From NCBI RefSeq assembly GCF_003545715.1, contig NZ_QVNU01000003.1, forward strand, positions 682,001-746,000: a stretch of DNA of 64,000 bases, read 5' to 3'. The notes below the pieces were generated by a model. That model was not told the DNA's origin. It saw only the letters and a program-made list of their open reading frames with translations, and did no database searches. Shown here one piece after another: positions 1 to 64,000 of the stretch. Every line of letters begins with the position of its first letter. Positions within the stretch are counted from its first letter, which is position 1. This DNA is from Taibaiella koreensis. Its GTDB lineage: Bacteria; Bacteroidota; Bacteroidia; Chitinophagales; Chitinophagaceae. Position numbers and translations under genes: made by a program.

Positions 1-876
1 ACAGGCCACGACCAGCACGCCGGCGGCCTCTGAAAAAGCCGGCGCCAGCTCCCTTTTGTTGAAGGATGCCAGGCTGGCTTTGCGGTAAAAATCATTTTCC
101 CTGCTAAATCTTTTTACAACAAAGCCGGTAGCATTGAACGCCCTTATAATACGCATGCCCAGCAGGGATTCATCGATGAGTGTGAGCAGACGGCCCGCCG
201 AAGCCTGTACGTCCTTGGCTTCCCTGCGCAGCTTTCTGGTAACCGCTGCAATAGCCAGCGCAGAGACAGGGATAATGATAAGGGTAAATAAGGTAAGTTT
301 TGCCGATATGGCAAAGAGCGCGATGAAGTAACCGATCATCACGTAAGGCTCCTTGAACAATACTTCCAGTGAGCTCGCGGCGGCGCCTTCTATCCCGTAC
401 ACATCCGTATTCAACCTGGAAATAAGGTCTCCCTTGTGCTCCCGGGTAAAATACCCCAGGTGCAATTGGTTGATCTTTTCGAAAAGGGCTTCCCTCAGAC
501 GCTTTACCAGCAAGGTCCTTGTGTTGATGAGGCAGCGTTGGGCCAGGTAACGGAAAATATTGGTCAGCAGTACCGCCGACACGATCATTATGGCGAGGAA
601 ATAAAGCGCATATGCCGGGTTGCTCGTTTTGAAATGGTATATCAGGTGATAGAAATAACTTTTAAAGAAAGAAGCAGAGCATTCAAACGACGGCGCAGTG
701 GCGTAAGCGGTGGCATCGGCTGTATTGACGGGATCAAAAAGAAAATTGAGCAGAGGTATAATGAGCGCAAACTGGAAGATACCGAAAAAGACACCCAACA
801 GGGTAAATGCGAAAAAGGGAAAAATAAACCGGTGGAAAGGCCTCACATATTGCAGTAAACGGCGGTATATCTTCAT
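1..876 (-). CDS. ABC transporter, membrane-domain part (cut by window edge)
   Basis: The frame is open from ATG at 876 to the left window edge, giving about 292 N-terminal residues. It begins MKIYRRLLQYVRPFHRF, a typical start of an exporter-type (MsbA-like) ABC half-transporter. Hydrophobic segments lie near residues 15-40, 95-115, 185-210 and 215-235. Between them are the usual helical cytoplasmic signatures, including GDLISRLNTDVYGIEG and LIDESLLGMRIIRAFNA. The ATP-binding domain lies outside the window, so its Walker motifs cannot be checked. The gene starts 17 bp after the stop of the upstream glycosyltransferase on the same strand, which suggests one transcript. Export of a glycolipid or other glycoconjugate is an inference from that pairing. 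Confidence 0.85.
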   Translation of the reverse strand, partial: MKIYRRLLQYVRPFHRFIFPFFAFTLLGVFFGIFQFALIIPLLNFLFDPVNTADATAYATAPSFECSASFFKSYFYHLIYHFKTSNPAYALYFLAIMIVSAVLLTNIFRYLAQRCLINTRTLLVKRLREALFEKINQLHLGYFTREHKGDLISRLNTDVYGIEGAAASSLEVLFKEPYVMIGYFIALFAISAKLTLFTLIIIPVSALAIAAVTRKLRREAKDVQASAGRLLTLIDESLLGMRIIRAFNATGFVVKRFSRENDFYRKASLASFNKRELAPAFSEAAGVLVVAC

Positions 877-893
877 AAGGGTAATGTTAGGTA

Positions 894-1946
894 TTAGTAT
901 AAAGTACGATAAACTTCCAGATAAGCGGTTGCTGCCTTTTTCCAGCAAAAAGATTCGCTTCGTTTTTGTATCTGGTCCCGCATTTCCTGTAGCCGGTAGC
1001 GGGCCATACCATCGGAAAAGACGCTGTTCATATGGTCTTCGCTGAAATCATGAAAGTAAAAGGCGGCATCGCGGCCTATTTCAGGTAAGGCTGTGCGCCC
1101 CGACAGGAAGACGGGCTTACCAACCGACATCGCTTCCATTACTGTGAGGCCAAAACCCTCGGCGAGAGAGGGCAATACGAATGCGTAGCAGTTGTGGTAA
1201 TACCAGGATTTTTCATTTTCCGATATGTTGCCCAGCATCCGGAGCCGGTGACTTACCCCCAGATCACTGGCTATGCGGTGGATAAGGGATTCATAATCGC
1301 TATCCTGTCGCGGCCCTGCAATCAACAGCTCCATCTGTTCCTGTTGCCTTAGTAGGGGCAGCAGCACATGGAAATTCTTCTTGGCGCAAAGGGTACCGAG
1401 GGAGAACAGGAAAGGCCTTGCCGGTTTGTAAGAATAGGGGAATAAAGACGGCTGCTCCAGGTGGTTGGTTCCATTGTGGATCGTATAAACCTGCTTGTTG
1501 CCGGTGTCGCAGTGCCGTTGTACATCATCGTAGCAGAAACGGGATACGCAGACGATGGCATCGCTTCTATCGATATTGGCCTGCAGGTGTCGCAGGTACC
1601 GCTCTTTTTTGGCTTTGCTCTTCGGTTCGTAAAGGAAATTGAGATCGTGTATGCTCAGCACTACCTTGATCCTCCGGTTCCGGAACGGCAGGTAATCGGA
1701 GTTCTGGTAGGTACCGTGCCAGATATCAAAAGAACGCAGCGCGGGCATGAGGAACTTCCGGAGAGGATGCTGGTACAATACAGGGCCCTGGAAAGCCGGC
1801 ACAGCATTGGGAGGAATAAAGAATGCCATCTGCTCCCTCGCCGGATCCTGCTGCCGGGCTATATGAAGACCCAGGTTAAGGCAATAATGATACAGACCGG
1901 TATTGCTGTACTTCATCCGTTCGCAATCGAATACGATATGTTTCAT
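894..1946 (-). CDS. GT4-type glycosyltransferase
   Basis: A 350-aa GT-B fold glycosyltransferase that would move a sugar from a nucleotide-sugar donor onto a growing glycan at the cytoplasmic face of the membrane. The C-terminal donor-binding signature AEGFGLTVMEAMSVGKPV is clear. Other family features are the AIVCVSRFCYDDV segment, the IHNGTNHL segment after the first Rossmann domain, and SLGTLCAKKNFHVLLP at the start of the second. Donor and acceptor cannot be told from sequence. It is closely similar along its whole length to the divergently transcribed protein at 2173-3246 (both begin with an ILDCDLMKH-like strand followed by SGLYHYCLNVGL). It lies directly upstream of an ABC exporter gene. 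Confidence 0.88.
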   Translation of the reverse strand: MKHIVFDCERMKYSNTGLYHYCLNLGLHIARQQDPAREQMAFFIPPNAVPAFQGPVLYQHPLRKFLMPALRSFDIWHGTYQNSDYLPFRNRRIKVVLSIHDLNFLYEPKSKAKKERYLRHLQANIDRSDAIVCVSRFCYDDVQRHCDTGNKQVYTIHNGTNHLEQPSLFPYSYKPARPFLFSLGTLCAKKNFHVLLPLLRQQEQMELLIAGPRQDSDYESLIHRIASDLGVSHRLRMLGNISENEKSWYYHNCYAFVLPSLAEGFGLTVMEAMSVGKPVFLSGRTALPEIGRDAAFYFHDFSEDHMNSVFSDGMARYRLQEMRDQIQKRSESFCWKKAATAYLEVYRTLY

Positions 1947-2172
1947 GCTTTATTATTCTGTCTTCATCCTTGTGAAAATTTCATCACAAAAGGGTTGTGT
2001 TTTTAGAAAACCTGTCACAAAATACATGGTAATAAAGTGTAACATCATTGTTGGGCTAGCTGAAACGGGATTTTCACTGTCTGAATTTCCACTCATATTT
2101 AATTTAAATGCGTTTATTTGAAGCCTGGATCGCTACATGTATTATTTACACCGTATCCAGTTGATCTGAAAA

Positions 2173-3246
2173 ATGATGCATACTATAATACTGGATTGCG
2201 ACCTGATGAAACATGCCCACTCCGGCTTGTACCACTATTGTCTTAATGTAGGCCTGGCGGTAAATCAGCTATTACCACAGATGGGGAATTTAGCTTTGAA
2301 AATGTATGTACCACCGCAGCAGAAAGAGGCTTTTGAGGGAAAAGTGAACGCGATTACAGAGCGTGCCTGGCATAGGCTATGGCGGCCTTTTCTGAATAGC
2401 TGTGCTGTATGGCATGCACCTTTCCAGTCGGGGCGGATGATCCCTGACAAAAAAAGACACCCCGGTATTAAAGTATTGCTTACAATCCACGACCTGAACC
2501 CCCTGCATGAAGGCAAACCGCAGGAAGAGCAGCAACGCAGCCTTTTGCATACGCAGGGATTGATCGATCAAAGCGATGCGATCGTATGTATCTCTGAGTT
2601 TACCAAAAGTGATGTGCTGAAGCATTGCGCTACGGGGAACAAACCGGTTGTGGTGATACACAATGGCATTCACCGCTTGCATGCCGAACCCAGTGTACCG
2701 CAGCAGGTAAGCGGGAACAGACCTTTTCTCTTCGGAATGGGATATGTGAACCGGAAAAAAAATTTTCATGTACTGCTCCCGTTATTGAAGCATAACCCCG
2801 GGCTGGAGCTGGTGATTGCCGGCCGGCTGGATGATCCCGATTACGTATCTGCTATGAAGACCGCTGCGGAAGCCATGCAGGTGTCTGACCAGCTAAGGCT
2901 GACTGGCCCTGTGCCCGAAGCAGAGAAGAGCTGGTACCTTGCTAATTGCCTGGCCTTTGTGCACCCATCGCTGGCCGAAGGTTTTGGCGCTCCGGTAGTG
3001 GAGGCAATGCATTTTGGTAAACCACTTTTCCTGTCCAACCGTACAGCGTTGACGGAGATCGGCGGCGATATCGCTTTTTATTTTTCTTCTTTTGAAGAAA
3101 CGCATTTGCAGCAGGTCTTTAGTGATGGAATGGCAACCTTTCGCAGGCTTGGTATGGGGCCAGCCGTTATGGCGCGCGGCCATGCCTTCAACTGGCAAAA
3201 AAGCGCTGCACAGTATATAAATGTATACCAATCCCTGATAGACTAA
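2173..3246 (+). CDS. GT4-type glycosyltransferase, paralogue of the minus-strand neighbour
   Basis: A 357-aa GT-B glycosyltransferase. The donor-site motif AEGFGAPVVEAMHFGKPL is present, together with the DAIVCISEFTKSDVLKHCATG and GMGYVNRKKNFHVLLPLL segments. The last two match corresponding stretches of the divergent protein at 894-1946 almost word for word, so the pair probably arose by duplication with inversion. Two ATG codons in a row (2173 and 2176) could each serve as start. Its TAA stop overlaps the ATG of the methyltransferase gene (TAATG), pointing to translational coupling. The sugar specificity is unknown. Confidence 0.88.
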   Translation: MMHTIILDCDLMKHAHSGLYHYCLNVGLAVNQLLPQMGNLALKMYVPPQQKEAFEGKVNAITERAWHRLWRPFLNSCAVWHAPFQSGRMIPDKKRHPGIKVLLTIHDLNPLHEGKPQEEQQRSLLHTQGLIDQSDAIVCISEFTKSDVLKHCATGNKPVVVIHNGIHRLHAEPSVPQQVSGNRPFLFGMGYVNRKKNFHVLLPLLKHNPGLELVIAGRLDDPDYVSAMKTAAEAMQVSDQLRLTGPVPEAEKSWYLANCLAFVHPSLAEGFGAPVVEAMHFGKPLFLSNRTALTEIGGDIAFYFSSFEETHLQQVFSDGMATFRRLGMGPAVMARGHAFNWQKSAAQYINVYQSLID

Positions 3247-4091
3247 TGAGCGATACCGGCAAGAAATGGAATACCAACTTGAACAGGGGAGGGGATCGCA
3301 GAAGATCTGAACTCTGTAAGGCTATGGACTGGCAGGCTGAATGGTTCCGGCGATGGGTTGCGGAATTGCGGGAGCCTGCCCGCTTTCACCGGAAGCAGTG
3401 GGAGTTTGTATACATCATGCAGGCGCTGTGGGAGCGGGGCTGTATTGCACCGGGCAAAAAAGGACTTGTTTTTGCTGTAGGAACGGAGCCCTTGCCGTCG
3501 TTATTTGCCAATTACGGCTGCGACATACTGGCTACGGATATTTTTACGGGAGAGGGAGAAGCAAAAGGCTGGGCAAACGGCGACCAGCTATGCCGCGGCC
3601 TCGCCTCCCTCAACAAAAGAGGCCTGACCGATGAGGCAACCTTGCAAAAGCATGTGCAGTACAGGGCTGTGGATATGAATCATATTCCGGCAACACTCAG
3701 GAATTTTGATTTCAACTGGTCCAGCTGCTCCTTTGAGCACCTGGGTAGCATTTCGAGGGGCATCGCTTTTTTGAAAAACCAGTTGCGTACGCTAAGGCCC
3801 GGCGGATGGGCGGTGCATACCACCGAATTCAATATCTCTTCTAACGATCATACGCTGGAAAGCGGCGATACGGTTATTTTCCGGATGAAAGACCTGGAGC
3901 AGCTGGCCGCATGCCTGAGGAAGGAAGGGCATTTTGTGGAAGAGCTGGATTATTCCCTGGGCGGGCTTCCGCAGGATTTTGATGTCGATGTATTTCCCCA
4001 TATGGAGCAAGTACACCTTAAGCTGCAGCTTAATGAATTTGTGGTCACGTCGATAGGGCTCATCATACAAAAAAAGAAGCGTTTTTTCTGA
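3246..4091 (+). CDS. putative SAM-dependent methyltransferase
   Basis: A 281-aa soluble protein. Residues ~70-100 (GLVFAVGTEPLPSLFANYG, then CDILATDIFTGE) fit a class I methyltransferase motif I with a degenerate glycine loop and an acidic ribose-binding residue. FDFNWSSCSFEHLGSI with the later LRTLRPGGWAVHTTEFN matches motifs IV-V. The start codon overlaps the stop of the upstream glycosyltransferase, so the two proteins are probably made together and may act on the same glycan or lipid-linked intermediate. The substrate is not recognisable. The C-terminal third is less typical of the fold and may hold substrate-binding elements. Confidence 0.65.
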   Translation: MSDTGKKWNTNLNRGGDRRRSELCKAMDWQAEWFRRWVAELREPARFHRKQWEFVYIMQALWERGCIAPGKKGLVFAVGTEPLPSLFANYGCDILATDIFTGEGEAKGWANGDQLCRGLASLNKRGLTDEATLQKHVQYRAVDMNHIPATLRNFDFNWSSCSFEHLGSISRGIAFLKNQLRTLRPGGWAVHTTEFNISSNDHTLESGDTVIFRMKDLEQLAACLRKEGHFVEELDYSLGGLPQDFDVDVFPHMEQVHLKLQLNEFVVTSIGLIIQKKKRFF

Positions 4092-4173
4092 GCCGGGTGT
4101 TTGCTTCCGGAAGTACCCGGCATAGCAACAGAGAGGATGCCTATGCGCAAGATAGCATCCTTCGGTCTGAATG

Positions 4174-4212
4174 CAAATGGGGCCGTCCCTACTTTTGGAA
4201 CAGCCCCATTTG
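4174..4212. terminator. hairpin between convergent genes
   Basis: A 10-bp perfect stem (CAAATGGGGC at 4174-4183 with GCCCCATTTG at 4203-4212) lies between the convergent genes ending at 4091 and 4230. A second stem, GCCGGGT (4092-4098) with ACCCGGC (4115-4121), abuts the methyltransferase stop. Neither has a long T run, so termination is likely but not certain. Confidence 0.5.
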
Positions 4213-4229
4213 GCGTTTATATTCTTACG

Positions 4230-4559
4230 TTAATGTGTCGCCAGCTTTTTGATCATTCTGTCGGATACGGGATCGGCATAGACGCCAAAGGCATTCATCA
4301 ATATCCCTTTTACGTCGTGGTTCTCCGATGAAATGGCATAGACCACATTTTCATCTCCGGGATCGGTAATGCCTTCAAAGCGAAAGACCCTGTCAATATT
4401 GAAGTCTTCAGGATTCAATCTTTTTTGTCCCCCTTCGTAGCTCAGGCAGTCGTTGTCGAGGTTGAAATCGTAAGTATAACCTTTCTTTTCCAGCCAGGCA
4501 ATGGCATCGGTTACGGTTGAAAAATCGGGGTGTTCGTTTATTTCTTGTATATCTGCCAT
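4230..4559 (-). CDS. small conserved Bacteroidota protein (often mislabelled PRPP synthetase)
   Basis: A 109-aa soluble acidic protein. The pattern AIAWLEKKGYTYDFNLDNDC, then VFRFEGITDPGDENVVYAIS and GILMNAFGVYADP, is one I recognise from a family widespread in Bacteroidota. That family is often labelled phosphoribosylpyrophosphate synthetase in databases, although at ~100 aa it is far too short for that enzyme (~310 aa) and lacks its PRPP-binding loop. No function should be assigned. It sits 41 bp downstream of dps on the same strand and may share its transcript, which would fit a stress-related role, but this is only context. Confidence 0.8.
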   Translation of the reverse strand: MADIQEINEHPDFSTVTDAIAWLEKKGYTYDFNLDNDCLSYEGGQKRLNPEDFNIDRVFRFEGITDPGDENVVYAISSENHDVKGILMNAFGVYADPVSDRMIKKLATH

Positions 4560-4600
4560 AACGAATGGTTTTAGTGGATCAAAAAAGTGCTGTAGCGCTG

Positions 4601-5119
4601 CTATTTGGCCGTAGCGCGCAGCATCCAGGCCATTGTTTCGTGCTGCTCCACAAGCCCGGTAATAAAATCGGCGCTACCGGCGTCTTTGTATTTTTCCTGA
4701 AACTTATCGATATCGCTGCGCAGCCTGCGGATAATGGTTTCGTGGTCGTCCAGTAATTGCTGCAGCATATTGGCCGAGCTGGTACCGGCGTCTTCATTTT
4801 CCAGCAAAGAAGCCTCCTGCAAAAAATGCTTCATAGAGCCCAGCGCATAGTGGCCGATCTTACGGATACGTTCCGCTACTTCATCCATGATATTGGCCAG
4901 TTGGTTGTATTGCTTTTCAAAAAACAGGTGCAGGTCGTGGAACTGGGCGCCTTCCACATTCCAATGGAATTTCCTGGTTTTGGTATAAAGCAGGAACTCA
5001 TCGGCGAGCAATTTATTCAGCTCATCGGCTACCGCCTGTTTGTTACCGGCGCTGATGCCGATATTGGCCTCGGTTAAGCCGGCCTCATTCGTTTTTGATT
5101 TTGATGAAGTCTTTGCCAT
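4601..5119 (-). CDS. dps: Dps-family DNA-protecting mini-ferritin
   Basis: A 172-aa ferritin-like four-helix protein. Dps proteins assemble as dodecamers, oxidise Fe(II) with hydrogen peroxide at inter-subunit sites, store the iron and shield DNA in stationary phase or oxidative stress. The family signature is plain: KFHWNVEGAQFHDLHLFFEK carries the histidine, aspartate and glutamate ligands of the ferroxidase site. The N-terminal ~20 residues are Lys/Ser/Thr-rich, as in Dps proteins that bind DNA through their tails. A TAATTTTG box (5173-5166, minus strand) fits the Bacteroidota -7 consensus about 45 bp upstream, but no good -33 element was found. Confidence 0.93.
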   Translation of the reverse strand: MAKTSSKSKTNEAGLTEANIGISAGNKQAVADELNKLLADEFLLYTKTRKFHWNVEGAQFHDLHLFFEKQYNQLANIMDEVAERIRKIGHYALGSMKHFLQEASLLENEDAGTSSANMLQQLLDDHETIIRRLRSDIDKFQEKYKDAGSADFITGLVEQHETMAWMLRATAK

Positions 5120-5333
5120 GTGTACTTTGATTTGTGTTGTGATTGTGTTAGATAAAATGACAAATCAAAATTAAAAAGGTTTGCCAAGGTAGCTACACCT
5201 TTCAACGTGTTAATTTTCAGTTCATCCGATTGAATATATCTATAAAGCCTGCTACAGAAAGAAAGCTGTCTTTTGAGGGTGGTTTCGTTTTCCCGGGACA
5301 GACTTTTCCCTGGCGAATTGGCCGGTGGCGAAG

Positions 5334-5365
5334 AAAAAATCCCCCACAGGCAATCTGCGGGGGAT
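5334..5365 (-). terminator. rho-independent terminator of the S46 peptidase gene
   Basis: On the minus strand ATCCCCC (5365-5359) pairs with GGGGGAT (5345-5339), with three further pairs inside one mismatch, followed by a run of six T. It lies 22 bp after the peptidase stop codon. Confidence 0.9.
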
Positions 5366-5387
5366 ATATAAAGCCGGTTGTCGGGTA

Positions 5388-7541
5388 TTAATTCAATTTC
5401 ATCTCGCCGATGAGGTTGTTGGCACCACCGTATTTGTCGATGAGCCACAACACAAAGCGGATATCGACCACGATAGTCCTCTTGTATTTTTTGTCGAAGG
5501 CGATATCGCCGCTCATCGCCTCCCAGTTGCCATCGAAAGCCAGGCCCAGCAGCTCGCCGCTACCGTTGATCACCGGGCTGCCACTATTGCCGCCGGTAAT
5601 ATCGTTGTTGGTGATGAAGCAGGTTACCAGTTCGCCATTGGCATTGGCGTAGCGGCCATATTCTTTGGTTTTGCAAAGGTCCAGAAAGTTCTGGGGCAGG
5701 TCAAACTCTTCGTCGCCGGGCTTATACTTATCCAGCAGTCCGTCTATAGTGGTGTAGTAATCATAGGTCACGGCGTCCTGCGGATGATAACCTCCTACGG
5801 TACCGTAGGTAATACGCATAGTGCTGTTGGCATCGGGATAGAACAGCTTGCCCTGGTTCTTCTGCATCAGCCCTTTGATGTATTGCTGGCTCAGGCTTTC
5901 TTTGGTCTTGCCAAACTGCTCCTGGCGCGGCTTGTAGTTCTGCTCGTAGTTATTGACAAAGCTTAGCGCATATTGCACTGCCGGATCGGCATCCAGCTTT
6001 TCGAGGCTGGGGTCTGAACAAAAGTTCTCAAACTTAACCTCGTCGAGCAGGAAGGTGTTGAGGAAGGCATAGTTGGCAAAATCGTTGAAAGTCTTGGTCC
6101 AGTCGCTATTGCCAAATTGTTTGAAGATAAACCGCTGGTAAAAGTCGGGCTGCTGCCCGTGAGGAACATCCTTATAAAACAGCTCAGCTGTACGCGCCAG
6201 CATCTCCTGTTCGGCTGCCGGTACAAAATCTTTCATCACCTCTTTCCTTGCCTTGCGCAACTCGGCTACTTCCTTGCCTATCTCTTCGGCCTTGGTCTTC
6301 CTGTCGGAAAGCAGCTGGTGCAGCTTGTTGGTCTTTGCCGCCAGCCTGGCCAGGCCCGATCCCATGAAGCATTCGGTATAGTAGACATTGTGCTTGGCAT
6401 AGGGCCGGTATTCAGTATAGGCACGCGCATATTGGTTCATGAGGTCTTCGTAATCCCTGTTCGTGGCTTTGGCCCATGAGGTGAAATCCTGCTCCTGGCG
6501 CTGTTTTTCGTCGATCACCCGCAGGCGCTTTAGCTGCTCGGTCTGGCCTATGAAGTATTTCCAATAGTTGGCGATACGGGCATAGCTCGATGCCAATTTC
6601 AGGTTTACCGCCGGATCTTTGCGCATATAGTTACGCATGATGCCAAGACGCATATCCCTGATCTTTACAATGGAAGGATTGACCTCGTTGATCGCCATGT
6701 CCACACCATAGGAGGTTTCATAGCGATTGGTACGGCCGGGATAGCCCATTACCATGGCAAAATCGTTTTCCTTCACACCCTGGGTCGATACCGGCAGGAA
6801 CTGCTTGGGTTTATAAGGTACATTAGCTTTGGAATAAGGCGCCGGGTTATTGTTCTTATCGGCGTACACGCGGAACATAGAGAAGTCGGCGGTATGACGG
6901 GGCCACATCCAGTTGTCGGTGTCGCCGCCGTATTTGCCCAATGATTTTGGGGGCGTTCCTACCATGCGCACATCGTTAAATACCTGGTATACCAGCAGGA
7001 TATATTGGTTGCCGTTGAAATAGGAGGTAACGGAAGCGCTGTAGCGGCCATTCTCGTTGGCCTTTTTTTCCAGCTCTTCTTTTACCTTGTCCATTGCCTT
7101 TTTCTTTTTCTCCTCCGAAGGGCTGTTCTCGCCGGCCTTCAGCATTTGATTGGTCACATCTTCCATGCGTACCAGGAACTTGACCGAAAGGCCCGGAGCA
7201 GCAATCTCCTCATCGAAGCTTTTGGCCCAGAAACCGTTCTCGAGGTAGTTGTTTTCCACAGTGCTCAGCTCGGCTATGCTACCGTAGCCACAGTGGTGGT
7301 TGGTGATCAGCAAGCCGTTGGGGGAAATGATCTCGCCGGTGCAGCCGCCGCCGAAATGTACGATGGCATCCTTAAGGCTGGAATGATTGGCGCTGTAAAG
7401 ATCTTCGGCGGTGAGCTTAAGACCCATGCGCTGCATCTCATCGTAATTTTTACCGATGAGCATGGGGATCCACATGCCTTCGTCTGCCCTGGCAGAAAAA
7501 AGCGCGGACATCGCGAATATGCTTAATAGAATTTTTTTCAT
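5388..7541 (-). CDS. S46 family dipeptidyl peptidase, DPP7-like
   Basis: A 717-aa secreted serine peptidase that removes dipeptides from peptide N-termini in the periplasm, a feature of asaccharolytic or proteolytic Bacteroidota. The signal peptide is MKKILLSIFAMSALFSARA. The chymotrypsin-like triad is visible: His in NHHCGYGSI, Asp in the segment DNWMWPRHTADFSMF, and Ser653 in GGNSGSPV. In this family the residue that becomes Gly in LAFDGNWEA (here Gly671) sets P1 preference: Gly in DPP7 (hydrophobic P1), Arg in DPP11 (Asp/Glu P1). This protein therefore looks DPP7-type. A TATTTTTG box at 7554-7547 lies only 5 nt before the ATG, so either the transcript is almost leaderless or the true promoter is further upstream. 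Confidence 0.95.
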   Translation of the reverse strand: MKKILLSIFAMSALFSARADEGMWIPMLIGKNYDEMQRMGLKLTAEDLYSANHSSLKDAIVHFGGGCTGEIISPNGLLITNHHCGYGSIAELSTVENNYLENGFWAKSFDEEIAAPGLSVKFLVRMEDVTNQMLKAGENSPSEEKKKKAMDKVKEELEKKANENGRYSASVTSYFNGNQYILLVYQVFNDVRMVGTPPKSLGKYGGDTDNWMWPRHTADFSMFRVYADKNNNPAPYSKANVPYKPKQFLPVSTQGVKENDFAMVMGYPGRTNRYETSYGVDMAINEVNPSIVKIRDMRLGIMRNYMRKDPAVNLKLASSYARIANYWKYFIGQTEQLKRLRVIDEKQRQEQDFTSWAKATNRDYEDLMNQYARAYTEYRPYAKHNVYYTECFMGSGLARLAAKTNKLHQLLSDRKTKAEEIGKEVAELRKARKEVMKDFVPAAEQEMLARTAELFYKDVPHGQQPDFYQRFIFKQFGNSDWTKTFNDFANYAFLNTFLLDEVKFENFCSDPSLEKLDADPAVQYALSFVNNYEQNYKPRQEQFGKTKESLSQQYIKGLMQKNQGKLFYPDANSTMRITYGTVGGYHPQDAVTYDYYTTIDGLLDKYKPGDEEFDLPQNFLDLCKTKEYGRYANANGELVTCFITNNDITGGNSGSPVINGSGELLGLAFDGNWEAMSGDIAFDKKYKRTIVVDIRFVLWLIDKYGGANNLIGEMKLN

Positions 7542-7694
7542 GCCTGCAAAAATATAAAATGTTCGGTGCCGTTTCTCACCCCTTTAGCGGGGAAAACAAT
7601 ATGATAAAATGCATAATAATGTGGCGGTGTTGGCATATAGCGATGTTGTGGGCAATATCACTACATGCCAACACGATGGTGCAATATCTATTTC

Positions 7695-7824
7695 CGACTA
7701 TCCCGATGTAGGAAACGAAGCCGGTCCTTGAGCTGGCCGAAAGGACAAAGATGATGCTTCGGACAGGCTTAGTAACCGTTAACCGGTAGCAATTTGTATC
7801 CTGTTTCCTATATCGGGATACTCA
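7695..7824. repeat. 130-bp inverted-repeat element, copy A
   Basis: The ends are inverted repeats (GACTATCCCGATGTAGGAAAC at the left; the reverse complement of the right end reads GAGTATCCCGATATAGGAAAC, 19 of 21 matching). The inside is partly palindromic (an arm like CTTGAGCTTGTCGAAAGG with its partner). The same element recurs at 46929-47057 and 47778-47906. ATCTATTT occurs on both sides (7686-7693 and 7828-7835), possibly a target-site duplication; the right copy overlaps the stop codon of the M17 gene. No coding capacity. Confidence 0.85.
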
Positions 7825-7829
7825 CTCAT

Positions 7830-9257
7830 CTATTTACAATAATTCAGCAGGAAATCGACCACCATGCGCATGCCGTAGGCCGTGCCACCGGCGGTACGGT
7901 AGTCTTTCCGTGTCAGGATATGGGATACCCCGGCAATGTCAAAATGCATCCAGGGATAATCGGTAAAATGCTCCAGGAATTTGCCGGCGGTGATGGCGCC
8001 GCCCGAAGGGCCGCCGATATTTTTCAGGTCGGCAATGTCGGATTTGATCAAGTCGCCGTATTCTTCCCATAAGGGATATTCTACCAGGCGCTCGTATTGG
8101 TTAAAGCCGCTTTGGTGCAGCTGTTGCTTGATCGTGTCGGCCGCTGTACCCATGGTTACGATGCCCACATCACCTATGGCTACGGAGGCAGCGCCGGTGA
8201 GGGTAGCGAAGTCGAGCACCAGCTCCGGCCTGTATTTTTTGGCATAGTGCAGGGCATCGGCGAGCACCAGGCGGCCTTCTGCATCGGTATTCAGCACCTC
8301 GACCGTAGTGCCGCTGTACATGGTGATCACATCGCCGGGCACATAGGCATTTTCGCCCGGGCGGTTTTCGGTGGCGGGTATCAAGCCCACCAGGTGCAGG
8401 GGAAGATCGAGCTGTGCCGCTACATACAGCACGCCGGTTACCAGCGCAGCGCCGCTCATGTCGCTTTTCATACGATCCATCGAATTGGGCGTAGGCTTGA
8501 GGCTGAGACCACCGGTATCGTATACAATGCCTTTGCCTACCAACACTATCGGGTTCTTATTGATCACGCGGGTAGGGCGGTGCTCCATAATGGTAAAGGT
8601 CGGTGGCAATATGCTGCCGCGGTTCACCGCCAGCAGGCCGCCCATATTGAGCTGCTCTATTTTAGCTTTGCCCAGTACGTTCACCCGGAAGCCGGCTTCC
8701 TTACCGATATTGGTGATCTCCTTTGACAGTTGCTCCGCGGTGAGGAAGCTAAGCGGCTCATTGACCAGTGTGCGCACCAGGTAGGCTGCCTCGCATACGG
8801 CCTGGAGCTGTTTCAGATCTTTAAGGGTAATGCTTTGTTTTTCGAAGCCGATATCGGTGAGTGTGTGGGTGATCTTGCGGGCGTCGGATTTATACTTAAG
8901 GAACTGGTAGGCGGCGAGGGTAAGGCCTTCCGCAACAAGATAAGCGGCGACCGGTTCGGTACTGAGATTGGTAATAGTGATCTCTTTGGCCTTGCTTTTC
9001 TGCAGTAGTTGCTGAAGCTCGGCGCCCAGCTTGCGCAAGGTTTCCCGGCTTTGATAGCTTTCCTTTTTTGGTGTAAGGTAGATAAGGTATATCTGGTATT
9101 CGAACCGGTTGAAGGAAATGATCTTTTGCTCGTTCCTGATCTGCAGTTCCAGGTAGGTCGTTTCTTCCTTGGTGAGCCCGGCGTTCCTGAACTGGCTGGC
9201 GTTGTCGGTGATATAGATCAGCTGCCCTTTGGGGCTTTTGTGCATTCTGAAGAACAT
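7830..9257 (-). CDS. M17 leucyl aminopeptidase family protein
   Basis: A 475-aa cytosolic metallo-aminopeptidase that releases N-terminal amino acids from peptides. The family signature NTDAEGRL is at residues 323-330. The metal- and substrate-binding lysine lies in VGKGIVYDTGGLSLKP, followed by MKSDMSGAA. The N-terminal ~150 residues are a divergent macro-like domain, as usual in the family. There is no signal peptide. A TATTTTTG box at 9291-9284 places transcription start about 20 bp before the ATG at 9257. Together with the S46 enzyme downstream it would complete breakdown of imported di- and oligopeptides, although the two genes are separated by a repeat element and may be transcribed independently. 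Confidence 0.94.
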   Translation of the reverse strand: MFFRMHKSPKGQLIYITDNASQFRNAGLTKEETTYLELQIRNEQKIISFNRFEYQIYLIYLTPKKESYQSRETLRKLGAELQQLLQKSKAKEITITNLSTEPVAAYLVAEGLTLAAYQFLKYKSDARKITHTLTDIGFEKQSITLKDLKQLQAVCEAAYLVRTLVNEPLSFLTAEQLSKEITNIGKEAGFRVNVLGKAKIEQLNMGGLLAVNRGSILPPTFTIMEHRPTRVINKNPIVLVGKGIVYDTGGLSLKPTPNSMDRMKSDMSGAALVTGVLYVAAQLDLPLHLVGLIPATENRPGENAYVPGDVITMYSGTTVEVLNTDAEGRLVLADALHYAKKYRPELVLDFATLTGAASVAIGDVGIVTMGTAADTIKQQLHQSGFNQYERLVEYPLWEEYGDLIKSDIADLKNIGGPSGGAITAGKFLEHFTDYPWMHFDIAGVSHILTRKDYRTAGGTAYGMRMVVDFLLNYCK

Positions 9258-9283
9258 AGCTTGCTATTAGAGTGATCAAAGCG

Positions 9284-9291
9284 CAAAAATA
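9284..9291 (-). promoter_or_regulatory. -7 box of the M17 gene
   Basis: TATTTTTG fits the Bacteroidota TAnnTTTG consensus and lies 27 bp before the ATG. No TTG was found at the usual -33 distance. Confidence 0.5.
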
Positions 9292-9320
9292 GCAATTATA
9301 CCTCCAGGTCGTACGCCGGT

Positions 9321-9719
9321 TCAACGTTCCAGTATTGGATCGGGAACGGCCAGCGCCAGCAGCTGTATCGCCTTCTTCTGGAAATCGATCAGGGCTTTTA
9401 ATTCTTCTTTCAGCGACCGGATCTCTTGTATCAGGGTTTGCTCGCTGTCGGGTGCCGCAGCAGCTGGCGCCCCCTCCTGCGGAAGGCTTTCCTCCCTTTC
9501 CTCAGATGCCGCTGTATGCTGCAGCAAGGTGGCAAGGTCGGTCTTCAGAATGTCGGCAATAGAGGAAAGGAGCCTTACATCCATAGATTTATTAACACCT
9601 CTTTCCATCTTGGCATAGGTGCGCTCGTCCATATAGAGGCGCATAGCCATTTCTCTTTGTGTAATCCCTCTGAAGCGGCGTAGTCTTTTAATATTCGTAC
9701 GGATATTGGCCAAAATCAT
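9321..9719 (-). CDS. XRE-type HTH regulator, cassette 1
   Basis: A 132-aa DNA-binding protein. Residues ~5-65 form a Cro/C1-type helix-turn-helix (IKRLRRFRGITQREMAMRL, then ERTYAKMERG). The C-terminus (EIRSLKEELKALIDFQKKAI) looks like a short coiled coil, joined by an Ala/Pro/Glu-rich linker. It is a clear paralogue of the protein at 21483-21875, with the same lengths and the same C-terminal helix. In both places the gene points away from a giant secreted-protein gene across a long AT-rich spacer, so it is a good candidate for controlling that gene and itself. The operator is unknown. Confidence 0.88.
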   Translation of the reverse strand: MILANIRTNIKRLRRFRGITQREMAMRLYMDERTYAKMERGVNKSMDVRLLSSIADILKTDLATLLQHTAASEEREESLPQEGAPAAAAPDSEQTLIQEIRSLKEELKALIDFQKKAIQLLALAVPDPILER

Positions 9720-10381
9720 ATAGCAATTCGAGATTAAATTTTAACAAATTTGTCTCCTGTAGTGCCCTTGGTTAAATGGCTTGGTTGTGGTGGATTGGTG
9801 CTGCAAGATAGAAATATATTTTAGGTTATAATGCAAAATGAAAAGCATTATGGTGCTAAATCAGGGTTATCCCTTAGTTATTACGGATACTCATTATTTA
9901 TCAATGGCATCATTATTTATTGTTTTTCGAATAAAAGAACAGTTGTTTTAATGTTAATAATTAATTTATAATCATAGAATTGTAACAATTCAAAGTTCTT
10001 CTTTGTTGAATCGGGAAATATTATGAAATTAATCATCGCTATTAAAATATTTCTTTTGAAGGGGGCATGAATGTGGGGGTGTATTATGCATTTTGCATAA
10101 TAATATTAAATATAAGTCATTTTGCGCCCCCTTACCTACCTAAAAGCGTCCCCTTTACGGTAACACAAATGGATACTTTTGCTATCTGAAAATTTAACCT
10201 TAATAAACAGATATTTTAACATTTTGTCCCGCTGACCGGTATACCCCGGTGCTTTCCGGCGGCATGGCGCTTACCTGTATCCCTATGCGATGTCTACCCT
10301 ATCTCCTGACCTACCCTGTTACTCATTGCAATCTCCGAGCGTAATCGAAACAATCTTGCTTTTAATTCAATCCACACGTTT
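9720..10381. promoter_or_regulatory. 662-bp AT-rich divergent spacer, cassette 1
   Basis: There is no convincing gene here. It holds at least two inverted repeats built on a related half-site: ATAATGC (9828-9834) facing GCATTAT (9845-9851), and ATTATGCA (10083-10090) facing TGCATAAT (10094-10101). Base composition is strongly AT-rich up to about 10100, then becomes mixed. The length suggests a long leader or multiple regulator sites upstream of the giant gene. Confidence 0.5.
10083..10101. promoter_or_regulatory. perfect 8-3-8 inverted repeat, possible operator
   Basis: ATTATGCA, spacer TTT, TGCATAAT. Dyad symmetry of this size midway between a divergent XRE gene and its putative target is what a dimeric HTH repressor would bind. 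Binding is inferred, not shown. A related half-site also occurs at 7606-7619. Confidence 0.4.
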
Positions 10382-13300
10382 ATGACGCAAATTTTCCCTA
10401 AACAAAGACGTGTACCCCGGCAGGATAACCTGTGGCGGTATATGTTATTCCTGGTGGCCTTTGTCACCAATGCCATGAAGCGAGCCCGCGGCTTTCACCA
10501 GGAGCGGCCCCGGATGCCGTTCAGGCCCGGTATGGCTGCAGCTGCCGCACTCGTAATACTATTTTCCGTACTGACGGCCATCCGGGCAGAAGCCTCGCAT
10601 TTCCGCTACGGGAACATTACCTGGAGCCGTCCCGATGCCGCTTCGCGTACCATTACTATTACACTTACCCAATCTTACCGGATGTCCAACTGGCCCGGTG
10701 TGGCTGTGGGAAGTACGATAAGCGACGGTGTTTTCCTGAACTTTGGCGATAACAGCAATGCCCAGGTAAGCCTCAAGGTCAATTCTGTGAATGTTGCTGA
10801 AGATTATTTCATCGGCACTTTCACGACTACGCATACCTATGCTTCCAGCGGTGACTTCAATGTTAGCTACTCCAACTGCTGTCGTCTGAGCACCCTGCAG
10901 AATAATGCAGATGGCAACTTCGGCCAGGTAACCTCGGTTAACCTGAGTACCAGTAATCTCGGATCTCCTGTTTCTACGCTTCCTCCAGTGGTCAGTGTTT
11001 CCACAGGCCTTCCTAATGCCACTTTCAATGTGCCCGCCGCCGACCCCGATGGCGGTGCGCTTACTTATGCTTTGTCTGCCTCTGTCGATTTCGGTGGCGG
11101 TATCCAGGCGCCGGGTATCAGCATCAATTCTGCTACCGGGGCTGCTACTTTCAATACGGTTGGTAAGGCCGTAGGTACCTTGTGGAGCGCCGCTTTTACG
11201 ATCACAGATGCCACCGGCTCCAGATCTGTAGTCGATTTCCTGGTCAAAATCGTGGGTAGTTCCAATCCGCCTGTATTCGATTATGCCGTAACGCCTTTGA
11301 ACAATGCGGTCTATAATGTGCACCCAGGCGATAATATTGCGTTTGCCGTAGCCGCTTCCGACCCGGACGTGGGTAGCACAGTATTGCTCAATGGCGCCGG
11401 CTTACCCACAGGCGCTACCTTTAGCCCCTCGGGCACGCCCACACCTTCGCCCAGCACCAATTTCAGCTGGACGCCTACTGCTGCGCAGCTGGGTACTTAT
11501 GTGATGACTTTTGTTGCTACCGATGATGTAGGTGTGCAAACCAGCACTACTGTAAGGATTAATGTAACAGCCGGTCCGCAGTTCCTGGCGCCCACGCCTC
11601 CTGCAGTTCCCGACAGGCTCTTGCTTACCGGAGCGACACTGAACGATGTGATCAAGGCTTCCAATCCGGACCCCACAGTGACTACCCGGATCCTTTCCGC
11701 TTCTGTTCCCACCGGTGTTACCCTTAGCCCTTCCCTGCCTACGGCACTGACCACCACACCGCAGGTGAATGTGGGCTGGACGCCCGTTGTAGGGCAGTGG
11801 GGCGATCATGCCTTTAGCTTCGTTGCTGAAGATCAGAATAATAATACTGCGACAAGAACATACCACGTAGTCGTAAATACCAAGCCCCAGTTCACGTCCT
11901 CTCCCATTGTCAGCGCTGTGGCCTGTCAGCCTTACAGCTATACGATTACCGGCACGGACGTCGATCTGCCTTACGGTGATGAGTTGGAGTTTGAAGCGCA
12001 TAGCGTGTTGCCTTCCTGGCTTACACTTACCAACAACCCCGACGGAACGGCTACCCTGAGCGGTACACCCGGCGCCGGTGATGTTGGTTCTTATGCTATA
12101 GAGCTGGTAGCCGCTGATATTTATCACCATTCCAGCACATTGGTAGAGCAACCCTTCACGATCGTTGTTTCGGCTGCTACACCGGTTGCCGTAACCAATG
12201 GCGGTAATATTTGCGCGGGCAACAACGCTGTATTTAATCTTACCGGACCTGCAGGTTATGTGGTTAACTACACTCTTAACGGAACAGCCGCATCTGCAGC
12301 GCTTTCCGGATCAGGAACGGCTTCGCTGATCATTGGCGGCGCTACGGCTAACCAGGTACTTAACCTGGTATCTGTTACCAACCCGGCGAACAGTTGTACC
12401 CGTAGCCTGAACGGCTCTTCTTCGGTTACCATTAACCCGGTACCCACCGGGTCGGCCAGCGCTCAGGCTATATGCTCCGGGGCCGCCACCAATGTGGCAC
12501 TTTCCGCTTCTCTTCCGGGAACTACCTTTACCTGGACCGCAGCGCTGCAATCCGGTACAGCTACCGGTTTTAGCGATTGCAGCACGGGTTGCGGAACGGT
12601 TATAGCACAGACACTGACCAATACGACTACTGTTCCTGCAGTGGTGCGTTATACGGTAACACCTTCCTCATCGTTGGGTTGCCCCGGTACGGTATTCACC
12701 GTAGATGTAACCGTAAACCCCATACCAACAGGTACGGCCGTCGCACAAACCATCTGTAGTGGCGCGGCTACCAACGTGGCACTGAACAGCAATGTAAGCG
12801 GCACTACCTTTGCCTGGACCGCAGCGCTGCAATCCGGTATGGTTACGGGTTTCAACAATTGCAGCACGGGCTGTGGCAATGCCATTGCCCAGACGCTGAC
12901 CAATGGTAGCGCAGGGTCGGGTATTATCCGGTATACGGTTACGCCTTCTTTTGCCAGCTGTGCAGGTACGCCCTTTGCCGTTGATGTTACGGTCAATGCG
13001 ATTCCCGTGGCGCAGGCCGGTGCAGATAAAATGATCTGCAGCACCGGCGAGGCGCTTGACGCTGCACCCGGTGTGGCGCCCCAAACAGGCGCCTGGAGCA
13101 TTATTGGCGGTCCCAGCACTGCCTTGTCCCAGTTTGCCAGCCTCACCGACGCGCATGCAGTATTTACACCTGCTGTTGCCGGTGGCAGCTACAGTCTGAA
13201 ATGGACGCTGAGCAATAATGCTTGCGCTTCCTCTGCCGATACGGTATTGATCGCTTCCCTGGGAGCGGTACAAGGCACCATCACGGCATCGAGCAATGCC

Positions 13301-16300
13301 AATGTATGCAGCGGGCAGACCTCCAATATCAATATCAGCGTGAATCCGGTATCGGGTGGTACTTTCAGCGGTACTTTCACCAACGGTAAGACCTTTAGCG
13401 GTCTTACCCCCAATGCCGGTATCATCAGTCCTTCTTATAGCTTTACGAACAATGGTACGACGAACACCACCGAATCTTTCGTGCTGTCGTCACTGGTGTT
13501 CCATCCCAACAGCGGTACCCTACCCACACCTGGTATCTGCAACGCTACGGCGCAAGCGATGGGCGGACAAACCCTGGTAACCATACAGCCTGTTGCCGAC
13601 CTGGATGCTATTGCTGCGGGCCCGGTTTGTAATGGCGGTAATGTAAGCATCAGCATCAGCAATCCCAACGCTGTCGGTGGTACCTACAACAGGACTGCCG
13701 CTTATAACGGCGCAGGACATACGGCCGCTACCAGCGCTTCCGGTATGAGCTACCTCACCAATGGAAGCTTTACCGAAACATTAACCAACAATACCAATGC
13801 ACCGATTAATGTCGTGTACACTTTCACACCGGTGAGCCCAGGCTCTCAAGGTTGTGTGGGTGGTGCTAAAACCATTACGGTTACGGTTAATCCTACACCC
13901 AATGTTGTTGCCGTTGCCGATCAGCAGGTATGTAATAATGCACCCACTGCTGCTGTTAATTTCAGCGGCGGCGTAAACGGAACCGTTTTCGAATGGATCA
14001 ATGATAATACCGCTATCGGGCTGGCCGCTTCCGGTACCGGCGACATTCCTTCTTTCAATGGTATTAATAACGGTACTACTCCGGTAAACGCCCATATCCG
14101 TGTAACCACTAAAGCCAATGGCTGTAGCGGTGCTTCGGATACCTTTGCGATCACGGTGAAGCCTACTCCTTCTGTTTTGGCTACTGCCGATCAGAATAGC
14201 TGCAATGGCGCCAATACTACGGCGGTTAGCTTCAGCGGACCGGTGAGCGGGACTGTATTGAACTGGACCAACAATACACCATCTATAGGCCTGGCCGCTT
14301 CCGGTTCCGGCAATATCGCTTCCTTCAATGGTGTCAACAGCGGTAATGTTCCCGTAACAGCTGCTATCCGCGTGTCGCCCCTGGCCGATGGCTGTACCGG
14401 TGCCGCCGATACCTTCATGGTAACCATCAAACCTACACCATCTGTAGTGGCAACGAGCGATGCTACTTTATGCAACGGCGTCGCAACAGCTGCAGTAAGC
14501 TTTAATGGTCCTGTGGCCGGTAGCGTATTCCATTGGACTAACGATGAGCTGTCGATAGGACTGGCTGCATCGGGCAATGGCGATATCGCTTCCTTCAATG
14601 CGAGCAATAGCGGAACGGCTTCCCTAACTGCTCATATCCGTGTCGTGCCTTCAGCCGATGGCTGTACCGGCGCTGCCGATACCTTTGCGATCACTGTCAA
14701 TCCTACACCAGCTGTAGTCGCTACAAGCGATCAGTCGATCTGTAATGGCGCAGCGATCACAGCCGTTTCTTTTGCCGGCAATGTAGCTGGTACGGTATTT
14801 GAATGGACAAACGATAATCCTGCCATAGGTCTTGCCGCTTCCGGTACCGGTACAATTGCCGCCTTCAATGGTATCAATAACGGTACAGCACCGGTAAGTG
14901 CGCATATGCGCATACTGCCCAAAGCTAATAGTTGTACCGGCGCTGCCGATACCTTTATCATTACCGTGAAGCCTACGCCCCATGTTGCCGCCACGGCCGA
15001 TCAGGCGATCTGTAATGGCGCTGCTACAACTGCGGTACATTTTAACAGCGCCGTATCCGGCGCCGTATTCCACTGGACCAACGACAATGTTGCTATCGGG
15101 CTTGCTGCCAGTGGAACCGGTGATATCGCTTCCTTCAATGCGATAAATAATAACGCCGGTATGGCGCAGGGCCGTATTGTTGTTACGCCTGTAGCTGATG
15201 GTTGCGATGGTCCTTCCGATACGTTTATGATTGCTGTGAAGCCTACACCTACTGTGGTCGCTACTACTGATCAGATCGTATGTAATGGTTCACCCGCGTC
15301 AATTTCTTTCAGCGGCGCTGTATCTGGTACGGTATTCAACTGGACCAACGATCAACCGTCTATCGGGCTTGCTGCTAATGGCAAAGGAAATATGAGTGCC
15401 TTCAACGCGATCAACAACGGTACGACCGCGATCGTTGCGAACGTACGTATTGTGCCTGAAGCTGATGGCTGTACCGGCACTGCCGATACCTTTACGATTA
15501 CCGTTAATCCTTCGCCGGCATTTACCTTCAATGTAAACGGCCAGGCTGTAGCCAATGGTGCTACGGATAAGATCTGCCAGGCGACAAGCACTACTTTTGC
15601 TATCAGCGGTGCTACGCCAGGGCATACCTTCTCTATGCTGTTCAACGGCGCGTCTTATGCTACCGGAACGGTTGATGCGAACGGATCCTTCTCTCATACT
15701 TTCGTTTCCGGAGGTACGCCTACCAATACGACGGCGGGTACCTATGAACTGACGCTGACGGACAATGTAACCCATTGCACGGCGACTAAAACCTACCACA
15801 TCTATGTCAATCCCAAGCCGACTGATTCTTTTGTGGTGAATGGCATAGTGCTGGCTACCGGCCAGACGGCTACACATTGTGAAGGATCACCCCTTCAGCT
15901 GGCCGTAACCGGCGATGCAAGTCATACTTATGTGATCAGCAAAGGAGGCAATACGCTTGCTTCAGGAACGGTAAACGGCCCGGCTTATGCGATCAATGCA
16001 GCAGCATTGAATGATGCGGGTACTTATACCGTGGCGCTGACCAATATCGCTACCGGCTGCACTGCATCCCGTACGTACGAGCTGGCCATCAATCCGCTGC
16101 CTCAGTATATCCTTACCGTGAACAATGCGGCGCTGGCCGATAATGCCACAACTACCCATTGCGCCGGTACACCTGTAACGCTTGCGCTCACCGGCGATGC
16201 TTCCTCAAGCTATACGTTGAGCCACAACGGCAGCCCTGTTGCCAGCGGGCATCTGAATGACCCTGCTTATACTTTTACAGCAGCGACTACCGATGCCGGT

Positions 16301-19300
16301 ACTTACCAGCTGGCCGTGACCACTGCAGCAGGATGTGCCAGGAGCTCGTCGTACAGCATGATGATCAATACTGCACCGGCATTCCTGGCTGTTCCCGGCA
16401 ACCAGCTCGCACAGACCGTAACCGGTACCTGCGCGGCTCCGGTGACCTATACGGGACCGGTGACAGACGGTGTACCCAGTCCTACTGTGGCTTATGCCCT
16501 GAGCGGTGCGACCACCGGTTCAGGCAGCGGCGATGCCAGCGGCCTGGTATTCAACAAAGGTGTGACTACCGTCACCCTGACGGCAACAAACATTTGCAGC
16601 AGCAAAGACAGCAGCTTCACCGTTACCGTAGAAGACGCGGAGTTGCCGGTATTTACTGCCTGCCCGGTCAACCTGACGGCGTTCTCTGCAACCAACGACT
16701 GCGGAAACGACGTGCCCACAACAACACCGGCTTATACCGATAACTGTACCCTGGGCGCCAATCCGCTGAGCTGGACCATGTCCGGTGCTACCCTGGCTTC
16801 AGGTAATGGCGCTATCGGAACGCATCACTTCAATGTAGGCATTACCAATGTGACTTATACGGTGACCGATGCTTCCGGTAATCATAATACCTGTAGCTAT
16901 ACCGTAACGGTGTCTGACAATGTATTCCCGACCATTTCCTGCGCGGGTAATATTACGCAGGGCAACGATGCCGGCGCATGCGGCGCTATCGTTAATTTTA
17001 ATGCACCGGTAGCCCACGACAACTGTTCAGGCTATACCGTATCCCAGTCAGCAGGCCTGCCCAGCGGATCCCTGTTCCCACTGGGTAATACGACCAATAC
17101 CTTCGTGATAACGGATGCCGCCGGTAATACGGCTTCCTGTTCCTTCACCGTAACGGTGAATGATGTGCAGGCGCCGGTACTGACCGCACCCGCAGCCCAG
17201 ACGCTTAATGTGGGCGCAGGCAACAATTGCCAGGTACCAATGCCCGACTACCGGAATCTCTTTATGGTAAACGAGAATTGTGGCGGTACGGTGACCCTGG
17301 AGCAACTTGCTCCCAATCAGCCGGGATCGCTCGTGATCGGCTATGGCGGCACCCGCACCATAAAAGTGAAGGCCACTGATATTGCCGGAAACTACCGCGT
17401 GGACAGCTTTACGCTGAACCTTGTGGATGGCACCGCTCCGGTTACCATTTGTAAGAACATTACGGTGAACCTGAATGCTGCCGGTACGGCTACGATCACA
17501 CCTTCGATGATCGACAATAACAGCCACGACAATTGCTCTGCCATCACTTTGGCGGCGAGCAAGCTAAGCTTCGACTGTTCTAATGTAGGTCAGAACGTGG
17601 TGACGCTTACGGCTACAGATGCCTCTGGCAACAACGCTACCTGCAATGCTACGGTAACCGTAATGGATATAACAGCGCCCGCCTTGAGTTGCTGGTCCGA
17701 TACGACTATGGAAAAAGGACCGCTTTGTACCGCGGAAATCCCGGATCTCACTTACCGGGTGACCGCTACAGATGCTTGTGGCGTGGCTACGGTGACACAA
17801 AGTCCCGTTGCCGGTACTATTATTGCTGCCTTTACCCAATCTGTTCCCGTAACACTTACCGTTACCGACATTCACGGCAATGCAGCGCAATGCTCCTTTA
17901 ATGTCAATTTTGCCGATCACAGCAAACCTGCTATCGTGAGCTTCCCGGCCGATATCGTCGTGAATAATGGGGCTGATAGCTGTGGTAAGCGCGTGAGCTG
18001 GACAGCGCCGGTGGCAACCGATAATTGCGGTGTGCTGGGCGCCGTGCATTTCACCAGTACACATACACCTGGTTCTGTGTTCCCGGTAGGTACCACCAAG
18101 GTTACTTATACCGCTACGGACCAGGCAGGCAACGACTCTGTACGTTCTTTTATTGTTACCGTTACAGATGCGCAGGCGCCAAAGATTGCCGGATGCCCGG
18201 CTACCATTCATGTCGGTACCGATGCGCAGGCGACAACCTGTAGCGCTACCGCTACCTGGATCGAGCCTACTGCTACGGATAACTGTACATCTTCAGGCAG
18301 CCTCGTGTGGACGAAGAGCCATCATCCCGGAGATGTATTCCCGGTAGGTACCACTACCGTAACCTATACGGCGACAGATGAACATGGTAATGTAAGCACC
18401 GCCTGTTCTTTCGATGTGGTAGTGGCCGATCAGACACTTCCTGTGCTGGCTGGCTGTCCTGCTGCGCTTACCGTGTATACCGGCGCTGCCGCTACCGGTT
18501 GTGAGGCCGCTGCTACCTGGACGGAGCCAACCGCTACAGATAACTGTACGCCATCGGCTAACCTGGTATGGACCAAAAATCATCACCCGGGCGATGTATT
18601 CCCCGTGGGTGTCACCACAGTTACTTATACGGCTGCCGATGCCGCGGGTAACGTCAGCGCAACCTGCTCTTTTGATGTTACCGTAATCGATAATACAATA
18701 CCGCAGCTGAGCAATTGCCCGGCTACCGTACAGGTGAATACAGGCAACAGCGCGACACCTTGCTCTGCCGTTGCTACCTGGGCCGAGCCTGTTGCTACAG
18801 ACAACTGTACGCCATCGGGCAACCTGGTATGGACCAAAAGCCATCAGCCGGGCGACGTATTCCCCGTGGGTATGACCATGGTGACGTATACCGCAACAGA
18901 TGCGTCCGGTAATGTAAGTGCTACCTGCACGTTCAACGTCGTGGTGACCGACAATACCGCACCGGTGATCGCGGGCTGCCCTTCGGCTGTCCAGGTAAAT
19001 ACAGGCGCCGGCGCTACCGGCTGCGAAGCCATTGCCAGCTGGACCGAGCCTACTGCCACAGACAATTGTACCCCGGCCGCCAACCTGGTATGGAACAAGA
19101 GTCACCAACCCGGCGACCTGTTCCCTGTGGGTACGACGACGGTAACCTATACGGCTACAGATGCTGCGGGCAATGTAAGCGCTACCTGCTCTTTCGATGT
19201 GACCGTTACCGATAATACCGCACCGGTATTTAGCAACTGTCCTGCATCTATGACCAATGTAGTGACGAACAACGCCGGCTGTACTGCCGAGATCGTGACG

Positions 19301-20200
19301 ACAGTGCCGGCAGTGACCGACAACTGTAATATGAGCACGCTGACCTGGACGCTGTCCGGTGCTACCAGCGGCACTTCTGCCGCCAGTGGTATCAACTACC
19401 TGGGTACACATATCTTTGAAGTAGGTACAACTACGGTAACGTATACGGCCACAGATGCGGCCGGCAATACGCAGACCTGCTCGTACAACATCGAAGTAGT
19501 GAACAGGCTTGCCGGTTACATCAGCGGTACCTCAACGGTAGCGCAGAACCTGAATACCACGTCAAACATTACGTTTGCTGCCAGTGGTGGCAAGGCGCCA
19601 TATACCTTCACTTATTCCGTGAACAATGGTCCCGCGCAGACGATCAGCACGACCGGCGCCAATACGGTAACTACCGTGCCGCAATCCAATGCAGTGCTGG
19701 GCGCCTACGCATACACACTACTGAGTGTACAGGATGCCAATGGCTGTACCGGTACCCTGCAGGCCGACAATAAGGATACGATCACGGTTGTGGTTGCTGT
19801 ACCCAGGGCCAACCTGGCGCCGACGATCACCATACCGGTGCCGTCCTTCACCAGCAGCAATACCAGTCGTCCTTATACCATCAACCTGTTCAACGTAGCA
19901 GCTGTGCCCAGCTCCGGTAACATCACGTTGTATGTGCTGAAGCCCACAGCCACCGGTTCTTCTATGACGTTCAGCAATACAGACTGGACGGTGACGGAAG
20001 CGCCTTCGTACTACATCCTGGAGTCACCTGCGACGATCAACGGCAACTTCGGCTTCTCTTCGATACAGGGAACGATACAGCTGGCGCCAGCTGTGGCCAA
20101 CGGAACCTATAGCGTGCAGGTCATCCTTGGACCTGGCTCCGGTGGAGACGATTCTCCTGAGAATAATTCGGCGAGCGGTATCCTGAACAAAACCAATTAA
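10382..20200 (+). CDS. giant secreted Ig-like/HYR-repeat protein, cassette 1
   Basis: A 3272-aa extracellular protein, probably a cell-surface adhesin or filament. A hydrophobic signal segment (AAAAALVILFSVLTAIRAEA) comes only after ~45 mostly basic residues. ATG at 10514, with AGGAG upstream, is an alternative start. Layout: a module opening SHFRYGNITWS (~65-200); putative-Ig/cadherin-like domains (~200-590); PKD/Ig-like domains with paired Cys (~590-1170); six near-identical 90-aa repeats (1171-1709); three related ~85-aa domains (~1710-2000); then ~11 HYR-type domains with TDNC and FPVGTTTVTYTATD motifs (~2000-3040), four of them nearly identical (2596-2943); and a ~131-aa C-terminal domain (3142-3272). 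There is no T9SS sorting domain at the C-terminus; the next gene supplies one on a separate protein. Confidence 0.93.
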   Translation: MTQIFPKQRRVPRQDNLWRYMLFLVAFVTNAMKRARGFHQERPRMPFRPGMAAAAALVILFSVLTAIRAEASHFRYGNITWSRPDAASRTITITLTQSYRMSNWPGVAVGSTISDGVFLNFGDNSNAQVSLKVNSVNVAEDYFIGTFTTTHTYASSGDFNVSYSNCCRLSTLQNNADGNFGQVTSVNLSTSNLGSPVSTLPPVVSVSTGLPNATFNVPAADPDGGALTYALSASVDFGGGIQAPGISINSATGAATFNTVGKAVGTLWSAAFTITDATGSRSVVDFLVKIVGSSNPPVFDYAVTPLNNAVYNVHPGDNIAFAVAASDPDVGSTVLLNGAGLPTGATFSPSGTPTPSPSTNFSWTPTAAQLGTYVMTFVATDDVGVQTSTTVRINVTAGPQFLAPTPPAVPDRLLLTGATLNDVIKASNPDPTVTTRILSASVPTGVTLSPSLPTALTTTPQVNVGWTPVVGQWGDHAFSFVAEDQNNNTATRTYHVVVNTKPQFTSSPIVSAVACQPYSYTITGTDVDLPYGDELEFEAHSVLPSWLTLTNNPDGTATLSGTPGAGDVGSYAIELVAADIYHHSSTLVEQPFTIVVSAATPVAVTNGGNICAGNNAVFNLTGPAGYVVNYTLNGTAASAALSGSGTASLIIGGATANQVLNLVSVTNPANSCTRSLNGSSSVTINPVPTGSASAQAICSGAATNVALSASLPGTTFTWTAALQSGTATGFSDCSTGCGTVIAQTLTNTTTVPAVVRYTVTPSSSLGCPGTVFTVDVTVNPIPTGTAVAQTICSGAATNVALNSNVSGTTFAWTAALQSGMVTGFNNCSTGCGNAIAQTLTNGSAGSGIIRYTVTPSFASCAGTPFAVDVTVNAIPVAQAGADKMICSTGEALDAAPGVAPQTGAWSIIGGPSTALSQFASLTDAHAVFTPAVAGGSYSLKWTLSNNACASSADTVLIASLGAVQGTITASSNANVCSGQTSNINISVNPVSGGTFSGTFTNGKTFSGLTPNAGIISPSYSFTNNGTTNTTESFVLSSLVFHPNSGTLPTPGICNATAQAMGGQTLVTIQPVADLDAIAAGPVCNGGNVSISISNPNAVGGTYNRTAAYNGAGHTAATSASGMSYLTNGSFTETLTNNTNAPINVVYTFTPVSPGSQGCVGGAKTITVTVNPTPNVVAVADQQVCNNAPTAAVNFSGGVNGTVFEWINDNTAIGLAASGTGDIPSFNGINNGTTPVNAHIRVTTKANGCSGASDTFAITVKPTPSVLATADQNSCNGANTTAVSFSGPVSGTVLNWTNNTPSIGLAASGSGNIASFNGVNSGNVPVTAAIRVSPLADGCTGAADTFMVTIKPTPSVVATSDATLCNGVATAAVSFNGPVAGSVFHWTNDELSIGLAASGNGDIASFNASNSGTASLTAHIRVVPSADGCTGAADTFAITVNPTPAVVATSDQSICNGAAITAVSFAGNVAGTVFEWTNDNPAIGLAASGTGTIAAFNGINNGTAPVSAHMRILPKANSCTGAADTFIITVKPTPHVAATADQAICNGAATTAVHFNSAVSGAVFHWTNDNVAIGLAASGTGDIASFNAINNNAGMAQGRIVVTPVADGCDGPSDTFMIAVKPTPTVVATTDQIVCNGSPASISFSGAVSGTVFNWTNDQPSIGLAANGKGNMSAFNAINNGTTAIVANVRIVPEADGCTGTADTFTITVNPSPAFTFNVNGQAVANGATDKICQATSTTFAISGATPGHTFSMLFNGASYATGTVDANGSFSHTFVSGGTPTNTTAGTYELTLTDNVTHCTATKTYHIYVNPKPTDSFVVNGIVLATGQTATHCEGSPLQLAVTGDASHTYVISKGGNTLASGTVNGPAYAINAAALNDAGTYTVALTNIATGCTASRTYELAINPLPQYILTVNNAALADNATTTHCAGTPVTLALTGDASSSYTLSHNGSPVASGHLNDPAYTFTAATTDAGTYQLAVTTAAGCARSSSYSMMINTAPAFLAVPGNQLAQTVTGTCAAPVTYTGPVTDGVPSPTVAYALSGATTGSGSGDASGLVFNKGVTTVTLTATNICSSKDSSFTVTVEDAELPVFTACPVNLTAFSATNDCGNDVPTTTPAYTDNCTLGANPLSWTMSGATLASGNGAIGTHHFNVGITNVTYTVTDASGNHNTCSYTVTVSDNVFPTISCAGNITQGNDAGACGAIVNFNAPVAHDNCSGYTVSQSAGLPSGSLFPLGNTTNTFVITDAAGNTASCSFTVTVNDVQAPVLTAPAAQTLNVGAGNNCQVPMPDYRNLFMVNENCGGTVTLEQLAPNQPGSLVIGYGGTRTIKVKATDIAGNYRVDSFTLNLVDGTAPVTICKNITVNLNAAGTATITPSMIDNNSHDNCSAITLAASKLSFDCSNVGQNVVTLTATDASGNNATCNATVTVMDITAPALSCWSDTTMEKGPLCTAEIPDLTYRVTATDACGVATVTQSPVAGTIIAAFTQSVPVTLTVTDIHGNAAQCSFNVNFADHSKPAIVSFPADIVVNNGADSCGKRVSWTAPVATDNCGVLGAVHFTSTHTPGSVFPVGTTKVTYTATDQAGNDSVRSFIVTVTDAQAPKIAGCPATIHVGTDAQATTCSATATWIEPTATDNCTSSGSLVWTKSHHPGDVFPVGTTTVTYTATDEHGNVSTACSFDVVVADQTLPVLAGCPAALTVYTGAAATGCEAAATWTEPTATDNCTPSANLVWTKNHHPGDVFPVGVTTVTYTAADAAGNVSATCSFDVTVIDNTIPQLSNCPATVQVNTGNSATPCSAVATWAEPVATDNCTPSGNLVWTKSHQPGDVFPVGMTMVTYTATDASGNVSATCTFNVVVTDNTAPVIAGCPSAVQVNTGAGATGCEAIASWTEPTATDNCTPAANLVWNKSHQPGDLFPVGTTTVTYTATDAAGNVSATCSFDVTVTDNTAPVFSNCPASMTNVVTNNAGCTAEIVTTVPAVTDNCNMSTLTWTLSGATSGTSAASGINYLGTHIFEVGTTTVTYTATDAAGNTQTCSYNIEVVNRLAGYISGTSTVAQNLNTTSNITFAASGGKAPYTFTYSVNNGPAQTISTTGANTVTTVPQSNAVLGAYAYTLLSVQDANGCTGTLQADNKDTITVVVAVPRANLAPTITIPVPSFTSSNTSRPYTINLFNVAAVPSSGNITLYVLKPTATGSSMTFSNTDWTVTEAPSYYILESPATINGNFGFSSIQGTIQLAPAVANGTYSVQVILGPGSGGDDSPENNSASGILNKTN
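13892..15508 (+). repeat. six tandem 270-bp coding repeats
   Basis: Units start at 13892, 14162, 14432, 14702, 14972 and 15242 (the last is 267 bp). Each encodes a domain running from PTP to the next DTF-I-V- strand, with conserved IGLAASG and NGC/DGCTGAADTF motifs and two Cys. Units are similar but not identical at the DNA level. Confidence 0.92.
18167..19210 (+). repeat. four tandem 261-bp HYR coding repeats
   Basis: Units start at 18167, 18428, 18689 and 18950. Each 87-aa unit has a GCPA strand, the EPTATDNCT motif, a W-K-H-PGDVFPVG segment and a VTYTATDAAGNVSATCSF strand. These are the most alike of the HYR domains and the likeliest place for copy-number change. Confidence 0.92.
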
Positions 20201-20209
20201 GAAAGCTTA

Positions 20210-20239
20210 CCGGTCCGGTAGCAGCAGCTGCCGGACCGG
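20210..20239 (+). other. intercistronic hairpin, cassette 1
   Basis: CCGGTCCGG (20210-20218) pairs perfectly with CCGGACCGG (20231-20239). No T run follows, so it is more likely an mRNA-stability or partial-termination element than a full terminator. A hairpin sits at the same place in cassette 2. Confidence 0.65.
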
Positions 20240-20282
20240 AACAGCAAAATGCAATCTTTAAAGCGTATTCAAATCAAAAATT

Positions 20283-21317
20283 ATGAAATCACTATTCGGC
20301 AAAATGATTTGTGCAGGCGCGCTGTTGTGTTGCTTGTCAGATGCGGGATTTGCACAAACCATTCCCCAGGCAGACCTGTTCCTTACAGGCGGACCTAACC
20401 TGGGAACTTACCCGGGTTATGTGTCGCCCGGCTCTTATGATGTTACCTTCTCCAATGGGTCGGGGGTGCTATTACTGCCGCATTCCTTTGCTATATCGCT
20501 AGCCTTACCATCCGGTTTCGAGTTTGCACAGAGCTATCCCGGATGTCCGGCGGGTTGGACCTATACGTTGACAAGCCCTACTTCGGTGTTGTTGGAGCCT
20601 ATCGTTGCTGTAGCCGGTTTCGCACCGGTGGGTATTGTTAGCTTTTCAGTGCCTTTCAGAACTACAGGCGCAGTGGCCAGTCAGACCTACCAGGGTCAGA
20701 TTTTCCAGTATATTCCCATGTATACTGACCCCAACCAAGGCAACAATAGCCCTACCGGTACGGTAAGTGTAATGGGTGTACCGCTGCCGGTTGCTTTTGG
20801 AACGGTGGATGCCGGCACCAAAGGCTGCGAAGTGAACGTGGACTGGACTACGCTGAACGAGCTGCACAATGATTACTTTAGCGTGGAGCGAAGTAACGAT
20901 GGCATACGCTTTGAATCCGTTGCCAAGATCAAGTCGCAGGGCAGCGGGTCGGAAGAGCGCCGGTATCACTACACAGATGCTCATCCCTATAAAGGCCGGA
21001 ATTACTACCGTATTGTGCAGCATGACGCGGACGGAAAAACGACGACATCATCTGTTGCCAATGCAACAGTCGATTGTGGCCTGTCGCTTATCGATTTATT
21101 CCCTAATCCTGCAATTGATGTGGTTAATGTACGTGGCATGCAGGGCGACAATACGGTAAGGGTATTCAACGCTCTGGGCCAGGTGATCATTGAAGAAGCA
21201 ACGGACGAGGCTGTTCACCCTGTGAATACTTCAGGACTGGCTGCCGGTACCTATCACCTGCAAGTGGTAAAAGGGACGAAGATCATTTTCAATGGCAAGT
21301 TCGTAAAGGCCGAATAG
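20283..21317 (+). CDS. T9SS type A sorting-domain protein, cassette 1 partner
   Basis: A 344-aa exported protein with signal peptide (GKMICAGALLCCLSDAGFAQ). Residues ~28-167 form a beta-sandwich-like domain of the kind that ends the upstream giant protein (LPSGFEF and GWTYTLTSP, then NQGNNSPTGTVSV). Residues ~170-265 are the Fn3-like domain often found before sorting domains (VDWTTLNELHNDYFSVERS). Residues ~270-344 are the type A C-terminal sorting domain (LFPNPAIDVVNV and NALGQVI, with LAAGTYHLQVV). Such domains direct secretion through the type IX system and surface attachment. It lies 82 bp after the giant gene and is probably co-transcribed. Confidence 0.9.
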   Translation: MKSLFGKMICAGALLCCLSDAGFAQTIPQADLFLTGGPNLGTYPGYVSPGSYDVTFSNGSGVLLLPHSFAISLALPSGFEFAQSYPGCPAGWTYTLTSPTSVLLEPIVAVAGFAPVGIVSFSVPFRTTGAVASQTYQGQIFQYIPMYTDPNQGNNSPTGTVSVMGVPLPVAFGTVDAGTKGCEVNVDWTTLNELHNDYFSVERSNDGIRFESVAKIKSQGSGSEERRYHYTDAHPYKGRNYYRIVQHDADGKTTTSSVANATVDCGLSLIDLFPNPAIDVVNVRGMQGDNTVRVFNALGQVIIEEATDEAVHPVNTSGLAAGTYHLQVVKGTKIIFNGKFVKAE

Positions 21318-21338
21318 GCTGTAGCAGCAGATCATTAA

Positions 21339-21368
21339 AACGGGCGGCTTCCATCGGAGCCGCCCGTT
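21339..21368. terminator. hairpin after the sorting-domain gene
   Basis: ACGGGCGGCT (21340-21349) pairs with AGCCGCCCGT (21358-21367), flanked by short A and T stretches. It lies 22 bp after the stop at 21317. Confidence 0.75.
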
Positions 21369-21431
21369 CCTATATTGTAGATCCTAGCCTGGAATATACT
21401 GTTCATCAGCTTTTGAGGAAATATAGAATAG

Positions 21432-21461
21432 AAAACGGTTGCTGTTAAGCAATCGTTTTTT
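21432..21461. terminator. second, bidirectional terminator
   Basis: A 12-bp stem (21432-21443 with 21448-21459, one G-U pair), loop GTTA, followed by a T run on the plus strand and TTTTC on the minus strand. It separates the cassette 1 operon from the convergent XRE gene. Confidence 0.85.
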
Positions 21462-21482
21462 GTGTGCCGGATTCGCCCTCTT

Positions 21483-21875
21483 TCAAGCACTCTTCAGGTA
21501 TTTGAGGGTCTCCTTTTGACAAAGGATCAGCTCTTTAATTTCATCTTTCAGCTTTCTGATCTCGCCGGCGATATCCGTTGTCCTGGATGGTCCGTCGATG
21601 CCACAGGCATGGTTTTCCTGCAAGACCATTGCCGGGTCAGTCGCCACCTGTTGTGGTCCCAGAGGATCGGGATCTTTAAGCAGGTTGCAGATCTTGGTGT
21701 GCAGGATGTCGGCAATAGAAGCGACAAAACGGATATCCATCGACTTCTGCTCACCTCTTTCGATCTTGGAATAGGTACGTTCCTCGATGAAGAGTTTGGC
21801 AGCCATTTCTCTCTGGGTAATGCCTGCTGATTTTCTTAGCTTTTTAATGTTGCATCTGATAGCGTTTAATTCCAT
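21483..21875 (-). CDS. XRE-type HTH regulator, cassette 2
   Basis: A 130-aa Cro/C1-type HTH protein, paralogous to 9321-9719. Both share the GITQREMA and ERTY-K-ERG-KSMD-R segments and the SIADIL that follows. The C-terminal helix (EIRKLKDEIKELILCQKETL) matches too, while the linker differs. It faces away from the giant gene at 22648 across 772 bp. The repeated arrangement suggests a dedicated regulator for each cassette, but operator sites and effectors are unknown. Confidence 0.88.
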   Translation of the reverse strand: MELNAIRCNIKKLRKSAGITQREMAAKLFIEERTYSKIERGEQKSMDIRFVASIADILHTKICNLLKDPDPLGPQQVATDPAMVLQENHACGIDGPSRTTDIAGEIRKLKDEIKELILCQKETLKYLKSA

Positions 21876-22647
21876 AAAACGGGGGTTTTCAGGGTGGGTT
21901 AAAAGGGGTGGTTTATGGGTAGTTGTTAAAAAAATAAAATAGGGCGCTTTATTTTTTCAAAGTAAAGTTAGGAATTGTAAAAATAAAAATGTCTCTTTTG
22001 TGCTTATTTTTTTGCTGCTAGTACTTTTCACGTAGTTCTACGTATTGGACATTTCTGTAGTAAAAATATTATATCTTGTTTCGTTTTATGTAAAAAAAAC
22101 ACCTCTGAACAAGAAAATAAATGGCTTCTATGCTGATTTTAATGTGATTGCGATATGTTTTTCGCTGCAGAAGTGATAGAATTGACTATTTATGAATAAT
22201 ACTAATTCAAATTAAATTTATGACAATAAACCAGGTATTAACCTGGTTGCTAATCATATTAGCATAATTTGATAGTATAACCTACCTTGATCAGTCCTTT
22301 TTTGTGAAAATATTAAACCTACTTTTGTGTTAATATTTTTTCATTCATTGCCACCCTCTTTCTTCAATCGAAAGAAGATTCAGTAACGGAAAATAGCACC
22401 CCAATAAACCCGATAAGCCCCTTTTGCCTATGAACGACCTGTCACCATTTTTCTTTTTCATGGTATAGCATTCTGACCCCATAGCTATATCCTTCAGCAG
22501 ATGAAATAATCTTCATCCGGAATGATCCCGACAACCGTTTCCTATCGGCCCCATAAGCCAATACGGAACCGGGAGGGCAGGCTTTTGTCCCTAATTCAAG
22601 TGGAATTACCCCAGCTATAATTTTTATAAACCCTTAAACACTTACCA
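21876..22647. promoter_or_regulatory. 772-bp AT-rich divergent spacer, cassette 2
   Basis: No gene is visible. Composition is very AT-rich up to about 22340 and mixed after that, the same pattern as the cassette 1 spacer. I could not pick out a clear TTG/TAnnTTTG promoter pair or the ATTATGCA half-site of cassette 1. Long untranslated leader and regulator-binding roles are inferred from position. Confidence 0.4.
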
Positions 22648-25600
22648 ATGATTAAGCTAAACGCAAGGGGAGATACGTCTCCCAGAATGATGCAGGCCGC
22701 TCAGAGTAAGGAGCAGACCCCGGCCTTCGTGAACAGGCGGTCTGCACCCGCTCTTCAGGCGATCAGGCGGCTGACCGCCCACCGGGGAGCCTACTTTTCC
22801 CGGATAACGAGAACACTGGCACTGGCCGTGCTGGTCCTGTTGACTTGTGCCACGGCACGGGCCCAGGTATACACCAATGATTTCGACGGCTCGTCGGTCG
22901 TGAGCACCAATGTAAGCGCTGCGGCCTGGACAGGTGGTGCTACCGGTACCAGCCTTTGTGGCGCTAACGGCCTGGTGAGCCCCGGATCAGGCACTTCTTA
23001 CAATTTTTCAATCATTCTTACCGTAGCGCCGGGCTACCAGATGCAGATCACCAGCATCTCGGCCGATATGCGCCGCTCTTCGCTTGGCGGCAGCTACAGC
23101 AATGCGCAGGTAAAGATCGGAGCCGCCAACTATGGTACGGCTGCAACGCCGGGTTTCCTGGGTTGCGTGAATCCTGGCGGCGTCGCTACGGTTTCCGGGC
23201 TTACCGGTGCGCAAACGATCAGCTTTTCCGGTACCAAGCCCAATTCGGAATCCATATCGCTGGATAATGTACAGATACAGGGTACGATCACTTGTGTGAG
23301 CCCTTCTGCCTTCAGCGTGAGCAATCCTACGCCTGCTGCCTGCGGCTCGGCCGCCATTAGCTTGTCGGGTAGCCAATCCGGCGTCAATTACCAACTGTAT
23401 GTAAGCACTATGGCAGCGCCTTCCCCGGCTGCCGTAGGCGCCCCTGTACCGGGTACCGGCTCAGCGCTCAGCTGGCCGGGTATGCTGCCCGGTACTTATA
23501 CCGTAGTGGGCAGCACCGGTTCGTGCCAGACCAATATGACCGGTTCTGCTATTATTAAAGAAAACCCATCCGTATATACCGTATCGGGAAGTGGCAACAT
23601 ATGCCAGAATCCTCCCGGCGGTACCATGCCCATCGCCTTAAGCGGCAGCCAGATCGGGGTGAATTATCAGCTGTACAATGGCGCTTCGGCGGTAAGCCCT
23701 GCGCAAATACAGGCCGGTAATGGCGCAGCGCTCACCTTTACGGCCAGCGCTGCCGGCACGTATACGGTTAAGGCCGAATCCAGCGCAACGGTGTGCGGAC
23801 CGGTAGTGATGACCGGCAGCGCAGTAGTAACTGTAAGTCAGCCTACGGCTTCGATCGTTAGCAATAACGGCGAGTTCTGCTCCGGCGGTGGCAATGGTAT
23901 CTGGACCATCAGTGGCACAGCCCTGGCTGTGGTTTCCTATACCGTAACCGGCGGTGCGCCAGGTACACCGTATTCCAATACGGTGAACGTGCAGCCCGAC
24001 GGCTCGGCTACCATTACAGTGAACGGCGTTACCGCAAATACGACGGTAACCCTCAACTCCGTACAGAATACCACCGGCTCCAATGGTTGCACACAGAACA
24101 TTACGAGCCAGAGCAGCATCCTGGTAGTACGACCCGCTCTGACCGCTTCCATCGCAGCTTCTGAGTCTGTATGTGAAGGCGACAACTTCAGTAATATCAC
24201 AGTAACAGCCAATACAGGCACTTCCTATGCCCGTACTGTTTACTACAGCCGCCGTACCAACTCAGGCGCCTATAGCAGCCAATCGCCGCTCAGCTTTGGT
24301 TCCGGCGTCAGCTCTGTAAATGTGAGCGTGTCTGGTATCAATCCTTCTGCGCTGGGTACCGACTATACTTACCGCCTCGATTCTATCCGTTATAATACGG
24401 CGCCCAACTGCGTCGTGCCATTGAACCAAACCATCACAAAGACCGTGAAGCCCAGACCGGTCTTCAGCTTTGAGATGAATGGAGTGGCCCTGCATGCCGG
24501 CGCTTCCGATACCATTTGCATGCAGCCCGCCGGCGGCACGATCCAGTTCAATATAACCAATACCACAGCTGGCTATACCTATAGCGTTACCCGTAACGGT
24601 GCGCCCTTTGGCAGCAGCGGTACGGTAAATAATAATGGCTCGGGGCTGGTGCAGAGCATCAACTTTTCCCCCGCTGGTACTTATGAAGTAACGGTAAACA
24701 ATACGGTCAACGGATGCTCCAAAGTACTGACCTATACCGTGATCGAGCTGCCCCGTCCGGCTATCGCCTATTATGTGAACGGACAAGTGGTAACCAATGG
24801 CAGTACTATTCAACTGTGCTCCGGACAGACCGGTGTGCGCGATTCGCTGGTATCTGCTTCCGGCTCTGTTTTCAGCATCACAGGTTCTTCGCTGTTCAAT
24901 GCTTCGGGCAGTATTCCCGGTTCCGGTGCGTATACCAGCACCCAGTCGGCGCCCAGCGTTAGCAGCATTACCAATTACAGCGCGACCATTACACTAAGCG
25001 CCAATCCTATGCTGTCTTCCGGCTGTGATTCTACCATTAGCTTTAATGTGCAGGTAAACCCGTTGCCCGTATTGAGCAGCAATGTTTACTACAACAACCA
25101 ATTGGTAGCGGCGGAAAGCACTGTAGAAATGTGTGAAGATGCCAACCCGGTAATCCGCATCACCGGTACACCCGGTCATACCGTTGAGATCCATTATAAC
25201 AAGGGTACCAGCCTGGGCTCCTTCACTCAGCTGCAGACCGGCGTTATCGGTACTAACGGCGAATATGTATGGAACAGCGCTAATGGCACTTTTGGTAACG
25301 ACTGGACCTCAAACTTTGACCAGTATTGCTCCAGCCCGACCCGCATGTTCTATCACATCGAAGTGAAGAACCCCAATACCTGGTGCGGCAATACTTTCGA
25401 TTTTAAAGCCAAGATCAACCAGAAGCCGAGCATACGCGTGGGTTATGCTTACAATAACAATACCACCAGCATGTCTTCTTTCGGTAGTACCGGTACAGCG
25501 ATCAATGCGCCTTCCGATACTGTAAGCGTATGTTATAATGCAGGTTCCAGCGATCTCAAATTCTTCTTCAACTGGGATGCTGCGCACAACATCAGCGCAT

Positions 25601-27435
25601 TCGATGAAGTGTGCGGCAGCGGCGGCGCTACCAATACGATCCTTTTCGAATTGCGTAAAGGCGGCGTCAGCGGTACTTTGGTACATTCCGGCAGTCTTAC
25701 TGCATCGGGTGTGAACAGCACGATACAAGTGCCGGTGACAGCAGGCTCGTCCGGGCTGTACACCCTTATTGTAAAGAATTCCGACAATGGCATGATGTCG
25801 GGTGTCGTTTGTGATTCCATCCGCTCTTTCTGGGTGAAAGCCAATGCAGCTCCCGTCTACACCTTTATCGAGACCAATACCGTAGCGACCCCGGGTGCTG
25901 ATATTACGGCGCCCATCACCGGCGCGACAGCTTCTTCGGCCAATCCGGTAAAATTCTGTGAAGGCTATTTCAAATCCGTTACCATTTCGGGTGCTGTAGG
26001 CCAGACTTACTGGATCACCCGCGTCTCCGGACCTGGCACCGCACAGAATTTCGGTAGCTCAGGCAGCCCACTGGCGCTGACTCCGGGCGGAAGCACACAT
26101 CAGTTCAATACCCTGGCTGTGGGCGTGCATCACTACTTGCTCACTGTAATGTCTGCTCCCGGCGCCTGTCCCGCCTACCGTTCTTTCCAGGTGCAGATCA
26201 CCGAGATGCCCAAGCCTGTGCTGAAAGTAAACGGTGCGACTGTTACTCCGGGATCGACTCATAATTTCTGCCAGGAAGAGGTGACACATTACACCATCTC
26301 CGGTATACCTACCGGCATACCTTACCAGTTCTATCAAGGTAGCACGATGATCGCCAGCGGCATCTCTGCCAGCGTCGAATCATCTGTGATCACCCTGGTG
26401 AGCCAGCCTAATCTCGCCGGCCCCTATACCATTAAGGTGAACAACACGGCTACTTCATCCTGTGACTCTTCCTATAGCTTCAATGTAACGGTTACCGATC
26501 GTCCCGACATTACGATTGATTCTGTGAAGAACGTGATGGTATGTAACGGTGATAATTCCGGTGTGCTGTATTACCACTATGTGGCTCAGGGCAGCGCTAC
26601 CGTAAATACCAAACTGTTCCGCAACGGTACACAGGTACTGAACTCTACCAGCGCCAACCAGGCCCTGGCCCTGTCGACCACGAACCTTTATGGTGGCAGC
26701 TACCTGCTGGTGATCGCCAGCAACGGTTGTGCCGACAGCGCCGAATTCACGATTACAGAGCCGGCTACTCCTGTATTGCTCCAGGTAAAAGGTACCGATA
26801 CAGCTTGTGGCGTAGCAATGGGATCTGTGACCTTCTCGGTACAGGGTGGTAGTCCTTCTTATGCCGTGAAGATCTTTGTGGGTGCTACTACCACCATCGC
26901 ACAGCAAACCGTGCTGCCTAATGCCGACACCGGCTATACCTTCGCAGGCCTCTCTCCGGGCGCCTATACCATACAGGTAACCGATGCCCTGGGCTGCACG
27001 AAGACAGCAACCTTCACCATCAACAGTTGCAGCGCACCGGACATTGTTCCTGTGGCTAATATGGCCAGCAACAACTATTCGCTTGCCGGTACCACATCGT
27101 TGCCCATACAGCTGCGGTTGTACAACATAGGACAAGTGAACAGCAATGGTACCATATCTGCGGGCTTCCTGCTTCCGGCAGGCTTCAGTATCGCCAATAC
27201 CGGTCTTACACCGGGATGGACCGTGAGCACTTCCGGTCCGGTGACCATACTTACCTCTACTTCGGCTGTAGTGCCTTCGGGCGCCACTCCACTGGTGGTT
27301 AGCGGTAATATTATTCTTACCGGCTCTACCTCCAAAGGCATATACGGCGTGGTGATCCAGGTGGCCCCGGGAAGCGGTGGTGAAACGAATAGCTCGAACA
27401 ATACGACCAATACGATCATCAACGTGATCGATTAA
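22648..27435 (+). CDS. giant secreted Ig-like protein, cassette 2
   Basis: A 1595-aa extracellular protein. As in cassette 1, the hydrophobic signal segment (TLALAVLVLLTCATARAQ) follows an unusually long basic N-region of ~54 residues. Residues ~75-210 look like a jelly-roll domain (YTNDFDG at its start, SLDNVQIQGTI at its end). Ten or more PKD/Ig-like domains with paired cysteines follow. Residues ~1370-1450 resemble a SprB repeat (SVTFSVQGGSPSYAVKI, then GAYTIQVTDALGCTKTATF), a unit known from the gliding adhesin SprB. Residues 1465-1595 are a terminal domain like that of the cassette 1 giant (APGSGG, then an NN pair). It has no sorting domain. Surface adhesion is inferred from architecture. 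Confidence 0.92.
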   Translation: MIKLNARGDTSPRMMQAAQSKEQTPAFVNRRSAPALQAIRRLTAHRGAYFSRITRTLALAVLVLLTCATARAQVYTNDFDGSSVVSTNVSAAAWTGGATGTSLCGANGLVSPGSGTSYNFSIILTVAPGYQMQITSISADMRRSSLGGSYSNAQVKIGAANYGTAATPGFLGCVNPGGVATVSGLTGAQTISFSGTKPNSESISLDNVQIQGTITCVSPSAFSVSNPTPAACGSAAISLSGSQSGVNYQLYVSTMAAPSPAAVGAPVPGTGSALSWPGMLPGTYTVVGSTGSCQTNMTGSAIIKENPSVYTVSGSGNICQNPPGGTMPIALSGSQIGVNYQLYNGASAVSPAQIQAGNGAALTFTASAAGTYTVKAESSATVCGPVVMTGSAVVTVSQPTASIVSNNGEFCSGGGNGIWTISGTALAVVSYTVTGGAPGTPYSNTVNVQPDGSATITVNGVTANTTVTLNSVQNTTGSNGCTQNITSQSSILVVRPALTASIAASESVCEGDNFSNITVTANTGTSYARTVYYSRRTNSGAYSSQSPLSFGSGVSSVNVSVSGINPSALGTDYTYRLDSIRYNTAPNCVVPLNQTITKTVKPRPVFSFEMNGVALHAGASDTICMQPAGGTIQFNITNTTAGYTYSVTRNGAPFGSSGTVNNNGSGLVQSINFSPAGTYEVTVNNTVNGCSKVLTYTVIELPRPAIAYYVNGQVVTNGSTIQLCSGQTGVRDSLVSASGSVFSITGSSLFNASGSIPGSGAYTSTQSAPSVSSITNYSATITLSANPMLSSGCDSTISFNVQVNPLPVLSSNVYYNNQLVAAESTVEMCEDANPVIRITGTPGHTVEIHYNKGTSLGSFTQLQTGVIGTNGEYVWNSANGTFGNDWTSNFDQYCSSPTRMFYHIEVKNPNTWCGNTFDFKAKINQKPSIRVGYAYNNNTTSMSSFGSTGTAINAPSDTVSVCYNAGSSDLKFFFNWDAAHNISAFDEVCGSGGATNTILFELRKGGVSGTLVHSGSLTASGVNSTIQVPVTAGSSGLYTLIVKNSDNGMMSGVVCDSIRSFWVKANAAPVYTFIETNTVATPGADITAPITGATASSANPVKFCEGYFKSVTISGAVGQTYWITRVSGPGTAQNFGSSGSPLALTPGGSTHQFNTLAVGVHHYLLTVMSAPGACPAYRSFQVQITEMPKPVLKVNGATVTPGSTHNFCQEEVTHYTISGIPTGIPYQFYQGSTMIASGISASVESSVITLVSQPNLAGPYTIKVNNTATSSCDSSYSFNVTVTDRPDITIDSVKNVMVCNGDNSGVLYYHYVAQGSATVNTKLFRNGTQVLNSTSANQALALSTTNLYGGSYLLVIASNGCADSAEFTITEPATPVLLQVKGTDTACGVAMGSVTFSVQGGSPSYAVKIFVGATTTIAQQTVLPNADTGYTFAGLSPGAYTIQVTDALGCTKTATFTINSCSAPDIVPVANMASNNYSLAGTTSLPIQLRLYNIGQVNSNGTISAGFLLPAGFSIANTGLTPGWTVSTSGPVTILTSTSAVVPSGATPLVVSGNIILTGSTSKGIYGVVIQVAPGSGGETNSSNNTTNTIINVID

Positions 27436-27442
27436 GCATCTG

Positions 27443-27477
27443 TTTATCCGGGCGGCGTCTGTCGCTGCCCGGATAAA
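27443..27477 (+). other. intercistronic hairpin, cassette 2
   Basis: A 14-bp stem (27443-27456 with 27464-27477, one G-U pair) sits between the giant gene and its partner, with only a short TTT after it. Same position as the cassette 1 hairpin, unrelated in sequence. Confidence 0.7.
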
Positions 27478-27521
27478 TTTCCAGAAAACATGACCCGTTT
27501 TTATCCCAAAAAAAAATTCCT

Positions 27522-28589
27522 ATGAAAAACATATTCAAAACCATCTTAGCCTCCCATATGGTGTTGGCGGCCGGCTTGCTTGCATTCGAAAGCAAGGCCC
27601 AGCCCATCACCTCGTCGCTTACGGGAGGGCTTTCGGGAACAGCGGCTTTCTTCAATGCAGGTAACTATACCGGCTTTGTTGTACCCGGCACTTTTGACCT
27701 TACCTTCGGCAATGCTTCTGCGCCGGCGCTGCCGGCGGGCAGCCTGGAGATCAAAGCTGTGCTGCCTGTGGGAATGACTTTTGATGCCTATACGCCACCT
27801 ACAGGCTGGAGCTACACGATTATCGATCCGCAGAATGCCGTCCTGTCCAATACAGCAGACGTTGGCTATGGGTTCTTTCCGCCGACCAATGGGAATAGCA
27901 CAGCTGTATTCCACATCCCGGTAAAAACCACGGCAGCTTTTACCAACAGGACATACGTTGCTTTTATCCAGGGCACGGGGCCTTTTCATACAACGCCTAT
28001 CCCCGTGGCGGGAAGCAATTCGGCCCAGGGGACAGTTTCGGTAGCCAACAATCCCTTGCCGGTGCTATTCACCTCGTTCACCGTGGCCAAAAAGGAAAGC
28101 TGCTCGGTGGAACTGATCTGGGAGACAGCCATGGAAAAGAACAATGATCATTTCGAGGTAGAACGCAGCGGCGACGGCAACAAATTCACCATGATCGGTA
28201 CGGTGAAAGGCGCCGGTAACAGTGCGGAGCTGAAGCGCTATTCCTATATCGACGAGCAACCCCTGCAAGGGCACAACATTTACCGCATACGCCAGGTAGA
28301 TATCGATAAAAAGTCTGCGTTGTCTAAGGTGGAAAGTGCCAAGCTCGACTGTCTGGTTGACGGCATATCCGTTTATCCCAATCCCAGCAATGGCATTATC
28401 TACATCAAAGGACTTAGCGATAAAGGTAAAGCCCTGGTGTATAATGCTGTCGGTCAGAAAGTACTGGAAAGAACGCTGGAAAACAGTATGGAGGGTATGA
28501 ACATTTCTTCGCTGGCTAATGGGATCTATCAATTGCAGATCACCAACAGCGATAAAGTGATCTTTACCACCAAGCTGATCAAGAAATAA
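27522..28589 (+). CDS. T9SS type A sorting-domain protein, cassette 2 partner
   Basis: A 355-aa exported protein with signal peptide (ILASHMVLAAGLLAFESKAQ). Layout matches the cassette 1 partner: an N-terminal beta-sandwich domain (LPVGMTFDAYTPPTGWSYTI) at ~30-180; an Fn3-like domain with LIWETAMEKNNDHFEVERS at ~185-280; and a type A sorting domain (VYPNPSNGIIYIKG and YNAVGQKVLER, with LANGIYQLQI) at ~283-355. It lies 86 bp after the giant gene. Its likely job is to be secreted and anchored to the surface, perhaps holding the giant protein. Confidence 0.9.
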   Translation: MKNIFKTILASHMVLAAGLLAFESKAQPITSSLTGGLSGTAAFFNAGNYTGFVVPGTFDLTFGNASAPALPAGSLEIKAVLPVGMTFDAYTPPTGWSYTIIDPQNAVLSNTADVGYGFFPPTNGNSTAVFHIPVKTTAAFTNRTYVAFIQGTGPFHTTPIPVAGSNSAQGTVSVANNPLPVLFTSFTVAKKESCSVELIWETAMEKNNDHFEVERSGDGNKFTMIGTVKGAGNSAELKRYSYIDEQPLQGHNIYRIRQVDIDKKSALSKVESAKLDCLVDGISVYPNPSNGIIYIKGLSDKGKALVYNAVGQKVLERTLENSMEGMNISSLANGIYQLQITNSDKVIFTTKLIKK

Positions 28590-28616
28590 TCCTGCTGCTT
28601 ATGATGTATGCTGCAT

Positions 28617-28650
28617 AAGGCTGTCCTCCGGAACGAGCGGGGGCAGCCTT
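28617..28650 (+). terminator. terminator after cassette 2
   Basis: AAGGCTGTCCTC (28617-28628) pairs with GGGGGCAGCCTT (28639-28650) with two G-U pairs. It ends the operon and overlaps the first in-frame ATG of the next frame (28608), which argues that the next gene starts at 28692. Confidence 0.75.
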
Positions 28651-28691
28651 TGCTATCCTTTGCATTTGCTTCTCCTTTAAACCCTCAACCT

Positions 28692-29405
28692 ATGTTATTC
28701 TCATCTTTTTCATTCCGGACATTGTCGCGGGGTGTATTGCTGGGCATAGGCCTTGCATACTTGTCCCCCGAAAGGACTCATGGCCAAACGGAGCCCGTAA
28801 CAGAACATCTGGGCATTTCCATTGGCGGTGGCTATACATTCAGTCATACCGATTTTTCCTGGACCAATACGATTCCGTCACCGGTATTCAGGGCCGGCCT
28901 CCATTATTTCTCACTGTCTTTTCTTGAGATCAGCCTGGATGCACAAATGGGCTGGCTGAAGGGGGGTAAGCCTGCCGATGCGGAAGCGGCGCAAACAGGA
29001 TTCAAATCCCGCATTACCACGTTGTGCCTGTCGTTCCGTTTATTTCCCGCTGCCCTGGCCGATAATCCCGGCGGAGATAAGGTACTAAAAGTACTTTCGA
29101 GCTTTTACATCGGTAGCGGCCTGGGTTACCTGCACAACAATGGCAAGGCCAATCCCATGCCGCTGCGGGAATATGGCGCGATGAACGATTATAAGAATAG
29201 TAATTTGTACATACCACTTGAGCTGGGTCTCAATATCCCCATAGCCCGGCAAAAAAAGAATCTGCTCCTTCTGAACCTCAATTTCCGGGCTGGTTTGTGC
29301 TTGTCTGATGAAGTTGACGGATACGTCCCTACTGTGGCGGCCAACCAGCACAATGATGCTTTCAGCACCTTGACGGCAGGGGTTATTTATAAGTTCGGCT
29401 TATAA
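28692..29405 (+). CDS. outer-membrane beta-barrel protein, unknown role
   Basis: A 237-aa protein when started at ATG 28692, which gives a normal signal peptide (FSFRTLSRGVLLGIGLAYLS) ending near HGQ. The longer start at 28608 falls inside a terminator hairpin and is unlikely. The mature part has alternating hydrophobic strands (LGISIGGGYTFSHTDFSW, SSFYIGSGLGYLHNNGKA, NLYIPLELGLNIPI) and ends in TAGVIYKFGL, a terminal strand typical of small outer-membrane barrels. No specific family is recognised. Confidence 0.75.
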   Translation: MLFSSFSFRTLSRGVLLGIGLAYLSPERTHGQTEPVTEHLGISIGGGYTFSHTDFSWTNTIPSPVFRAGLHYFSLSFLEISLDAQMGWLKGGKPADAEAAQTGFKSRITTLCLSFRLFPAALADNPGGDKVLKVLSSFYIGSGLGYLHNNGKANPMPLREYGAMNDYKNSNLYIPLELGLNIPIARQKKNLLLLNLNFRAGLCLSDEVDGYVPTVAANQHNDAFSTLTAGVIYKFGL

Positions 29406-29446
29406 AAGCACGTATACAGAAGAAAGGGTCAGAATGGGGTATAGGT

Positions 29447-29475
29447 AAAGGCTGTCTCTCTGTGAGGCAGTCTTT
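29447..29475 (+). terminator. terminator after the beta-barrel gene
   Basis: A 12-bp stem (29447-29458 with 29464-29475, two G-U pairs) and loop TCTGT, 41 bp after the stop. It separates two convergent genes. Confidence 0.75.
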
Positions 29476-29496
29476 ATACATTTATAGGTTCACTGT

Positions 29497-30450
29497 TTAT
29501 TTTTTGCGGATCTTGATCAGCGCGCTTTTACCTATGGTATTATGGGCGATCACTTCGTATTGCGTACTGCCATCGCTCAGCAGCAGGTTGGCGGTATTGG
29601 GCGGATCACCGCCTTCGTTCAGCGCTGTGATGCTGATGATGTTCAGCTCATTGCCGCCGATGGGTAATTCGATCCGTTTCTTCTGTTTGGTGAGTACATG
29701 ATCTTTCAGCACCTCGGTCCCGTTGAACAGTATCCTGACACGGTCATTGTCCTCGTTATTGCCGTCCCATATGTCCAGGACTACCAGGTCGGATTGCCAG
29801 TAGAGGGTCTTGTCTTTGCCCTCTGTAATATTGTCGGGAAGCTTGGGTGTGGCGGGCTTGCTATTTGTTGCTACAGGTGCCGGCCGGGCCTTACGCACCG
29901 TATCATAGATGACTTTGGGCTTTGGCTTCGGGAGCGAAGCGGCCGGCCGGGTTGTTGCGACAACGGTATCCTTTGCGGCAGCGGTCGTGGCTTCGGGATG
30001 GAAAATATGGTCGATCTCCGCCGGTATGGTGAACGTAATGCTGCCACGGCTGCAATCGGCGCCTTGCCCGGCTGTCATGGTATTCAAAGGGCCGGAGAGC
30101 GTTTTTTCTTTGTCGTTATAGACCAATAACGCTTCTATCAGGCATATCAGCGCATTGCTTTTGAAATTATGGTTGTAGACGATCCTGGTCTCTTTCAGCA
30201 GCACGGTTTTCCGGTAAATGTCTACTTCTGCGGTTACATAGGCTTTCACGTCATGCTGCTCGTCCAGGTATGTATAGCCATAGCCGCTGAGCAGGTTTCG
30301 GACCGAATCCTTAAGCGTGAGCTTGTAGGTAAAGGACTCGCCACCCTGTACGCCCATAAAGCCCTTGAGCTGGTATTGGTTCTGGGCTGTCGCCGGGATG
30401 CCGGAACAAGCGAAGAGCAACAGGAGAACGCAAATATAGGATCGTAGCAT
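29497..30450 (-). CDS. secreted protein of unknown function
   Basis: A 317-aa protein with signal peptide (SYICVLLLLFACSGIPATAQ). Residues ~25-150 form one domain (YQLKGFMGVQGGESFTYKL). A Pro/Lys/Thr-rich linker follows (~155-205). The C-terminal domain (VVLDIWDGNNEDNDRVRILF, then NELNIISITALNEGG) resembles a beta-rich domain seen at the ends of many Bacteroidota secreted proteins, with an acidic loop that could bind calcium. No catalytic motif was found. It is followed on the minus strand only by the terminator region. Confidence 0.7.
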   Translation of the reverse strand: MLRSYICVLLLLFACSGIPATAQNQYQLKGFMGVQGGESFTYKLTLKDSVRNLLSGYGYTYLDEQHDVKAYVTAEVDIYRKTVLLKETRIVYNHNFKSNALICLIEALLVYNDKEKTLSGPLNTMTAGQGADCSRGSITFTIPAEIDHIFHPEATTAAAKDTVVATTRPAASLPKPKPKVIYDTVRKARPAPVATNSKPATPKLPDNITEGKDKTLYWQSDLVVLDIWDGNNEDNDRVRILFNGTEVLKDHVLTKQKKRIELPIGGNELNIISITALNEGGDPPNTANLLLSDGSTQYEVIAHNTIGKSALIKIRKK

Positions 30451-30465
30451 AAACGGGTTCGGGGT

Positions 30466-30834
30466 TTAGGATGATTTTTCCGGAGCGGCAAACAATAGTT
30501 TGTTCCCGAAGGGATCGATGAGCTCCATCGTTTTTCCACCCCAGGGCGCGTCTTCCAGCCCCGGACTGTAGTAACGGTATTGTTTATCGAGGAGCAGTTG
30601 CTGGTAAGCGGCAAGGTCGCCGCTGTATTCGATATAAACCTTCGCACCCGGACAGGCGTCGCCATAGTGCTCGCTGAGGTGAAAAACAAGGTCATCCATC
30701 GAGACCTGCATGTACACCGGCGTGTTGGGCTCAAACCGGTGTTCCCAGTCTAGGGTAAAGCCCAGCCAGCCGACATAAAATTCGAGCGCCTTGGCAATGT
30801 CGAAGATGCGCAGTACGGGTCTGATGGATGACAT
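30466..30834 (-). CDS. glyoxalase/bleomycin-resistance-fold protein
   Basis: A 122-aa member of the vicinal-oxygen-chelate superfamily. FDIAKALEFYVGWLGFTLDW and the closing MELIDPFGNKLLF are typical of the branch annotated as bleomycin-resistance-like proteins, which bind a drug by sequestration rather than by catalysis. The actual ligand is unknown and many such proteins have no role in resistance. It starts 18 bp after the lysS stop on the same strand and may ride on that transcript. Confidence 0.8.
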   Translation of the reverse strand: MSSIRPVLRIFDIAKALEFYVGWLGFTLDWEHRFEPNTPVYMQVSMDDLVFHLSEHYGDACPGAKVYIEYSGDLAAYQQLLLDKQYRYYSPGLEDAPWGGKTMELIDPFGNKLLFAAPEKSS

Positions 30835-30852
30835 GTATTCGTTTGATACTGG

Positions 30853-32376
30853 TTAAGCGATGACTTTTTCCGGCCGCATCTGAGGAAAGAACAATACATC
30901 CTGTATGGAAGGTTGTCCGGTAAGCAGCATTGCCAGGCGGTCGATACCGAAGCCGATGCCCGCAGTGGGCGGCATGCCGTATTCCAGTGCCCGCAGGAAA
31001 TCGTGATCGATGAACATAGCTTCGTCGTCACCGCGTTCCATCAGGGTCAGCTGGTCTTCGAAGCGCTGACGCTGGTCGATGGGATCGTTCAGCTCCGAGT
31101 AGGCATTGGCAATTTCCTTGCCATTCACCATCAGCTCAAACCGCTCTACCAGGCCTTCTTTGCTGCGGTGCTTCTTGGTCAGCGGACTCATCTCTACCGG
31201 GTAGTCAATAATGAAAGTAGGCTGGATATAGTGTGCTTCACATTTTTCACCAAAAAGCTCATCGATAAGCTTGCCCCGTCCCATGCTGGGCGCCACAGAT
31301 ATATTAAGCTGCCGGCAAACATCGCGGAGCCCTTCCTCATCCATATTGCTGACGTCGAAACCGGTATGTTCCTTAATCGCGTCATAGATGCTGACGCGCG
31401 CATAAGGCGCTTTGAAATTGATCTCCTTGTCGCCTACTTTAACGATGGCGGTATCATTGGTTGCAAAGGCCACTTTTTCCAGCATTTGCTCCGTGGTCTC
31501 CATCATCCAGTAATAATCTTTATAGGCCACGTAGAATTCCAATACTGTAAACTCGGGGTTATGAGTGCGATCCATACCCTCGTTCCTGAAATTACGGCTG
31601 AACTCGTATACCCAGTCGAAGCCGCCTACGATAAGGCGTTTCAGGTAAAGCTCGTTGGCAATGCGCAGGTACAGCGGTATGTCCAGCGCGTTGTGGTGCG
31701 TTACAAAGGGCCTGGCAGCAGCACCGCCGGGAATGCTTTGCAGCACCGGTGTGTCTACTTCCAGCGCGCCATGGTGGTTCAGAAATTCACGGATCGCATT
31801 TTTCATCTTCGTGATCTTCACAAAAGTCTCTTTCACTCCTTCGGTCACGATAAGATCGGCATAACGCTGGCGGTAACGGAACTCCGGGTCGGTGATCGCA
31901 TCAAATACATTGCCTTCGTTGTCGCGCTTTACCACAGGTAAGGGTTTCAGCGACTTGGCCAGCAAGGTGAGGGTCTCGGCATGGATCGATGTCTCGCCTG
32001 TTTTAGTGATGAAAACGAACCCCGTAACGCCGATAAAATCGCCGAGATCGAGCCCGTGCTTCACTACGTTATCCCAAAAAGATTTATCCTCGCCGGGACA
32101 AAGGTCATCCCGTTTTACGTAAAGCTGTATAATGCCTTTGCTGTCCTGTATCTTAATGAAAAAAACTTTTCCTTTATCAAGGTTGCTTACAATTCTTCCG
32201 GCCACGCATACCTTGCTGAATGCTTCCTTTTGCTCTTCAGTAAATCCGGCCTTGATATCGGCCGAGTAGTGGGATACCGGGTAGAGCGCTGCAGGGTAGG
32301 CGTCGACGCCCGCTTCCTGTAGCCTTGAAAGTTTCTCTCTGCGTACAATTTCCTGTTCGCTAAGTGTAGTCTGCAT
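30853..32376 (-). CDS. lysS: lysine--tRNA ligase, class II
   Basis: A 507-aa enzyme that charges tRNA-Lys with lysine. The N-terminal OB-fold anticodon-binding domain (~55-150) contains CVAGRIVSNLDKGKVFFIKI. Class II motif 2 is FRNEGMDRTHNPEFTVLEF and motif 3 is GIGFGIDRLAMLLTG. The start is taken at 32376 (MQTTLSEQEIVRREKL), which matches the family N-terminus. The longer frame from 32412 would begin upstream of the TACTTTTG promoter box at 32417-32410 or inside it, so its extra 12 residues are unlikely to be translated. Confidence 0.96.
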   Translation of the reverse strand: MQTTLSEQEIVRREKLSRLQEAGVDAYPAALYPVSHYSADIKAGFTEEQKEAFSKVCVAGRIVSNLDKGKVFFIKIQDSKGIIQLYVKRDDLCPGEDKSFWDNVVKHGLDLGDFIGVTGFVFITKTGETSIHAETLTLLAKSLKPLPVVKRDNEGNVFDAITDPEFRYRQRYADLIVTEGVKETFVKITKMKNAIREFLNHHGALEVDTPVLQSIPGGAAARPFVTHHNALDIPLYLRIANELYLKRLIVGGFDWVYEFSRNFRNEGMDRTHNPEFTVLEFYVAYKDYYWMMETTEQMLEKVAFATNDTAIVKVGDKEINFKAPYARVSIYDAIKEHTGFDVSNMDEEGLRDVCRQLNISVAPSMGRGKLIDELFGEKCEAHYIQPTFIIDYPVEMSPLTKKHRSKEGLVERFELMVNGKEIANAYSELNDPIDQRQRFEDQLTLMERGDDEAMFIDHDFLRALEYGMPPTAGIGFGIDRLAMLLTGQPSIQDVLFFPQMRPEKVIA

Positions 32377-32409
32377 ATCAGTTGTTAAAAAAGGTTTTAA
32401 AATCGGCTG

Positions 32410-32417
32410 CAAAAGTA
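32410..32417 (-). promoter_or_regulatory. -7 box of lysS
   Basis: TACTTTTG matches TAnnTTTG and lies 33 bp before the chosen ATG at 32376. The -33 element is not clear. Confidence 0.6.
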
Positions 32418-32493
32418 CATAATAATAAAGCGATATACACGGCCCCGGAAAAAATGCGCGGGAGGGGGTAGGGTACCTTTACGGCTAAGCGTC

Positions 32494-32527
32494 AAAGAAA
32501 AGGCGCCTGCCCGGAAAGCAAGCGCCT
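32494..32527 (-). terminator. terminator of the sigma/anti-sigma-like operon
   Basis: On the minus strand AGGCGCTTGC (32527-32518) pairs with GCAGGCGCCT (32510-32501), followed by TTTTCTTT. Confidence 0.85.
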
Positions 32528-32599
32528 AAGCATAATTGAGGAAGGTAAGCCGGATGATGTATTGCAAACATTATGGCCGGAGACCGCTTTTCCTCCTGC

Positions 32600-33823
32600 T
32601 CAGTTCACCGGTATGTTGTACTTGAATTGTACCTGTACATAGCGCCGGTTGACGTATTTGGCATTATCGTTGCGCAGCAGGTTATTGATGCCTTCGCGGA
32701 ACATAAGGCCTGCCTGTATATTGGGTGTAATGGAAAATTCGCTTTTGGCGGTAAGGCCCACATCCATATTCGGGAATACCTTGGAACCCATATTCTCGGG
32801 CTGCACGATCTCGTCGCTCTGGTTCAGCATGCGCTGGAAGTCGCCGCCGAAGCTCAGTGCCACATGCTTCTCTACCTGGTAGCCTATGGAAGGATTGAGC
32901 TGCACGTAGTAAAGCTTCTGTATCGGGTTCAGCGCGGGTGAAGCCAGTGATGTTTCATTGTTGAAGGCGGTAGGCCGGGCGGCCATTTTGCCGTTATCTC
33001 CCATGGAAGGGCCGTTATTAGCTACTACATTGTTGGCGTTGTTGTTGTACATCATTGCCACCGTACCGTCGACAAAGAGCTTGCCGGCGATCTTATGCCT
33101 TACACTTACCCCGGCGGTATAACCGGTATTGAGGTTGCCGTAGTTGACGCCGCCGCCCAGGGAAATGCTGGTTTTCCTTTCCCGTTTGGAGAAGCCGTTC
33201 ATGGCTATGGCAGGGTCGGCATGATAGGTATAGGTCGGTTCTTCTTTAGCCTTGCTGGTATTTACCGCCGGGTTGCGGAACGGATTGCCTGTTGTCTTTT
33301 CTTTTAAAGGGGATGGTGTCTCTGGCTCTTTTGCAACGGCGATCTGCTCCCTGACCTTGGGATCGTTATCGGGAACAGGCACCGTAGGTATGGGTGAATG
33401 GAAATTGGGATCGGGTAGCACCTCGTGCTCATCCTGTGCCAGGTTCCGGTCATTGGTCCTGGCCGGTTTGTCCGCAGCCGGGGTGGCAGGCAATCCTGGC
33501 TTGATCGCCGGGGCTGCCGTATTGGTTTCCGGAGCTGTAGTCTCCGTCGCCGGCCGGGGCTGTTGCTGTGCTACCGATGGCATTGCGGGCTTTTCGTCCG
33601 GGCTGTCCGGCAACTGTATCGTAAATACCGTTCCCAACACCAGGGAAATGGCTGCAGCAATACCGGTGGCGATCAGCCATTGCTTTTTACGTTTACCGGC
33701 CGAAGGCGGGGTAAGCGTAGGCGACAGCAATTGGGCCAGCCTGTCCCAATGTGCCGGGTTATACTCTAATTCTTCGTCCCGAAGTTTCTTTAAGAGCAAT
33801 TCATCAAATTCATTTTTGCTCAT
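32600..33823 (-). CDS. membrane-anchored protein with C-terminal beta-barrel, anti-sigma-like position
   Basis: A 407-aa protein. The N-terminal ~45 residues are cytosolic-looking and acidic (FDELLLKKLRDEELEYNPAH). One transmembrane helix follows (QWLIATGIAAAISLVLGTVF). Then comes a long Pro/Ala/Thr-rich stretch (~75-190), and from ~210 a set of amphipathic strands (SISLGGGVNYGNLNTGYTAG, ending VQVQFKYNIPVN) like an outer-membrane barrel. The start overlaps the end of the upstream ECF sigma gene by 14 bp, so the two are translationally coupled. By position the N-terminus may bind the sigma factor. The same arrangement is repeated at 52514-55042. Confidence 0.7.
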   Translation of the reverse strand: MSKNEFDELLLKKLRDEELEYNPAHWDRLAQLLSPTLTPPSAGKRKKQWLIATGIAAAISLVLGTVFTIQLPDSPDEKPAMPSVAQQQPRPATETTAPETNTAAPAIKPGLPATPAADKPARTNDRNLAQDEHEVLPDPNFHSPIPTVPVPDNDPKVREQIAVAKEPETPSPLKEKTTGNPFRNPAVNTSKAKEEPTYTYHADPAIAMNGFSKRERKTSISLGGGVNYGNLNTGYTAGVSVRHKIAGKLFVDGTVAMMYNNNANNVVANNGPSMGDNGKMAARPTAFNNETSLASPALNPIQKLYYVQLNPSIGYQVEKHVALSFGGDFQRMLNQSDEIVQPENMGSKVFPNMDVGLTAKSEFSITPNIQAGLMFREGINNLLRNDNAKYVNRRYVQVQFKYNIPVN

Positions 33824-34388
33824 AATGCTTTATTTCTGTCAACTGATTGGCTTTAATTTTTTGTTGAAGGGTCTTGCGGGCATTGTTCACATGCCATTGC
33901 GAAGTGCCTTCGCTCATTTCCAGTATTTTACCGATCTCCTTATGGCTGTATCCTTCAAACACAAAAAGATTGAAGACGGTCCGGCTCATAGGGGGCAGGG
34001 TTTGTATAATGCCCAGCAGGTCTTTCATCGCTATTTTGTCCAGCGCGTTATTGTTGATGCTGAAGGTTGCCGAGTCGCTGATCTCGTTGGGAAAATGCAG
34101 CTGCATAGCATTCTTCAGGTACTTGCTCTTCAAATAGTCCAGGCAGGTATTGACCACGATCCGGCGCATCCAACCTTCAAATGAGCCTTTGCCACTGTAA
34201 TCGTTCATGTGGTTGAATATCTTCAAAAAGCCGTCTTGCAACAATTGCTCCGCATCATGCATATCCTTTGCGTACCGGGCACACAATTTCAGGAACAAGC
34301 TGTAATATTTTTTGTACAGATGTTCCTGAAGCGAACGATCGTTTCGCCTGCAGCCTTCTATAATATCCTGCTCAGTATATTCCGGCAT
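33810..34388 (-). CDS. ECF-type RNA polymerase sigma factor
   Basis: A 192-aa sigma-70 family protein with only regions 2 and 4. Region 2 includes YKKYYSLFLKLCARYAKDMH and DAEQLLQDGFLKIFNHM, then GSFEGWMRRIVVNT. Region 4 is LPPMSRTVFNLFVFEGYSHK followed by EIGKILEMSEGTSQWHVN, the -35-binding helix-turn-helix. It heads a two-gene operon with the membrane-anchored beta-barrel protein, its probable regulator or partner. The target promoters are unknown. It closely resembles the sigma factor at 52514-53092. Confidence 0.92.
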   Translation of the reverse strand: MPEYTEQDIIEGCRRNDRSLQEHLYKKYYSLFLKLCARYAKDMHDAEQLLQDGFLKIFNHMNDYSGKGSFEGWMRRIVVNTCLDYLKSKYLKNAMQLHFPNEISDSATFSINNNALDKIAMKDLLGIIQTLPPMSRTVFNLFVFEGYSHKEIGKILEMSEGTSQWHVNNARKTLQQKIKANQLTEIKHYEQK

Positions 34389-34683
34389 GTAGTTCTGCGC
34401 TGTTCTATAGTCCTGTTTTTCGGGTCGCGGATCACTCCGTCAATGTCTGTCTTAATGCTGTTCCTTGTTTCCGTGCTGTTCCTCCTTCGCTGTCTTCCTG
34501 GTATCGTTTTTGTCTGAATTGCTCCGTATCCTTGTACCAGCCCGCTGTGTTGGCGATACTACGGCAGCCTTCCAGCTAATAACGGTACCGGGGGCAGTAT
34601 TCGTTTACCAGGGCAGAATTTAATGCGAATCAAACAATAGGCTGTATCCATTAAGACGTCATTTCCGCTAAAAAACTTGGGTG

Positions 34684-35646
34684 CTAATCCTTAATATGAA
34701 AGAGTATGCCACCGGCCCCGGCCAGCCATAAGCTGCCATCGGGTCTGAGTGCCATACATTTAATATCATTTTCTGTAAAACGTTCAAATTCAGACCAATG
34801 TTTGCCGCCATCGGTGGTTTTCAGCAGCAAGCCTTTGTCACCTGCCGCATATCCTGTCTGGCTGTCTTTGAAACATACGGCCCTCAGGCGATACTTTTTC
34901 AGGAGGGGATTGTCGCCGTTACGCTGCTTTTCCCAGTGACCACCCCCGTCGGCTGTATGAACAATGGTCCCGTTATAGCCCACGACCCACACCTGGTCGG
35001 GTCCTACGCAGGCGATGCTCCTGAAAAAATCGCCGTGAATGTCCTGTAGCGCCCAGGAGTTGCCGCCATTTGCCGTTTTGAGCACCGCGCCGTAGCCACA
35101 GGTATAGCCGGTTTGGCCATTGGCAAACAGAATATCCTCCAGCTGGAATTCAAAAGTGTCGATAAGCGTCAGATGCGCAGCAGGGTCCATGCGGTACAAG
35201 CGACCGGCGCGATACCCCTCTCCCGAAACAATAAAACCGTTGTCGGCGTCCGCAAAAACGATTTGCTGAAGCCATTCCAGGTTGGGGCTTTGAATGCGCC
35301 GCCAATCGGTGCTCGTATCGTTGTAGACGTATATTTTGCCGCTGTACCCTACGCCGTACACATTTCTGCCATTGGTCGCCAGTCCGTATACGGCTTTGCT
35401 GTCGTCGCCGGTGAAGGTAAACGGCTGCCAGCTAAGACCGCCATCGGTGGTACGCAGCAGCACCGAGGAAAAATATTTTTCCCCGCCGGCTATAAAGCCC
35501 AGGGTATCATTAAGAAACAGTATGTGGTTGAGGTCGTCCTCTGTATGAGTCGTAAGTTGCTGTGTGTCTGTTGGTTTTATGCGATCCTTCTTGCAGGAGG
35601 AGAAAAGAAGGCATAGCAGCAAAAGAATGCGGAAATCATACTTCAT
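34684..35646 (-). CDS. lipoprotein with Ycf48-like beta-propeller repeats
   Basis: A 320-aa predicted lipoprotein (lipobox LLFSSC, Cys ~18). The body has repeats of the form L-TTDGG-SW and GY--G--G-I (LRTTDGGLSWQPF, LKTANGGNSWALQ, VHTADGGGHWEKQ, LKTTDGGKHWSEF). These are the BNR/Ycf48-type blades of a seven-bladed propeller. Ycf48 proper assists photosystem II assembly; in heterotrophic Bacteroidota the fold is common in surface proteins of unknown role. Its ATG overlaps the stop of the upstream DUF2306 gene (ATGA), so the two are coupled. Confidence 0.85.
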   Translation of the reverse strand: MKYDFRILLLLCLLFSSCKKDRIKPTDTQQLTTHTEDDLNHILFLNDTLGFIAGGEKYFSSVLLRTTDGGLSWQPFTFTGDDSKAVYGLATNGRNVYGVGYSGKIYVYNDTSTDWRRIQSPNLEWLQQIVFADADNGFIVSGEGYRAGRLYRMDPAAHLTLIDTFEFQLEDILFANGQTGYTCGYGAVLKTANGGNSWALQDIHGDFFRSIACVGPDQVWVVGYNGTIVHTADGGGHWEKQRNGDNPLLKKYRLRAVCFKDSQTGYAAGDKGLLLKTTDGGKHWSEFERFTENDIKCMALRPDGSLWLAGAGGILFHIKD

Positions 35647-36317
35647 AGGTCTTCAGCTTCATTTTTACGGGCGAAAGCGCTGTTGGCTTTCCGGTTTAAT
35701 ACAAAAGCCACCACAACGTTGGGTGTCCAACATAGCCAGGCTACGATGCGGTAGGCCAGGATAAAATCCATGGCCAGGTGCAGGAACAATTGCAGCCAGC
35801 ACCGCAGGGTTACCGCGGCAAAACAGGCGGCATAGCTGTACAAGGCCATTTGGCGGTGCCGTAAAATTCGGTTATTCTGCGCATAATATAAAGCCATATA
35901 AGTAACGGCAAGCCAAAATATACCCAGGAGAGCAAATCCATAGCGGCTCACGGCGCCACCCGTAGCCACACCCGCCAATCCGATTCCCGACGCGGCTGCA
36001 GGTAAGGCCAGCAGCGTATAGAACCAGCCCATGCCGCGGTGGAAAGCCGGGTATTTCCTGCGCCATGCACCGGAAAACTGAACCCAGCCGCAAAGCAGGG
36101 CCAGGCCACCGGTGATGATATGCGTATAAAAGCTGATATGCCAAAGCGGGTTGGTGAGCAGGGCCCGATCCTTGAGGGATAAAAAAGATTGCTGCAGGCT
36201 GGAGAAAAAATACAAAACGGGGTAAAGCCCAACGATAACAGCTAGGATCACGAAAAGAAACCAGAAGATCGAGCGGAAGATCTTGGCGCCGGTCGTCGGA
36301 GTGTAGTTGTCGCTCAT
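35643..36317 (-). CDS. DUF2306-type multi-pass membrane protein
   Basis: A 224-aa inner-membrane protein with about seven hydrophobic helices, starting IFWFLFVILAVIVGLYPVLY. HIITGGLALLCGWVQF and RKYPAFHRGMGWFYTL, the latter with the conserved histidine, are typical of DUF2306. Function is unknown, although the layout resembles small cytochrome-like membrane proteins. The start at 36317 (MSDNYTPTTGAKIF) is preferred over the open frame from 36443, whose first 42 residues have no family character. Overlaps the next gene by 4 bp. Confidence 0.85.
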   Translation of the reverse strand: MSDNYTPTTGAKIFRSIFWFLFVILAVIVGLYPVLYFFSSLQQSFLSLKDRALLTNPLWHISFYTHIITGGLALLCGWVQFSGAWRRKYPAFHRGMGWFYTLLALPAAASGIGLAGVATGGAVSRYGFALLGIFWLAVTYMALYYAQNNRILRHRQMALYSYAACFAAVTLRCWLQLFLHLAMDFILAYRIVAWLCWTPNVVVAFVLNRKANSAFARKNEAEDL

Positions 36318-36621
36318 TAAAACAAAGCTACCAATTTCATGTGGAAGAGCAGGAAAGCAAAAATACCCCCTACTCGTGGGGTATTTTACATAGACACAGC
36401 CGGAGTTTACCGATAATTTTTGAGCGTTTAATTGCGTGCTCATAGCCCGGATCGCTCTTAAGACAATCCTGATTTCTATTGAGCTGCTTTAATAACTTTT
36501 TTAGTTATTCTTAATGTATAAGAAAATCTTTCAAACGATATGTTTATCGGCTAATAGTTTTCAAACAGGGGGCCAGATCGATTCGTTTTGCCATCTGCCC
36601 CAAATTGCAGAACTTGCAGCC

Positions 36622-38511
36622 ATGTCGGAACAGTATATTGTGTCAGCGCGTAAGTACCGCCCCCAGACCTTCGATACGGTAGTGGGACAGCAACACATTA
36701 CCACCACGCTTAAAAACGCCATCCGCACCCAGCACCTGGCCCATGCCTACCTGTTCTGCGGGCCGCGCGGGGTGGGAAAGACTACCTGCGCCCGTATCCT
36801 GGCCCGCACCATCAATTGCGAGAATCCAACCCCGGATATGGAAGCCTGCGGCGAATGCAGCACCTGTCTTTCTTTCCAGGACAATACTTCTTTCAATATC
36901 TTCGAGTTGGATGCCGCGAGCAACAACTCGGTCGACGATATACGCTCGCTTACCGAGCAGGTGCGCTATGCCCCACAGCACGGCAAATACAAGATCTACA
37001 TTATCGATGAGGTGCACATGCTCAGCACCGCGGCCTTCAACGCTTTTCTGAAGACGCTGGAAGAGCCGCCTCCCTATGCGATCTTTATCCTGGCCACCAC
37101 CGAAAAGCACAAGATATTACCTACCATACTTTCCCGTTGCCAGATATTCGATTTCAAGCGGATACAGACCGAAGATATCGTAGGGCACCTGGCCGGCATC
37201 TGCGCCAAAGAAAATGTGGTTGCGCAAAATAACGCCCTGCACATTATCGCCCAGAAGAGCGAAGGCTGTATGCGCGATGCGCTGTCCATGATGGACCGCA
37301 TTGCCGGCTTTACCAATGGCCAGCTGACCTATGCGCAAACGGTTGAGCACCTCAATATCCTGGATGCCGATGTCTACTTTAAGCTGGGTGATATCCTGCT
37401 GAGTAAAGACGTTGGCGGGGCCCTGCTGCTGCTGGACAATATCCTCCAGCGTGGTTTCGAAGGCGACGTGATCCTTAATGGCTTTGCCGAGCATTTCCGC
37501 AACCTGCTGCTGAGCAAAGATGTGCGGATGGCCCAGCTGCTGGATGTACCGGAAGATCATCGCCGCCTCTACTTCGAAAAAGCGCAGATGATCCCCTCCG
37601 GCTATATCCTTTCGGGCCTCAGCCTGCTTAATGAAGCTGAGTTGGGCTTTCGCACAGCGCTCAACAAACGGTTGCACCTGGAGCTTTGCCTCATACGGCT
37701 ATGCTACCTGAACGATGTGCTTGATACGGCGGAACTGAATGGTTCCGATCTAAAAAAAAAACCTGATGAGCAGCCGGTAACGGCTCCGGTACCGCCTGTG
37801 GACACACCGGCATTGGCACAACAAGTTGCGCCGGTTCCCATGTCGCCCCCCGCGTCTGCAGCGCCGCCGCCTATATACCAGGCCCCTGCGCCTGCGCAGG
37901 CTATGGCAGTACCACCGCCTATAGCGCAGGCGCCACCGGCTCATAACACGTATACCCCGCCCCCTGCTCCTGCCCCGGAGGCAATAAGAATGCCTCCTCC
38001 CCCAGCACAGAAGACGGCCGCCATACCGCCACCTACCTTGCAGTCCAAACGGCCCAAGCTGGGGATGGGCATTCTGCAGCAGATACAGCAGGAGAGCGAA
38101 CAGCAGCAGGAAGCATTGGGTGAACAGGTCGAGCTGAACCAGGAACGCGCGATAGAACTATTCCAGGACTTCCGTAACCATGTCCGTCACGAGTTGAAAC
38201 AAATCCCTCTTGCTGCTCAGCTCGATATGATGAGCATTAATTTCATCTCGGCCAGCGAACTCCGGTTGGTATGCGTGTCGGAGATCAATGCGATCTACGC
38301 CCAGAACCAGCGGGAGACCTTTATGGATTTCGGAAAGCAGAAGACGCGTATCTCCGATCTGAGGGTGATGGTACAGCTGGATGCTTCGGCCAGGAAGGAA
38401 GAACCTAAAGAAAGGGTGCTGACCAAGCTGGAGGTTTATGAAATGATGGCGGCGCAAAACCCTGCGCTGCGCTTATTGCGGGAGAGCTTGAACCTGCAGG
38501 TGGATTTTTAA
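36622..38511 (+). CDS. dnaX: DNA polymerase III subunit gamma/tau
   Basis: A 629-aa clamp-loader subunit, an AAA+ ATPase that opens the sliding clamp and, through the tau tail, links polymerase cores and helicase. Walker A is GPRGVGKTT (~47-55). The zinc-binding Cys cluster is CGECSTC, the DEVHMLS Walker B follows, and sensor 1/arginine finger is TILSRCQIF. Domain III ends near residue 376. A long Pro/Ala-rich linker (~390-490) and a C-terminal tau domain follow. The start at 36622 (MSEQYIVSARKYRPQTF) is the family N-terminus; the frame is open from 36514 but those residues are not conserved. An A10 run at 37752-37761 lies exactly at the core/tail junction. Confidence 0.95.
   Translation: MSEQYIVSARKYRPQTFDTVVGQQHITTTLKNAIRTQHLAHAYLFCGPRGVGKTTCARILARTINCENPTPDMEACGECSTCLSFQDNTSFNIFELDAASNNSVDDIRSLTEQVRYAPQHGKYKIYIIDEVHMLSTAAFNAFLKTLEEPPPYAIFILATTEKHKILPTILSRCQIFDFKRIQTEDIVGHLAGICAKENVVAQNNALHIIAQKSEGCMRDALSMMDRIAGFTNGQLTYAQTVEHLNILDADVYFKLGDILLSKDVGGALLLLDNILQRGFEGDVILNGFAEHFRNLLLSKDVRMAQLLDVPEDHRRLYFEKAQMIPSGYILSGLSLLNEAELGFRTALNKRLHLELCLIRLCYLNDVLDTAELNGSDLKKKPDEQPVTAPVPPVDTPALAQQVAPVPMSPPASAAPPPIYQAPAPAQAMAVPPPIAQAPPAHNTYTPPPAPAPEAIRMPPPPAQKTAAIPPPTLQSKRPKLGMGILQQIQQESEQQQEALGEQVELNQERAIELFQDFRNHVRHELKQIPLAAQLDMMSINFISASELRLVCVSEINAIYAQNQRETFMDFGKQKTRISDLRVMVQLDASARKEEPKERVLTKLEVYEMMAAQNPALRLLRESLNLQVDF
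37752..37761 (+). other. ten-A slippery run inside dnaX
   Basis: Codons CTA AAA AAA AAA CCT. Gaining one A gives a TGA two codons after the run (a 381-aa product). Losing one A gives a stop after a few codons (385 aa). Either would yield a tail-less gamma-like protein. Thermus dnaX makes gamma by transcriptional slippage on an A9 run, and E. coli by ribosomal frameshifting. Confidence 0.65.
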
Positions 38512-38548
38512 TTTTTTACAGATATTCATGACGTGCCGGAAATGTGGA

Positions 38549-38580
38549 GGCCGGTACACCGGGCCTTACCGGCCGTTTTG
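38549..38580 (+). terminator. terminator of dnaX
   Basis: GGCCGGTA (38549-38556) pairs with TACCGGCC (38567-38574), followed by GTTTTG, 37 bp after the stop. Confidence 0.7.
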
Positions 38581-38590
38581 TACCCGGCAT

Positions 38591-38626
38591 AGTTGTAGAG
38601 ACGTTGCATGCAATGTCTCTACAACT
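38591..38626. repeat. 36-bp near-perfect palindrome
   Basis: AGTTGTAGAGAC (38591-38602) and GTCTCTACAACT (38615-38626) flank a core that is itself palindromic apart from one G/T pair. It lies between the convergent dnaX and engB genes and has no T run. Confidence 0.85.
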
Positions 38627-38650
38627 ATCGCAGTGTTTTACACAATATGA

Positions 38651-39298
38651 TCATGAGGGCTGCGGACCTGCGATCTCGTTGGGATCGAAATCGGCATTCA
38701 ATTCTTCAATATAGCCCAGCATATCTTTACGCCCCATAAATTTTGTTGTCGAAGTAACGAAGGTGCGGGGAATGTATTCCCATTCTTCCTTCATGCGGTT
38801 CACAAAAGCCTTGACATTACGGGCCGTCTCGGCCTGGGTATTCTTATCGGCTTTGGTAAACGCAATATTGAACGGGATGCCCCATTCGCCCAGCTGGGCC
38901 AGGAATTCGAGGTCGAGCTTCTGAGGTGTCAGCCGGCTGTCGATCAGCACAAATACGGTTTGCAGATTGGTCCTTTGCTGGAAATAATCGGCGAGCATTT
39001 TTTGCCAGGCCGCTCTCTGTGACTGTGAACGCTTGGCAAAGCCGTAGCCGGGCAGATCGACCAGGTACCAGGGTGTATCGGCATTACGTTCGCCATTGAT
39101 CAGAAAATGGTTGATCAGTGTGGTCTTGCCGGGCGTCTTCGACACCTTGGCCAGCTTGGCGTTATTGGTCAGCATATTGATCAGCGACGACTTGCCCACG
39201 TTGGAGCGCCCGATAAAAGCATATTCGGGCTTGTCGGGCTGGGGGCATTGCGATACTTTGGCGCTGCTGACCAGGTAAGTGGCATTGTGGATCTCCAT
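38651..39298 (-). CDS. engB: ribosome biogenesis GTPase EngB/YsxC
   Basis: A 215-aa TRAFAC-class GTPase needed for late assembly of the large ribosomal subunit. G1 is GRSNVGKSS, G2/G3 run through GKTTLINHFLIN to DLPGYG, G4 is TKAD, and the C-terminal segment contains FVTSTTKFMGR. Length is normal for the family (~200 aa). It starts 9 bp after pdxA on the same strand, so the two are probably co-transcribed. Confidence 0.95.
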   Translation of the reverse strand: MEIHNATYLVSSAKVSQCPQPDKPEYAFIGRSNVGKSSLINMLTNNAKLAKVSKTPGKTTLINHFLINGERNADTPWYLVDLPGYGFAKRSQSQRAAWQKMLADYFQQRTNLQTVFVLIDSRLTPQKLDLEFLAQLGEWGIPFNIAFTKADKNTQAETARNVKAFVNRMKEEWEYIPRTFVTSTTKFMGRKDMLGYIEELNADFDPNEIAGPQPS

Positions 39299-39307
39299 AT
39301 CTTATTA

Positions 39308-40360
39308 CTAGCGCTCTTTGGCCAGCCTTTGCCTTTGCAGGGGATTGGCCGTATAAGTAGCGTACGATGCTCTTTGTTTAAGTATATCGATAGCCTGGTA
39401 AATAGCCTCCCGCATCGAATCGGGTGAGGCCAGGTTCTTACCGGCAATGTCAAAAGCGGTGCCGTGATCGGGCGATGTCCTTACTACGGACAGGCCGCAA
39501 GTATAGTTAACGCCTTCGCCATTATTCAGCGACTTGAAGGGAATAAGCCCCTGGTCGTGGTACATGGCGATCACAGCATCGAACTGCTTATAATGGTGAT
39601 GAGCAAAGAACCCGTCGGCGCTGTAGGGACCAAAGGCCAGCATACCGCTATTCATCAGGCTGTCGATCGCCGGCTTGATCACGGTCTGCTCTTCGGTACC
39701 GATGAGACCATCGTCGCCGGCGTGGGGATTGAGCCCCAGGAAGGCGATCTTCGGTTTGGCGATGCCGAAATCCTTTATCAGGGCCTCTTTCAGTATCTGT
39801 GCCTTACGGATGATGAGCTCGGTGGTCAGAGTTTTGGCTACTTCGGCCACGGGAATATGCTCGGTGATGAGCCCTACGCGGAAATCGCCATTGTAGAGCA
39901 GCATCACCACATCTTTTGCTTCAAACTTTTCTTTAAAGAAAGGGGTATGTCCCGTATAGTTGAAGTCGGGGACCTGGGTGTTTTTTTTATGAATGGGGGC
40001 TGTAACGATAGCGTCTATCTGCCCATCCTTCAGGCATTGGGCCGCTACCAGCAGGGAGCGCACGGCATATTTGCCGCCTTCGGGTGTAAGCTCGCCCGGC
40101 GCTATGGCCACCTCTTCTTCCCAGCAGTTAAACACATTGACCTGCTTGGGATTGAGCTCGTCGAAGCTTTTGGTGCTGGCAAAATTGAACTGATGATCGG
40201 TGGGCACCAGCTTCCGGTAAAAGTTAATGGCTTTATTGGAAGCAAAAATAACGGGGGTGCAGAGGTCCAGCATGCGGTTATCGGAAAAGATCTTGATGAT
40301 CAACTCCAGGCCCACACCGTTCAGGTCGCCGGTGGTAATACCGATAATGGGTTTTTCCAT
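39308..40360 (-). CDS. pdxA: 4-hydroxythreonine-4-phosphate dehydrogenase
   Basis: A 350-aa NAD(P)-dependent dehydrogenase of the DXP-dependent pyridoxal phosphate pathway. It oxidises 4-phosphohydroxy-threonine to an intermediate that PdxJ condenses with deoxyxylulose phosphate. Family features are GITTGDLNGVGLELIIKIF at the N-terminus, TAPIHKKN, GLNPHAGDDGLIGTEE, and the metal-site region MYHDQGLIPFKSL with RTSPDHGTAFDIAG near the C-terminus. The start at 40360 (MEKPIIG) is used because the 21 extra residues from 40423 do not fit the family. Confidence 0.95.
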   Translation of the reverse strand: MEKPIIGITTGDLNGVGLELIIKIFSDNRMLDLCTPVIFASNKAINFYRKLVPTDHQFNFASTKSFDELNPKQVNVFNCWEEEVAIAPGELTPEGGKYAVRSLLVAAQCLKDGQIDAIVTAPIHKKNTQVPDFNYTGHTPFFKEKFEAKDVVMLLYNGDFRVGLITEHIPVAEVAKTLTTELIIRKAQILKEALIKDFGIAKPKIAFLGLNPHAGDDGLIGTEEQTVIKPAIDSLMNSGMLAFGPYSADGFFAHHHYKQFDAVIAMYHDQGLIPFKSLNNGEGVNYTCGLSVVRTSPDHGTAFDIAGKNLASPDSMREAIYQAIDILKQRASYATYTANPLQRQRLAKER

Positions 40361-40478
40361 AATCACAAATACATAAGAATAAACCGCCGGAACTTCCCGG
40401 CAACAGGGCTGCAAATTACGCAATGATATTCAATTTCGGGCGTTCCGCGTGGCTCGGGAGCATGCGGGCAATGTCTTG

Positions 40479-40510
40479 TTGCCGCATGCCTGGTAATTTT
40501 TGTACCTTTG
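40479..40510 (+). promoter_or_regulatory. promoter of the CBS-type gene
   Basis: TTG (40479-40481), 21-bp spacer, TACCTTTG (40503-40510), 26 bp before the ATG at 40537. Matches the Bacteroidota TTG/TAnnTTTG consensus and supports the downstream start. Confidence 0.75.
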
Positions 40511-40536
40511 CGACTCAAATTTTACCATCCTGTTTT

Positions 40537-41910
40537 ATGACCGCCGATAAAAAAGTTTACGACAATATCCTGGATACGATCGGGAATACACCATTGATCA
40601 AATTACATAAGACTGTGGCTGATCTGCCTTGCCCGGTATATGCCAAAGTGGAGTTCTTTAATCCGGGCAATTCCATCAAGGATCGTATGGCTTTGAAAAT
40701 GCTGGAAGTAGCAGAGCGGGACGGCCGGATCAAACCCGGCGGCACCATTATCGAAGGTACCTCGGGCAATACTGGTATGGGGCTGGCGCTGGCGGCTATT
40801 CAGAAAGGCTACCGCTGCATCTTTACCACTACCGATAAGCAATCCAAAGAGAAAGTAGATATCCTGAAGGCTTTTGGCGCCGAGGTAATCGTTTGCCCCA
40901 CCAATGTAGAGCCCGAAGATCCCAAATCCTATTATTCCGTATCCAAGAGGCTGGCTACCGAAGTGCCCAACAGCTGGTACGTGAACCAATACGACAACCT
41001 GGCCAACCGCCTGGCGCACTACGAGCAGACAGGCCCCGAAATATGGGAGCAGACCGAAGGCAAAATAACGCACCTGGTGGTAGCTACCGGTACCGGCGGT
41101 ACCATTACCGGTACGGGCAAATACCTTAAGGAAAAGAACCCCAATATACAGGTATGGGCCATCGATAGCTATGGTTCACTGCTAACCAAATGGTTTAATA
41201 CCGGCGAGATCGATATGAAGGAGGTGCACCCTTATATTACAGAGGGTATCGGGGAAGATTTTGTGCCGGAAAACTACGACCGCGATTGCGTCGATTATTT
41301 TGAAAAAGTAACCGATAAAGATGGCGCCGTGATGGCCCGCCGTATCGCTAAAGAAGAAGGCATTTTCGTGGGTTATTCTGCCGGCTCCGCACTATCGGGC
41401 CTGAAGCAGCTGAAAAGCAAGCTGACCAAAGATGACCTGGTGGTGGTGATCTTCCACGACCATGGCAGCCGCTATGTGGGTAAAGTCTATAACGATGAAT
41501 GGATGCTGGATCGTGGTTTTCTGGACGTGAATACCGTACAGGATCTGATCGGTGGCCTTGGCCGTCGCCGCCTGGTGACCATCGATGCAGGTGAGACCGT
41601 ACAAAAGGCTATGGACCTCATGCATCAGTACGATATCGAGCAGATCCCGGTAACGAAAGGCAGCGCTATTGCCGGCTCGGTATCCCAGCACGGACTGTTC
41701 AAAAAGCTGATGCAGGATATCAATTTAAAGGAGCAGACCGTAGAAGCTGCAATGGAAGCGCCCATTCCCCTGGTGGCTATGGATACGCCGTTGGAGCGCC
41801 TTACAAGCTATATCAACAAGGAGAACGGCGGCGTGCTGGCCAAGGACGACAGCGGCGATTATCATATCATTACAAAGTATGATGTGCTGAATGCCTTGTC
41901 GAAAGGATAA
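40537..41910 (+). CDS. cystathionine beta-synthase-like enzyme with CBS pair
   Basis: A 457-aa fold type II PLP enzyme. Residues ~5-330 are the cysteine synthase/CBS catalytic domain. The cofactor lysine is Lys48 in NPGNSIKDRM, the substrate loop is EGTSGNTGMG, and the phosphate-binding loop is ATGTGGTITG. Residues ~340-457 hold two CBS domains (TVQKAMDLMHQYDIEQIPVT and the final TKYDVLNALS), which sense adenosyl ligands in other proteins. The architecture without a heme domain fits bacterial CBS or a CBS-tailed O-acetylserine sulfhydrylase; sequence alone does not separate them. It runs divergently from pdxA, which makes its cofactor. The start at 40537 follows the promoter. Confidence 0.9.
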   Translation: MTADKKVYDNILDTIGNTPLIKLHKTVADLPCPVYAKVEFFNPGNSIKDRMALKMLEVAERDGRIKPGGTIIEGTSGNTGMGLALAAIQKGYRCIFTTTDKQSKEKVDILKAFGAEVIVCPTNVEPEDPKSYYSVSKRLATEVPNSWYVNQYDNLANRLAHYEQTGPEIWEQTEGKITHLVVATGTGGTITGTGKYLKEKNPNIQVWAIDSYGSLLTKWFNTGEIDMKEVHPYITEGIGEDFVPENYDRDCVDYFEKVTDKDGAVMARRIAKEEGIFVGYSAGSALSGLKQLKSKLTKDDLVVVIFHDHGSRYVGKVYNDEWMLDRGFLDVNTVQDLIGGLGRRRLVTIDAGETVQKAMDLMHQYDIEQIPVTKGSAIAGSVSQHGLFKKLMQDINLKEQTVEAAMEAPIPLVAMDTPLERLTSYINKENGGVLAKDDSGDYHIITKYDVLNALSKG

Positions 41911-41931
41911 TTTTTGGTAAAAATACCTGGT

Positions 41932-42456
41932 ATGCATAAACTGATTGCTTTGATTTCTGCTTTTATTAGTCTGCATGCCTATGGCCAAAAAAACGAGTAC
42001 GTGCCCAATATCAAGGCCGGTTACACCAGTGTAAACTCAGAACTGGGATCAAAAAGCCTGGAAATAGGATACTATCATTGCTCTGACGGGTTTACCGCTT
42101 CAAGCGGACCATCTGCGACACTGGTAGCCTTGTTTAATGAACATAATAAAGTTCGTTTCGGTCCCAAAATAGGATATGAGCTACAGGTTTATTGTCTGGC
42201 GGGTAAGGTGGATATTAGCTATGTGCACCCTTACCTGAACTTAACTCCGGCAGCAGGATTATCAGTATTCGGTTGGGCCTCGGCTTATATAGGCTACAAT
42301 GTGTGTTTTACAGATAGTAAAATGTCAGGATTTTATACAGGTATTTTTCTAAATATGAATATGGGCAGCCGGCCGGCATTTAACCTTGATCTGAAGCTTT
42401 CCGATAAAAGCAAAGCGCATACGACAAACTTTTATGCAAGCAGAATTGGAAATTAA
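41932..42456 (+). CDS. small secreted protein of unknown function
   Basis: A 174-aa protein with a signal peptide (MHKLIALISAFISLHAYGQ) when started at ATG 41932, 21 bp after the preceding stop. The rest is rich in beta-strand-like segments with aromatic and Gly residues (GPKIGYELQVYCLAGKVDIS, AAGLSVFGWASAYIGYNVCF), suggesting a small barrel or beta-sandwich in the outer membrane or periplasm. No family recognised. The rpsO promoter lies in its last codons. Confidence 0.65.
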   Translation: MHKLIALISAFISLHAYGQKNEYVPNIKAGYTSVNSELGSKSLEIGYYHCSDGFTASSGPSATLVALFNEHNKVRFGPKIGYELQVYCLAGKVDISYVHPYLNLTPAAGLSVFGWASAYIGYNVCFTDSKMSGFYTGIFLNMNMGSRPAFNLDLKLSDKSKAHTTNFYASRIGN

Positions 42457-42475
42457 AATAAATACCTTACCTTTG
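42446..42475 (+). promoter_or_regulatory. promoter of rpsO
   Basis: TTG (42446-42448), 19-bp spacer, TACCTTTG (42468-42475). Start codon at 42520, giving a leader of about 38 nt. This is the best consensus match in the window. Confidence 0.8.
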
Positions 42476-42519
42476 CGCTCCGATTTTGTGAGGTACAATA
42501 AAAATACAATTCATTAAAA

Positions 42520-42798
42520 ATGGCTAACGCAACCATCGACGCTAAAAAGGCAAATATTTTCAAAACTTACGGTGGATCTGAAAAAAATACAGGTTCTGTA
42601 GAAGCTCAGATCGCTCTGCTAACCGAGCGCATCCTGCATATTTCAGCACACGTGAAGAACGGTAACAAGAAAGACCATTCTTCCAACCTGAGCCTGATTA
42701 AAATGGTAGGACAGCGTAAACGTCTGCTCACTTACCTGAGCCGCACCAACCTGCAAGGCTACCGTGAGCTGATCGCCAAATTAGGCCTGCGTAAATAA
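42520..42798 (+). CDS. rpsO: 30S ribosomal protein S15
   Basis: A 92-aa primary 16S rRNA-binding protein of the small subunit platform. The family core is [40 protein letters not shown] and [20 protein letters not shown]. It has its own promoter and a strong terminator, so it is transcribed alone, although pnp follows within 1 kb as in many bacteria where rpsO and pnp are linked. Confidence 0.98.
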
Positions 42799-42820
42799 TT
42801 ATACTATGGTTCTCCATATC

Positions 42821-42858
42821 ACTATTCCCAACCGAAACAGCGTTGGGAATAGTTTTTT
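42821..42858 (+). terminator. rho-independent terminator of rpsO
   Basis: ACTATTCCCAAC (42821-42832) pairs perfectly with GTTGGGAATAGT (42842-42853), followed by five more T. Confidence 0.95.
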
Positions 42859-42913
42859 GCGTTTATAGCCGGCTTGTATAAATAAGCTTAACCTGTTTCG
42901 CTTTGTTTGGATT

Positions 42914-43327
42914 ATGAGACTATTGGCCTTCCTGTTGATGCTAGTGTTCTTATCCGGCTGTCAGTCGGCCCTGGATGATATGGTGAGCCTGCAGCTCCGC
43001 AAAGAAGCCGAACAGCTCAATAAAAAGGGACCCAGGGAAGTAGCCGATGGTGTGCGCATGGACAGTGTATCGGCGAAAGGCAAAAGCATAAAGTTCAGCT
43101 ATACGCTGGTACATGTGGCCAAAGGCGATGTGGATCCGGCGAGCTTTTACCACAAGGTAAAAAAAGAGCTGACCGACTATGCCGATACCATGGCAGAGAT
43201 GCAGTTTTACAGGAAAAACAAGATCCAGGTAAGCTATGCTTACTATTATAAGAACGGCACACCACTGACGACAATTATAGTGAAGCCGGGCGCAGACCTG
43301 GCCGGCGCCGGTGATCGCAGCAAATGA
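42914..43327 (+). CDS. small lipoprotein of unknown function
   Basis: A 137-aa protein with a lipoprotein signal (LLAFLLMLVFLSGC, Cys ~16). The mature part is mixed charged with a beta-rich middle (GKSIKFSYTLVHVAKGDVDP) and Lys/Tyr-rich end. No family recognised. It is followed after 8 bp by a small membrane protein and may form a two-gene unit with it, upstream of pnp. Confidence 0.7.
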   Translation: MRLLAFLLMLVFLSGCQSALDDMVSLQLRKEAEQLNKKGPREVADGVRMDSVSAKGKSIKFSYTLVHVAKGDVDPASFYHKVKKELTDYADTMAEMQFYRKNKIQVSYAYYYKNGTPLTTIIVKPGADLAGAGDRSK

Positions 43328-43335
43328 TATAGCCC

Positions 43336-43521
43336 ATGATCAAAAAATACGGAATGCTGATTTGGCGTGTCATAGCCATGATCGCGCTGATCGTTTGCCT
43401 GGTATGGGCAACCAGAGATGGCAACAAGCTCCTGGTGATCCTGTGCAGCGTGCTGCTGATAATGAACGCGGGCTTTCTGGTTCTGCTGATCAGAAGATAC
43501 AGGGCACAGAACAGGTTGTGA
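43336..43521 (+). CDS. 61-aa membrane peptide
   Basis: A short protein with two hydrophobic helices (WRVIAMIALIVCLVWA and LLVILCSVLLIMNAGFLVLL) and a basic C-terminus. Probably an inner-membrane hairpin. It starts 8 bp after the lipoprotein gene. No family is recognised, but the clean spacing and helix pattern support it being real. Confidence 0.6.
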   Translation: MIKKYGMLIWRVIAMIALIVCLVWATRDGNKLLVILCSVLLIMNAGFLVLLIRRYRAQNRL

Positions 43522-43624
43522 AAAATTTAATTAAGCATTCAATACAAATACCGTCCTTTTATACCCGGGGCAAAAGGACAAAACGCTGAAACAAGGCCCC
43601 AGATGACAAAATAAATAGCAAATT

Positions 43625-45892
43625 ATGATGCTGAAACCAATTTCCGTATCGTTCAAGCTGGACGATGGACGTGAAGTTACAATCGAAACGGGCAAGCTCG
43701 CCCGTCAGGCCGATGGTTCCGTAACCGTGCGTTGCGGCAACGCCATTCTGCTGGCAACAGTAGTCGCGGCTACCGAGCCCAAACCAGGACAGTCTTTCTT
43801 TCCCCTGACTGTCGATTACCAGGAAAAATTCGCTTCTGCGGGCCGCATTCCCGGCTCTTTCTTCAAACGTGAAGGCCGCATCAGCGATTACGAAGTATTG
43901 ATCTCCCGTCTGATCGACCGGGCATTGCGTCCCCTGTTCCCGGAAAATTATTTCTGCGAGGTACAGGTTATTGTTAACCTCATCTCCAACGATCCTGAGG
44001 TACAGCCCGATGCGCTGGCCTGTCTGGCTGCTTCTGCAGCCTTGGCGGTTTCTGATATTCCTATCCAGGAAATTATTTCCGAAGTGCGTGTAAGCCGTAT
44101 CAATGGCGAATATGTAATTAATCCTACCACTACGCAGATGAAATCCTCCGATATGGACTTCATCATCGCCGCTACCGACAAGAATATTATGATGGTGGAA
44201 GGCGAGGCGAAAGAGTGCCAGGAAGAAGATATGATCATCGCCATTGAGAAAGCCCATGAAGCGATACGTGTACAGGTGAAAGCTCAGGAAGAGTTGCGCG
44301 CCAAAGTAGGCGTGACCGCCAAAAGAGAAGTTGCCGCTCCTTATGAGAATGAGGAAATAAAAAATAAAGTAGAGGCTTTCGCCGGCGCCCGTGTACTGGA
44401 AATTTCCCGTGGCGGTACCGGTAAGCACGAGCGCAGCAATGCCTATAAAGTGGTGAAAGAAGAATTGATGGCTTCTTTCCCCGAAGATACGCCTGATGAG
44501 GACCTGGCCCTGGCCAAACGTGTGTACGAAGACCTGATGTTCTATACCGTACGCAATATGATCCTGGATGAAGGCCGTCGCCTGGATGGCCGTCGCCTGG
44601 ATGAAGTGCGTCCGTTGGAAATGGAGGTGGATTACCTGCCTTCTCCCCACGGCGCTGCCTTATTTACCCGCGGTGAAACACAGGCCTTGTCTACCGTTAC
44701 CTTAGGTACCAAAGACGACGAGATGCTGGTAGAAACCGCCGGTACTTCAGTTTACAGGACTTTTTACCTGCACTATAATTTCCCGCCGTTCTCTACCGGC
44801 GAAGTGAAACCACAGCGTGGTCCCAGCCGTCGTGAAGTAGGTCACGGTAACCTGGCCAAGCGTTCCCTGGAAATGATGATGCCCGAGGGCTATCCATACA
44901 CGGTGCGTATCGTATCCGATATCCTGGAATCCAACGGTTCTTCTTCTATGGCTACCGTATGTGCCGGTTCCCTGGCGCTTATGGATGCAGGCGTGCTTTA
45001 TCCCAAGCACGTAGGCGGTGTGGCCATGGGCCTGATCAGTCGCGCCGGCGATGGCAAATGGGCAGTGCTTACCGATATCCTGGGCGATGAAGATCACCTG
45101 GGCGATATGGACTTTAAAGTAACCGGTACCCGCGATGGCATATGCGGTATCCAGATGGATATTAAAGTAGACGGCCTTAGCATGGATGTTATGCGGAGCG
45201 CTCTGGAGCAAGCCCGTCGCGGACGGCTGCACATCCTTGACGCAATGTATGTCTGCATCCCCGAGCGTCGTGCCGACCTGAAACCGCAGGCGCCACGCAT
45301 CGAGCAGATCATCATCGACCGCGAGTACATCGGCGCCGTGATCGGACCAGGTGGTAAGATCATCCAGGAGATCCAGCGCGAAACGGATACCGAGATTAAT
45401 ATCGAAGAAGTAGGCGAAACCGGCGTGGTGAAGATCTTCTCCAACAATGGCGAAAACCTGGCCAAGGCACTTTCCTGGATCAAAGGCATCGTTGCGGTAC
45501 CCGAGATCGGCGAGACTTACGATTCCGTAGTGAAATCCGTAATGCCTTACGGCGCCTTCGTAGAGTTCATGCCGGGCAAGCAAGGCCTGCTGCATATCTC
45601 CGAAGTAAGCTGGAAACGTCTTGATAACCTCGACGGCGTGCTGAACGAAGGCGACAAGATCAAGATCAAACTGGTAGGCCTCGATCCCAAGACCGGTAAA
45701 TTCCGCCTGAGCCGCAAGGTGCTGATGGAAAAGCCCGAAGGTTACGTAGAGCAGCCTGAGCGCCCCGAAAGAGGGGAGAGAGGCGAAAGAGGCGAACGCC
45801 GTGAGCGTCCCGAACGCCGCGACGGTGAGCGTCGTGATCGCCCCGAACGCCGGCCCAAAGAAGAGCCTAAAGCAGAATCAAGCGAAGACTAG
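43625..45892 (+). CDS. pnp: polynucleotide phosphorylase
   Basis: A 755-aa 3'-5' exoribonuclease that degrades RNA with phosphate. Two RNase PH domains (~10-225 and ~320-560) contain the FFKREGR and RPLFPENYF segments and the LTDILGDEDHLGDMDFKVTG active-site region. A KH domain (~562-620; GAVIGPGGKIIQEIQRET) and an S1 domain (~625-700; YGAFVEFMPGKQGLLHISEV) follow. The last ~45 residues are an Arg/Glu/Pro-rich tail with repeats such as RGERGERGERRERPERR, likely a disordered RNA- or partner-binding extension. ATG occurs twice at the start (43625, 43628). Confidence 0.97.
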   Translation: MMLKPISVSFKLDDGREVTIETGKLARQADGSVTVRCGNAILLATVVAATEPKPGQSFFPLTVDYQEKFASAGRIPGSFFKREGRISDYEVLISRLIDRALRPLFPENYFCEVQVIVNLISNDPEVQPDALACLAASAALAVSDIPIQEIISEVRVSRINGEYVINPTTTQMKSSDMDFIIAATDKNIMMVEGEAKECQEEDMIIAIEKAHEAIRVQVKAQEELRAKVGVTAKREVAAPYENEEIKNKVEAFAGARVLEISRGGTGKHERSNAYKVVKEELMASFPEDTPDEDLALAKRVYEDLMFYTVRNMILDEGRRLDGRRLDEVRPLEMEVDYLPSPHGAALFTRGETQALSTVTLGTKDDEMLVETAGTSVYRTFYLHYNFPPFSTGEVKPQRGPSRREVGHGNLAKRSLEMMMPEGYPYTVRIVSDILESNGSSSMATVCAGSLALMDAGVLYPKHVGGVAMGLISRAGDGKWAVLTDILGDEDHLGDMDFKVTGTRDGICGIQMDIKVDGLSMDVMRSALEQARRGRLHILDAMYVCIPERRADLKPQAPRIEQIIIDREYIGAVIGPGGKIIQEIQRETDTEINIEEVGETGVVKIFSNNGENLAKALSWIKGIVAVPEIGETYDSVVKSVMPYGAFVEFMPGKQGLLHISEVSWKRLDNLDGVLNEGDKIKIKLVGLDPKTGKFRLSRKVLMEKPEGYVEQPERPERGERGERGERRERPERRDGERRDRPERRPKEEPKAESSED

Positions 45893-45916
45893 TTCCAAGC
45901 CTGTTCTATAACTGTC

Positions 45917-45950
45917 AATGCCTGCCTTCGCAAGAGGGCAGGCATTCTTC
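45917..45950 (+). terminator. terminator of pnp
   Basis: AATGCCTGCC (45917-45926) pairs with GGCAGGCATT (45937-45946), then CTTC. 24 bp after the stop. Confidence 0.85.
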
Positions 45951-46097
45951 TCTATACGGCACAAAGGCGCATATCCAAAATGTAAACTGCCTGTTCTATT
46001 CCGGTGGCGTGTGAAATCTAATCCAGACCTATCATAAAAATGTTTGCCTTAGTACTAATGCCGGCTTTTTCCATGATACCTTTATCTTTGATGAAGC

Positions 46098-46547
46098 ATG
46101 GAGGACATTAACCTGATACCGATGGAAGAAGATTATAAAGATCAATTGAGGCTCGCTTATCTGAGGCCTCTGAGGAAGGGTGTCGGTTTACTTTCTGCTT
46201 TTACTTTTCTGATCGCATTTATGGGTGTATATATAGCTATTCACCGGTCCGCTTACCACATCTTATTTTTCCTCCTGCCTTTGGGTTTTGCCTATCTCTA
46301 CATCCTAAATAAACTCAGGCAGGTCAAGCTTCACTATTACAAAGATTATAGATTGGGTTATATCGTAAAAGAACAGGTAAAGATCACCAAAGTATTCGAT
46401 ACGCCATCCGGTATCAATATCTACTGGCTTTCTTCCGAAGACATCAAAAGCTTTGTTCCCGATCCTTACCGCATCTTCAGGGAAGGCGATAGGGTCTTTG
46501 TCTACTATCTGAAGCATGCGAAGGAATACCTGGCCTATGAACTATAA
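46098..46547 (+). CDS. membrane protein of unknown function, two helices
   Basis: A 149-aa protein. Two adjacent transmembrane helices (GLLSAFTFLIAFMGVYIAI and YHILFFLLPLGFAYLYIL, residues ~28-72) separate a short acidic N-terminus from a ~75-residue C-terminal domain (GYIVKEQVKITKVFDTPSG, then FREGDRVFVYYLKHAKEYL), a small beta-rich fold. No family name can be given. Confidence 0.65.
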   Translation: MEDINLIPMEEDYKDQLRLAYLRPLRKGVGLLSAFTFLIAFMGVYIAIHRSAYHILFFLLPLGFAYLYILNKLRQVKLHYYKDYRLGYIVKEQVKITKVFDTPSGINIYWLSSEDIKSFVPDPYRIFREGDRVFVYYLKHAKEYLAYEL

Positions 46548-46632
46548 GTAACCGGCAGGAAATTGTTAAAAGCATGCTCCGGCGGGAACTTATTCGCATA
46601 AATAATGTTTTTAAACAAACAAAACAACGCTT

Positions 46633-46911
46633 ATGCAGCCACTGGAAAAACTGAGAATGATGGAGAAAATAGGGCGGGAGCTGGAAGACCTGGCCAACAG
46701 CCAGACTGCCGTGCTAAAAAAGATCTCGCAGATCGAGGCCGACAACATTAACCTCAACAATAAAGGCCTGGAAGAAAAGCTGATGAAGATATTTGAACAT
46801 ATCAGCGAGAACCAGGACCTGGTTACTAGTCTGGCAGGCTCTTTTACTGTTGAAACGGATGAGTTCAGAACGGCAAACAAGCTGGATGAGGTACCCGACC
46901 TGGAAGCCTAG
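46633..46911 (+). CDS. small coiled-coil protein
   Basis: A 92-aa acidic protein, mostly helical with heptad-like spacing (KIGRELEDLANSQTAVLKKI, NNKGLEEKLMKIFEHISENQ). No signal peptide or membrane segment, and no recognised family. A repeat element begins 18 bp after its stop. Confidence 0.55.
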   Translation: MQPLEKLRMMEKIGRELEDLANSQTAVLKKISQIEADNINLNNKGLEEKLMKIFEHISENQDLVTSLAGSFTVETDEFRTANKLDEVPDLEA

Positions 46912-46928
46912 CCAAAAGCAGTTTTTAT

Positions 46929-47057
46929 TGACTATCCGGATAAAGGAAACAGAATACAATTTGCTTCTAAATAACGGTTGCTGAGCTCGTCGAAGCATCA
47001 TCTTTGTCCTTTCGACAAGCTCAAGAACCGCCTTTGTTTCCTATATCCGGATGGTCA
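46929..47057. repeat. 130-bp inverted-repeat element, copy B
   Basis: Reverse orientation relative to copies A and C. It differs from copy C at about 7 of 127 positions. Ends read GACTATCCGGATAAAGGAAAC and, on the other strand, GACCATCCGGATATAGGAAAC. Flanking TTTTA on both sides is too AT-rich to be a convincing target duplication. Confidence 0.88.
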
Positions 47058-47109
47058 GACAATTTTAATACAGGAGCGTATGGGAAAACCGTACGCTTCT
47101 TTTTTTGCT

Positions 47110-47637
47110 TTATCCCAAGACCCTGTCATCTTCATACAAGACCGCATCTGGCTGTTCCAGCGCCATCTGCTCCTCGAACGAAGGTTGCAGATGCCTGATC
47201 AGCATTGCCGCTGAAGGCCGCACGATGATAAAAGTAAGAATAACCGCACCGGCGATAATGAGGTAATAATAGTTCCCGCTCAGCAGGAACAACATAGTGG
47301 CCACGAGAGACGGTGCTTCCATGGCGGCATACCGCAGGAGAGATGCGCTGCGGTAACCGGCATACTTTTCGGTTGAGGGCGGCAACAGCTTCAGATTTGT
47401 TATCCTTTGTTTAAACAGGAACCAGCCGGCAGCAACACCACCTGCTGCTATTGCCGGAGCGATATACAGTAAGCTCCCGCGAACCTCAGGCGAAAAGGAA
47501 ATGGGTGCCATGGCATGGGTTATATTGAGGAACAGGGAGACCAGGACAAAAATTACCTGCCCGGAGACCAGGGCAAGATGCAGGATCATTAACGACCTGA
47601 TATAGGTCCCGGTAAGTACTTCTACCTTTTGCACCAT
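47110..47637 (-). CDS. four-helix membrane protein of unknown function
   Basis: A 175-aa protein started at ATG 47637 (MVQKVEVLTGTYIRS). The frame extends to 47661 but that part overlaps a TATATTTG box (47657-47650). Four hydrophobic segments are visible (LMILHLALVSGQVIFVLVSL, LLYIAPAIAAGGVAAGWFL, APSLVATMLFLLSG, YYYLIIAGAVILTFIIV), then an acidic cytosolic tail. The gene lies between two inverted copies of the 130-bp repeat. Confidence 0.7.
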   Translation of the reverse strand: MVQKVEVLTGTYIRSLMILHLALVSGQVIFVLVSLFLNITHAMAPISFSPEVRGSLLYIAPAIAAGGVAAGWFLFKQRITNLKLLPPSTEKYAGYRSASLLRYAAMEAPSLVATMLFLLSGNYYYLIIAGAVILTFIIVRPSAAMLIRHLQPSFEEQMALEQPDAVLYEDDRVLG

Positions 47638-47777
47638 TTTTTTTAAGGACAAATATAACAAGAAGGCGATAGCGGTATGTTAATCGTACCGGAGATATCC
47701 GGTCAATTCTTTTATACGAAACCGGATTACATCGTAAAGGTTTCTCCTACATTTGTGCCTCGGTTATTTATTTTATC

Positions 47778-47906
47778 TGAGTATCCGTATATAGGAAACA
47801 AAGCCGGTCCTTGAGCTTGTCGAAAGGACAAAGATGGTGCTTCGACGAGCTCAGCAACCGTTATTTAGAAGCAAATTGTATTCTGTTTCCTATATCCGGA
47901 TAGTCA
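47778..47906. repeat. 130-bp inverted-repeat element, copy C
   Basis: Nearly identical to copy B but inverted. Flanked by TTTATTTTA on both sides (47767-47775 and 47908-47916), a candidate 9-bp target-site duplication. It ends 20 bp before the serine hydrolase start, so it forms most of that gene's upstream region. Confidence 0.88.
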
Positions 47907-47926
47907 CTTTATTTTAAAAGATAAAA

Positions 47927-49738
47927 ATGAAAAAGTACTACGCGCTATTGTTGGGTCTTTGCCTGGTATGCACGACCTGGGCACAGGAAACGCAATCCTC
48001 TGACAAACGTCTTGCCGGCATCGAGACATCCCTGTCAAAGCTGCTGGACGACTGGCATGCAGCCGGCTTTGCCGTTGCTGTGGTCGAAAAAAATAAGGTG
48101 ATCTATAGCAGGGGATTCGGTTATCGCGACTATGAAGGCAAAAAGCCGGTAACACCCAATACGCTTTTTGCAATAGGTTCCTCTACCAAGGCCTTTACCT
48201 GCGGCCTGGTAGGCTTGCTGCAAAAAGACGGGAAGGTACAGCTCGACAATAAGATCAGGGATTACCTGCCCGACCTGCATTTTTACAACGACAATATGGA
48301 TGCCAATATTACGATACGGGATATGATGTGTCATCGCACGGGTCTTTCCCGCCACGATTACTCCTGGTACTTCTTCAACACCAGGGCCCGGGATAGCATG
48401 CTGTACCGCGTACGGTATATGGAACCTACTGCTGCTATCCGGGAAAAGTGGCAATACAACAACTTTATGTTCCTGGGGCAGGGCGTGCTGGTGGAAAAGC
48501 TTACCGGTCGCAGTTGGGAAGATAATATCCGTGAAAAATTCTTCGCTCCCCTGGAAATGACCCGGTCCGGTCTCTCGATCCAAACCCTGCAACAGGATCC
48601 CGATGCTTCGCTGGGATATAAGGTGGGTAAAGACGGCGTGATCAGGAAAATGGGATACTACGATATCGCTGGTATGGGCCCTGCGGGCAGTATCAACAGC
48701 AGCGCGATGGAAATGGCACATTGGGTAATGATGTGGATCAACGGCGGACAGTATAAAGGTAAAGAAGTGCTGCCGCCCTTTTATGTCTCCGACGCCATCT
48801 CGGCGCAAATGGCTATGGGCGACGGTGCGCCCGGCAAGGAACATCCCGATCTGCATGGCGGCAGCTATGGCCTGGGCTGGTTTCTCAACTCTTATCGTGG
48901 CCATTACCGTGTGGATCATGGTGGCAATATCGACGGATTTTCGGCCAACATTTCCTTCTTTCCCAACGATAGTGTCGGCATCGTTATTCTCAGCAATCAA
49001 AACAACTCGCCTTTGCCTGTACTTGCCCGTAACCTGATCGCTGACAAGCTTCTGAAGCTGCAATATGTGGACTGGAGTAAAGAAAGGAAGGCGATGGTGG
49101 AGAAGGCAGCGAAGCAGCAAAAAGAAGCAGAGCAGGCTGTAGTGAATGAAGAAAGGCCCAATGCCGGACCTTCCCATCCGCTCCGGGACTACGAAGGCAT
49201 ATACAACAGTCCGGAGGCGGGGGATATGACTATCGCCCTGTCGCAGGATACCTTATGGGGAACAGCGGGGCCAGAGCGCTTTTGCCTGCAACACTATGCC
49301 TACGATATATTTACGCTCAGATGGGTAGATCATACGCAAGGCGTTGTCGATACGGCGGATAAAGGGGTTCGCATCATCTTTCACTATGACGATGATGGTA
49401 AAATAGCTTCGCTGGAAGCCCCTTTCGAAGGCGGCGTGAAGCCAATCGAATTTCTATACAGGCCTGCGGCCAAAGCGGTAACGGCAAACGAGCTCACCCC
49501 ATACACAGGCAATTATGAGCTGTCGGGTGTCCTTATCAAGGTGTATACCAAAGGAGATGTCCTTTATGTAGCTGTGCCGGGACAGCCCGATTATGAAACC
49601 ATTCCTACGGGCAACCATACTTTCTCTTTGAAGCAGATCACTGGCTACAGCGTTCAGTTTGAACCCGGCGACAACGGCGCCATTACCGCGGTAAAGATCA
49701 TCCAGCCCAATGGCACCTTCAAGGCGAAGAAAAAATAA
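47927..49738 (+). CDS. secreted serine hydrolase, class C beta-lactamase fold, with DUF3471 tail
   Basis: A 603-aa exported protein (signal peptide YYALLLGLCLVCTTWAQ). Residues ~30-390 are the beta-lactamase/penicillin-binding transpeptidase-like domain: nucleophile Ser85 in SSTK (85-88), Tyr in the YNNFMF motif, and an HGG motif in VDHGGNIDGFSANI. Such proteins include esterases, D-amino-acid peptidases and true beta-lactamases; the substrate cannot be fixed from sequence. A Lys/Glu/Gln-rich helix (~385-405) leads to a C-terminal beta domain of the DUF3471 type (~415-603). Confidence 0.88.
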   Translation: MKKYYALLLGLCLVCTTWAQETQSSDKRLAGIETSLSKLLDDWHAAGFAVAVVEKNKVIYSRGFGYRDYEGKKPVTPNTLFAIGSSTKAFTCGLVGLLQKDGKVQLDNKIRDYLPDLHFYNDNMDANITIRDMMCHRTGLSRHDYSWYFFNTRARDSMLYRVRYMEPTAAIREKWQYNNFMFLGQGVLVEKLTGRSWEDNIREKFFAPLEMTRSGLSIQTLQQDPDASLGYKVGKDGVIRKMGYYDIAGMGPAGSINSSAMEMAHWVMMWINGGQYKGKEVLPPFYVSDAISAQMAMGDGAPGKEHPDLHGGSYGLGWFLNSYRGHYRVDHGGNIDGFSANISFFPNDSVGIVILSNQNNSPLPVLARNLIADKLLKLQYVDWSKERKAMVEKAAKQQKEAEQAVVNEERPNAGPSHPLRDYEGIYNSPEAGDMTIALSQDTLWGTAGPERFCLQHYAYDIFTLRWVDHTQGVVDTADKGVRIIFHYDDDGKIASLEAPFEGGVKPIEFLYRPAAKAVTANELTPYTGNYELSGVLIKVYTKGDVLYVAVPGQPDYETIPTGNHTFSLKQITGYSVQFEPGDNGAITAVKIIQPNGTFKAKKK

Positions 49739-49781
49739 ATACTGAGCCGGGCTGTGTCCCAAGGCCGGCCGGATACTCCGT

Positions 49782-49816
49782 AAATACCCCGCAGCGCTGT
49801 TGCGGGGTATTTTTAT
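49782..49816 (+). terminator. terminator of the serine hydrolase gene
   Basis: AAATACCCCGCA (49782-49793) pairs perfectly with TGCGGGGTATTT (49801-49812), followed by TT and ATTT. Confidence 0.93.
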
Positions 49817-49923
49817 TTGGATAGAGGCACGCTTGACGTACACATGCACTGTGACGTTGATCACTTCATTCCCGCATGCCGGCAACCCGTAACTTTGCCA
49901 CCGGTTGACCAAAACAAACAACA

Positions 49924-50418
49924 ATGAACGACGGCATGACCGCCCATTTTTTAAGAGTAAGCGCCGGGGAACTGGACACTTACCTGGCCGACAGCGCGCA
50001 ACTGGCAGCGCGAATACATGCCACCGATGAAGATGGACGCCGCTACGACATCGACAAATCATGGGACGGGATCATTTACCTGCTTACGGGGCAAAATTCC
50101 TCTTCGGGCCATCCGCTGGCCCGGCTCATATTCAGCGGGCAGCTGATCGATAAAGATCAAAACCTGGGCACGGGACCCGCGCATTACCTGGATGCCGGCC
50201 AGGTGCAGGCGCTTTATGAAGCGCTGAAAGATATAGACCCTGCTGTGTTGAAGACCCGCTTCGATGCTGCCGCGATGACGGCGGCCGGCGTTTATCCCGG
50301 CAATGCCTGGCAGGAAGAAGGCACTGATGATTACCTGGTTGAATATTTTGAACTGGTGCAGGAAATACTGGCCACTGCAGCCGGTAACAGGGAAGCGTTG
50401 ATCACTTTCCTTCAGTGA
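49924..50418 (+). CDS. YfbM-like DUF1877 protein
   Basis: A 164-aa cytosolic protein. The pattern with IDKSWDGIIYLLTGQNS near residue 45, a YLDAGQVQALYEAL segment at ~90 and the closing VEYFELVQEILATAA is that of DUF1877 (E. coli YfbM). The biological role of the family is unknown. A second ATG at 49936 is possible. It stands alone between a terminator and the M1 peptidase gene. Confidence 0.85.
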   Translation: MNDGMTAHFLRVSAGELDTYLADSAQLAARIHATDEDGRRYDIDKSWDGIIYLLTGQNSSSGHPLARLIFSGQLIDKDQNLGTGPAHYLDAGQVQALYEALKDIDPAVLKTRFDAAAMTAAGVYPGNAWQEEGTDDYLVEYFELVQEILATAAGNREALITFLQ

Positions 50419-50501
50419 GGTATACTATGCGGCGAAGCGGGTATACCGCATGATACCGTTATATTTGCAGCAAGCGCTTTTAGCAGGCGCCGCGATATTC
50501 A

Positions 50502-52382
50502 ATGAACAAACATGTATTCATGCTTCCGCTGGCGGCCTTGTGCCTGCTGGCTTCCTGTCAATCCGGTACCGGGGATTCAAAAGCAGCGCAGCAGGCGCCG
50601 GCTGCCGCGACCATCGAGAAAGACTGGCACACTCTTTCCAATGCCGACAGTGTAAAGGTGACGCACCTGGGCCTCGATATTGCCGTCGATTTTAACCAAA
50701 AAAAGATCAAAGGAAGTGCTCACTGGGATTTTCAGTTTCTCAAAAGCAGCAGCAGCATTGTATTCGATACCTGGGACCTTACGATCGACAGTGTGCTCCT
50801 CGATGATGGCAGCAAAGCCTCTTTTGTGCTGGAAGCCAAAGATACTGTGTTGGGTAGCGCATTGCGTATTCCTGTAAAGAGCACGAATAAGGCGCTGACA
50901 ATCTATTACAGTACCGGTACGCACCCGACAGCCTTACAGTGGCTTGACCCGGCGCAGACTTTTGGCAAGAAACAGCCTTTCCTTTATACACAGAGCGAGT
51001 CGATCTACGCCCGCAGCTGGATACCCTGCCAGGATGGTCCCGGTATACGCTATACCTACGATGCCAGGGTAAAGGTGCCGGCTGGCCTGATGGCATTGAT
51101 GAGCGCCGAAAATCCGCAGCAACGATCGGTCGATGGTAATTACCATTTTAAAATGGAACAACCCGTGCCGGCCTACCTGATGGCACTGGCCGTGGGCGAT
51201 ATCGGCTTTTCTGCCGTAGATAGCCGCACCGGCGTCTATGCCGAGACTGTCTTGCTACCCAAAGGGCACAAAGAGCTCGAGGACATCGGCACAATGGTGC
51301 ATACAGCTGAGAAGCTTTACGGACCCTACCGCTGGGGGCGCTACGATGTGTTGGTGCTGCCTTCCGGCTTTCCTATAGGCGGCATGGAAAACCCACGGCT
51401 GACCTTCTGCACGCCTACCATACTGGCCGGCGACAAGTCGCTGGTCAACCTCATTGCGCATGAGCTGGCACACAGCTGGAGCGGCAACCTAGTGACCAAC
51501 GCTACCTGGAACGATTTCTGGCTCAACGAAGGGTTTACCGTGTATTTTGAAAGAAGGATCACCGAAGCCACTTACGGCAAGGATTATGTCGATATGCTAT
51601 GGGAATTGGGTTTCCAGGATATGAAGGCGGCTGTAGACGAACTGGGTGCGCAAAGCAAGGATACCTGGCTGAAGCTCGACCTTAAGGGCCGCGATCCGGA
51701 TATAGGTCTTACCGATATCGCCTATGAAAAAGGCGCTGCGTTCCTGTACCTGGTGGAGCAAACAGTAGGTCGCGACAATATGGACCGTTTCCTGCGGGGT
51801 TATTTCGACAGCCATGCATTCAAGACGATCGAAACGGAACAATTCCTGGCCTACCTGGACGAGCATTTGCTGAACCAGCATCCCGACTGGAAGAAAAAGA
51901 TCAATATCGACGCCTGGGTATACGGGCCCGGTATACCTGCCAATTGTCCGCATGCCGGCGACCTGCGGTTTAAAAAAGCAGAGGCCCAAAGCGCGGCTTT
52001 CGCCGCCGGTACGCCGGCTGCGAAGCTGGACACCGCGGGGTGGAGCACCTATGAATGGATGCACTTTTTACGTCATTTGCCCAATGGAATGCCGGTAGAA
52101 AAGATGAAGGACCTCGATCAGGCTTTTCACCTCACGCAAACCGGCAATAGCGAGCTCGCCGATCTCTGGTTCTTGCAGGCGATCCGCAACCATTATGAGC
52201 CCGCTTACCCGGCCATGAAACAATTCCTTTACGTAACCGGGCGCCAGAAATTCCTGGAGCCCTTGTATAAGGCCATGAAGGCGACCCCCGAAGGCCTTGT
52301 CATGGCACGGGATATTTACAACAAAGCCAGGCCCAACTATCATCCGCTGGCCCAGAAAACGATTGACGAAATATTGCAATGA
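50502..52382 (+). CDS. M1 family metallo-aminopeptidase, lipoprotein
   Basis: A 626-aa zinc aminopeptidase of the leukotriene-A4-hydrolase/cold-active aminopeptidase branch. The N-terminus is a lipoprotein signal (LPLAALCLLASC). Substrate N-terminus recognition is through GGMENPRLTFC. The zinc site is HELAH at 320-324 and Glu343 in NEGFTVYFE, the standard HExxH-18-E spacing. The last ~140 residues are a helical LTA4H-type C-terminal domain. It likely trims peptides at the cell envelope, complementing the S46 and M17 enzymes earlier in the window. Confidence 0.94.
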   Translation: MNKHVFMLPLAALCLLASCQSGTGDSKAAQQAPAAATIEKDWHTLSNADSVKVTHLGLDIAVDFNQKKIKGSAHWDFQFLKSSSSIVFDTWDLTIDSVLLDDGSKASFVLEAKDTVLGSALRIPVKSTNKALTIYYSTGTHPTALQWLDPAQTFGKKQPFLYTQSESIYARSWIPCQDGPGIRYTYDARVKVPAGLMALMSAENPQQRSVDGNYHFKMEQPVPAYLMALAVGDIGFSAVDSRTGVYAETVLLPKGHKELEDIGTMVHTAEKLYGPYRWGRYDVLVLPSGFPIGGMENPRLTFCTPTILAGDKSLVNLIAHELAHSWSGNLVTNATWNDFWLNEGFTVYFERRITEATYGKDYVDMLWELGFQDMKAAVDELGAQSKDTWLKLDLKGRDPDIGLTDIAYEKGAAFLYLVEQTVGRDNMDRFLRGYFDSHAFKTIETEQFLAYLDEHLLNQHPDWKKKINIDAWVYGPGIPANCPHAGDLRFKKAEAQSAAFAAGTPAAKLDTAGWSTYEWMHFLRHLPNGMPVEKMKDLDQAFHLTQTGNSELADLWFLQAIRNHYEPAYPAMKQFLYVTGRQKFLEPLYKAMKATPEGLVMARDIYNKARPNYHPLAQKTIDEILQ

Positions 52383-52513
52383 TTTGTTGTCCATTGCAAT
52401 ATTTGCGTTAAATTAGAGGTGTCGACAGCCATTATATTGTCGCGCCCCGACCCAACTTTTTCTGCCGGTGAACGGTCTTAAAAGCCAAGGACTAATAAAA
52501 AACCTGTTAAATA

Positions 52514-53092
52514 TTGTCCGTAGCATTGGTATATAATAACGTATCTGTAAAAACCGATGAACTCCAGGAGCTTATCTACGGGTGTGCCCGTAATGAGCGG
52601 GGAGCTCAGGCGAAGCTGTACCATCTCTTCTATCCACGGATGATGAGCATGGTGCGTCGCTATTTTCCCGAACAGATGCAGGCGGAAGAGATATTGAACA
52701 ACGGATTTCTGAGGGCATTTCAGAAGATTGAATCTTATTCTTTTAAAGGTTCGTTTGAAGGTTGGCTGCGGCGGATCGTCTTCCATGCTGTTGCCGACTA
52801 TGCTTCGTCCAATACCAAGTATAAAGAGAATGTACTGCTGATCGAAAAAGATGAATTTGTTCATAAAGACCATGCCGGAAGGCTTTATTATAACGACCTG
52901 ATCAACCTGATCCATGAACTACCGGAAGCTACGCGAACGGTATTCAATATGTTTGTGTTGGACGATCTCCCGCATAAGCAAATTGCTAAAGCATTGGGCA
53001 TCAGTGAAGGAACATCAAAATGGCACGTTTCGGAAGCCCGGCGCATGCTCAAGGAAAAAGTGGAAAAACTGAACTTACATTTAAAAAAATAA
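52514..53092 (+). CDS. ECF-type RNA polymerase sigma factor (non-ATG start)
   Basis: A 192-aa sigma-70 region 2/region 4 protein, paralogous to 33810-34388. Region 2 contains LYHLFYPRMMSMVRRYFPEQ and GSFEGWLRRIVFHAV. Region 4 is LPEATRTVFNMFVLDDLPHK followed by QIAKALGISEGTSKWHVSEA. No ATG lies in frame before region 2, so translation must begin at TTG (52514 or 52526), which would keep expression low. It is followed 6 bp later by a membrane-anchored beta-barrel protein. Confidence 0.88.
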   Translation: MSVALVYNNVSVKTDELQELIYGCARNERGAQAKLYHLFYPRMMSMVRRYFPEQMQAEEILNNGFLRAFQKIESYSFKGSFEGWLRRIVFHAVADYASSNTKYKENVLLIEKDEFVHKDHAGRLYYNDLINLIHELPEATRTVFNMFVLDDLPHKQIAKALGISEGTSKWHVSEARRMLKEKVEKLNLHLKK

Positions 53093-53098
53093 CACGGT

Positions 53099-55042
53099 AT
53101 GGATAACCAGAAAGATTTCATCCATATTGACGATTTGTTTAAAAAGCTGCGGAATGCTGAGGAACCGGAACGCCCGGGCTCCTGGCTGCACATGAAGGAG
53201 CTTCTGGACAAGGAAATGCCATTGGGTACTGTTGTATCTGCCGGCAGATCTTTCCGTCGATTCCTCATCCCTGTTCTGGCCGTGATGCTGGCTGCAGGTG
53301 GTGGCGCTACTTATTACAAGCTGAACGAATCTTCCAAAACACCGGCTGCGTCACTTACCGCTGCCAGGCATACTGTTGGGGTACCCGCCGCTGGCAGCGA
53401 CGCAAGGCCCCGCCTGAGCGCCGATGGCAGCAGGAACAACGGCAATGGGAATAATGGACCATCCGACAGCCAGACAACGGCAGCCGGCATAGCGCCAAAC
53501 AGAGACCGTACCCGTAACACCCGTTCCGGAAGCGGGACCGCTGCTCCGGAGCTCGCCACAACGCATACAGGTAATGCACATGCCGCAACAGCCGCTGTAA
53601 ACAGAACCGGCGGCCCACAACAAAAAACAAATGCCGCCGGCCTCGGAAACCCGGCCAGCGCTGCAGCGCATGAGACATCGACCGGCCGGCCACAACAACA
53701 TGCTGCTATGGCCACTAACAATGGAGCCCAGCGCAAAACAGAGGTGCACACTGCAGGAAATACGGGAGAGGTAATGGAAGAGCAGCGGGTGATCGAACAG
53801 ATCAAACCGGGACGCAGCGCGGCCAATGCAAAGAATGCAGAACCGGCGATCGCGGGCGAAATAATGCAGCCGGCAGCCGGCAACAAAAACTATGCATCCG
53901 GCAATACGGGCGTAAAGCAATTGCCGCTGGCGCTGAACAGCAAAAAGATCGTGAGGGATAACAACGGTAACCTGTATAAGGAAGAGCGTGATACCTTCAA
54001 ACGCATAGACCTGGTGGAGCGGCTTGTCGCTTCCGGCAACCGGAACCAGGGCGGGTCTTCCTATAAAACGGCAATGGATACCGTAGCCGTGACCCGCGTG
54101 GAAAAGGTGCGCTACGTTCCGCTGGATCAGCTTGAACTGGTCACTCTGCGGAAAATGGGCATAGAGGCAAGCACGAAGAAAATAATACCTTCAGCCAGCC
54201 TGAAAGAACGGACACTTTCTAAAAAAGAGATTGTGAGCCTGGTACCCCTGAACCAATACAAGGTAGCTAGTCGTCGTGTAGATCCCGGTAAATTCAACCA
54301 GCTGATCCAAAATACATCGCAGGGTATTTCCAACTATTTCGACGGTTCCCATAATTTCTATACCGGCATATTGGTGGGCGGAAATGCTTCCTTCGGAAAC
54401 CCTGGTGCTTTCGGGATGCAGCTGGGTGTAGCCGGCCTTTATTCCCTGGGTGAACGCCTGACCCTGACGGCAGAGTTGAAATATGTAAATCACTACTTCA
54501 GCAATTACTCTGTTGAGGACCGTTCAGTGACCTTTGAAAATATCAGCAGCCAACAAGTGGGTTCAGGATGGCTGTTCTCCGGTCAGCAAAATACCACCAC
54601 CTCGGCCTATAAGATCAATAGCTTCAGCGCACTGGAAATGCCGGTAACACTAAGCTATAACCTGGGACGTTTGTCCATATTTGCAGGCCTTGATATGGCA
54701 TACGCCTTCCCGATTAAATGGAGCAAGGAAAATACATTTAATACCACCAACGTAGAGCAAAATCAAAGCCAGAACCAGAATCCGTTCCGCGATGCTTTCT
54801 TTAAGGTAGATGAGCAAAAAGACTTCGGTTCCCGTTTCGGGCTGGGTTATGTATGGGGAATGAGCTACGACGTTTCCAGGAAGGTATCGCTGGATGCGCG
54901 GGTGAGCCAGATTGTATGGGATAACAGCACCGGCAAAACGGATGCTATCAACAGGATGTTCCGCATTCCTACCATGCAGTTCTCTATCGGTTATTACTTC
55001 GGTCGTAAAGACAAAGTGATCTACATTATGGACAAGCGATAG
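53099..55042 (+). CDS. membrane-anchored protein with C-terminal beta-barrel, anti-sigma-like position
   Basis: A 647-aa protein built like 32600-33823 but longer. The cytosolic N-terminus is ~55 residues (FIHIDDLFKKLRNAEEPERP), then comes one transmembrane helix (FLIPVLAVMLAAGGGATYY). A ~330-residue Asn/Ala/Gly/Thr-rich linker follows, and from ~430 a beta-barrel-like domain (YTGILVGGNASFGNPGAFGM and FGLGYVWGMSYDVSRKVSLD, ending with MQFSIGYYFGRKD). A protein fixed in the inner membrane at one end and barrel-like at the other could span the periplasm. The N-terminus probably holds the neighbouring sigma factor. This is inferred from gene order only. Confidence 0.7.
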   Translation: MDNQKDFIHIDDLFKKLRNAEEPERPGSWLHMKELLDKEMPLGTVVSAGRSFRRFLIPVLAVMLAAGGGATYYKLNESSKTPAASLTAARHTVGVPAAGSDARPRLSADGSRNNGNGNNGPSDSQTTAAGIAPNRDRTRNTRSGSGTAAPELATTHTGNAHAATAAVNRTGGPQQKTNAAGLGNPASAAAHETSTGRPQQHAAMATNNGAQRKTEVHTAGNTGEVMEEQRVIEQIKPGRSAANAKNAEPAIAGEIMQPAAGNKNYASGNTGVKQLPLALNSKKIVRDNNGNLYKEERDTFKRIDLVERLVASGNRNQGGSSYKTAMDTVAVTRVEKVRYVPLDQLELVTLRKMGIEASTKKIIPSASLKERTLSKKEIVSLVPLNQYKVASRRVDPGKFNQLIQNTSQGISNYFDGSHNFYTGILVGGNASFGNPGAFGMQLGVAGLYSLGERLTLTAELKYVNHYFSNYSVEDRSVTFENISSQQVGSGWLFSGQQNTTTSAYKINSFSALEMPVTLSYNLGRLSIFAGLDMAYAFPIKWSKENTFNTTNVEQNQSQNQNPFRDAFFKVDEQKDFGSRFGLGYVWGMSYDVSRKVSLDARVSQIVWDNSTGKTDAINRMFRIPTMQFSIGYYFGRKDKVIYIMDKR

Positions 55043-55060
55043 CATTCATCTCTATAAAGA

Positions 55061-55093
55061 AACCGGCAGGATCATCGTCTTGCCGGCTTTTTT
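55061..55093 (+). terminator. terminator of the second sigma operon
   Basis: CCGGCAGGA (55063-55071) pairs with TCTTGCCGG (55078-55086, one G-U pair), then C and six T. Confidence 0.9.
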
Positions 55094-55178
55094 ATGCCCG
55101 GTCATTTTATGCGTATCGAAAAGGGAAAATATATTTATATTGTTTTACTTTGTGACGCACTCCTATAAACCAGATCCC

Positions 55179-55943
55179 ATGAACACCGCCCTGATCCTGG
55201 ATGATGAAGCGCTTGCCCGAATGAGCCTGCAAGGCTTGTTGCGCAAGCATTGTCCGCAGGTTGGCGACATCTACTGCGCTGCTACCGTTGCCGAAGCCGT
55301 TTCCGTATTGAAGGAAAAGACGGTCGGGCTTTTGTTTATCGATATTCACCTCGGTTCCGAAAGAGGGTTCGGTCTTGTCCGTAGCATTGACACCGAGAAA
55401 CAGGCGGTGATCTTTGTTACGGCGCATGAACAGTATGCCTTGTCTGCAATCAAGGCACATGCGCTTGATTATTTGCTGAAGCCCGTAAACATTGATGAGC
55501 TGAACGCAGCGGTAGAAAAGGCAAGCCGGTACCTTAACAAACATTATACCGGAAAGGAAGAAATACAGCGTGAGAACAGTGTCCATCCCGGACGCAGCGA
55601 TTACGATGCGCCGGGAAGGTTGATCATACCGCATGGGGCGGGATTCGATATTATCGATGCGCAGAAGATCATCTTTGCAGAAGCCGATGGAAATTATACC
55701 ATTTTCCACCTGGAAGGCTATAGAAAAATGGTTTCTTCAAAGCAGATCGGTTACTACGAGACAGTCCTGGAGCCATCGTCGTTCTTTCGCGCCCACAAGT
55801 CTTTTATCATTAACCTGAAGTACCTTACCGGCTATTCTTCACGGGAAGGCTATGTGGCCCACATGATGGAAGGGTATAAGATCCCGATAAGCCGCAGAAA
55901 GCTTCCTGACTTCCTGGAACGCTGTAAAAAAAGACAGCCGTGA
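55179..55943 (+). CDS. LytTR-family response regulator
   Basis: A 254-aa two-component regulator. The receiver domain (~1-120) has the acidic pair Asp8-Asp9, phospho-acceptor Asp55 (LLFIDIHLG), Thr81 and Lys101 (YLLKP). The LytTR DNA-binding domain (~150-254) contains IIFAEADGNYTIFHLEG, the FFRAHKSFIINLKYL signature and IPISRRK. The start at 55179 (MNTALILDDEA) fits the domain; the longer frame from 55080 runs through a terminator. It overlaps the kinase gene by 4 bp. Downstream targets may include the two small peptide genes after the kinase. Confidence 0.93.
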   Translation: MNTALILDDEALARMSLQGLLRKHCPQVGDIYCAATVAEAVSVLKEKTVGLLFIDIHLGSERGFGLVRSIDTEKQAVIFVTAHEQYALSAIKAHALDYLLKPVNIDELNAAVEKASRYLNKHYTGKEEIQRENSVHPGRSDYDAPGRLIIPHGAGFDIIDAQKIIFAEADGNYTIFHLEGYRKMVSSKQIGYYETVLEPSSFFRAHKSFIINLKYLTGYSSREGYVAHMMEGYKIPISRRKLPDFLERCKKRQP

Positions 55944-58837
55944 GAAAGCTTTCCGCATTGATAGGCTTCCTGCTGCTCGGCTATAATTCCGGTTCCCAGC
56001 CCGGTAGCTATATTCAATACACTACAGTAAACGGGTTGCTGAGCAATAAGCTTTATGATATCGTACAGGACAGGGACGGGTTTATCTGGCTATCGGGCAA
56101 TAGCGGCGTATACCGCTTCGATGGTACCTATTTCCGGAACTTCAGCATTGCCGATGGCTTGCCCGATAACGAAGTGCTGAAACTGTTTCAGGACAGCTAC
56201 GGGCGTATCTGGTTCTTCTGTTTTAATGGCCGTATCGCCTATTATCAAAACGGGCGGTTCCGTAATGATGCCAACGATAGCATTCTGGCCGGGATACAAT
56301 TAAAAAATATTCCCGTTAGCTTTTATGAAGGGAAGAACAACCTATTGCATATCCTTGTCCAGAACGGCAGTTATGTACTGCTCAAGATCAATGCAACAGG
56401 GATTGTAAGCAGCAAGATCGTTCATGCGCCGGCAAGTTGTTATTGGGAAGATAGGACAGACCGCTACTACCTGCACCGGGATTCTATTTTTAAGAATGGC
56501 AAATGCCTTTTTGGGATTGCCCCTTCGCTGAGCGCCAATATGCCGCAATATGCCTATACCGACCACAACACGCTATATTATCCGGGTAGGAAGGGCATTT
56601 ACCTGTTCCGGAACGATCATTTCCGGCTGCTTCTGCCAGCCGTGCGGTCGGCTGGTCCTATAAAAAAATTTTACGTAAACGGAGCAAACGAAATATTTAC
56701 GTTCAACAATGGCGGGGGCGTGACGCGCTGGCAAAAGACGGCCGGCGTCTTTAGGCTCATCGACTCGTATCCCGATCCTAAGAACGAAGGTAAAATACTG
56801 GTCGACCGGCAAAACGGGGTGTGGATCACTACGCTGACGCAAGGCTTATACTATTATCCTTCCGATAGCCGCAACTGGCGTATGGTCCCTCCCCGGAGCA
56901 ACTGGCCCGGAAAGATAGTCACCGATATGTTTATGACCAGCGAAGGGAAGATCATTTTGGGTTTTGAAAGCGGCAATGTCGCGATGGCCGATAAGGATTT
57001 TGATGTACAGGAGGCCTACCGACTTACCGGTGCAAATCAATATCTACCCGTCAGGGACATACGAATGACAGCCGGTCGGCAGATCGTCGTATCGGGGGCC
57101 AGCCGCTGTCTGGTAAAGCAGCATTCGAAAGCAGCTGCTATCGGCGCTTTTAAGGACATTGAAACAGACGGGCAGAAAGTATACTTTGCCACCATGACAG
57201 ACCTGGGTTGGCTCGATCCGGCAACAGGCCGCAGCTCCCTGTTCCATACCGAACGGGGAAAAGGACTCGGCACCCGAAAGTATGCGGTATGGCCTGCTAC
57301 GGGGAGCGATCGTTTGTGGTACAGCAGTATTGAAGGGCTGCAGTTGCTGGAGCGTGGTAAGAAAATGCCACTACCGGGAAGAGGCCATCCCTTCCTGCAA
57401 AAAAGGATCATCGATATCCGGGAGATGGGGCAGGGGCTTCTGGTGCTGGTAAGCGATGGCGAGGGCGTAGCTTTGACCGATAAGGATGGGAATGTGTTGC
57501 AGGTGCTGTCGGGCCGGGAGCTGCACTACGGGCTTATTGGAAAGGCCTTTGTGGAGGGCGATAAACTATGGCTTGCAGGTACTGCAGGTATTGGCATTTT
57601 TCAGCTTAGGGGAAACAAGCTCGTACCGCAGTACTGGATCGACAAAAACAGCGGCTTGCAATCAAACGATGTTCGTGCCTTTTGTGTGGACCGGGAATTC
57701 CTGTATGCATCTACCAATGGCGGATTACAGAAGCTAAGCCGGACCGCTTTGCTGAAAAAGGCAGGTACACCGCGCCTGTTCCTTCATGCGCTGGAGAGTG
57801 GCAGTAAAGTATGGACCGCCTATGGCGCGCAAATAGCCCTACCGCCGCGCTGCCGCGAGATCAGGTTGCATTGCAGCGCGCTGGCCTTTGGCAATACGGC
57901 CAGGGCTGTCTTTGCCTATCGTTTCGGGCCTTCAGGCAATTTCATCGAAACCAGCGACCCCATATTGACCATCCCGGTTGGCTTCGACGGTAAGGAAGCA
58001 CTCTTCCTTAAATGCAGGAAGGGCGATAGCGAGTGGTCGCAGGCAGCGGTATTGCGGCTCTATGTTCCAGTCCCCTGGCACAGGCAAACGGCAGCAGTAG
58101 CGCTATTTTTTATTGTCGCAGTGCTGACGGCGAGCAGTCTGAGCATGTATTTCGTCAACCGGCTGCGAAAACGGCAAATGAACATGAAGGATCTTAAGCT
58201 GCAGGTAGCGCTGCTCGAAATAAGCGCGCTACAATCGAGCATGAATCCGCATTTCGTCTTCAATGCCCTGAATTCTGTGCAGCATTTTGTCAACGAAGGC
58301 AATGCTTATGAGGTCAACAAATACCTGACCAAATTTTCGAGATTGTTACGTCGCAACCTCAACAACAATACCGCATCGCTTATCTCGTTGGAAAAAGAGC
58401 TGGCGGGACTGCGTGATTACCTGGAGCTGGAGCAGCTACGCTTTGGCAAAATGCTGCAATTCACGATCACCATCGATGAACATATCCCTGCAGAATACAC
58501 GATGATACCGGCCATGCTGGTACAGCCTCTGGTCGAGAATGCAATACTGCACGGTATACCCGATACCGGCTATACCGGCCATGTCGATATTGATATTTCG
58601 GCCGTCAGCAACCGCTTGCTGATCCGCATCAGGGATAATGGCAAGGGCTTGATGGTGCGGCCAGAGGAAAACGATGAGCACCGCAGCCTGGGTATACAGA
58701 CCATTAAAAGCCGGTTGGCGCTCCTGGGCGAAATTTACAAAGAGCACTATGCCTTTCATTTGTACGCCAATGAAGATGTTAAAGGCAGCAAAGGCGTTAC
58801 CGCCCGGCTGGAGTTGCCATTGGTCATCCGGCCCTGA
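55940..58837 (+). CDS. LytS-type histidine kinase with periplasmic propeller
   Basis: A 965-aa sensor kinase starting at GTG 55940 inside the regulator's stop (GTGA). After a signal sequence, residues ~25-610 carry two-component-regulator propeller blades (LSNKLYDIVQDRDGFIWLSG, LPDNEVLKLFQDSYGRIWFF). A Y_Y_Y-like domain follows (~630-710), then a transmembrane helix (~716-738; AVALFFIVAVLTASSLSMYF). The LytS kinase domain has its phospho-acceptor in SSMNPHFVFNALNS (~768), the N box in MLVQPLVENAILHG, and the G box in IRDNGKGL. Such hybrid propellers sense glycans or envelope signals. The ligand is unknown. Confidence 0.93.
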   Translation: MRKLSALIGFLLLGYNSGSQPGSYIQYTTVNGLLSNKLYDIVQDRDGFIWLSGNSGVYRFDGTYFRNFSIADGLPDNEVLKLFQDSYGRIWFFCFNGRIAYYQNGRFRNDANDSILAGIQLKNIPVSFYEGKNNLLHILVQNGSYVLLKINATGIVSSKIVHAPASCYWEDRTDRYYLHRDSIFKNGKCLFGIAPSLSANMPQYAYTDHNTLYYPGRKGIYLFRNDHFRLLLPAVRSAGPIKKFYVNGANEIFTFNNGGGVTRWQKTAGVFRLIDSYPDPKNEGKILVDRQNGVWITTLTQGLYYYPSDSRNWRMVPPRSNWPGKIVTDMFMTSEGKIILGFESGNVAMADKDFDVQEAYRLTGANQYLPVRDIRMTAGRQIVVSGASRCLVKQHSKAAAIGAFKDIETDGQKVYFATMTDLGWLDPATGRSSLFHTERGKGLGTRKYAVWPATGSDRLWYSSIEGLQLLERGKKMPLPGRGHPFLQKRIIDIREMGQGLLVLVSDGEGVALTDKDGNVLQVLSGRELHYGLIGKAFVEGDKLWLAGTAGIGIFQLRGNKLVPQYWIDKNSGLQSNDVRAFCVDREFLYASTNGGLQKLSRTALLKKAGTPRLFLHALESGSKVWTAYGAQIALPPRCREIRLHCSALAFGNTARAVFAYRFGPSGNFIETSDPILTIPVGFDGKEALFLKCRKGDSEWSQAAVLRLYVPVPWHRQTAAVALFFIVAVLTASSLSMYFVNRLRKRQMNMKDLKLQVALLEISALQSSMNPHFVFNALNSVQHFVNEGNAYEVNKYLTKFSRLLRRNLNNNTASLISLEKELAGLRDYLELEQLRFGKMLQFTITIDEHIPAEYTMIPAMLVQPLVENAILHGIPDTGYTGHVDIDISAVSNRLLIRIRDNGKGLMVRPEENDEHRSLGIQTIKSRLALLGEIYKEHYAFHLYANEDVKGSKGVTARLELPLVIRP

Positions 58838-59022
58838 AAGCAGGCGCTGCGCGACCGTTCTTACAAGCCTTCCTGCCGTTCCTACAATCAATACCACCTT
58901 CCCTACAATCCGCATCCTGGCGGCGTATCGTGTGCGTAGCTTTAAGCATTATTTAACCGCAACGATGCTACACACCCTGTTTTGTCCTTAATATTTATTG
59001 ATCATTTTAAAATAAACATTCG

Positions 59023-59277
59023 ATGAAAAAACAAAAGTTGAACATTAAAAAGCTCTCCCTGGAGAAAGTGACGGTGCTGCCACTCCAGCAACAGGATAAG
59101 GCTAAGGGCGGATGCCCACCTACAAGCGCGACAGGCTCCTGCCTCACCTTTGTCGCCACATGCGATAATATGACCTGTACGGCGCCTACCCGGGTTAACT
59201 GTCCGAGTGTGCCGCCGCCATGCATGCATACCCGTCAGCCCGGCTGCCAGATGGAATCGGTATTTATTGCCTGTTGA
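59023..59277 (+). CDS. lanthipeptide-like precursor peptide 1
   Basis: An 84-aa peptide. The leader (1-30; KQKLNIKKLSLEKVTVLPL, then KAKGG) has the basic KLSLxKxTxxxL pattern of Bacteroidota class I lanthipeptide-type precursors and a double-glycine cleavage site at 29-30. The core (31-84) has eight Cys and about twelve Ser/Thr, with TC and SC pairs and several Pro, the composition expected of a ring-forming peptide. No LanB/LanC-like dehydratase or cyclase, and no peptidase-ABC transporter, is present in the window, so modification would need enzymes encoded elsewhere. It could instead be an unmodified disulfide-rich secreted peptide. Confidence 0.72.
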   Translation: MKKQKLNIKKLSLEKVTVLPLQQQDKAKGGCPPTSATGSCLTFVATCDNMTCTAPTRVNCPSVPPPCMHTRQPGCQMESVFIAC

Positions 59278-59336
59278 TCACATCGGAGCGGCGTCAGAAA
59301 TGCATTTTGCCCGTTATAACCTAAAATAAAAAGATC

Positions 59337-59579
59337 ATGAAAAAGAAATCCCCGAAACAAAGATTATCGTTAAAGAAAGTCCCTATGGGCCGGCTAACGG
59401 CGGCTGAAGAAAAATATGTCCTTGGCGCAGGCCGGTACGAAACAGAAGGCCGCACCTGCAATATCGTGGTCATACCTGTTCCGGAAACACAGTGGATACA
59501 GTGCTTTGAAACCCGGATGGCGCAGACCTGCGCGCTGTCGGGTGTATGCCAGGCGGCCTCATTGGTTTGTACCCGATAA
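59337..59579 (+). CDS. lanthipeptide-like precursor peptide 2
   Basis: An 80-aa peptide, 59 bp after the first. The leader (KKKSPKQRLSLKKVPMGRL) is again basic with the KLSLKK-type motif. A Gly-Ala-Gly follows at 30-32, where cleavage may occur. The core (from ~33) has five Cys in a different spacing from peptide 1 (TC, QC, TC, VC, VC) and several Ser/Thr. Leader and core lengths are alike in the two genes while the cores have diverged, which is usual for paired precursors served by one maturation system. No modification enzyme is adjacent. Confidence 0.68.
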   Translation: MKKKSPKQRLSLKKVPMGRLTAAEEKYVLGAGRYETEGRTCNIVVIPVPETQWIQCFETRMAQTCALSGVCQAASLVCTR

Positions 59580-59601
59580 TACCGTCGGATTTGTTACACA
59601 A

Positions 59602-59645
59602 ACAAAATAAAACCCGGCGTCGATCGACGCCGGGTTTTATTTTGT
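59602..59645. terminator. 44-bp perfect palindrome, bidirectional terminator
   Basis: Arms of 22 bp meet at 59623/59624 (the GC-rich part is AACCCGGCGTCGA and its complement), with T runs on both strands. It lies 22 bp after peptide 2 and 16 bp after the end of the convergent clpP gene. Confidence 0.95.
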
Positions 59646-59661
59646 CTGAAAGCAAGGTGGC

Positions 59662-60315
59662 TTACAGTTTATCTACAATTTTGTCTACAATACCGTATTT
59701 AATGGCTTCTTCAGCATCCATCCAGTAGTCACGTTCCAGGTCAAGCAGCACTTTATCGTAGGGCTGACCGCAGTTATCGGCCAGGATCTTCGCGCTCATT
59801 TCCTTAGTCTTCTGGATCTGGCGGGCATGGATCTCCAGGTCAGCCGATACCCCTTGGAAATAGCCACCCAGACTGGGCTGGTGGATCATTACTTCTCCGT
59901 GGGGGAAAATATAACGCTTGCCTTTTTTGCCTCCGGACAGCAGGATAGAACCCATACTGGCCGCAAGACCCATACAGATAGTAGCAACCGGCGACTTGAT
60001 CATTTGCATCACGTCATAAATAACAAGACCGCTTGTAACAACGCCGCCCGGGCTATTGATATAGAATTTGATCTCCTGGCCAGGTTTGTCGGCATCCAGC
60101 AGCAGCAATTTATTGACCACATCTTTGGCCGATTTGTCTTCTACGGGGCCCCACAGGTATACGGTACGGTTCTTGAAGAACATTTCTTCCTGCTTTTTTA
60201 CCGTAAGACTACCGGGGACCTGTGGATCGACTACAGGTTTTTCAGTCTCCTCATCTTCGTCGCCGTCCTCGCTTTTATACCGGAGGCCCAGTTGAGCCAG
60301 ATTATATTGATTCAT
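59662..60315 (-). CDS. clpP: ATP-dependent Clp protease proteolytic subunit, second copy
   Basis: A 217-aa serine peptidase subunit of the Clp machine, which degrades unfolded or tagged proteins fed to it by ClpX/ClpA/ClpC. Catalytic Ser is in GLAASMGSIL, His in VMIHQPSLG and Asp in LERDYWMDAEEA. It has an unusual acidic N-terminal stretch (~15-30; EDGDEDEETEKP) not found in its neighbour and absent from most ClpP. It follows the other clpP by 36 bp on the same strand. Two different ClpP subunits may form mixed tetradecamers. Confidence 0.94.
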   Translation of the reverse strand: MNQYNLAQLGLRYKSEDGDEDEETEKPVVDPQVPGSLTVKKQEEMFFKNRTVYLWGPVEDKSAKDVVNKLLLLDADKPGQEIKFYINSPGGVVTSGLVIYDVMQMIKSPVATICMGLAASMGSILLSGGKKGKRYIFPHGEVMIHQPSLGGYFQGVSADLEIHARQIQKTKEMSAKILADNCGQPYDKVLLDLERDYWMDAEEAIKYGIVDKIVDKL

Positions 60316-60351
60316 ATTTTTTCGATTGGATTTTTTGAAATGAAGGATTGC

Positions 60352-61044
60352 TTATTTCTTTTTCTTGGCATTGGGCAGCAGCACCTCGTCTACGATACCG
60401 TACTCTTTGGCTTCTTCGGCCAGCATCCAGAAGTCGCGATCGCTATCCTTGGCTACTTTCTCAAGGGTTTGGCCTGTATGCTCGCTGATGATGGTATACA
60501 GGTTTTGTTTCACGCGCTGTATCTCTTTTACGGTAATGCTGATATCAGTTGCCTGGCCGCCGATAGCGCTGCTCGGCTGGTGCATCATGATGCGTGCGTG
60601 GCGCAGGGCTGTGCGTTTGCCATTGGTACCGGCACACATCAGCACAGCAGCCATGCTGGCGGCGATACCGGTGCAAATAGTCGCGATATCGGGGTTTACG
60701 ATCTGCATGGTGTCGTAAATGCCCAAGCCGGCATATACGCTGCCACCGGGACTGTTAATGTACATCTGCACGTCGCGGGTACGGTCGGTGCTTTCCAGGA
60801 AAAGCAGCTGCGCGGTAACGATATTGGCCACATAGTCATTTATGGGCTCGCCCATAAAAATGATACGGTCCATCATCAGCCGGCTAAAAACGTCCATAGA
60901 AGCTACGTTAAGCGGGCGTTCCTCAATGATATAAGGGGTTAAAGCCGTCGGTTGCGCGCTTACATGGGCGGCATAGCTATCAAAGGTGTTGCTGCTGATG
61001 CCCCGATGTTTGACCGCATATTTGCGAAACTCGTTATGATCCAT
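60352..61044 (-). CDS. clpP: ATP-dependent Clp protease proteolytic subunit, first copy
   Basis: A 230-aa ClpP. Catalytic Ser lies in GIAASMAAVLM, His in IMMHQPSSA and Asp in DRDFWMLAEEA. The N-terminal ~40 residues (FRKYAVKHRGISSNTFDSYA) probably include a propeptide. Compared with its neighbour it has IYDTMQIVNPDIATIC where the other has VIYDVMQMIKSPVATIC. Both retain the full triad, so this is not an inactive partner. clpX is not next to it within the window. Confidence 0.94.
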   Translation of the reverse strand: MDHNEFRKYAVKHRGISSNTFDSYAAHVSAQPTALTPYIIEERPLNVASMDVFSRLMMDRIIFMGEPINDYVANIVTAQLLFLESTDRTRDVQMYINSPGGSVYAGLGIYDTMQIVNPDIATICTGIAASMAAVLMCAGTNGKRTALRHARIMMHQPSSAIGGQATDISITVKEIQRVKQNLYTIISEHTGQTLEKVAKDSDRDFWMLAEEAKEYGIVDEVLLPNAKKKK

Positions 61045-61067
61045 TGTTGAATAATTGATTTTACAGT

Positions 61068-61098
61068 GAAAGATAAATTTAGGGCTTTTCTATTCCAA
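61068..61098 (-). promoter_or_regulatory. probable promoter of the clpP pair
   Basis: TTG (61098-61096), 20-bp spacer, TATCTTTC (61075-61068), seven of eight matches to the consensus, 23 bp before the ATG at 61044. Confidence 0.55.
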
Positions 61099-61249
61099 AA
61101 AGCAAAAAGCCCTACAGGGAGGGTAACAAATATCAATCCAATCGGGGAAAATGCCAAATCGTCATTTTTCGTGTGGCATAGTGGGTCTTGTTGGCAAACA
61201 TTAATCCCTTTTGGCACGGTTGTATTCCGCAACAAATGACGCTAACGAC

Positions 61250-61272
61250 AAAAGACGCCTTTGTTAAAGGCG
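61250..61272 (-). terminator. weak terminator of the DUF1569 gene
   Basis: On the minus strand CGCCTTT (61272-61266) pairs with AAAGGCG (61262-61256), then TCTTTT. The stem is short. The rest of the 61045-61301 gap holds the clpP promoter and nothing else I can support. Confidence 0.45.
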
Positions 61273-61301
61273 ATGGTAAATATCTGTATCGGGCGGGATG
61301 C

Positions 61302-61766
61302 TTAGGCTGTTACCCCAAATTGTTTCAGGTGATGGCTGGCATGCTTGTGCAGCAATTGTATCCAAAGGTCATAATCTAGTTCGCCGAAGAAAGGATTCAG
61401 CAAGGTTTTGCCCGGGTCGGCGGCATAAACGGCAAAGAAATGGTCGATTTCCTGTTGGAGGGCTTCCAGCGCGGCAGGCATGTCAGCATGCTGAACCGGT
61501 ATAGGTTCCGCCGGCATCAGCTTATTTTCTGTATTCTCCCTGAACTGCTTTTCACTTACCAGGAAGGCGCGTACCTGTGGCAGGTGCTCGTCGGGTGTAA
61601 GTACGCGGGTATGCACGATTTTGCCGCTGGCCCAGCCGAAGCCTTCCCGGGCTATATGCTCCGTCATTTGCTGCAGGTTCATTTTTCCCCATGCCGGCTG
61701 ATGATCGGCCGGGATGCCGGAAATAAGGGTTACCAGGTCGTTCTTCAGGAATTGTGCTTTGTCCAT
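61302..61766 (-). CDS. DUF1569 (DinB-like fold) protein
   Basis: A 154-aa cytosolic protein. NPFFGELDYDLWIQLLHKHA, followed by SHHLKQFG, is the C-terminal signature of DUF1569, a branch of the DinB/YfiT four-helix superfamily with three metal-binding histidines. Members are often thiol- or metal-linked enzymes with unassigned substrates. The frame is open back to 62468, but everything before ATG 61766 overlaps tsaB on the other strand and is not protein-like, so the short form is annotated. It is divergent from tsaB. Confidence 0.85.
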   Translation of the reverse strand: MDKAQFLKNDLVTLISGIPADHQPAWGKMNLQQMTEHIAREGFGWASGKIVHTRVLTPDEHLPQVRAFLVSEKQFRENTENKLMPAEPIPVQHADMPAALEALQQEIDHFFAVYAADPGKTLLNPFFGELDYDLWIQLLHKHASHHLKQFGVTA

Positions 61767-61789
61767 GAGACAGGGGTTTTGTGCTTGTT

Positions 61790-61821
61790 TTGCTTTGCTA
61801 GTCACAAATGTAATACTTTTG
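61790..61821 (+). promoter_or_regulatory. promoter of tsaB
   Basis: TTG (61790-61792), 21-bp spacer, TACTTTTG (61814-61821), 18 bp before the ATG at 61839. Confidence 0.7.
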
Positions 61822-61838
61822 CACTCTGAATTTTGACC

Positions 61839-62480
61839 ATGCCCGATCTGCTCTATATAGACACTTCCGGAAAAACAGCGACGGTAGCCGTATCCCGCAA
61901 GGACCAGCCGGTGCTGCTGCGCCGTATGCCCGATGCCAGGGAGCAGGCGGCGATCCTCAACCTCGTGATCAGTGAGGCGCTGGATGCTGCCGGAACGGCG
62001 CTTGACCGCCTGAATGCGATTGCCGTATGTGCCGGACCTGGCTCTTATACCGGTATCCGGGTGGGCCTCAGCACCGCCAAGGGCCTGGCCTTCGCACTGG
62101 AAAAGCCGTTGATGCTGTTCAACCACCTCGATCTCCTCGCTGCACAATATGGCGGGCAGGGAGCGCTTGTGATCGCGCTCAAGGCAAGGGCCGGGGAATA
62201 TTTCTATGCCCGTTACCATGACGATGGCAGCATTGCCGAGCCGCCGGCACACCGGTTCGAAGAGGAGATAGGCGATCCCGGCGAGGAATGGTTGCTTACC
62301 GATGAGCCGGCGCTCCTTCCCGGAGCCCGCCGGATACAGCCCGATACAGCAGCGGGTATCGATATGCCTTCCTGGGTCGCGCTGGCAGAAGAGCGGTTTG
62401 CCAGGGCTGCCTTCGACGATCTGGCGTATTCCGAACCTTTTTACCTGAAGGCTGCTTACACTACCCAAAGCAAAAAATAA
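61839..62480 (+). CDS. tsaB: tRNA t6A biosynthesis protein TsaB
   Basis: A 213-aa actin-fold protein that partners TsaD and TsaE in making N6-threonylcarbamoyladenosine at position 37 of ANN-decoding tRNAs. The N-terminal strand PDLLYIDTSGKTATVAV and the CAGPGSYTGIRVGLSTAKGL motif define the family. It lacks the extra metal-site motif of TsaD, as expected for TsaB. The start is ATG 61839 after the promoter; a TTG at 61833 is less likely. Confidence 0.93.
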   Translation: MPDLLYIDTSGKTATVAVSRKDQPVLLRRMPDAREQAAILNLVISEALDAAGTALDRLNAIAVCAGPGSYTGIRVGLSTAKGLAFALEKPLMLFNHLDLLAAQYGGQGALVIALKARAGEYFYARYHDDGSIAEPPAHRFEEEIGDPGEEWLLTDEPALLPGARRIQPDTAAGIDMPSWVALAEERFARAAFDDLAYSEPFYLKAAYTTQSKK

Positions 62481-62491
62481 CGCTTTACACT

Positions 62492-62514
62492 GCGGCGCAG
62501 GCCGCTATTTTTTT
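62492..62514 (+). terminator. terminator of tsaB
   Basis: GCGGC (62492-62496) pairs with GCCGC (62501-62505), then a T-rich run to 62514. The stem is short. Confidence 0.6.
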
Positions 62515-62536
62515 ATCTTAATTTTTTTCACAAAAC

Positions 62537-63052
62537 ATGCTACAAACTGCAAAGCCCGCCCGGGAGTCCTTCACCATGATGAGCGAGCTGGTGCTTCCCG
62601 GAGAGACCAATACCCTGGCCAATCTTATGGGGGGCAAGTTGATGTACTGGATGGACATTGCCGCCGGTATCGCCGCGCAGAAACACTGCAATACCGTTGC
62701 GGTAACGGCTTCGGTCGATAATATATCCTTTGCCAATCCCATCAAGCTGGGCGATGTGGTGACCATCGAATCCAAGGTTACCCGTGCCTTCAACAGCTCC
62801 ATGGAGATCTATATCAAGGTATGGGGCGAAGACCTCAAGGCAAGGCATAAGTATCTGTCCAACGAAGCTTACTTCACCTTCGTATCCCTGGGCGCCAACG
62901 GCAGGCCTTATACCGTACCGGAGCTGATACCCGAAACGGAGGCTGAAAAAGAAATGTACAATGGGGCGCTGCGCCGCCGCCAGTTGCGCCTGATACTGGG
63001 TGGCAAAATGAAACCCGAAGAAGCGGGCGAATTGAAGGCTTTGTTCCTGTAG
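62537..63052 (+). CDS. hotdog-fold acyl-CoA thioesterase
   Basis: A 171-aa enzyme that hydrolyses acyl-CoA to free acid and CoA. NTLANLMGGKLMYWMDIAAG contains the conserved hotdog helix with its acidic catalytic residue. SVDNISFANPIKLGDVVTIE and SSMEIYIKVWGED are the following strands, as in the YciA/ACOT7 group. Chain-length preference is not visible. It is 56 bp downstream of tsaB, beyond a weak terminator. Confidence 0.9.
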   Translation: MLQTAKPARESFTMMSELVLPGETNTLANLMGGKLMYWMDIAAGIAAQKHCNTVAVTASVDNISFANPIKLGDVVTIESKVTRAFNSSMEIYIKVWGEDLKARHKYLSNEAYFTFVSLGANGRPYTVPELIPETEAEKEMYNGALRRRQLRLILGGKMKPEEAGELKALFL

Positions 63053-63109
63053 AAAGCATTTGGGATATCCTGAGCTAAAAAGTAAATTTGGACATTCAAA
63101 ACAGATGCC

Positions 63110-63619
63110 ATGAGCCAGATCAGCCAGAATAGCCTCGACCTGCACAATGCCGGCGAGCAGATCGTATGGAAGGGAAAGTCTTCCCAGCTGCTCAATGCCA
63201 AACATTATGCCCTGGCCCTGCTGGTCGCGGCGGTCAGCATATGGGCTGCCCTGCATTTCGACAGCAACTATCTGTTGCTGGGCTGCCTCGCTGCTGTAGT
63301 GTACGCACTGTGCTACTTTATGATCCTGAATGCCGCGAGCTATACGCTCACCAACCAGCGTATCATCAGGCGGGCGGGCGTGCTCAACCGTACCACTTAC
63401 GAGATCGAACTGTACCGGGTCAAGGATGTGCATTTGTTTGAGCCGCTGCAATTGCGGCTCTTCGGACTAGGCAACATTTCGCTGATCTCCTCACAACGCA
63501 GCACGCAGTTGTTTGCGATCAAAGCCGTAAGCCAGGCTACGGCACTCCGGGAACAGCTCAGGCACTTAGTGGAAACGAGACGGAACGAGAAAGGAGTGGG
63601 GGAGTACGATACCAACTAA
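63110..63619 (+). CDS. membrane protein with bacterial PH domain
   Basis: A 169-aa protein. Two transmembrane helices (YALALLVAAVSIWAALHF and LLLGCLAAVVYALCYFMIL, ~33-72) precede a bPH2 domain (~75-150; SYTLTNQRIIRRAGVLNRTT, then YRVKDVHLFEPLQLRLFGLG), the YdbS/YdbT-type fold. The role of these proteins is poorly known; lipid or partner binding at the inner membrane is assumed. Confidence 0.88.
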   Translation: MSQISQNSLDLHNAGEQIVWKGKSSQLLNAKHYALALLVAAVSIWAALHFDSNYLLLGCLAAVVYALCYFMILNAASYTLTNQRIIRRAGVLNRTTYEIELYRVKDVHLFEPLQLRLFGLGNISLISSQRSTQLFAIKAVSQATALREQLRHLVETRRNEKGVGEYDTN

Positions 63620-63661
63620 AAAAAGAGATTCAAGTTTACAAAAACTTGAATCTCTTTTTTT
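63618..63661. terminator. bidirectional terminator
   Basis: GAGATTCAAGTTT (63625-63637) pairs with AAACTTGAATCTC (63642-63654), flanked by A and T runs. It lies between the convergent PH-domain and guaA genes. Confidence 0.95.
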
Positions 63662-63674
63662 TATTATTTTAACT

Positions 63675-64000
63675 TTATTCCCACTCGATAGTGGCCGGGG
63701 GCTTGCTGCTGATATCATATACCACGCGGTTGATACCCCTTACATTGTTGATGATGTCGCTAGATACTTTTGCCAGGAATTCATAAGGCAGGTGCGCCCA
63801 ATCGGCGGTCATACCATCGACCGAGGTCACCGCGCGCAGGGCTACCGTAAATTCATAAGTGCGTTCATCGCCCATAACACCTACGCTCTGTACCGGCAGC
63901 AATATGGCTCCGGCCTGCCATACGCGGTCGTATTCGCCGGTATCGCGTAGTAGTTGGGTGTATACGGCATCGGCCTCCTGCAACAAAGCAACCTTGTCGG
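63675..64000 (-). CDS. guaA: GMP synthase (glutamine-hydrolysing), C-terminal end only
   Basis: The last ~108 residues of GuaA, which makes GMP from XMP, ATP and glutamine. The frame stays open to the right window edge, so the gene is cut. The visible part is the C-terminal dimerisation domain: [18 protein letters not shown], then [12 protein letters not shown] and the invariant end KPPATIEWE. The glutaminase and ATP-pyrophosphatase domains lie outside the window. Confidence 0.95.

Follow-up and report, generated by a model that had tools for sequence, protein, structure and literature searches.

Two adjacent cysteine-rich peptides of Taibaiella koreensis as probable class I lanthipeptide precursors from a large, dispersed family

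Two neighboring open reading frames of Taibaiella koreensis (Chitinophagaceae), ORF1 and ORF2, very probably specify class I lanthipeptide precursors with the GG-type leader of Bacteroidota. They would be modified in trans and belong to a dispersed set of more than 120 such genes. Both lie in a stretch of 64 kb (here called the window), corresponding to C17:682001-746000 of the 5.94-Mb assembly. They are not isolated: they are members of a precursor family more than 120 strong, in which the leader is shared and the cores are mostly unrelated. The chemistry, the assignment of the two peptides to enzymes acting in trans, their export and their function, as we infer them, would follow this course: (i) the leader would be bound by one of two LanB encoded elsewhere in the genome, and Ser and Thr of the core would be dehydrated; (ii) one of four LanC would close thioether rings with core Cys; and (iii) the C39-ABC exporter encoded beside LanB1 would cut after GG (or GAG) and export the ring-containing peptide.

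ORF1 (59023..59277) encodes a precursor peptide of 84 aa, MKKQKLNIKKLSLEK...KGG/C..., and ORF2 (59337..59579) one of 80 aa, MKKKSPKQRLSLKK...LGAG/R..., where the slash marks the predicted cut; both are on the plus strand and were identified by open reading frame and leader profile. The leader of ORF1 (59023..59112, 30 aa) ends in GG and that of ORF2 (59337..59432, 32 aa) in GAG, and each contains an exact fit to the LxLxKx5L motif (LSLEKVTVLPL in ORF1 and LSLKKVPMGRL in ORF2). Pinensin is a Bacteroidota class I lanthipeptide of this LxLxKx5L/GG leader type. The cores, at 59113..59274 and 59433..59576, contain 8 and 5 Cys after the cut site, together with Ser/Thr. The first-pass annotation had described two adjacent frames here, each with a basic leader of the KLSLxK kind and a Gly-rich cleavage point, followed by cores of 8 and 5 Cys, and all of this was recovered; as to the double-glycine site that it also named, ORF1 has GG and ORF2 has GAG.

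When the leaders were compared with profiles of class I precursors, as the same annotation had proposed, no Pfam match was obtained for ORF1 or ORF2, and the only NCBIfam family matching both was NF038153 (lant_leader_L1a), with 17.3 bits for ORF1 and 12.1 bits for ORF2, each below the cut-off of 22 bits that 93 places in the genome exceed. A leave-out profile made from the genome's own leaders, on the other hand, found both (E = 9e-9 for ORF1 and 2e-4 for ORF2 among 1143 window segments), the next-best window segment reaching no better than E = 1 and the reversed segments 0.09 at best. This profile comprised 119 other leaders from the same genome; ORF1 and the paralogue nearest to it had been removed and ORF2 had never been included, and the E-values it gives are therefore independent, unlike those from a profile of alignment A1, which includes both window leaders. 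Because the leave-out profile picks out the two peptides among 1143 segments, their likeness to the family's leaders is greater than chance. The core of ORF1 is akin to that of a paralogue at C10:1213660 (L084:5532-5750, minus strand), with CPPTSA.GSC and TCDNM.CT in common, and ORF2 has no close core relative among the peptides compared.

The same leader recurs throughout the genome. NF038153 matched 129 places at E ≤ 10, of which 93 scored over the cut-off and 88 reached E ≤ 0.001; of 14 control genomes, 5 had matches at E ≤ 10 and none had a match over the cut-off. A profile trained on 50 of the genome's own leaders found 139 places at E ≤ 1. One of the 129 matches (C24:108839) straddled two stretches and was left untranslated; among the remaining 128, 123 begin with MK and have at least 45 aa, and 121 of those 123 contain GG and were used for counts on cores. 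These cores have 19 to 79 aa and 2 to 13 Cys (median, 6), and Cys and Thr account for 13.6% and 12.2% of their residues, while Cys accounts for 0.2% of leader residues; Ser plus Thr equal or outnumber Cys in 117 of the 121. Compared pair by pair, the leaders have a median identity of 42% and the cores one of 19%, and 12 of 121 cores have a paralogue at 50% identity or more. A set of 125 genes (the 123, ORF2 and one more) falls into 93 places when neighbors within 3 kb are merged, with 69 singletons, spread over 12 contigs and both strands (64 versus 61).

The composition of the cores bears on another reading, which the first-pass annotation had put forward as its alternative, namely, that these are unmodified secreted disulfide peptides merely sharing the GG leader and the C39 exporter. 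The cores are very Cys-rich, and a C39 exporter could cut plain peptides. Even Cys counts are, however, the rule of thumb for disulfide-only secreted peptides, and in this family odd counts are as common as even ones (60 versus 61 of 121), ORF2 having five. Taken with the conservation of core Ser/Thr and the restriction of the leaders to genomes with LanB and LanC, both described below, these counts make a disulfide-only family unlikely.

The enzymes expected of class I lanthipeptide precursors are present in the genome, all of them outside the window: domain searches for LanB, LanC and C39 gave no match within the 64 kb, and every genome match was on other contigs. The earlier statement that no dehydratase, cyclase or peptidase exporter is found nearby thus extends to the whole window, and the genome-wide search that it called for revealed 2 LanB, 4 LanC and one C39-ABC/HlyD export operon, so that the outcome named as fatal to the proposal, a genome with no such enzymes anywhere, is not what was found. 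This supports its reading of ORF1 and ORF2 as orphan precursors modified in trans, the modification itself being predicted from the enzymes encoded elsewhere. LanB1 (1073 aa, with Lant_dehydr_N and _C domains) is on C16 in a row with the C39-ABC exporter (731 aa) and an HlyD-like protein, with a precursor upstream; in the sister genome G001, the corresponding row (L195) has counterparts of LanB1, exporter and HlyD at 89, 96 and 88% identity. The congener G117 shows the same LanB match (L149 and L184). LanB2 (922 aa) is on C20, and four stand-alone LanC (402 to 444 aa) are on C18, C10, C19 and C2; the four LanC-domain frames, at 407 to 448 aa, are too short for LanM. LanB1 carries FFIRY, HLRFR and ELERY; LanB2 carries FFIRY, HIRFR and HMHCNR; all four LanC carry WCYG and CHG; and the exporter carries MDCGPTC, motifs that we take to hold catalytic or metal-binding residues. 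Within 5 kb of the four LanC there are 2, 2, 1 and 3 precursors, and no lanthipeptide enzymes were seen by eye around three precursor clusters (L047, L048 and L049).

The LanB themselves leave some room for LanB-dependent peptides that carry no lanthionine, for example, dehydrated or glutamylated products or products of other ring chemistry, for which these same enzymes, guided by the leader, would be responsible. The C-termini of both LanB match TIGR03891, which is named thiopeptide-type, and among solved structures LanB1 matches 9g04 (its best relative) and 5ehk, NisB (4wd9, 6m7y) being matched only by LanB2, in addition to 9g04 and 5ehk. The four LanC with their WCYG and CHG motifs, each located beside precursors, and the fact that Cys is the most conserved core residue argue the other way, and we regard such products as distinctly improbable.

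Three side observations were also made. A second C39 domain (G000:C10:1226182-1226538, L035) is in a short stand-alone lipoprotein-like frame, possibly a separate leader protease. An exported-looking protein with a GExHN-like motif is encoded beside LanC or LanB at three loci (L046:9048-10250, minus strand; L149:13526-14731; L151:8906-9970); for the copy at L046, neither Pfam nor NCBIfam gave a match, and we presume a resemblance to erythromycin-esterase/TIKI-like proteins. In G001, a further LanC adjoins a LanB split in two genes (L194:10611-14912), as in an ordinary lanthipeptide cluster.

Comparison between species indicated that selection acts on the cores. We compared 42 precursors of G001 (of 71 matches at E ≤ 10) and 62 of G117 with those of T. 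koreensis; no orthologue of ORF1 or ORF2 was found in the sister-genome stretches compared (G001 and G117), and the evidence on selection therefore comes from other family members. For 29 of the 42 G001 precursors, the core had a reciprocal partner of 50% or more in T. koreensis; the same was true of 7 of the 62 from G117, 37 of which had no match of at least 35%. In the 29 G001 orthologue pairs, dN/dS was 0.09 for cores and 0.15 for leaders, with dS (1.46 and 1.07) near saturation. Core Cys was conserved at 166 of 168 positions, and Ser/Thr was replaced by Ser/Thr or kept at 224 of 239 core positions versus 72 of 103 in leaders (p = 3.5e-8) and versus 647 of 830 for other core residues (p = 2.6e-9); Pro (101/117) and Tyr/Trp (26/30) were also well kept in these cores. 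The seven G117 pairs gave a weaker picture, with Cys kept at 34 of 40, Thr at 27 of 36 and Ser at just 10 of 21. Protected Cys and hydroxy residues, with Ser and Thr interchangeable, form the pattern that thioether ring formation predicts, and the singling out of core Ser/Thr is not what plain disulfide peptides would lead one to expect.

These rates also bear on whether the genes are decaying, functionless remnants of duplicated precursor genes. Of the 128 translated matches, five were dropped: one false match (a peptidase-like frame, as judged by eye), one interrupted by a stop codon in frame (C16:155127) and three in which the match does not begin with ATG, one of which has an ATG further upstream. 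The stop and the missing start codons are what decay would produce; the other 123 are open and start with MK, the dN/dS values just given (from pairs that do not include ORF1 or ORF2) are low in cores and leaders alike, and promoters and RNA elements described below are conserved, which makes decay highly improbable for the family at large.

Leaders and enzymes also go together across genomes. Among 117 genomes drawn from the Chitinophagaceae, leaders (E ≤ 0.001) were found in 8, LanB in 16 and LanC in 19, and all 8 genomes with leaders also carry LanB and LanC; the probability of such overlap by chance, ignoring shared descent, is 1.9e-8 for LanB, 1.1e-7 for LanC and 4e-7 for LanB counted by genus. 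This is the distribution that tells against the disulfide-only reading. Half of the LanB genomes (8 of 16) gave no match to the leader model, and possession of LanB therefore need not entail a leader of the NF038153 type. Within the genus, the four genomes have 88, 62, 46 and 0 leaders at E ≤ 0.001, and the last of them, the congener G101, is also devoid of matches to LanB and LanC. In a survey of the class, leaders occurred in 21 of 395 genomes; first-look candidates numbered at most 26 per genome among the others listed versus 134 in T. koreensis, and the match counts of this survey, in which scoring covered up to 19 candidates per genome, are floors, none of the others listed going above 19.

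Two signals precede subsets of the precursor genes. The first is a shared promoter, found in 35 of 128 precursor upstreams and consisting of the palindrome ACTG[CA]A-N7-T[GT]CAGT (17-base core), 10 bases and then [TG]AnYTTT[GA]; the start of the model lies 56 to 88 bases upstream of the start codon, as at L045:6955 (plus strand), upstream of L047:7811, and ahead of further precursors in stretches of the T. koreensis genome (G000). The 35 upstreams score at least 19 and none of the remaining ones above 5.4; among 691 control upstreams, the 99th percentile is 1.3. In 1.02 Mb of T. koreensis DNA, the scan gave 40 sites, 36 of them ahead of 36 distinct precursors; of the other four, one is ahead of the LanC on C19, one has no assignable gene (L080) and two, judged by eye, are the palindromes of precursor promoters picked up on the opposite strand. 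The model was trained on upstreams in which it is counted; independent of that training are the 691 control upstreams, a further 400 kb of control DNA, in which neither the promoter nor any leader match was found, and G001, in which the stretches compared hold 12 distinct sites, one of them ahead of the counterpart of the C19 LanC (L198). The promoter was not found in the G117 stretches compared, and it is absent upstream of ORF1 and ORF2 (scores of -4.4 and -15.8 versus at least 19). The Bacteroidota promoter consensus has TTTG at -33. This form occurred in none of the 128 precursor upstreams, with just 0.08 in shuffles, and its -7 half alone occurred in 25 of 128 versus 8 in shuffles.

The second signal is an RNA-like element located before the start codon of 14 other precursors, NNGC[CT]GAA...CCCC-A-GGCNN..GACAGGGG, which is also present in G001 and G117 (alignment A2; examples include L113:4201-4259, L105:3706-3762 and L162:2419-2474). 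Its sequence fits an H-type pseudoknot. In A2, which draws 29 sequences from three genomes, pairing is seen in 90% of cells, both sides vary in 8 of the 11 pairs, and two-sided changes fill 34 cells versus 10.9 in shuffles, with pairing at 42 to 53% when the strands are slid, figures biased by the choice of 27 of the 29 sequences with a descriptor that requires some pairing. Without the demand for pairing, the contrast is weaker: the inner pairs form in 102 of 116 cases at fixed geometry versus 57 to 89 when slid. This loose descriptor gave 61 matches in 1.42 Mb of the T. koreensis genome, and folding of the strand, which cannot model pseudoknots, gave unremarkable z-scores that speak neither for nor against the element. 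Rfam 15 had no credible match at the element, all listed matches being far below gathering scores, and a search of literature listings showed nothing on it. Promoter and RNA element occur together in no T. koreensis precursor, and the element, like the promoter, is absent upstream of ORF1 and ORF2. It is present, too, ahead of a peptide whose GG leader is of another kind, MKFESLKSSKFEALSNTAIQHVFGG... (L096:1219-1262, minus strand), and its regulon may therefore extend past leaders of the NF038153 type.

As for the surroundings of the two window genes themselves, a LytTR-type response regulator (55080..55943, plus strand; LytTR domain at C17:737653-737922) is followed by a sensor-kinase-like protein of 965 aa (55940..58837, plus strand) that ends 185 bases before ORF1. 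The latter has weak kinase matches only, and we assume it to be a likely sensor histidine kinase, a name given mostly by eye; any connection of this pair to the ORF1 and ORF2 peptides would be tentative. Genome-wide, 7, 9, 17 and 19 of 48 LytTR genes are within 2, 3, 5 and 8 kb of precursors, versus 2.9, 4.4, 7.1 and 10.7 expected, an enrichment that is only a lead, since a series of distances was tried and the random placement took no account of gene positions. Between ORF2 and the next gene, a perfect inverted repeat flanked by A/T runs (59604..59643), read by eye, is likely a two-way terminator; the terminator scan did not list it and instead listed a weaker one at 59573-59588.

The family can be set beside two groups of known systems. 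With those of the pinensin and Pedobacter lusitanus PedA type, it shares LxLxKx5L and GG leaders, C39 peptidases, LanB and LanC, features that the accessible part of a survey gives for Bacteroidetes class I LanA (PMC7268733); PedA15.2, according to the text available, belongs to the class I lanthipeptides and is cleaved by a GG protease (PMC12328550). The arrangement differs, as the leaders compared outside the genus are mostly near LanB (19 of 22 within 20 kb), whereas in T. koreensis this is true of 1 of 129. The survey, as far as its accessible text states, restricted the precursor search by distance from the LanC gene (PMC7268733). Taibaiella ranks second in the phylum in gene-cluster load, and the word "lanthipeptide" is absent from the main text of the paper that reports it, as available (PMC9248904); our literature search, with reading confined to open papers, found no paper on Taibaiella and lanthipeptides. 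With the prochlorosins and synechococsins, the family shares the use of one enzyme set for many dispersed precursors with a common leader, variable cores and GG cleavage (PMC10783134). Those cyanobacterial systems, however, have class II LanM and Nif11 leaders, whereas the dehydratases of T. koreensis are LanB, predicted to act with LanC, and the leader family is another one, NF038153 being the only NCBIfam match of the two window peptides. The lanthipeptide system of T. koreensis may thus best be read as a Bacteroidota counterpart of prochlorosins.

Beyond the two window peptides, we lean, with modest conviction, towards a picture of the whole as a library in which more than 120 dispersed class I precursors would depend on 2 LanB, 4 LanC and one exporter. 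In this library, two control signals that were never seen together would act on subsets of the genes: (i) the palindromic, activator-type promoter, for 36 precursors and a LanC, and (ii) the pseudoknot, a new H-type 5' leader element of 14 precursors, as a riboswitch or a protein-binding translational switch. The products would be individually useful rather than random diversity, because purifying selection preserves many of the cores from one species to another.

To conclude, a few shared enzymes may suffice in T. koreensis to make a large library of ring-containing peptides. The one-enzyme, many-precursor lanthipeptide systems described in the available text of the source are class II and cyanobacterial, with precursors that can be scattered and that number 29 for ProcM and 79 for SyncM (PMC10783134), versus more than 120 here; a class I system of this size, if true, would suggest that the many-precursor design arose more than once. 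Since a LanC is found within 5 kb for 8 of the 129 leaders and a LanB within 20 kb for 1 of 129, mining near enzymes alone would miss nearly all of these precursors. The T. koreensis set would be a natural test of the tolerance of LanB and LanC for diverse cores, and because orthologues exist for 29 of the 42 G001 precursors compared, with the core strongly conserved, the purpose of such peptide libraries becomes testable.
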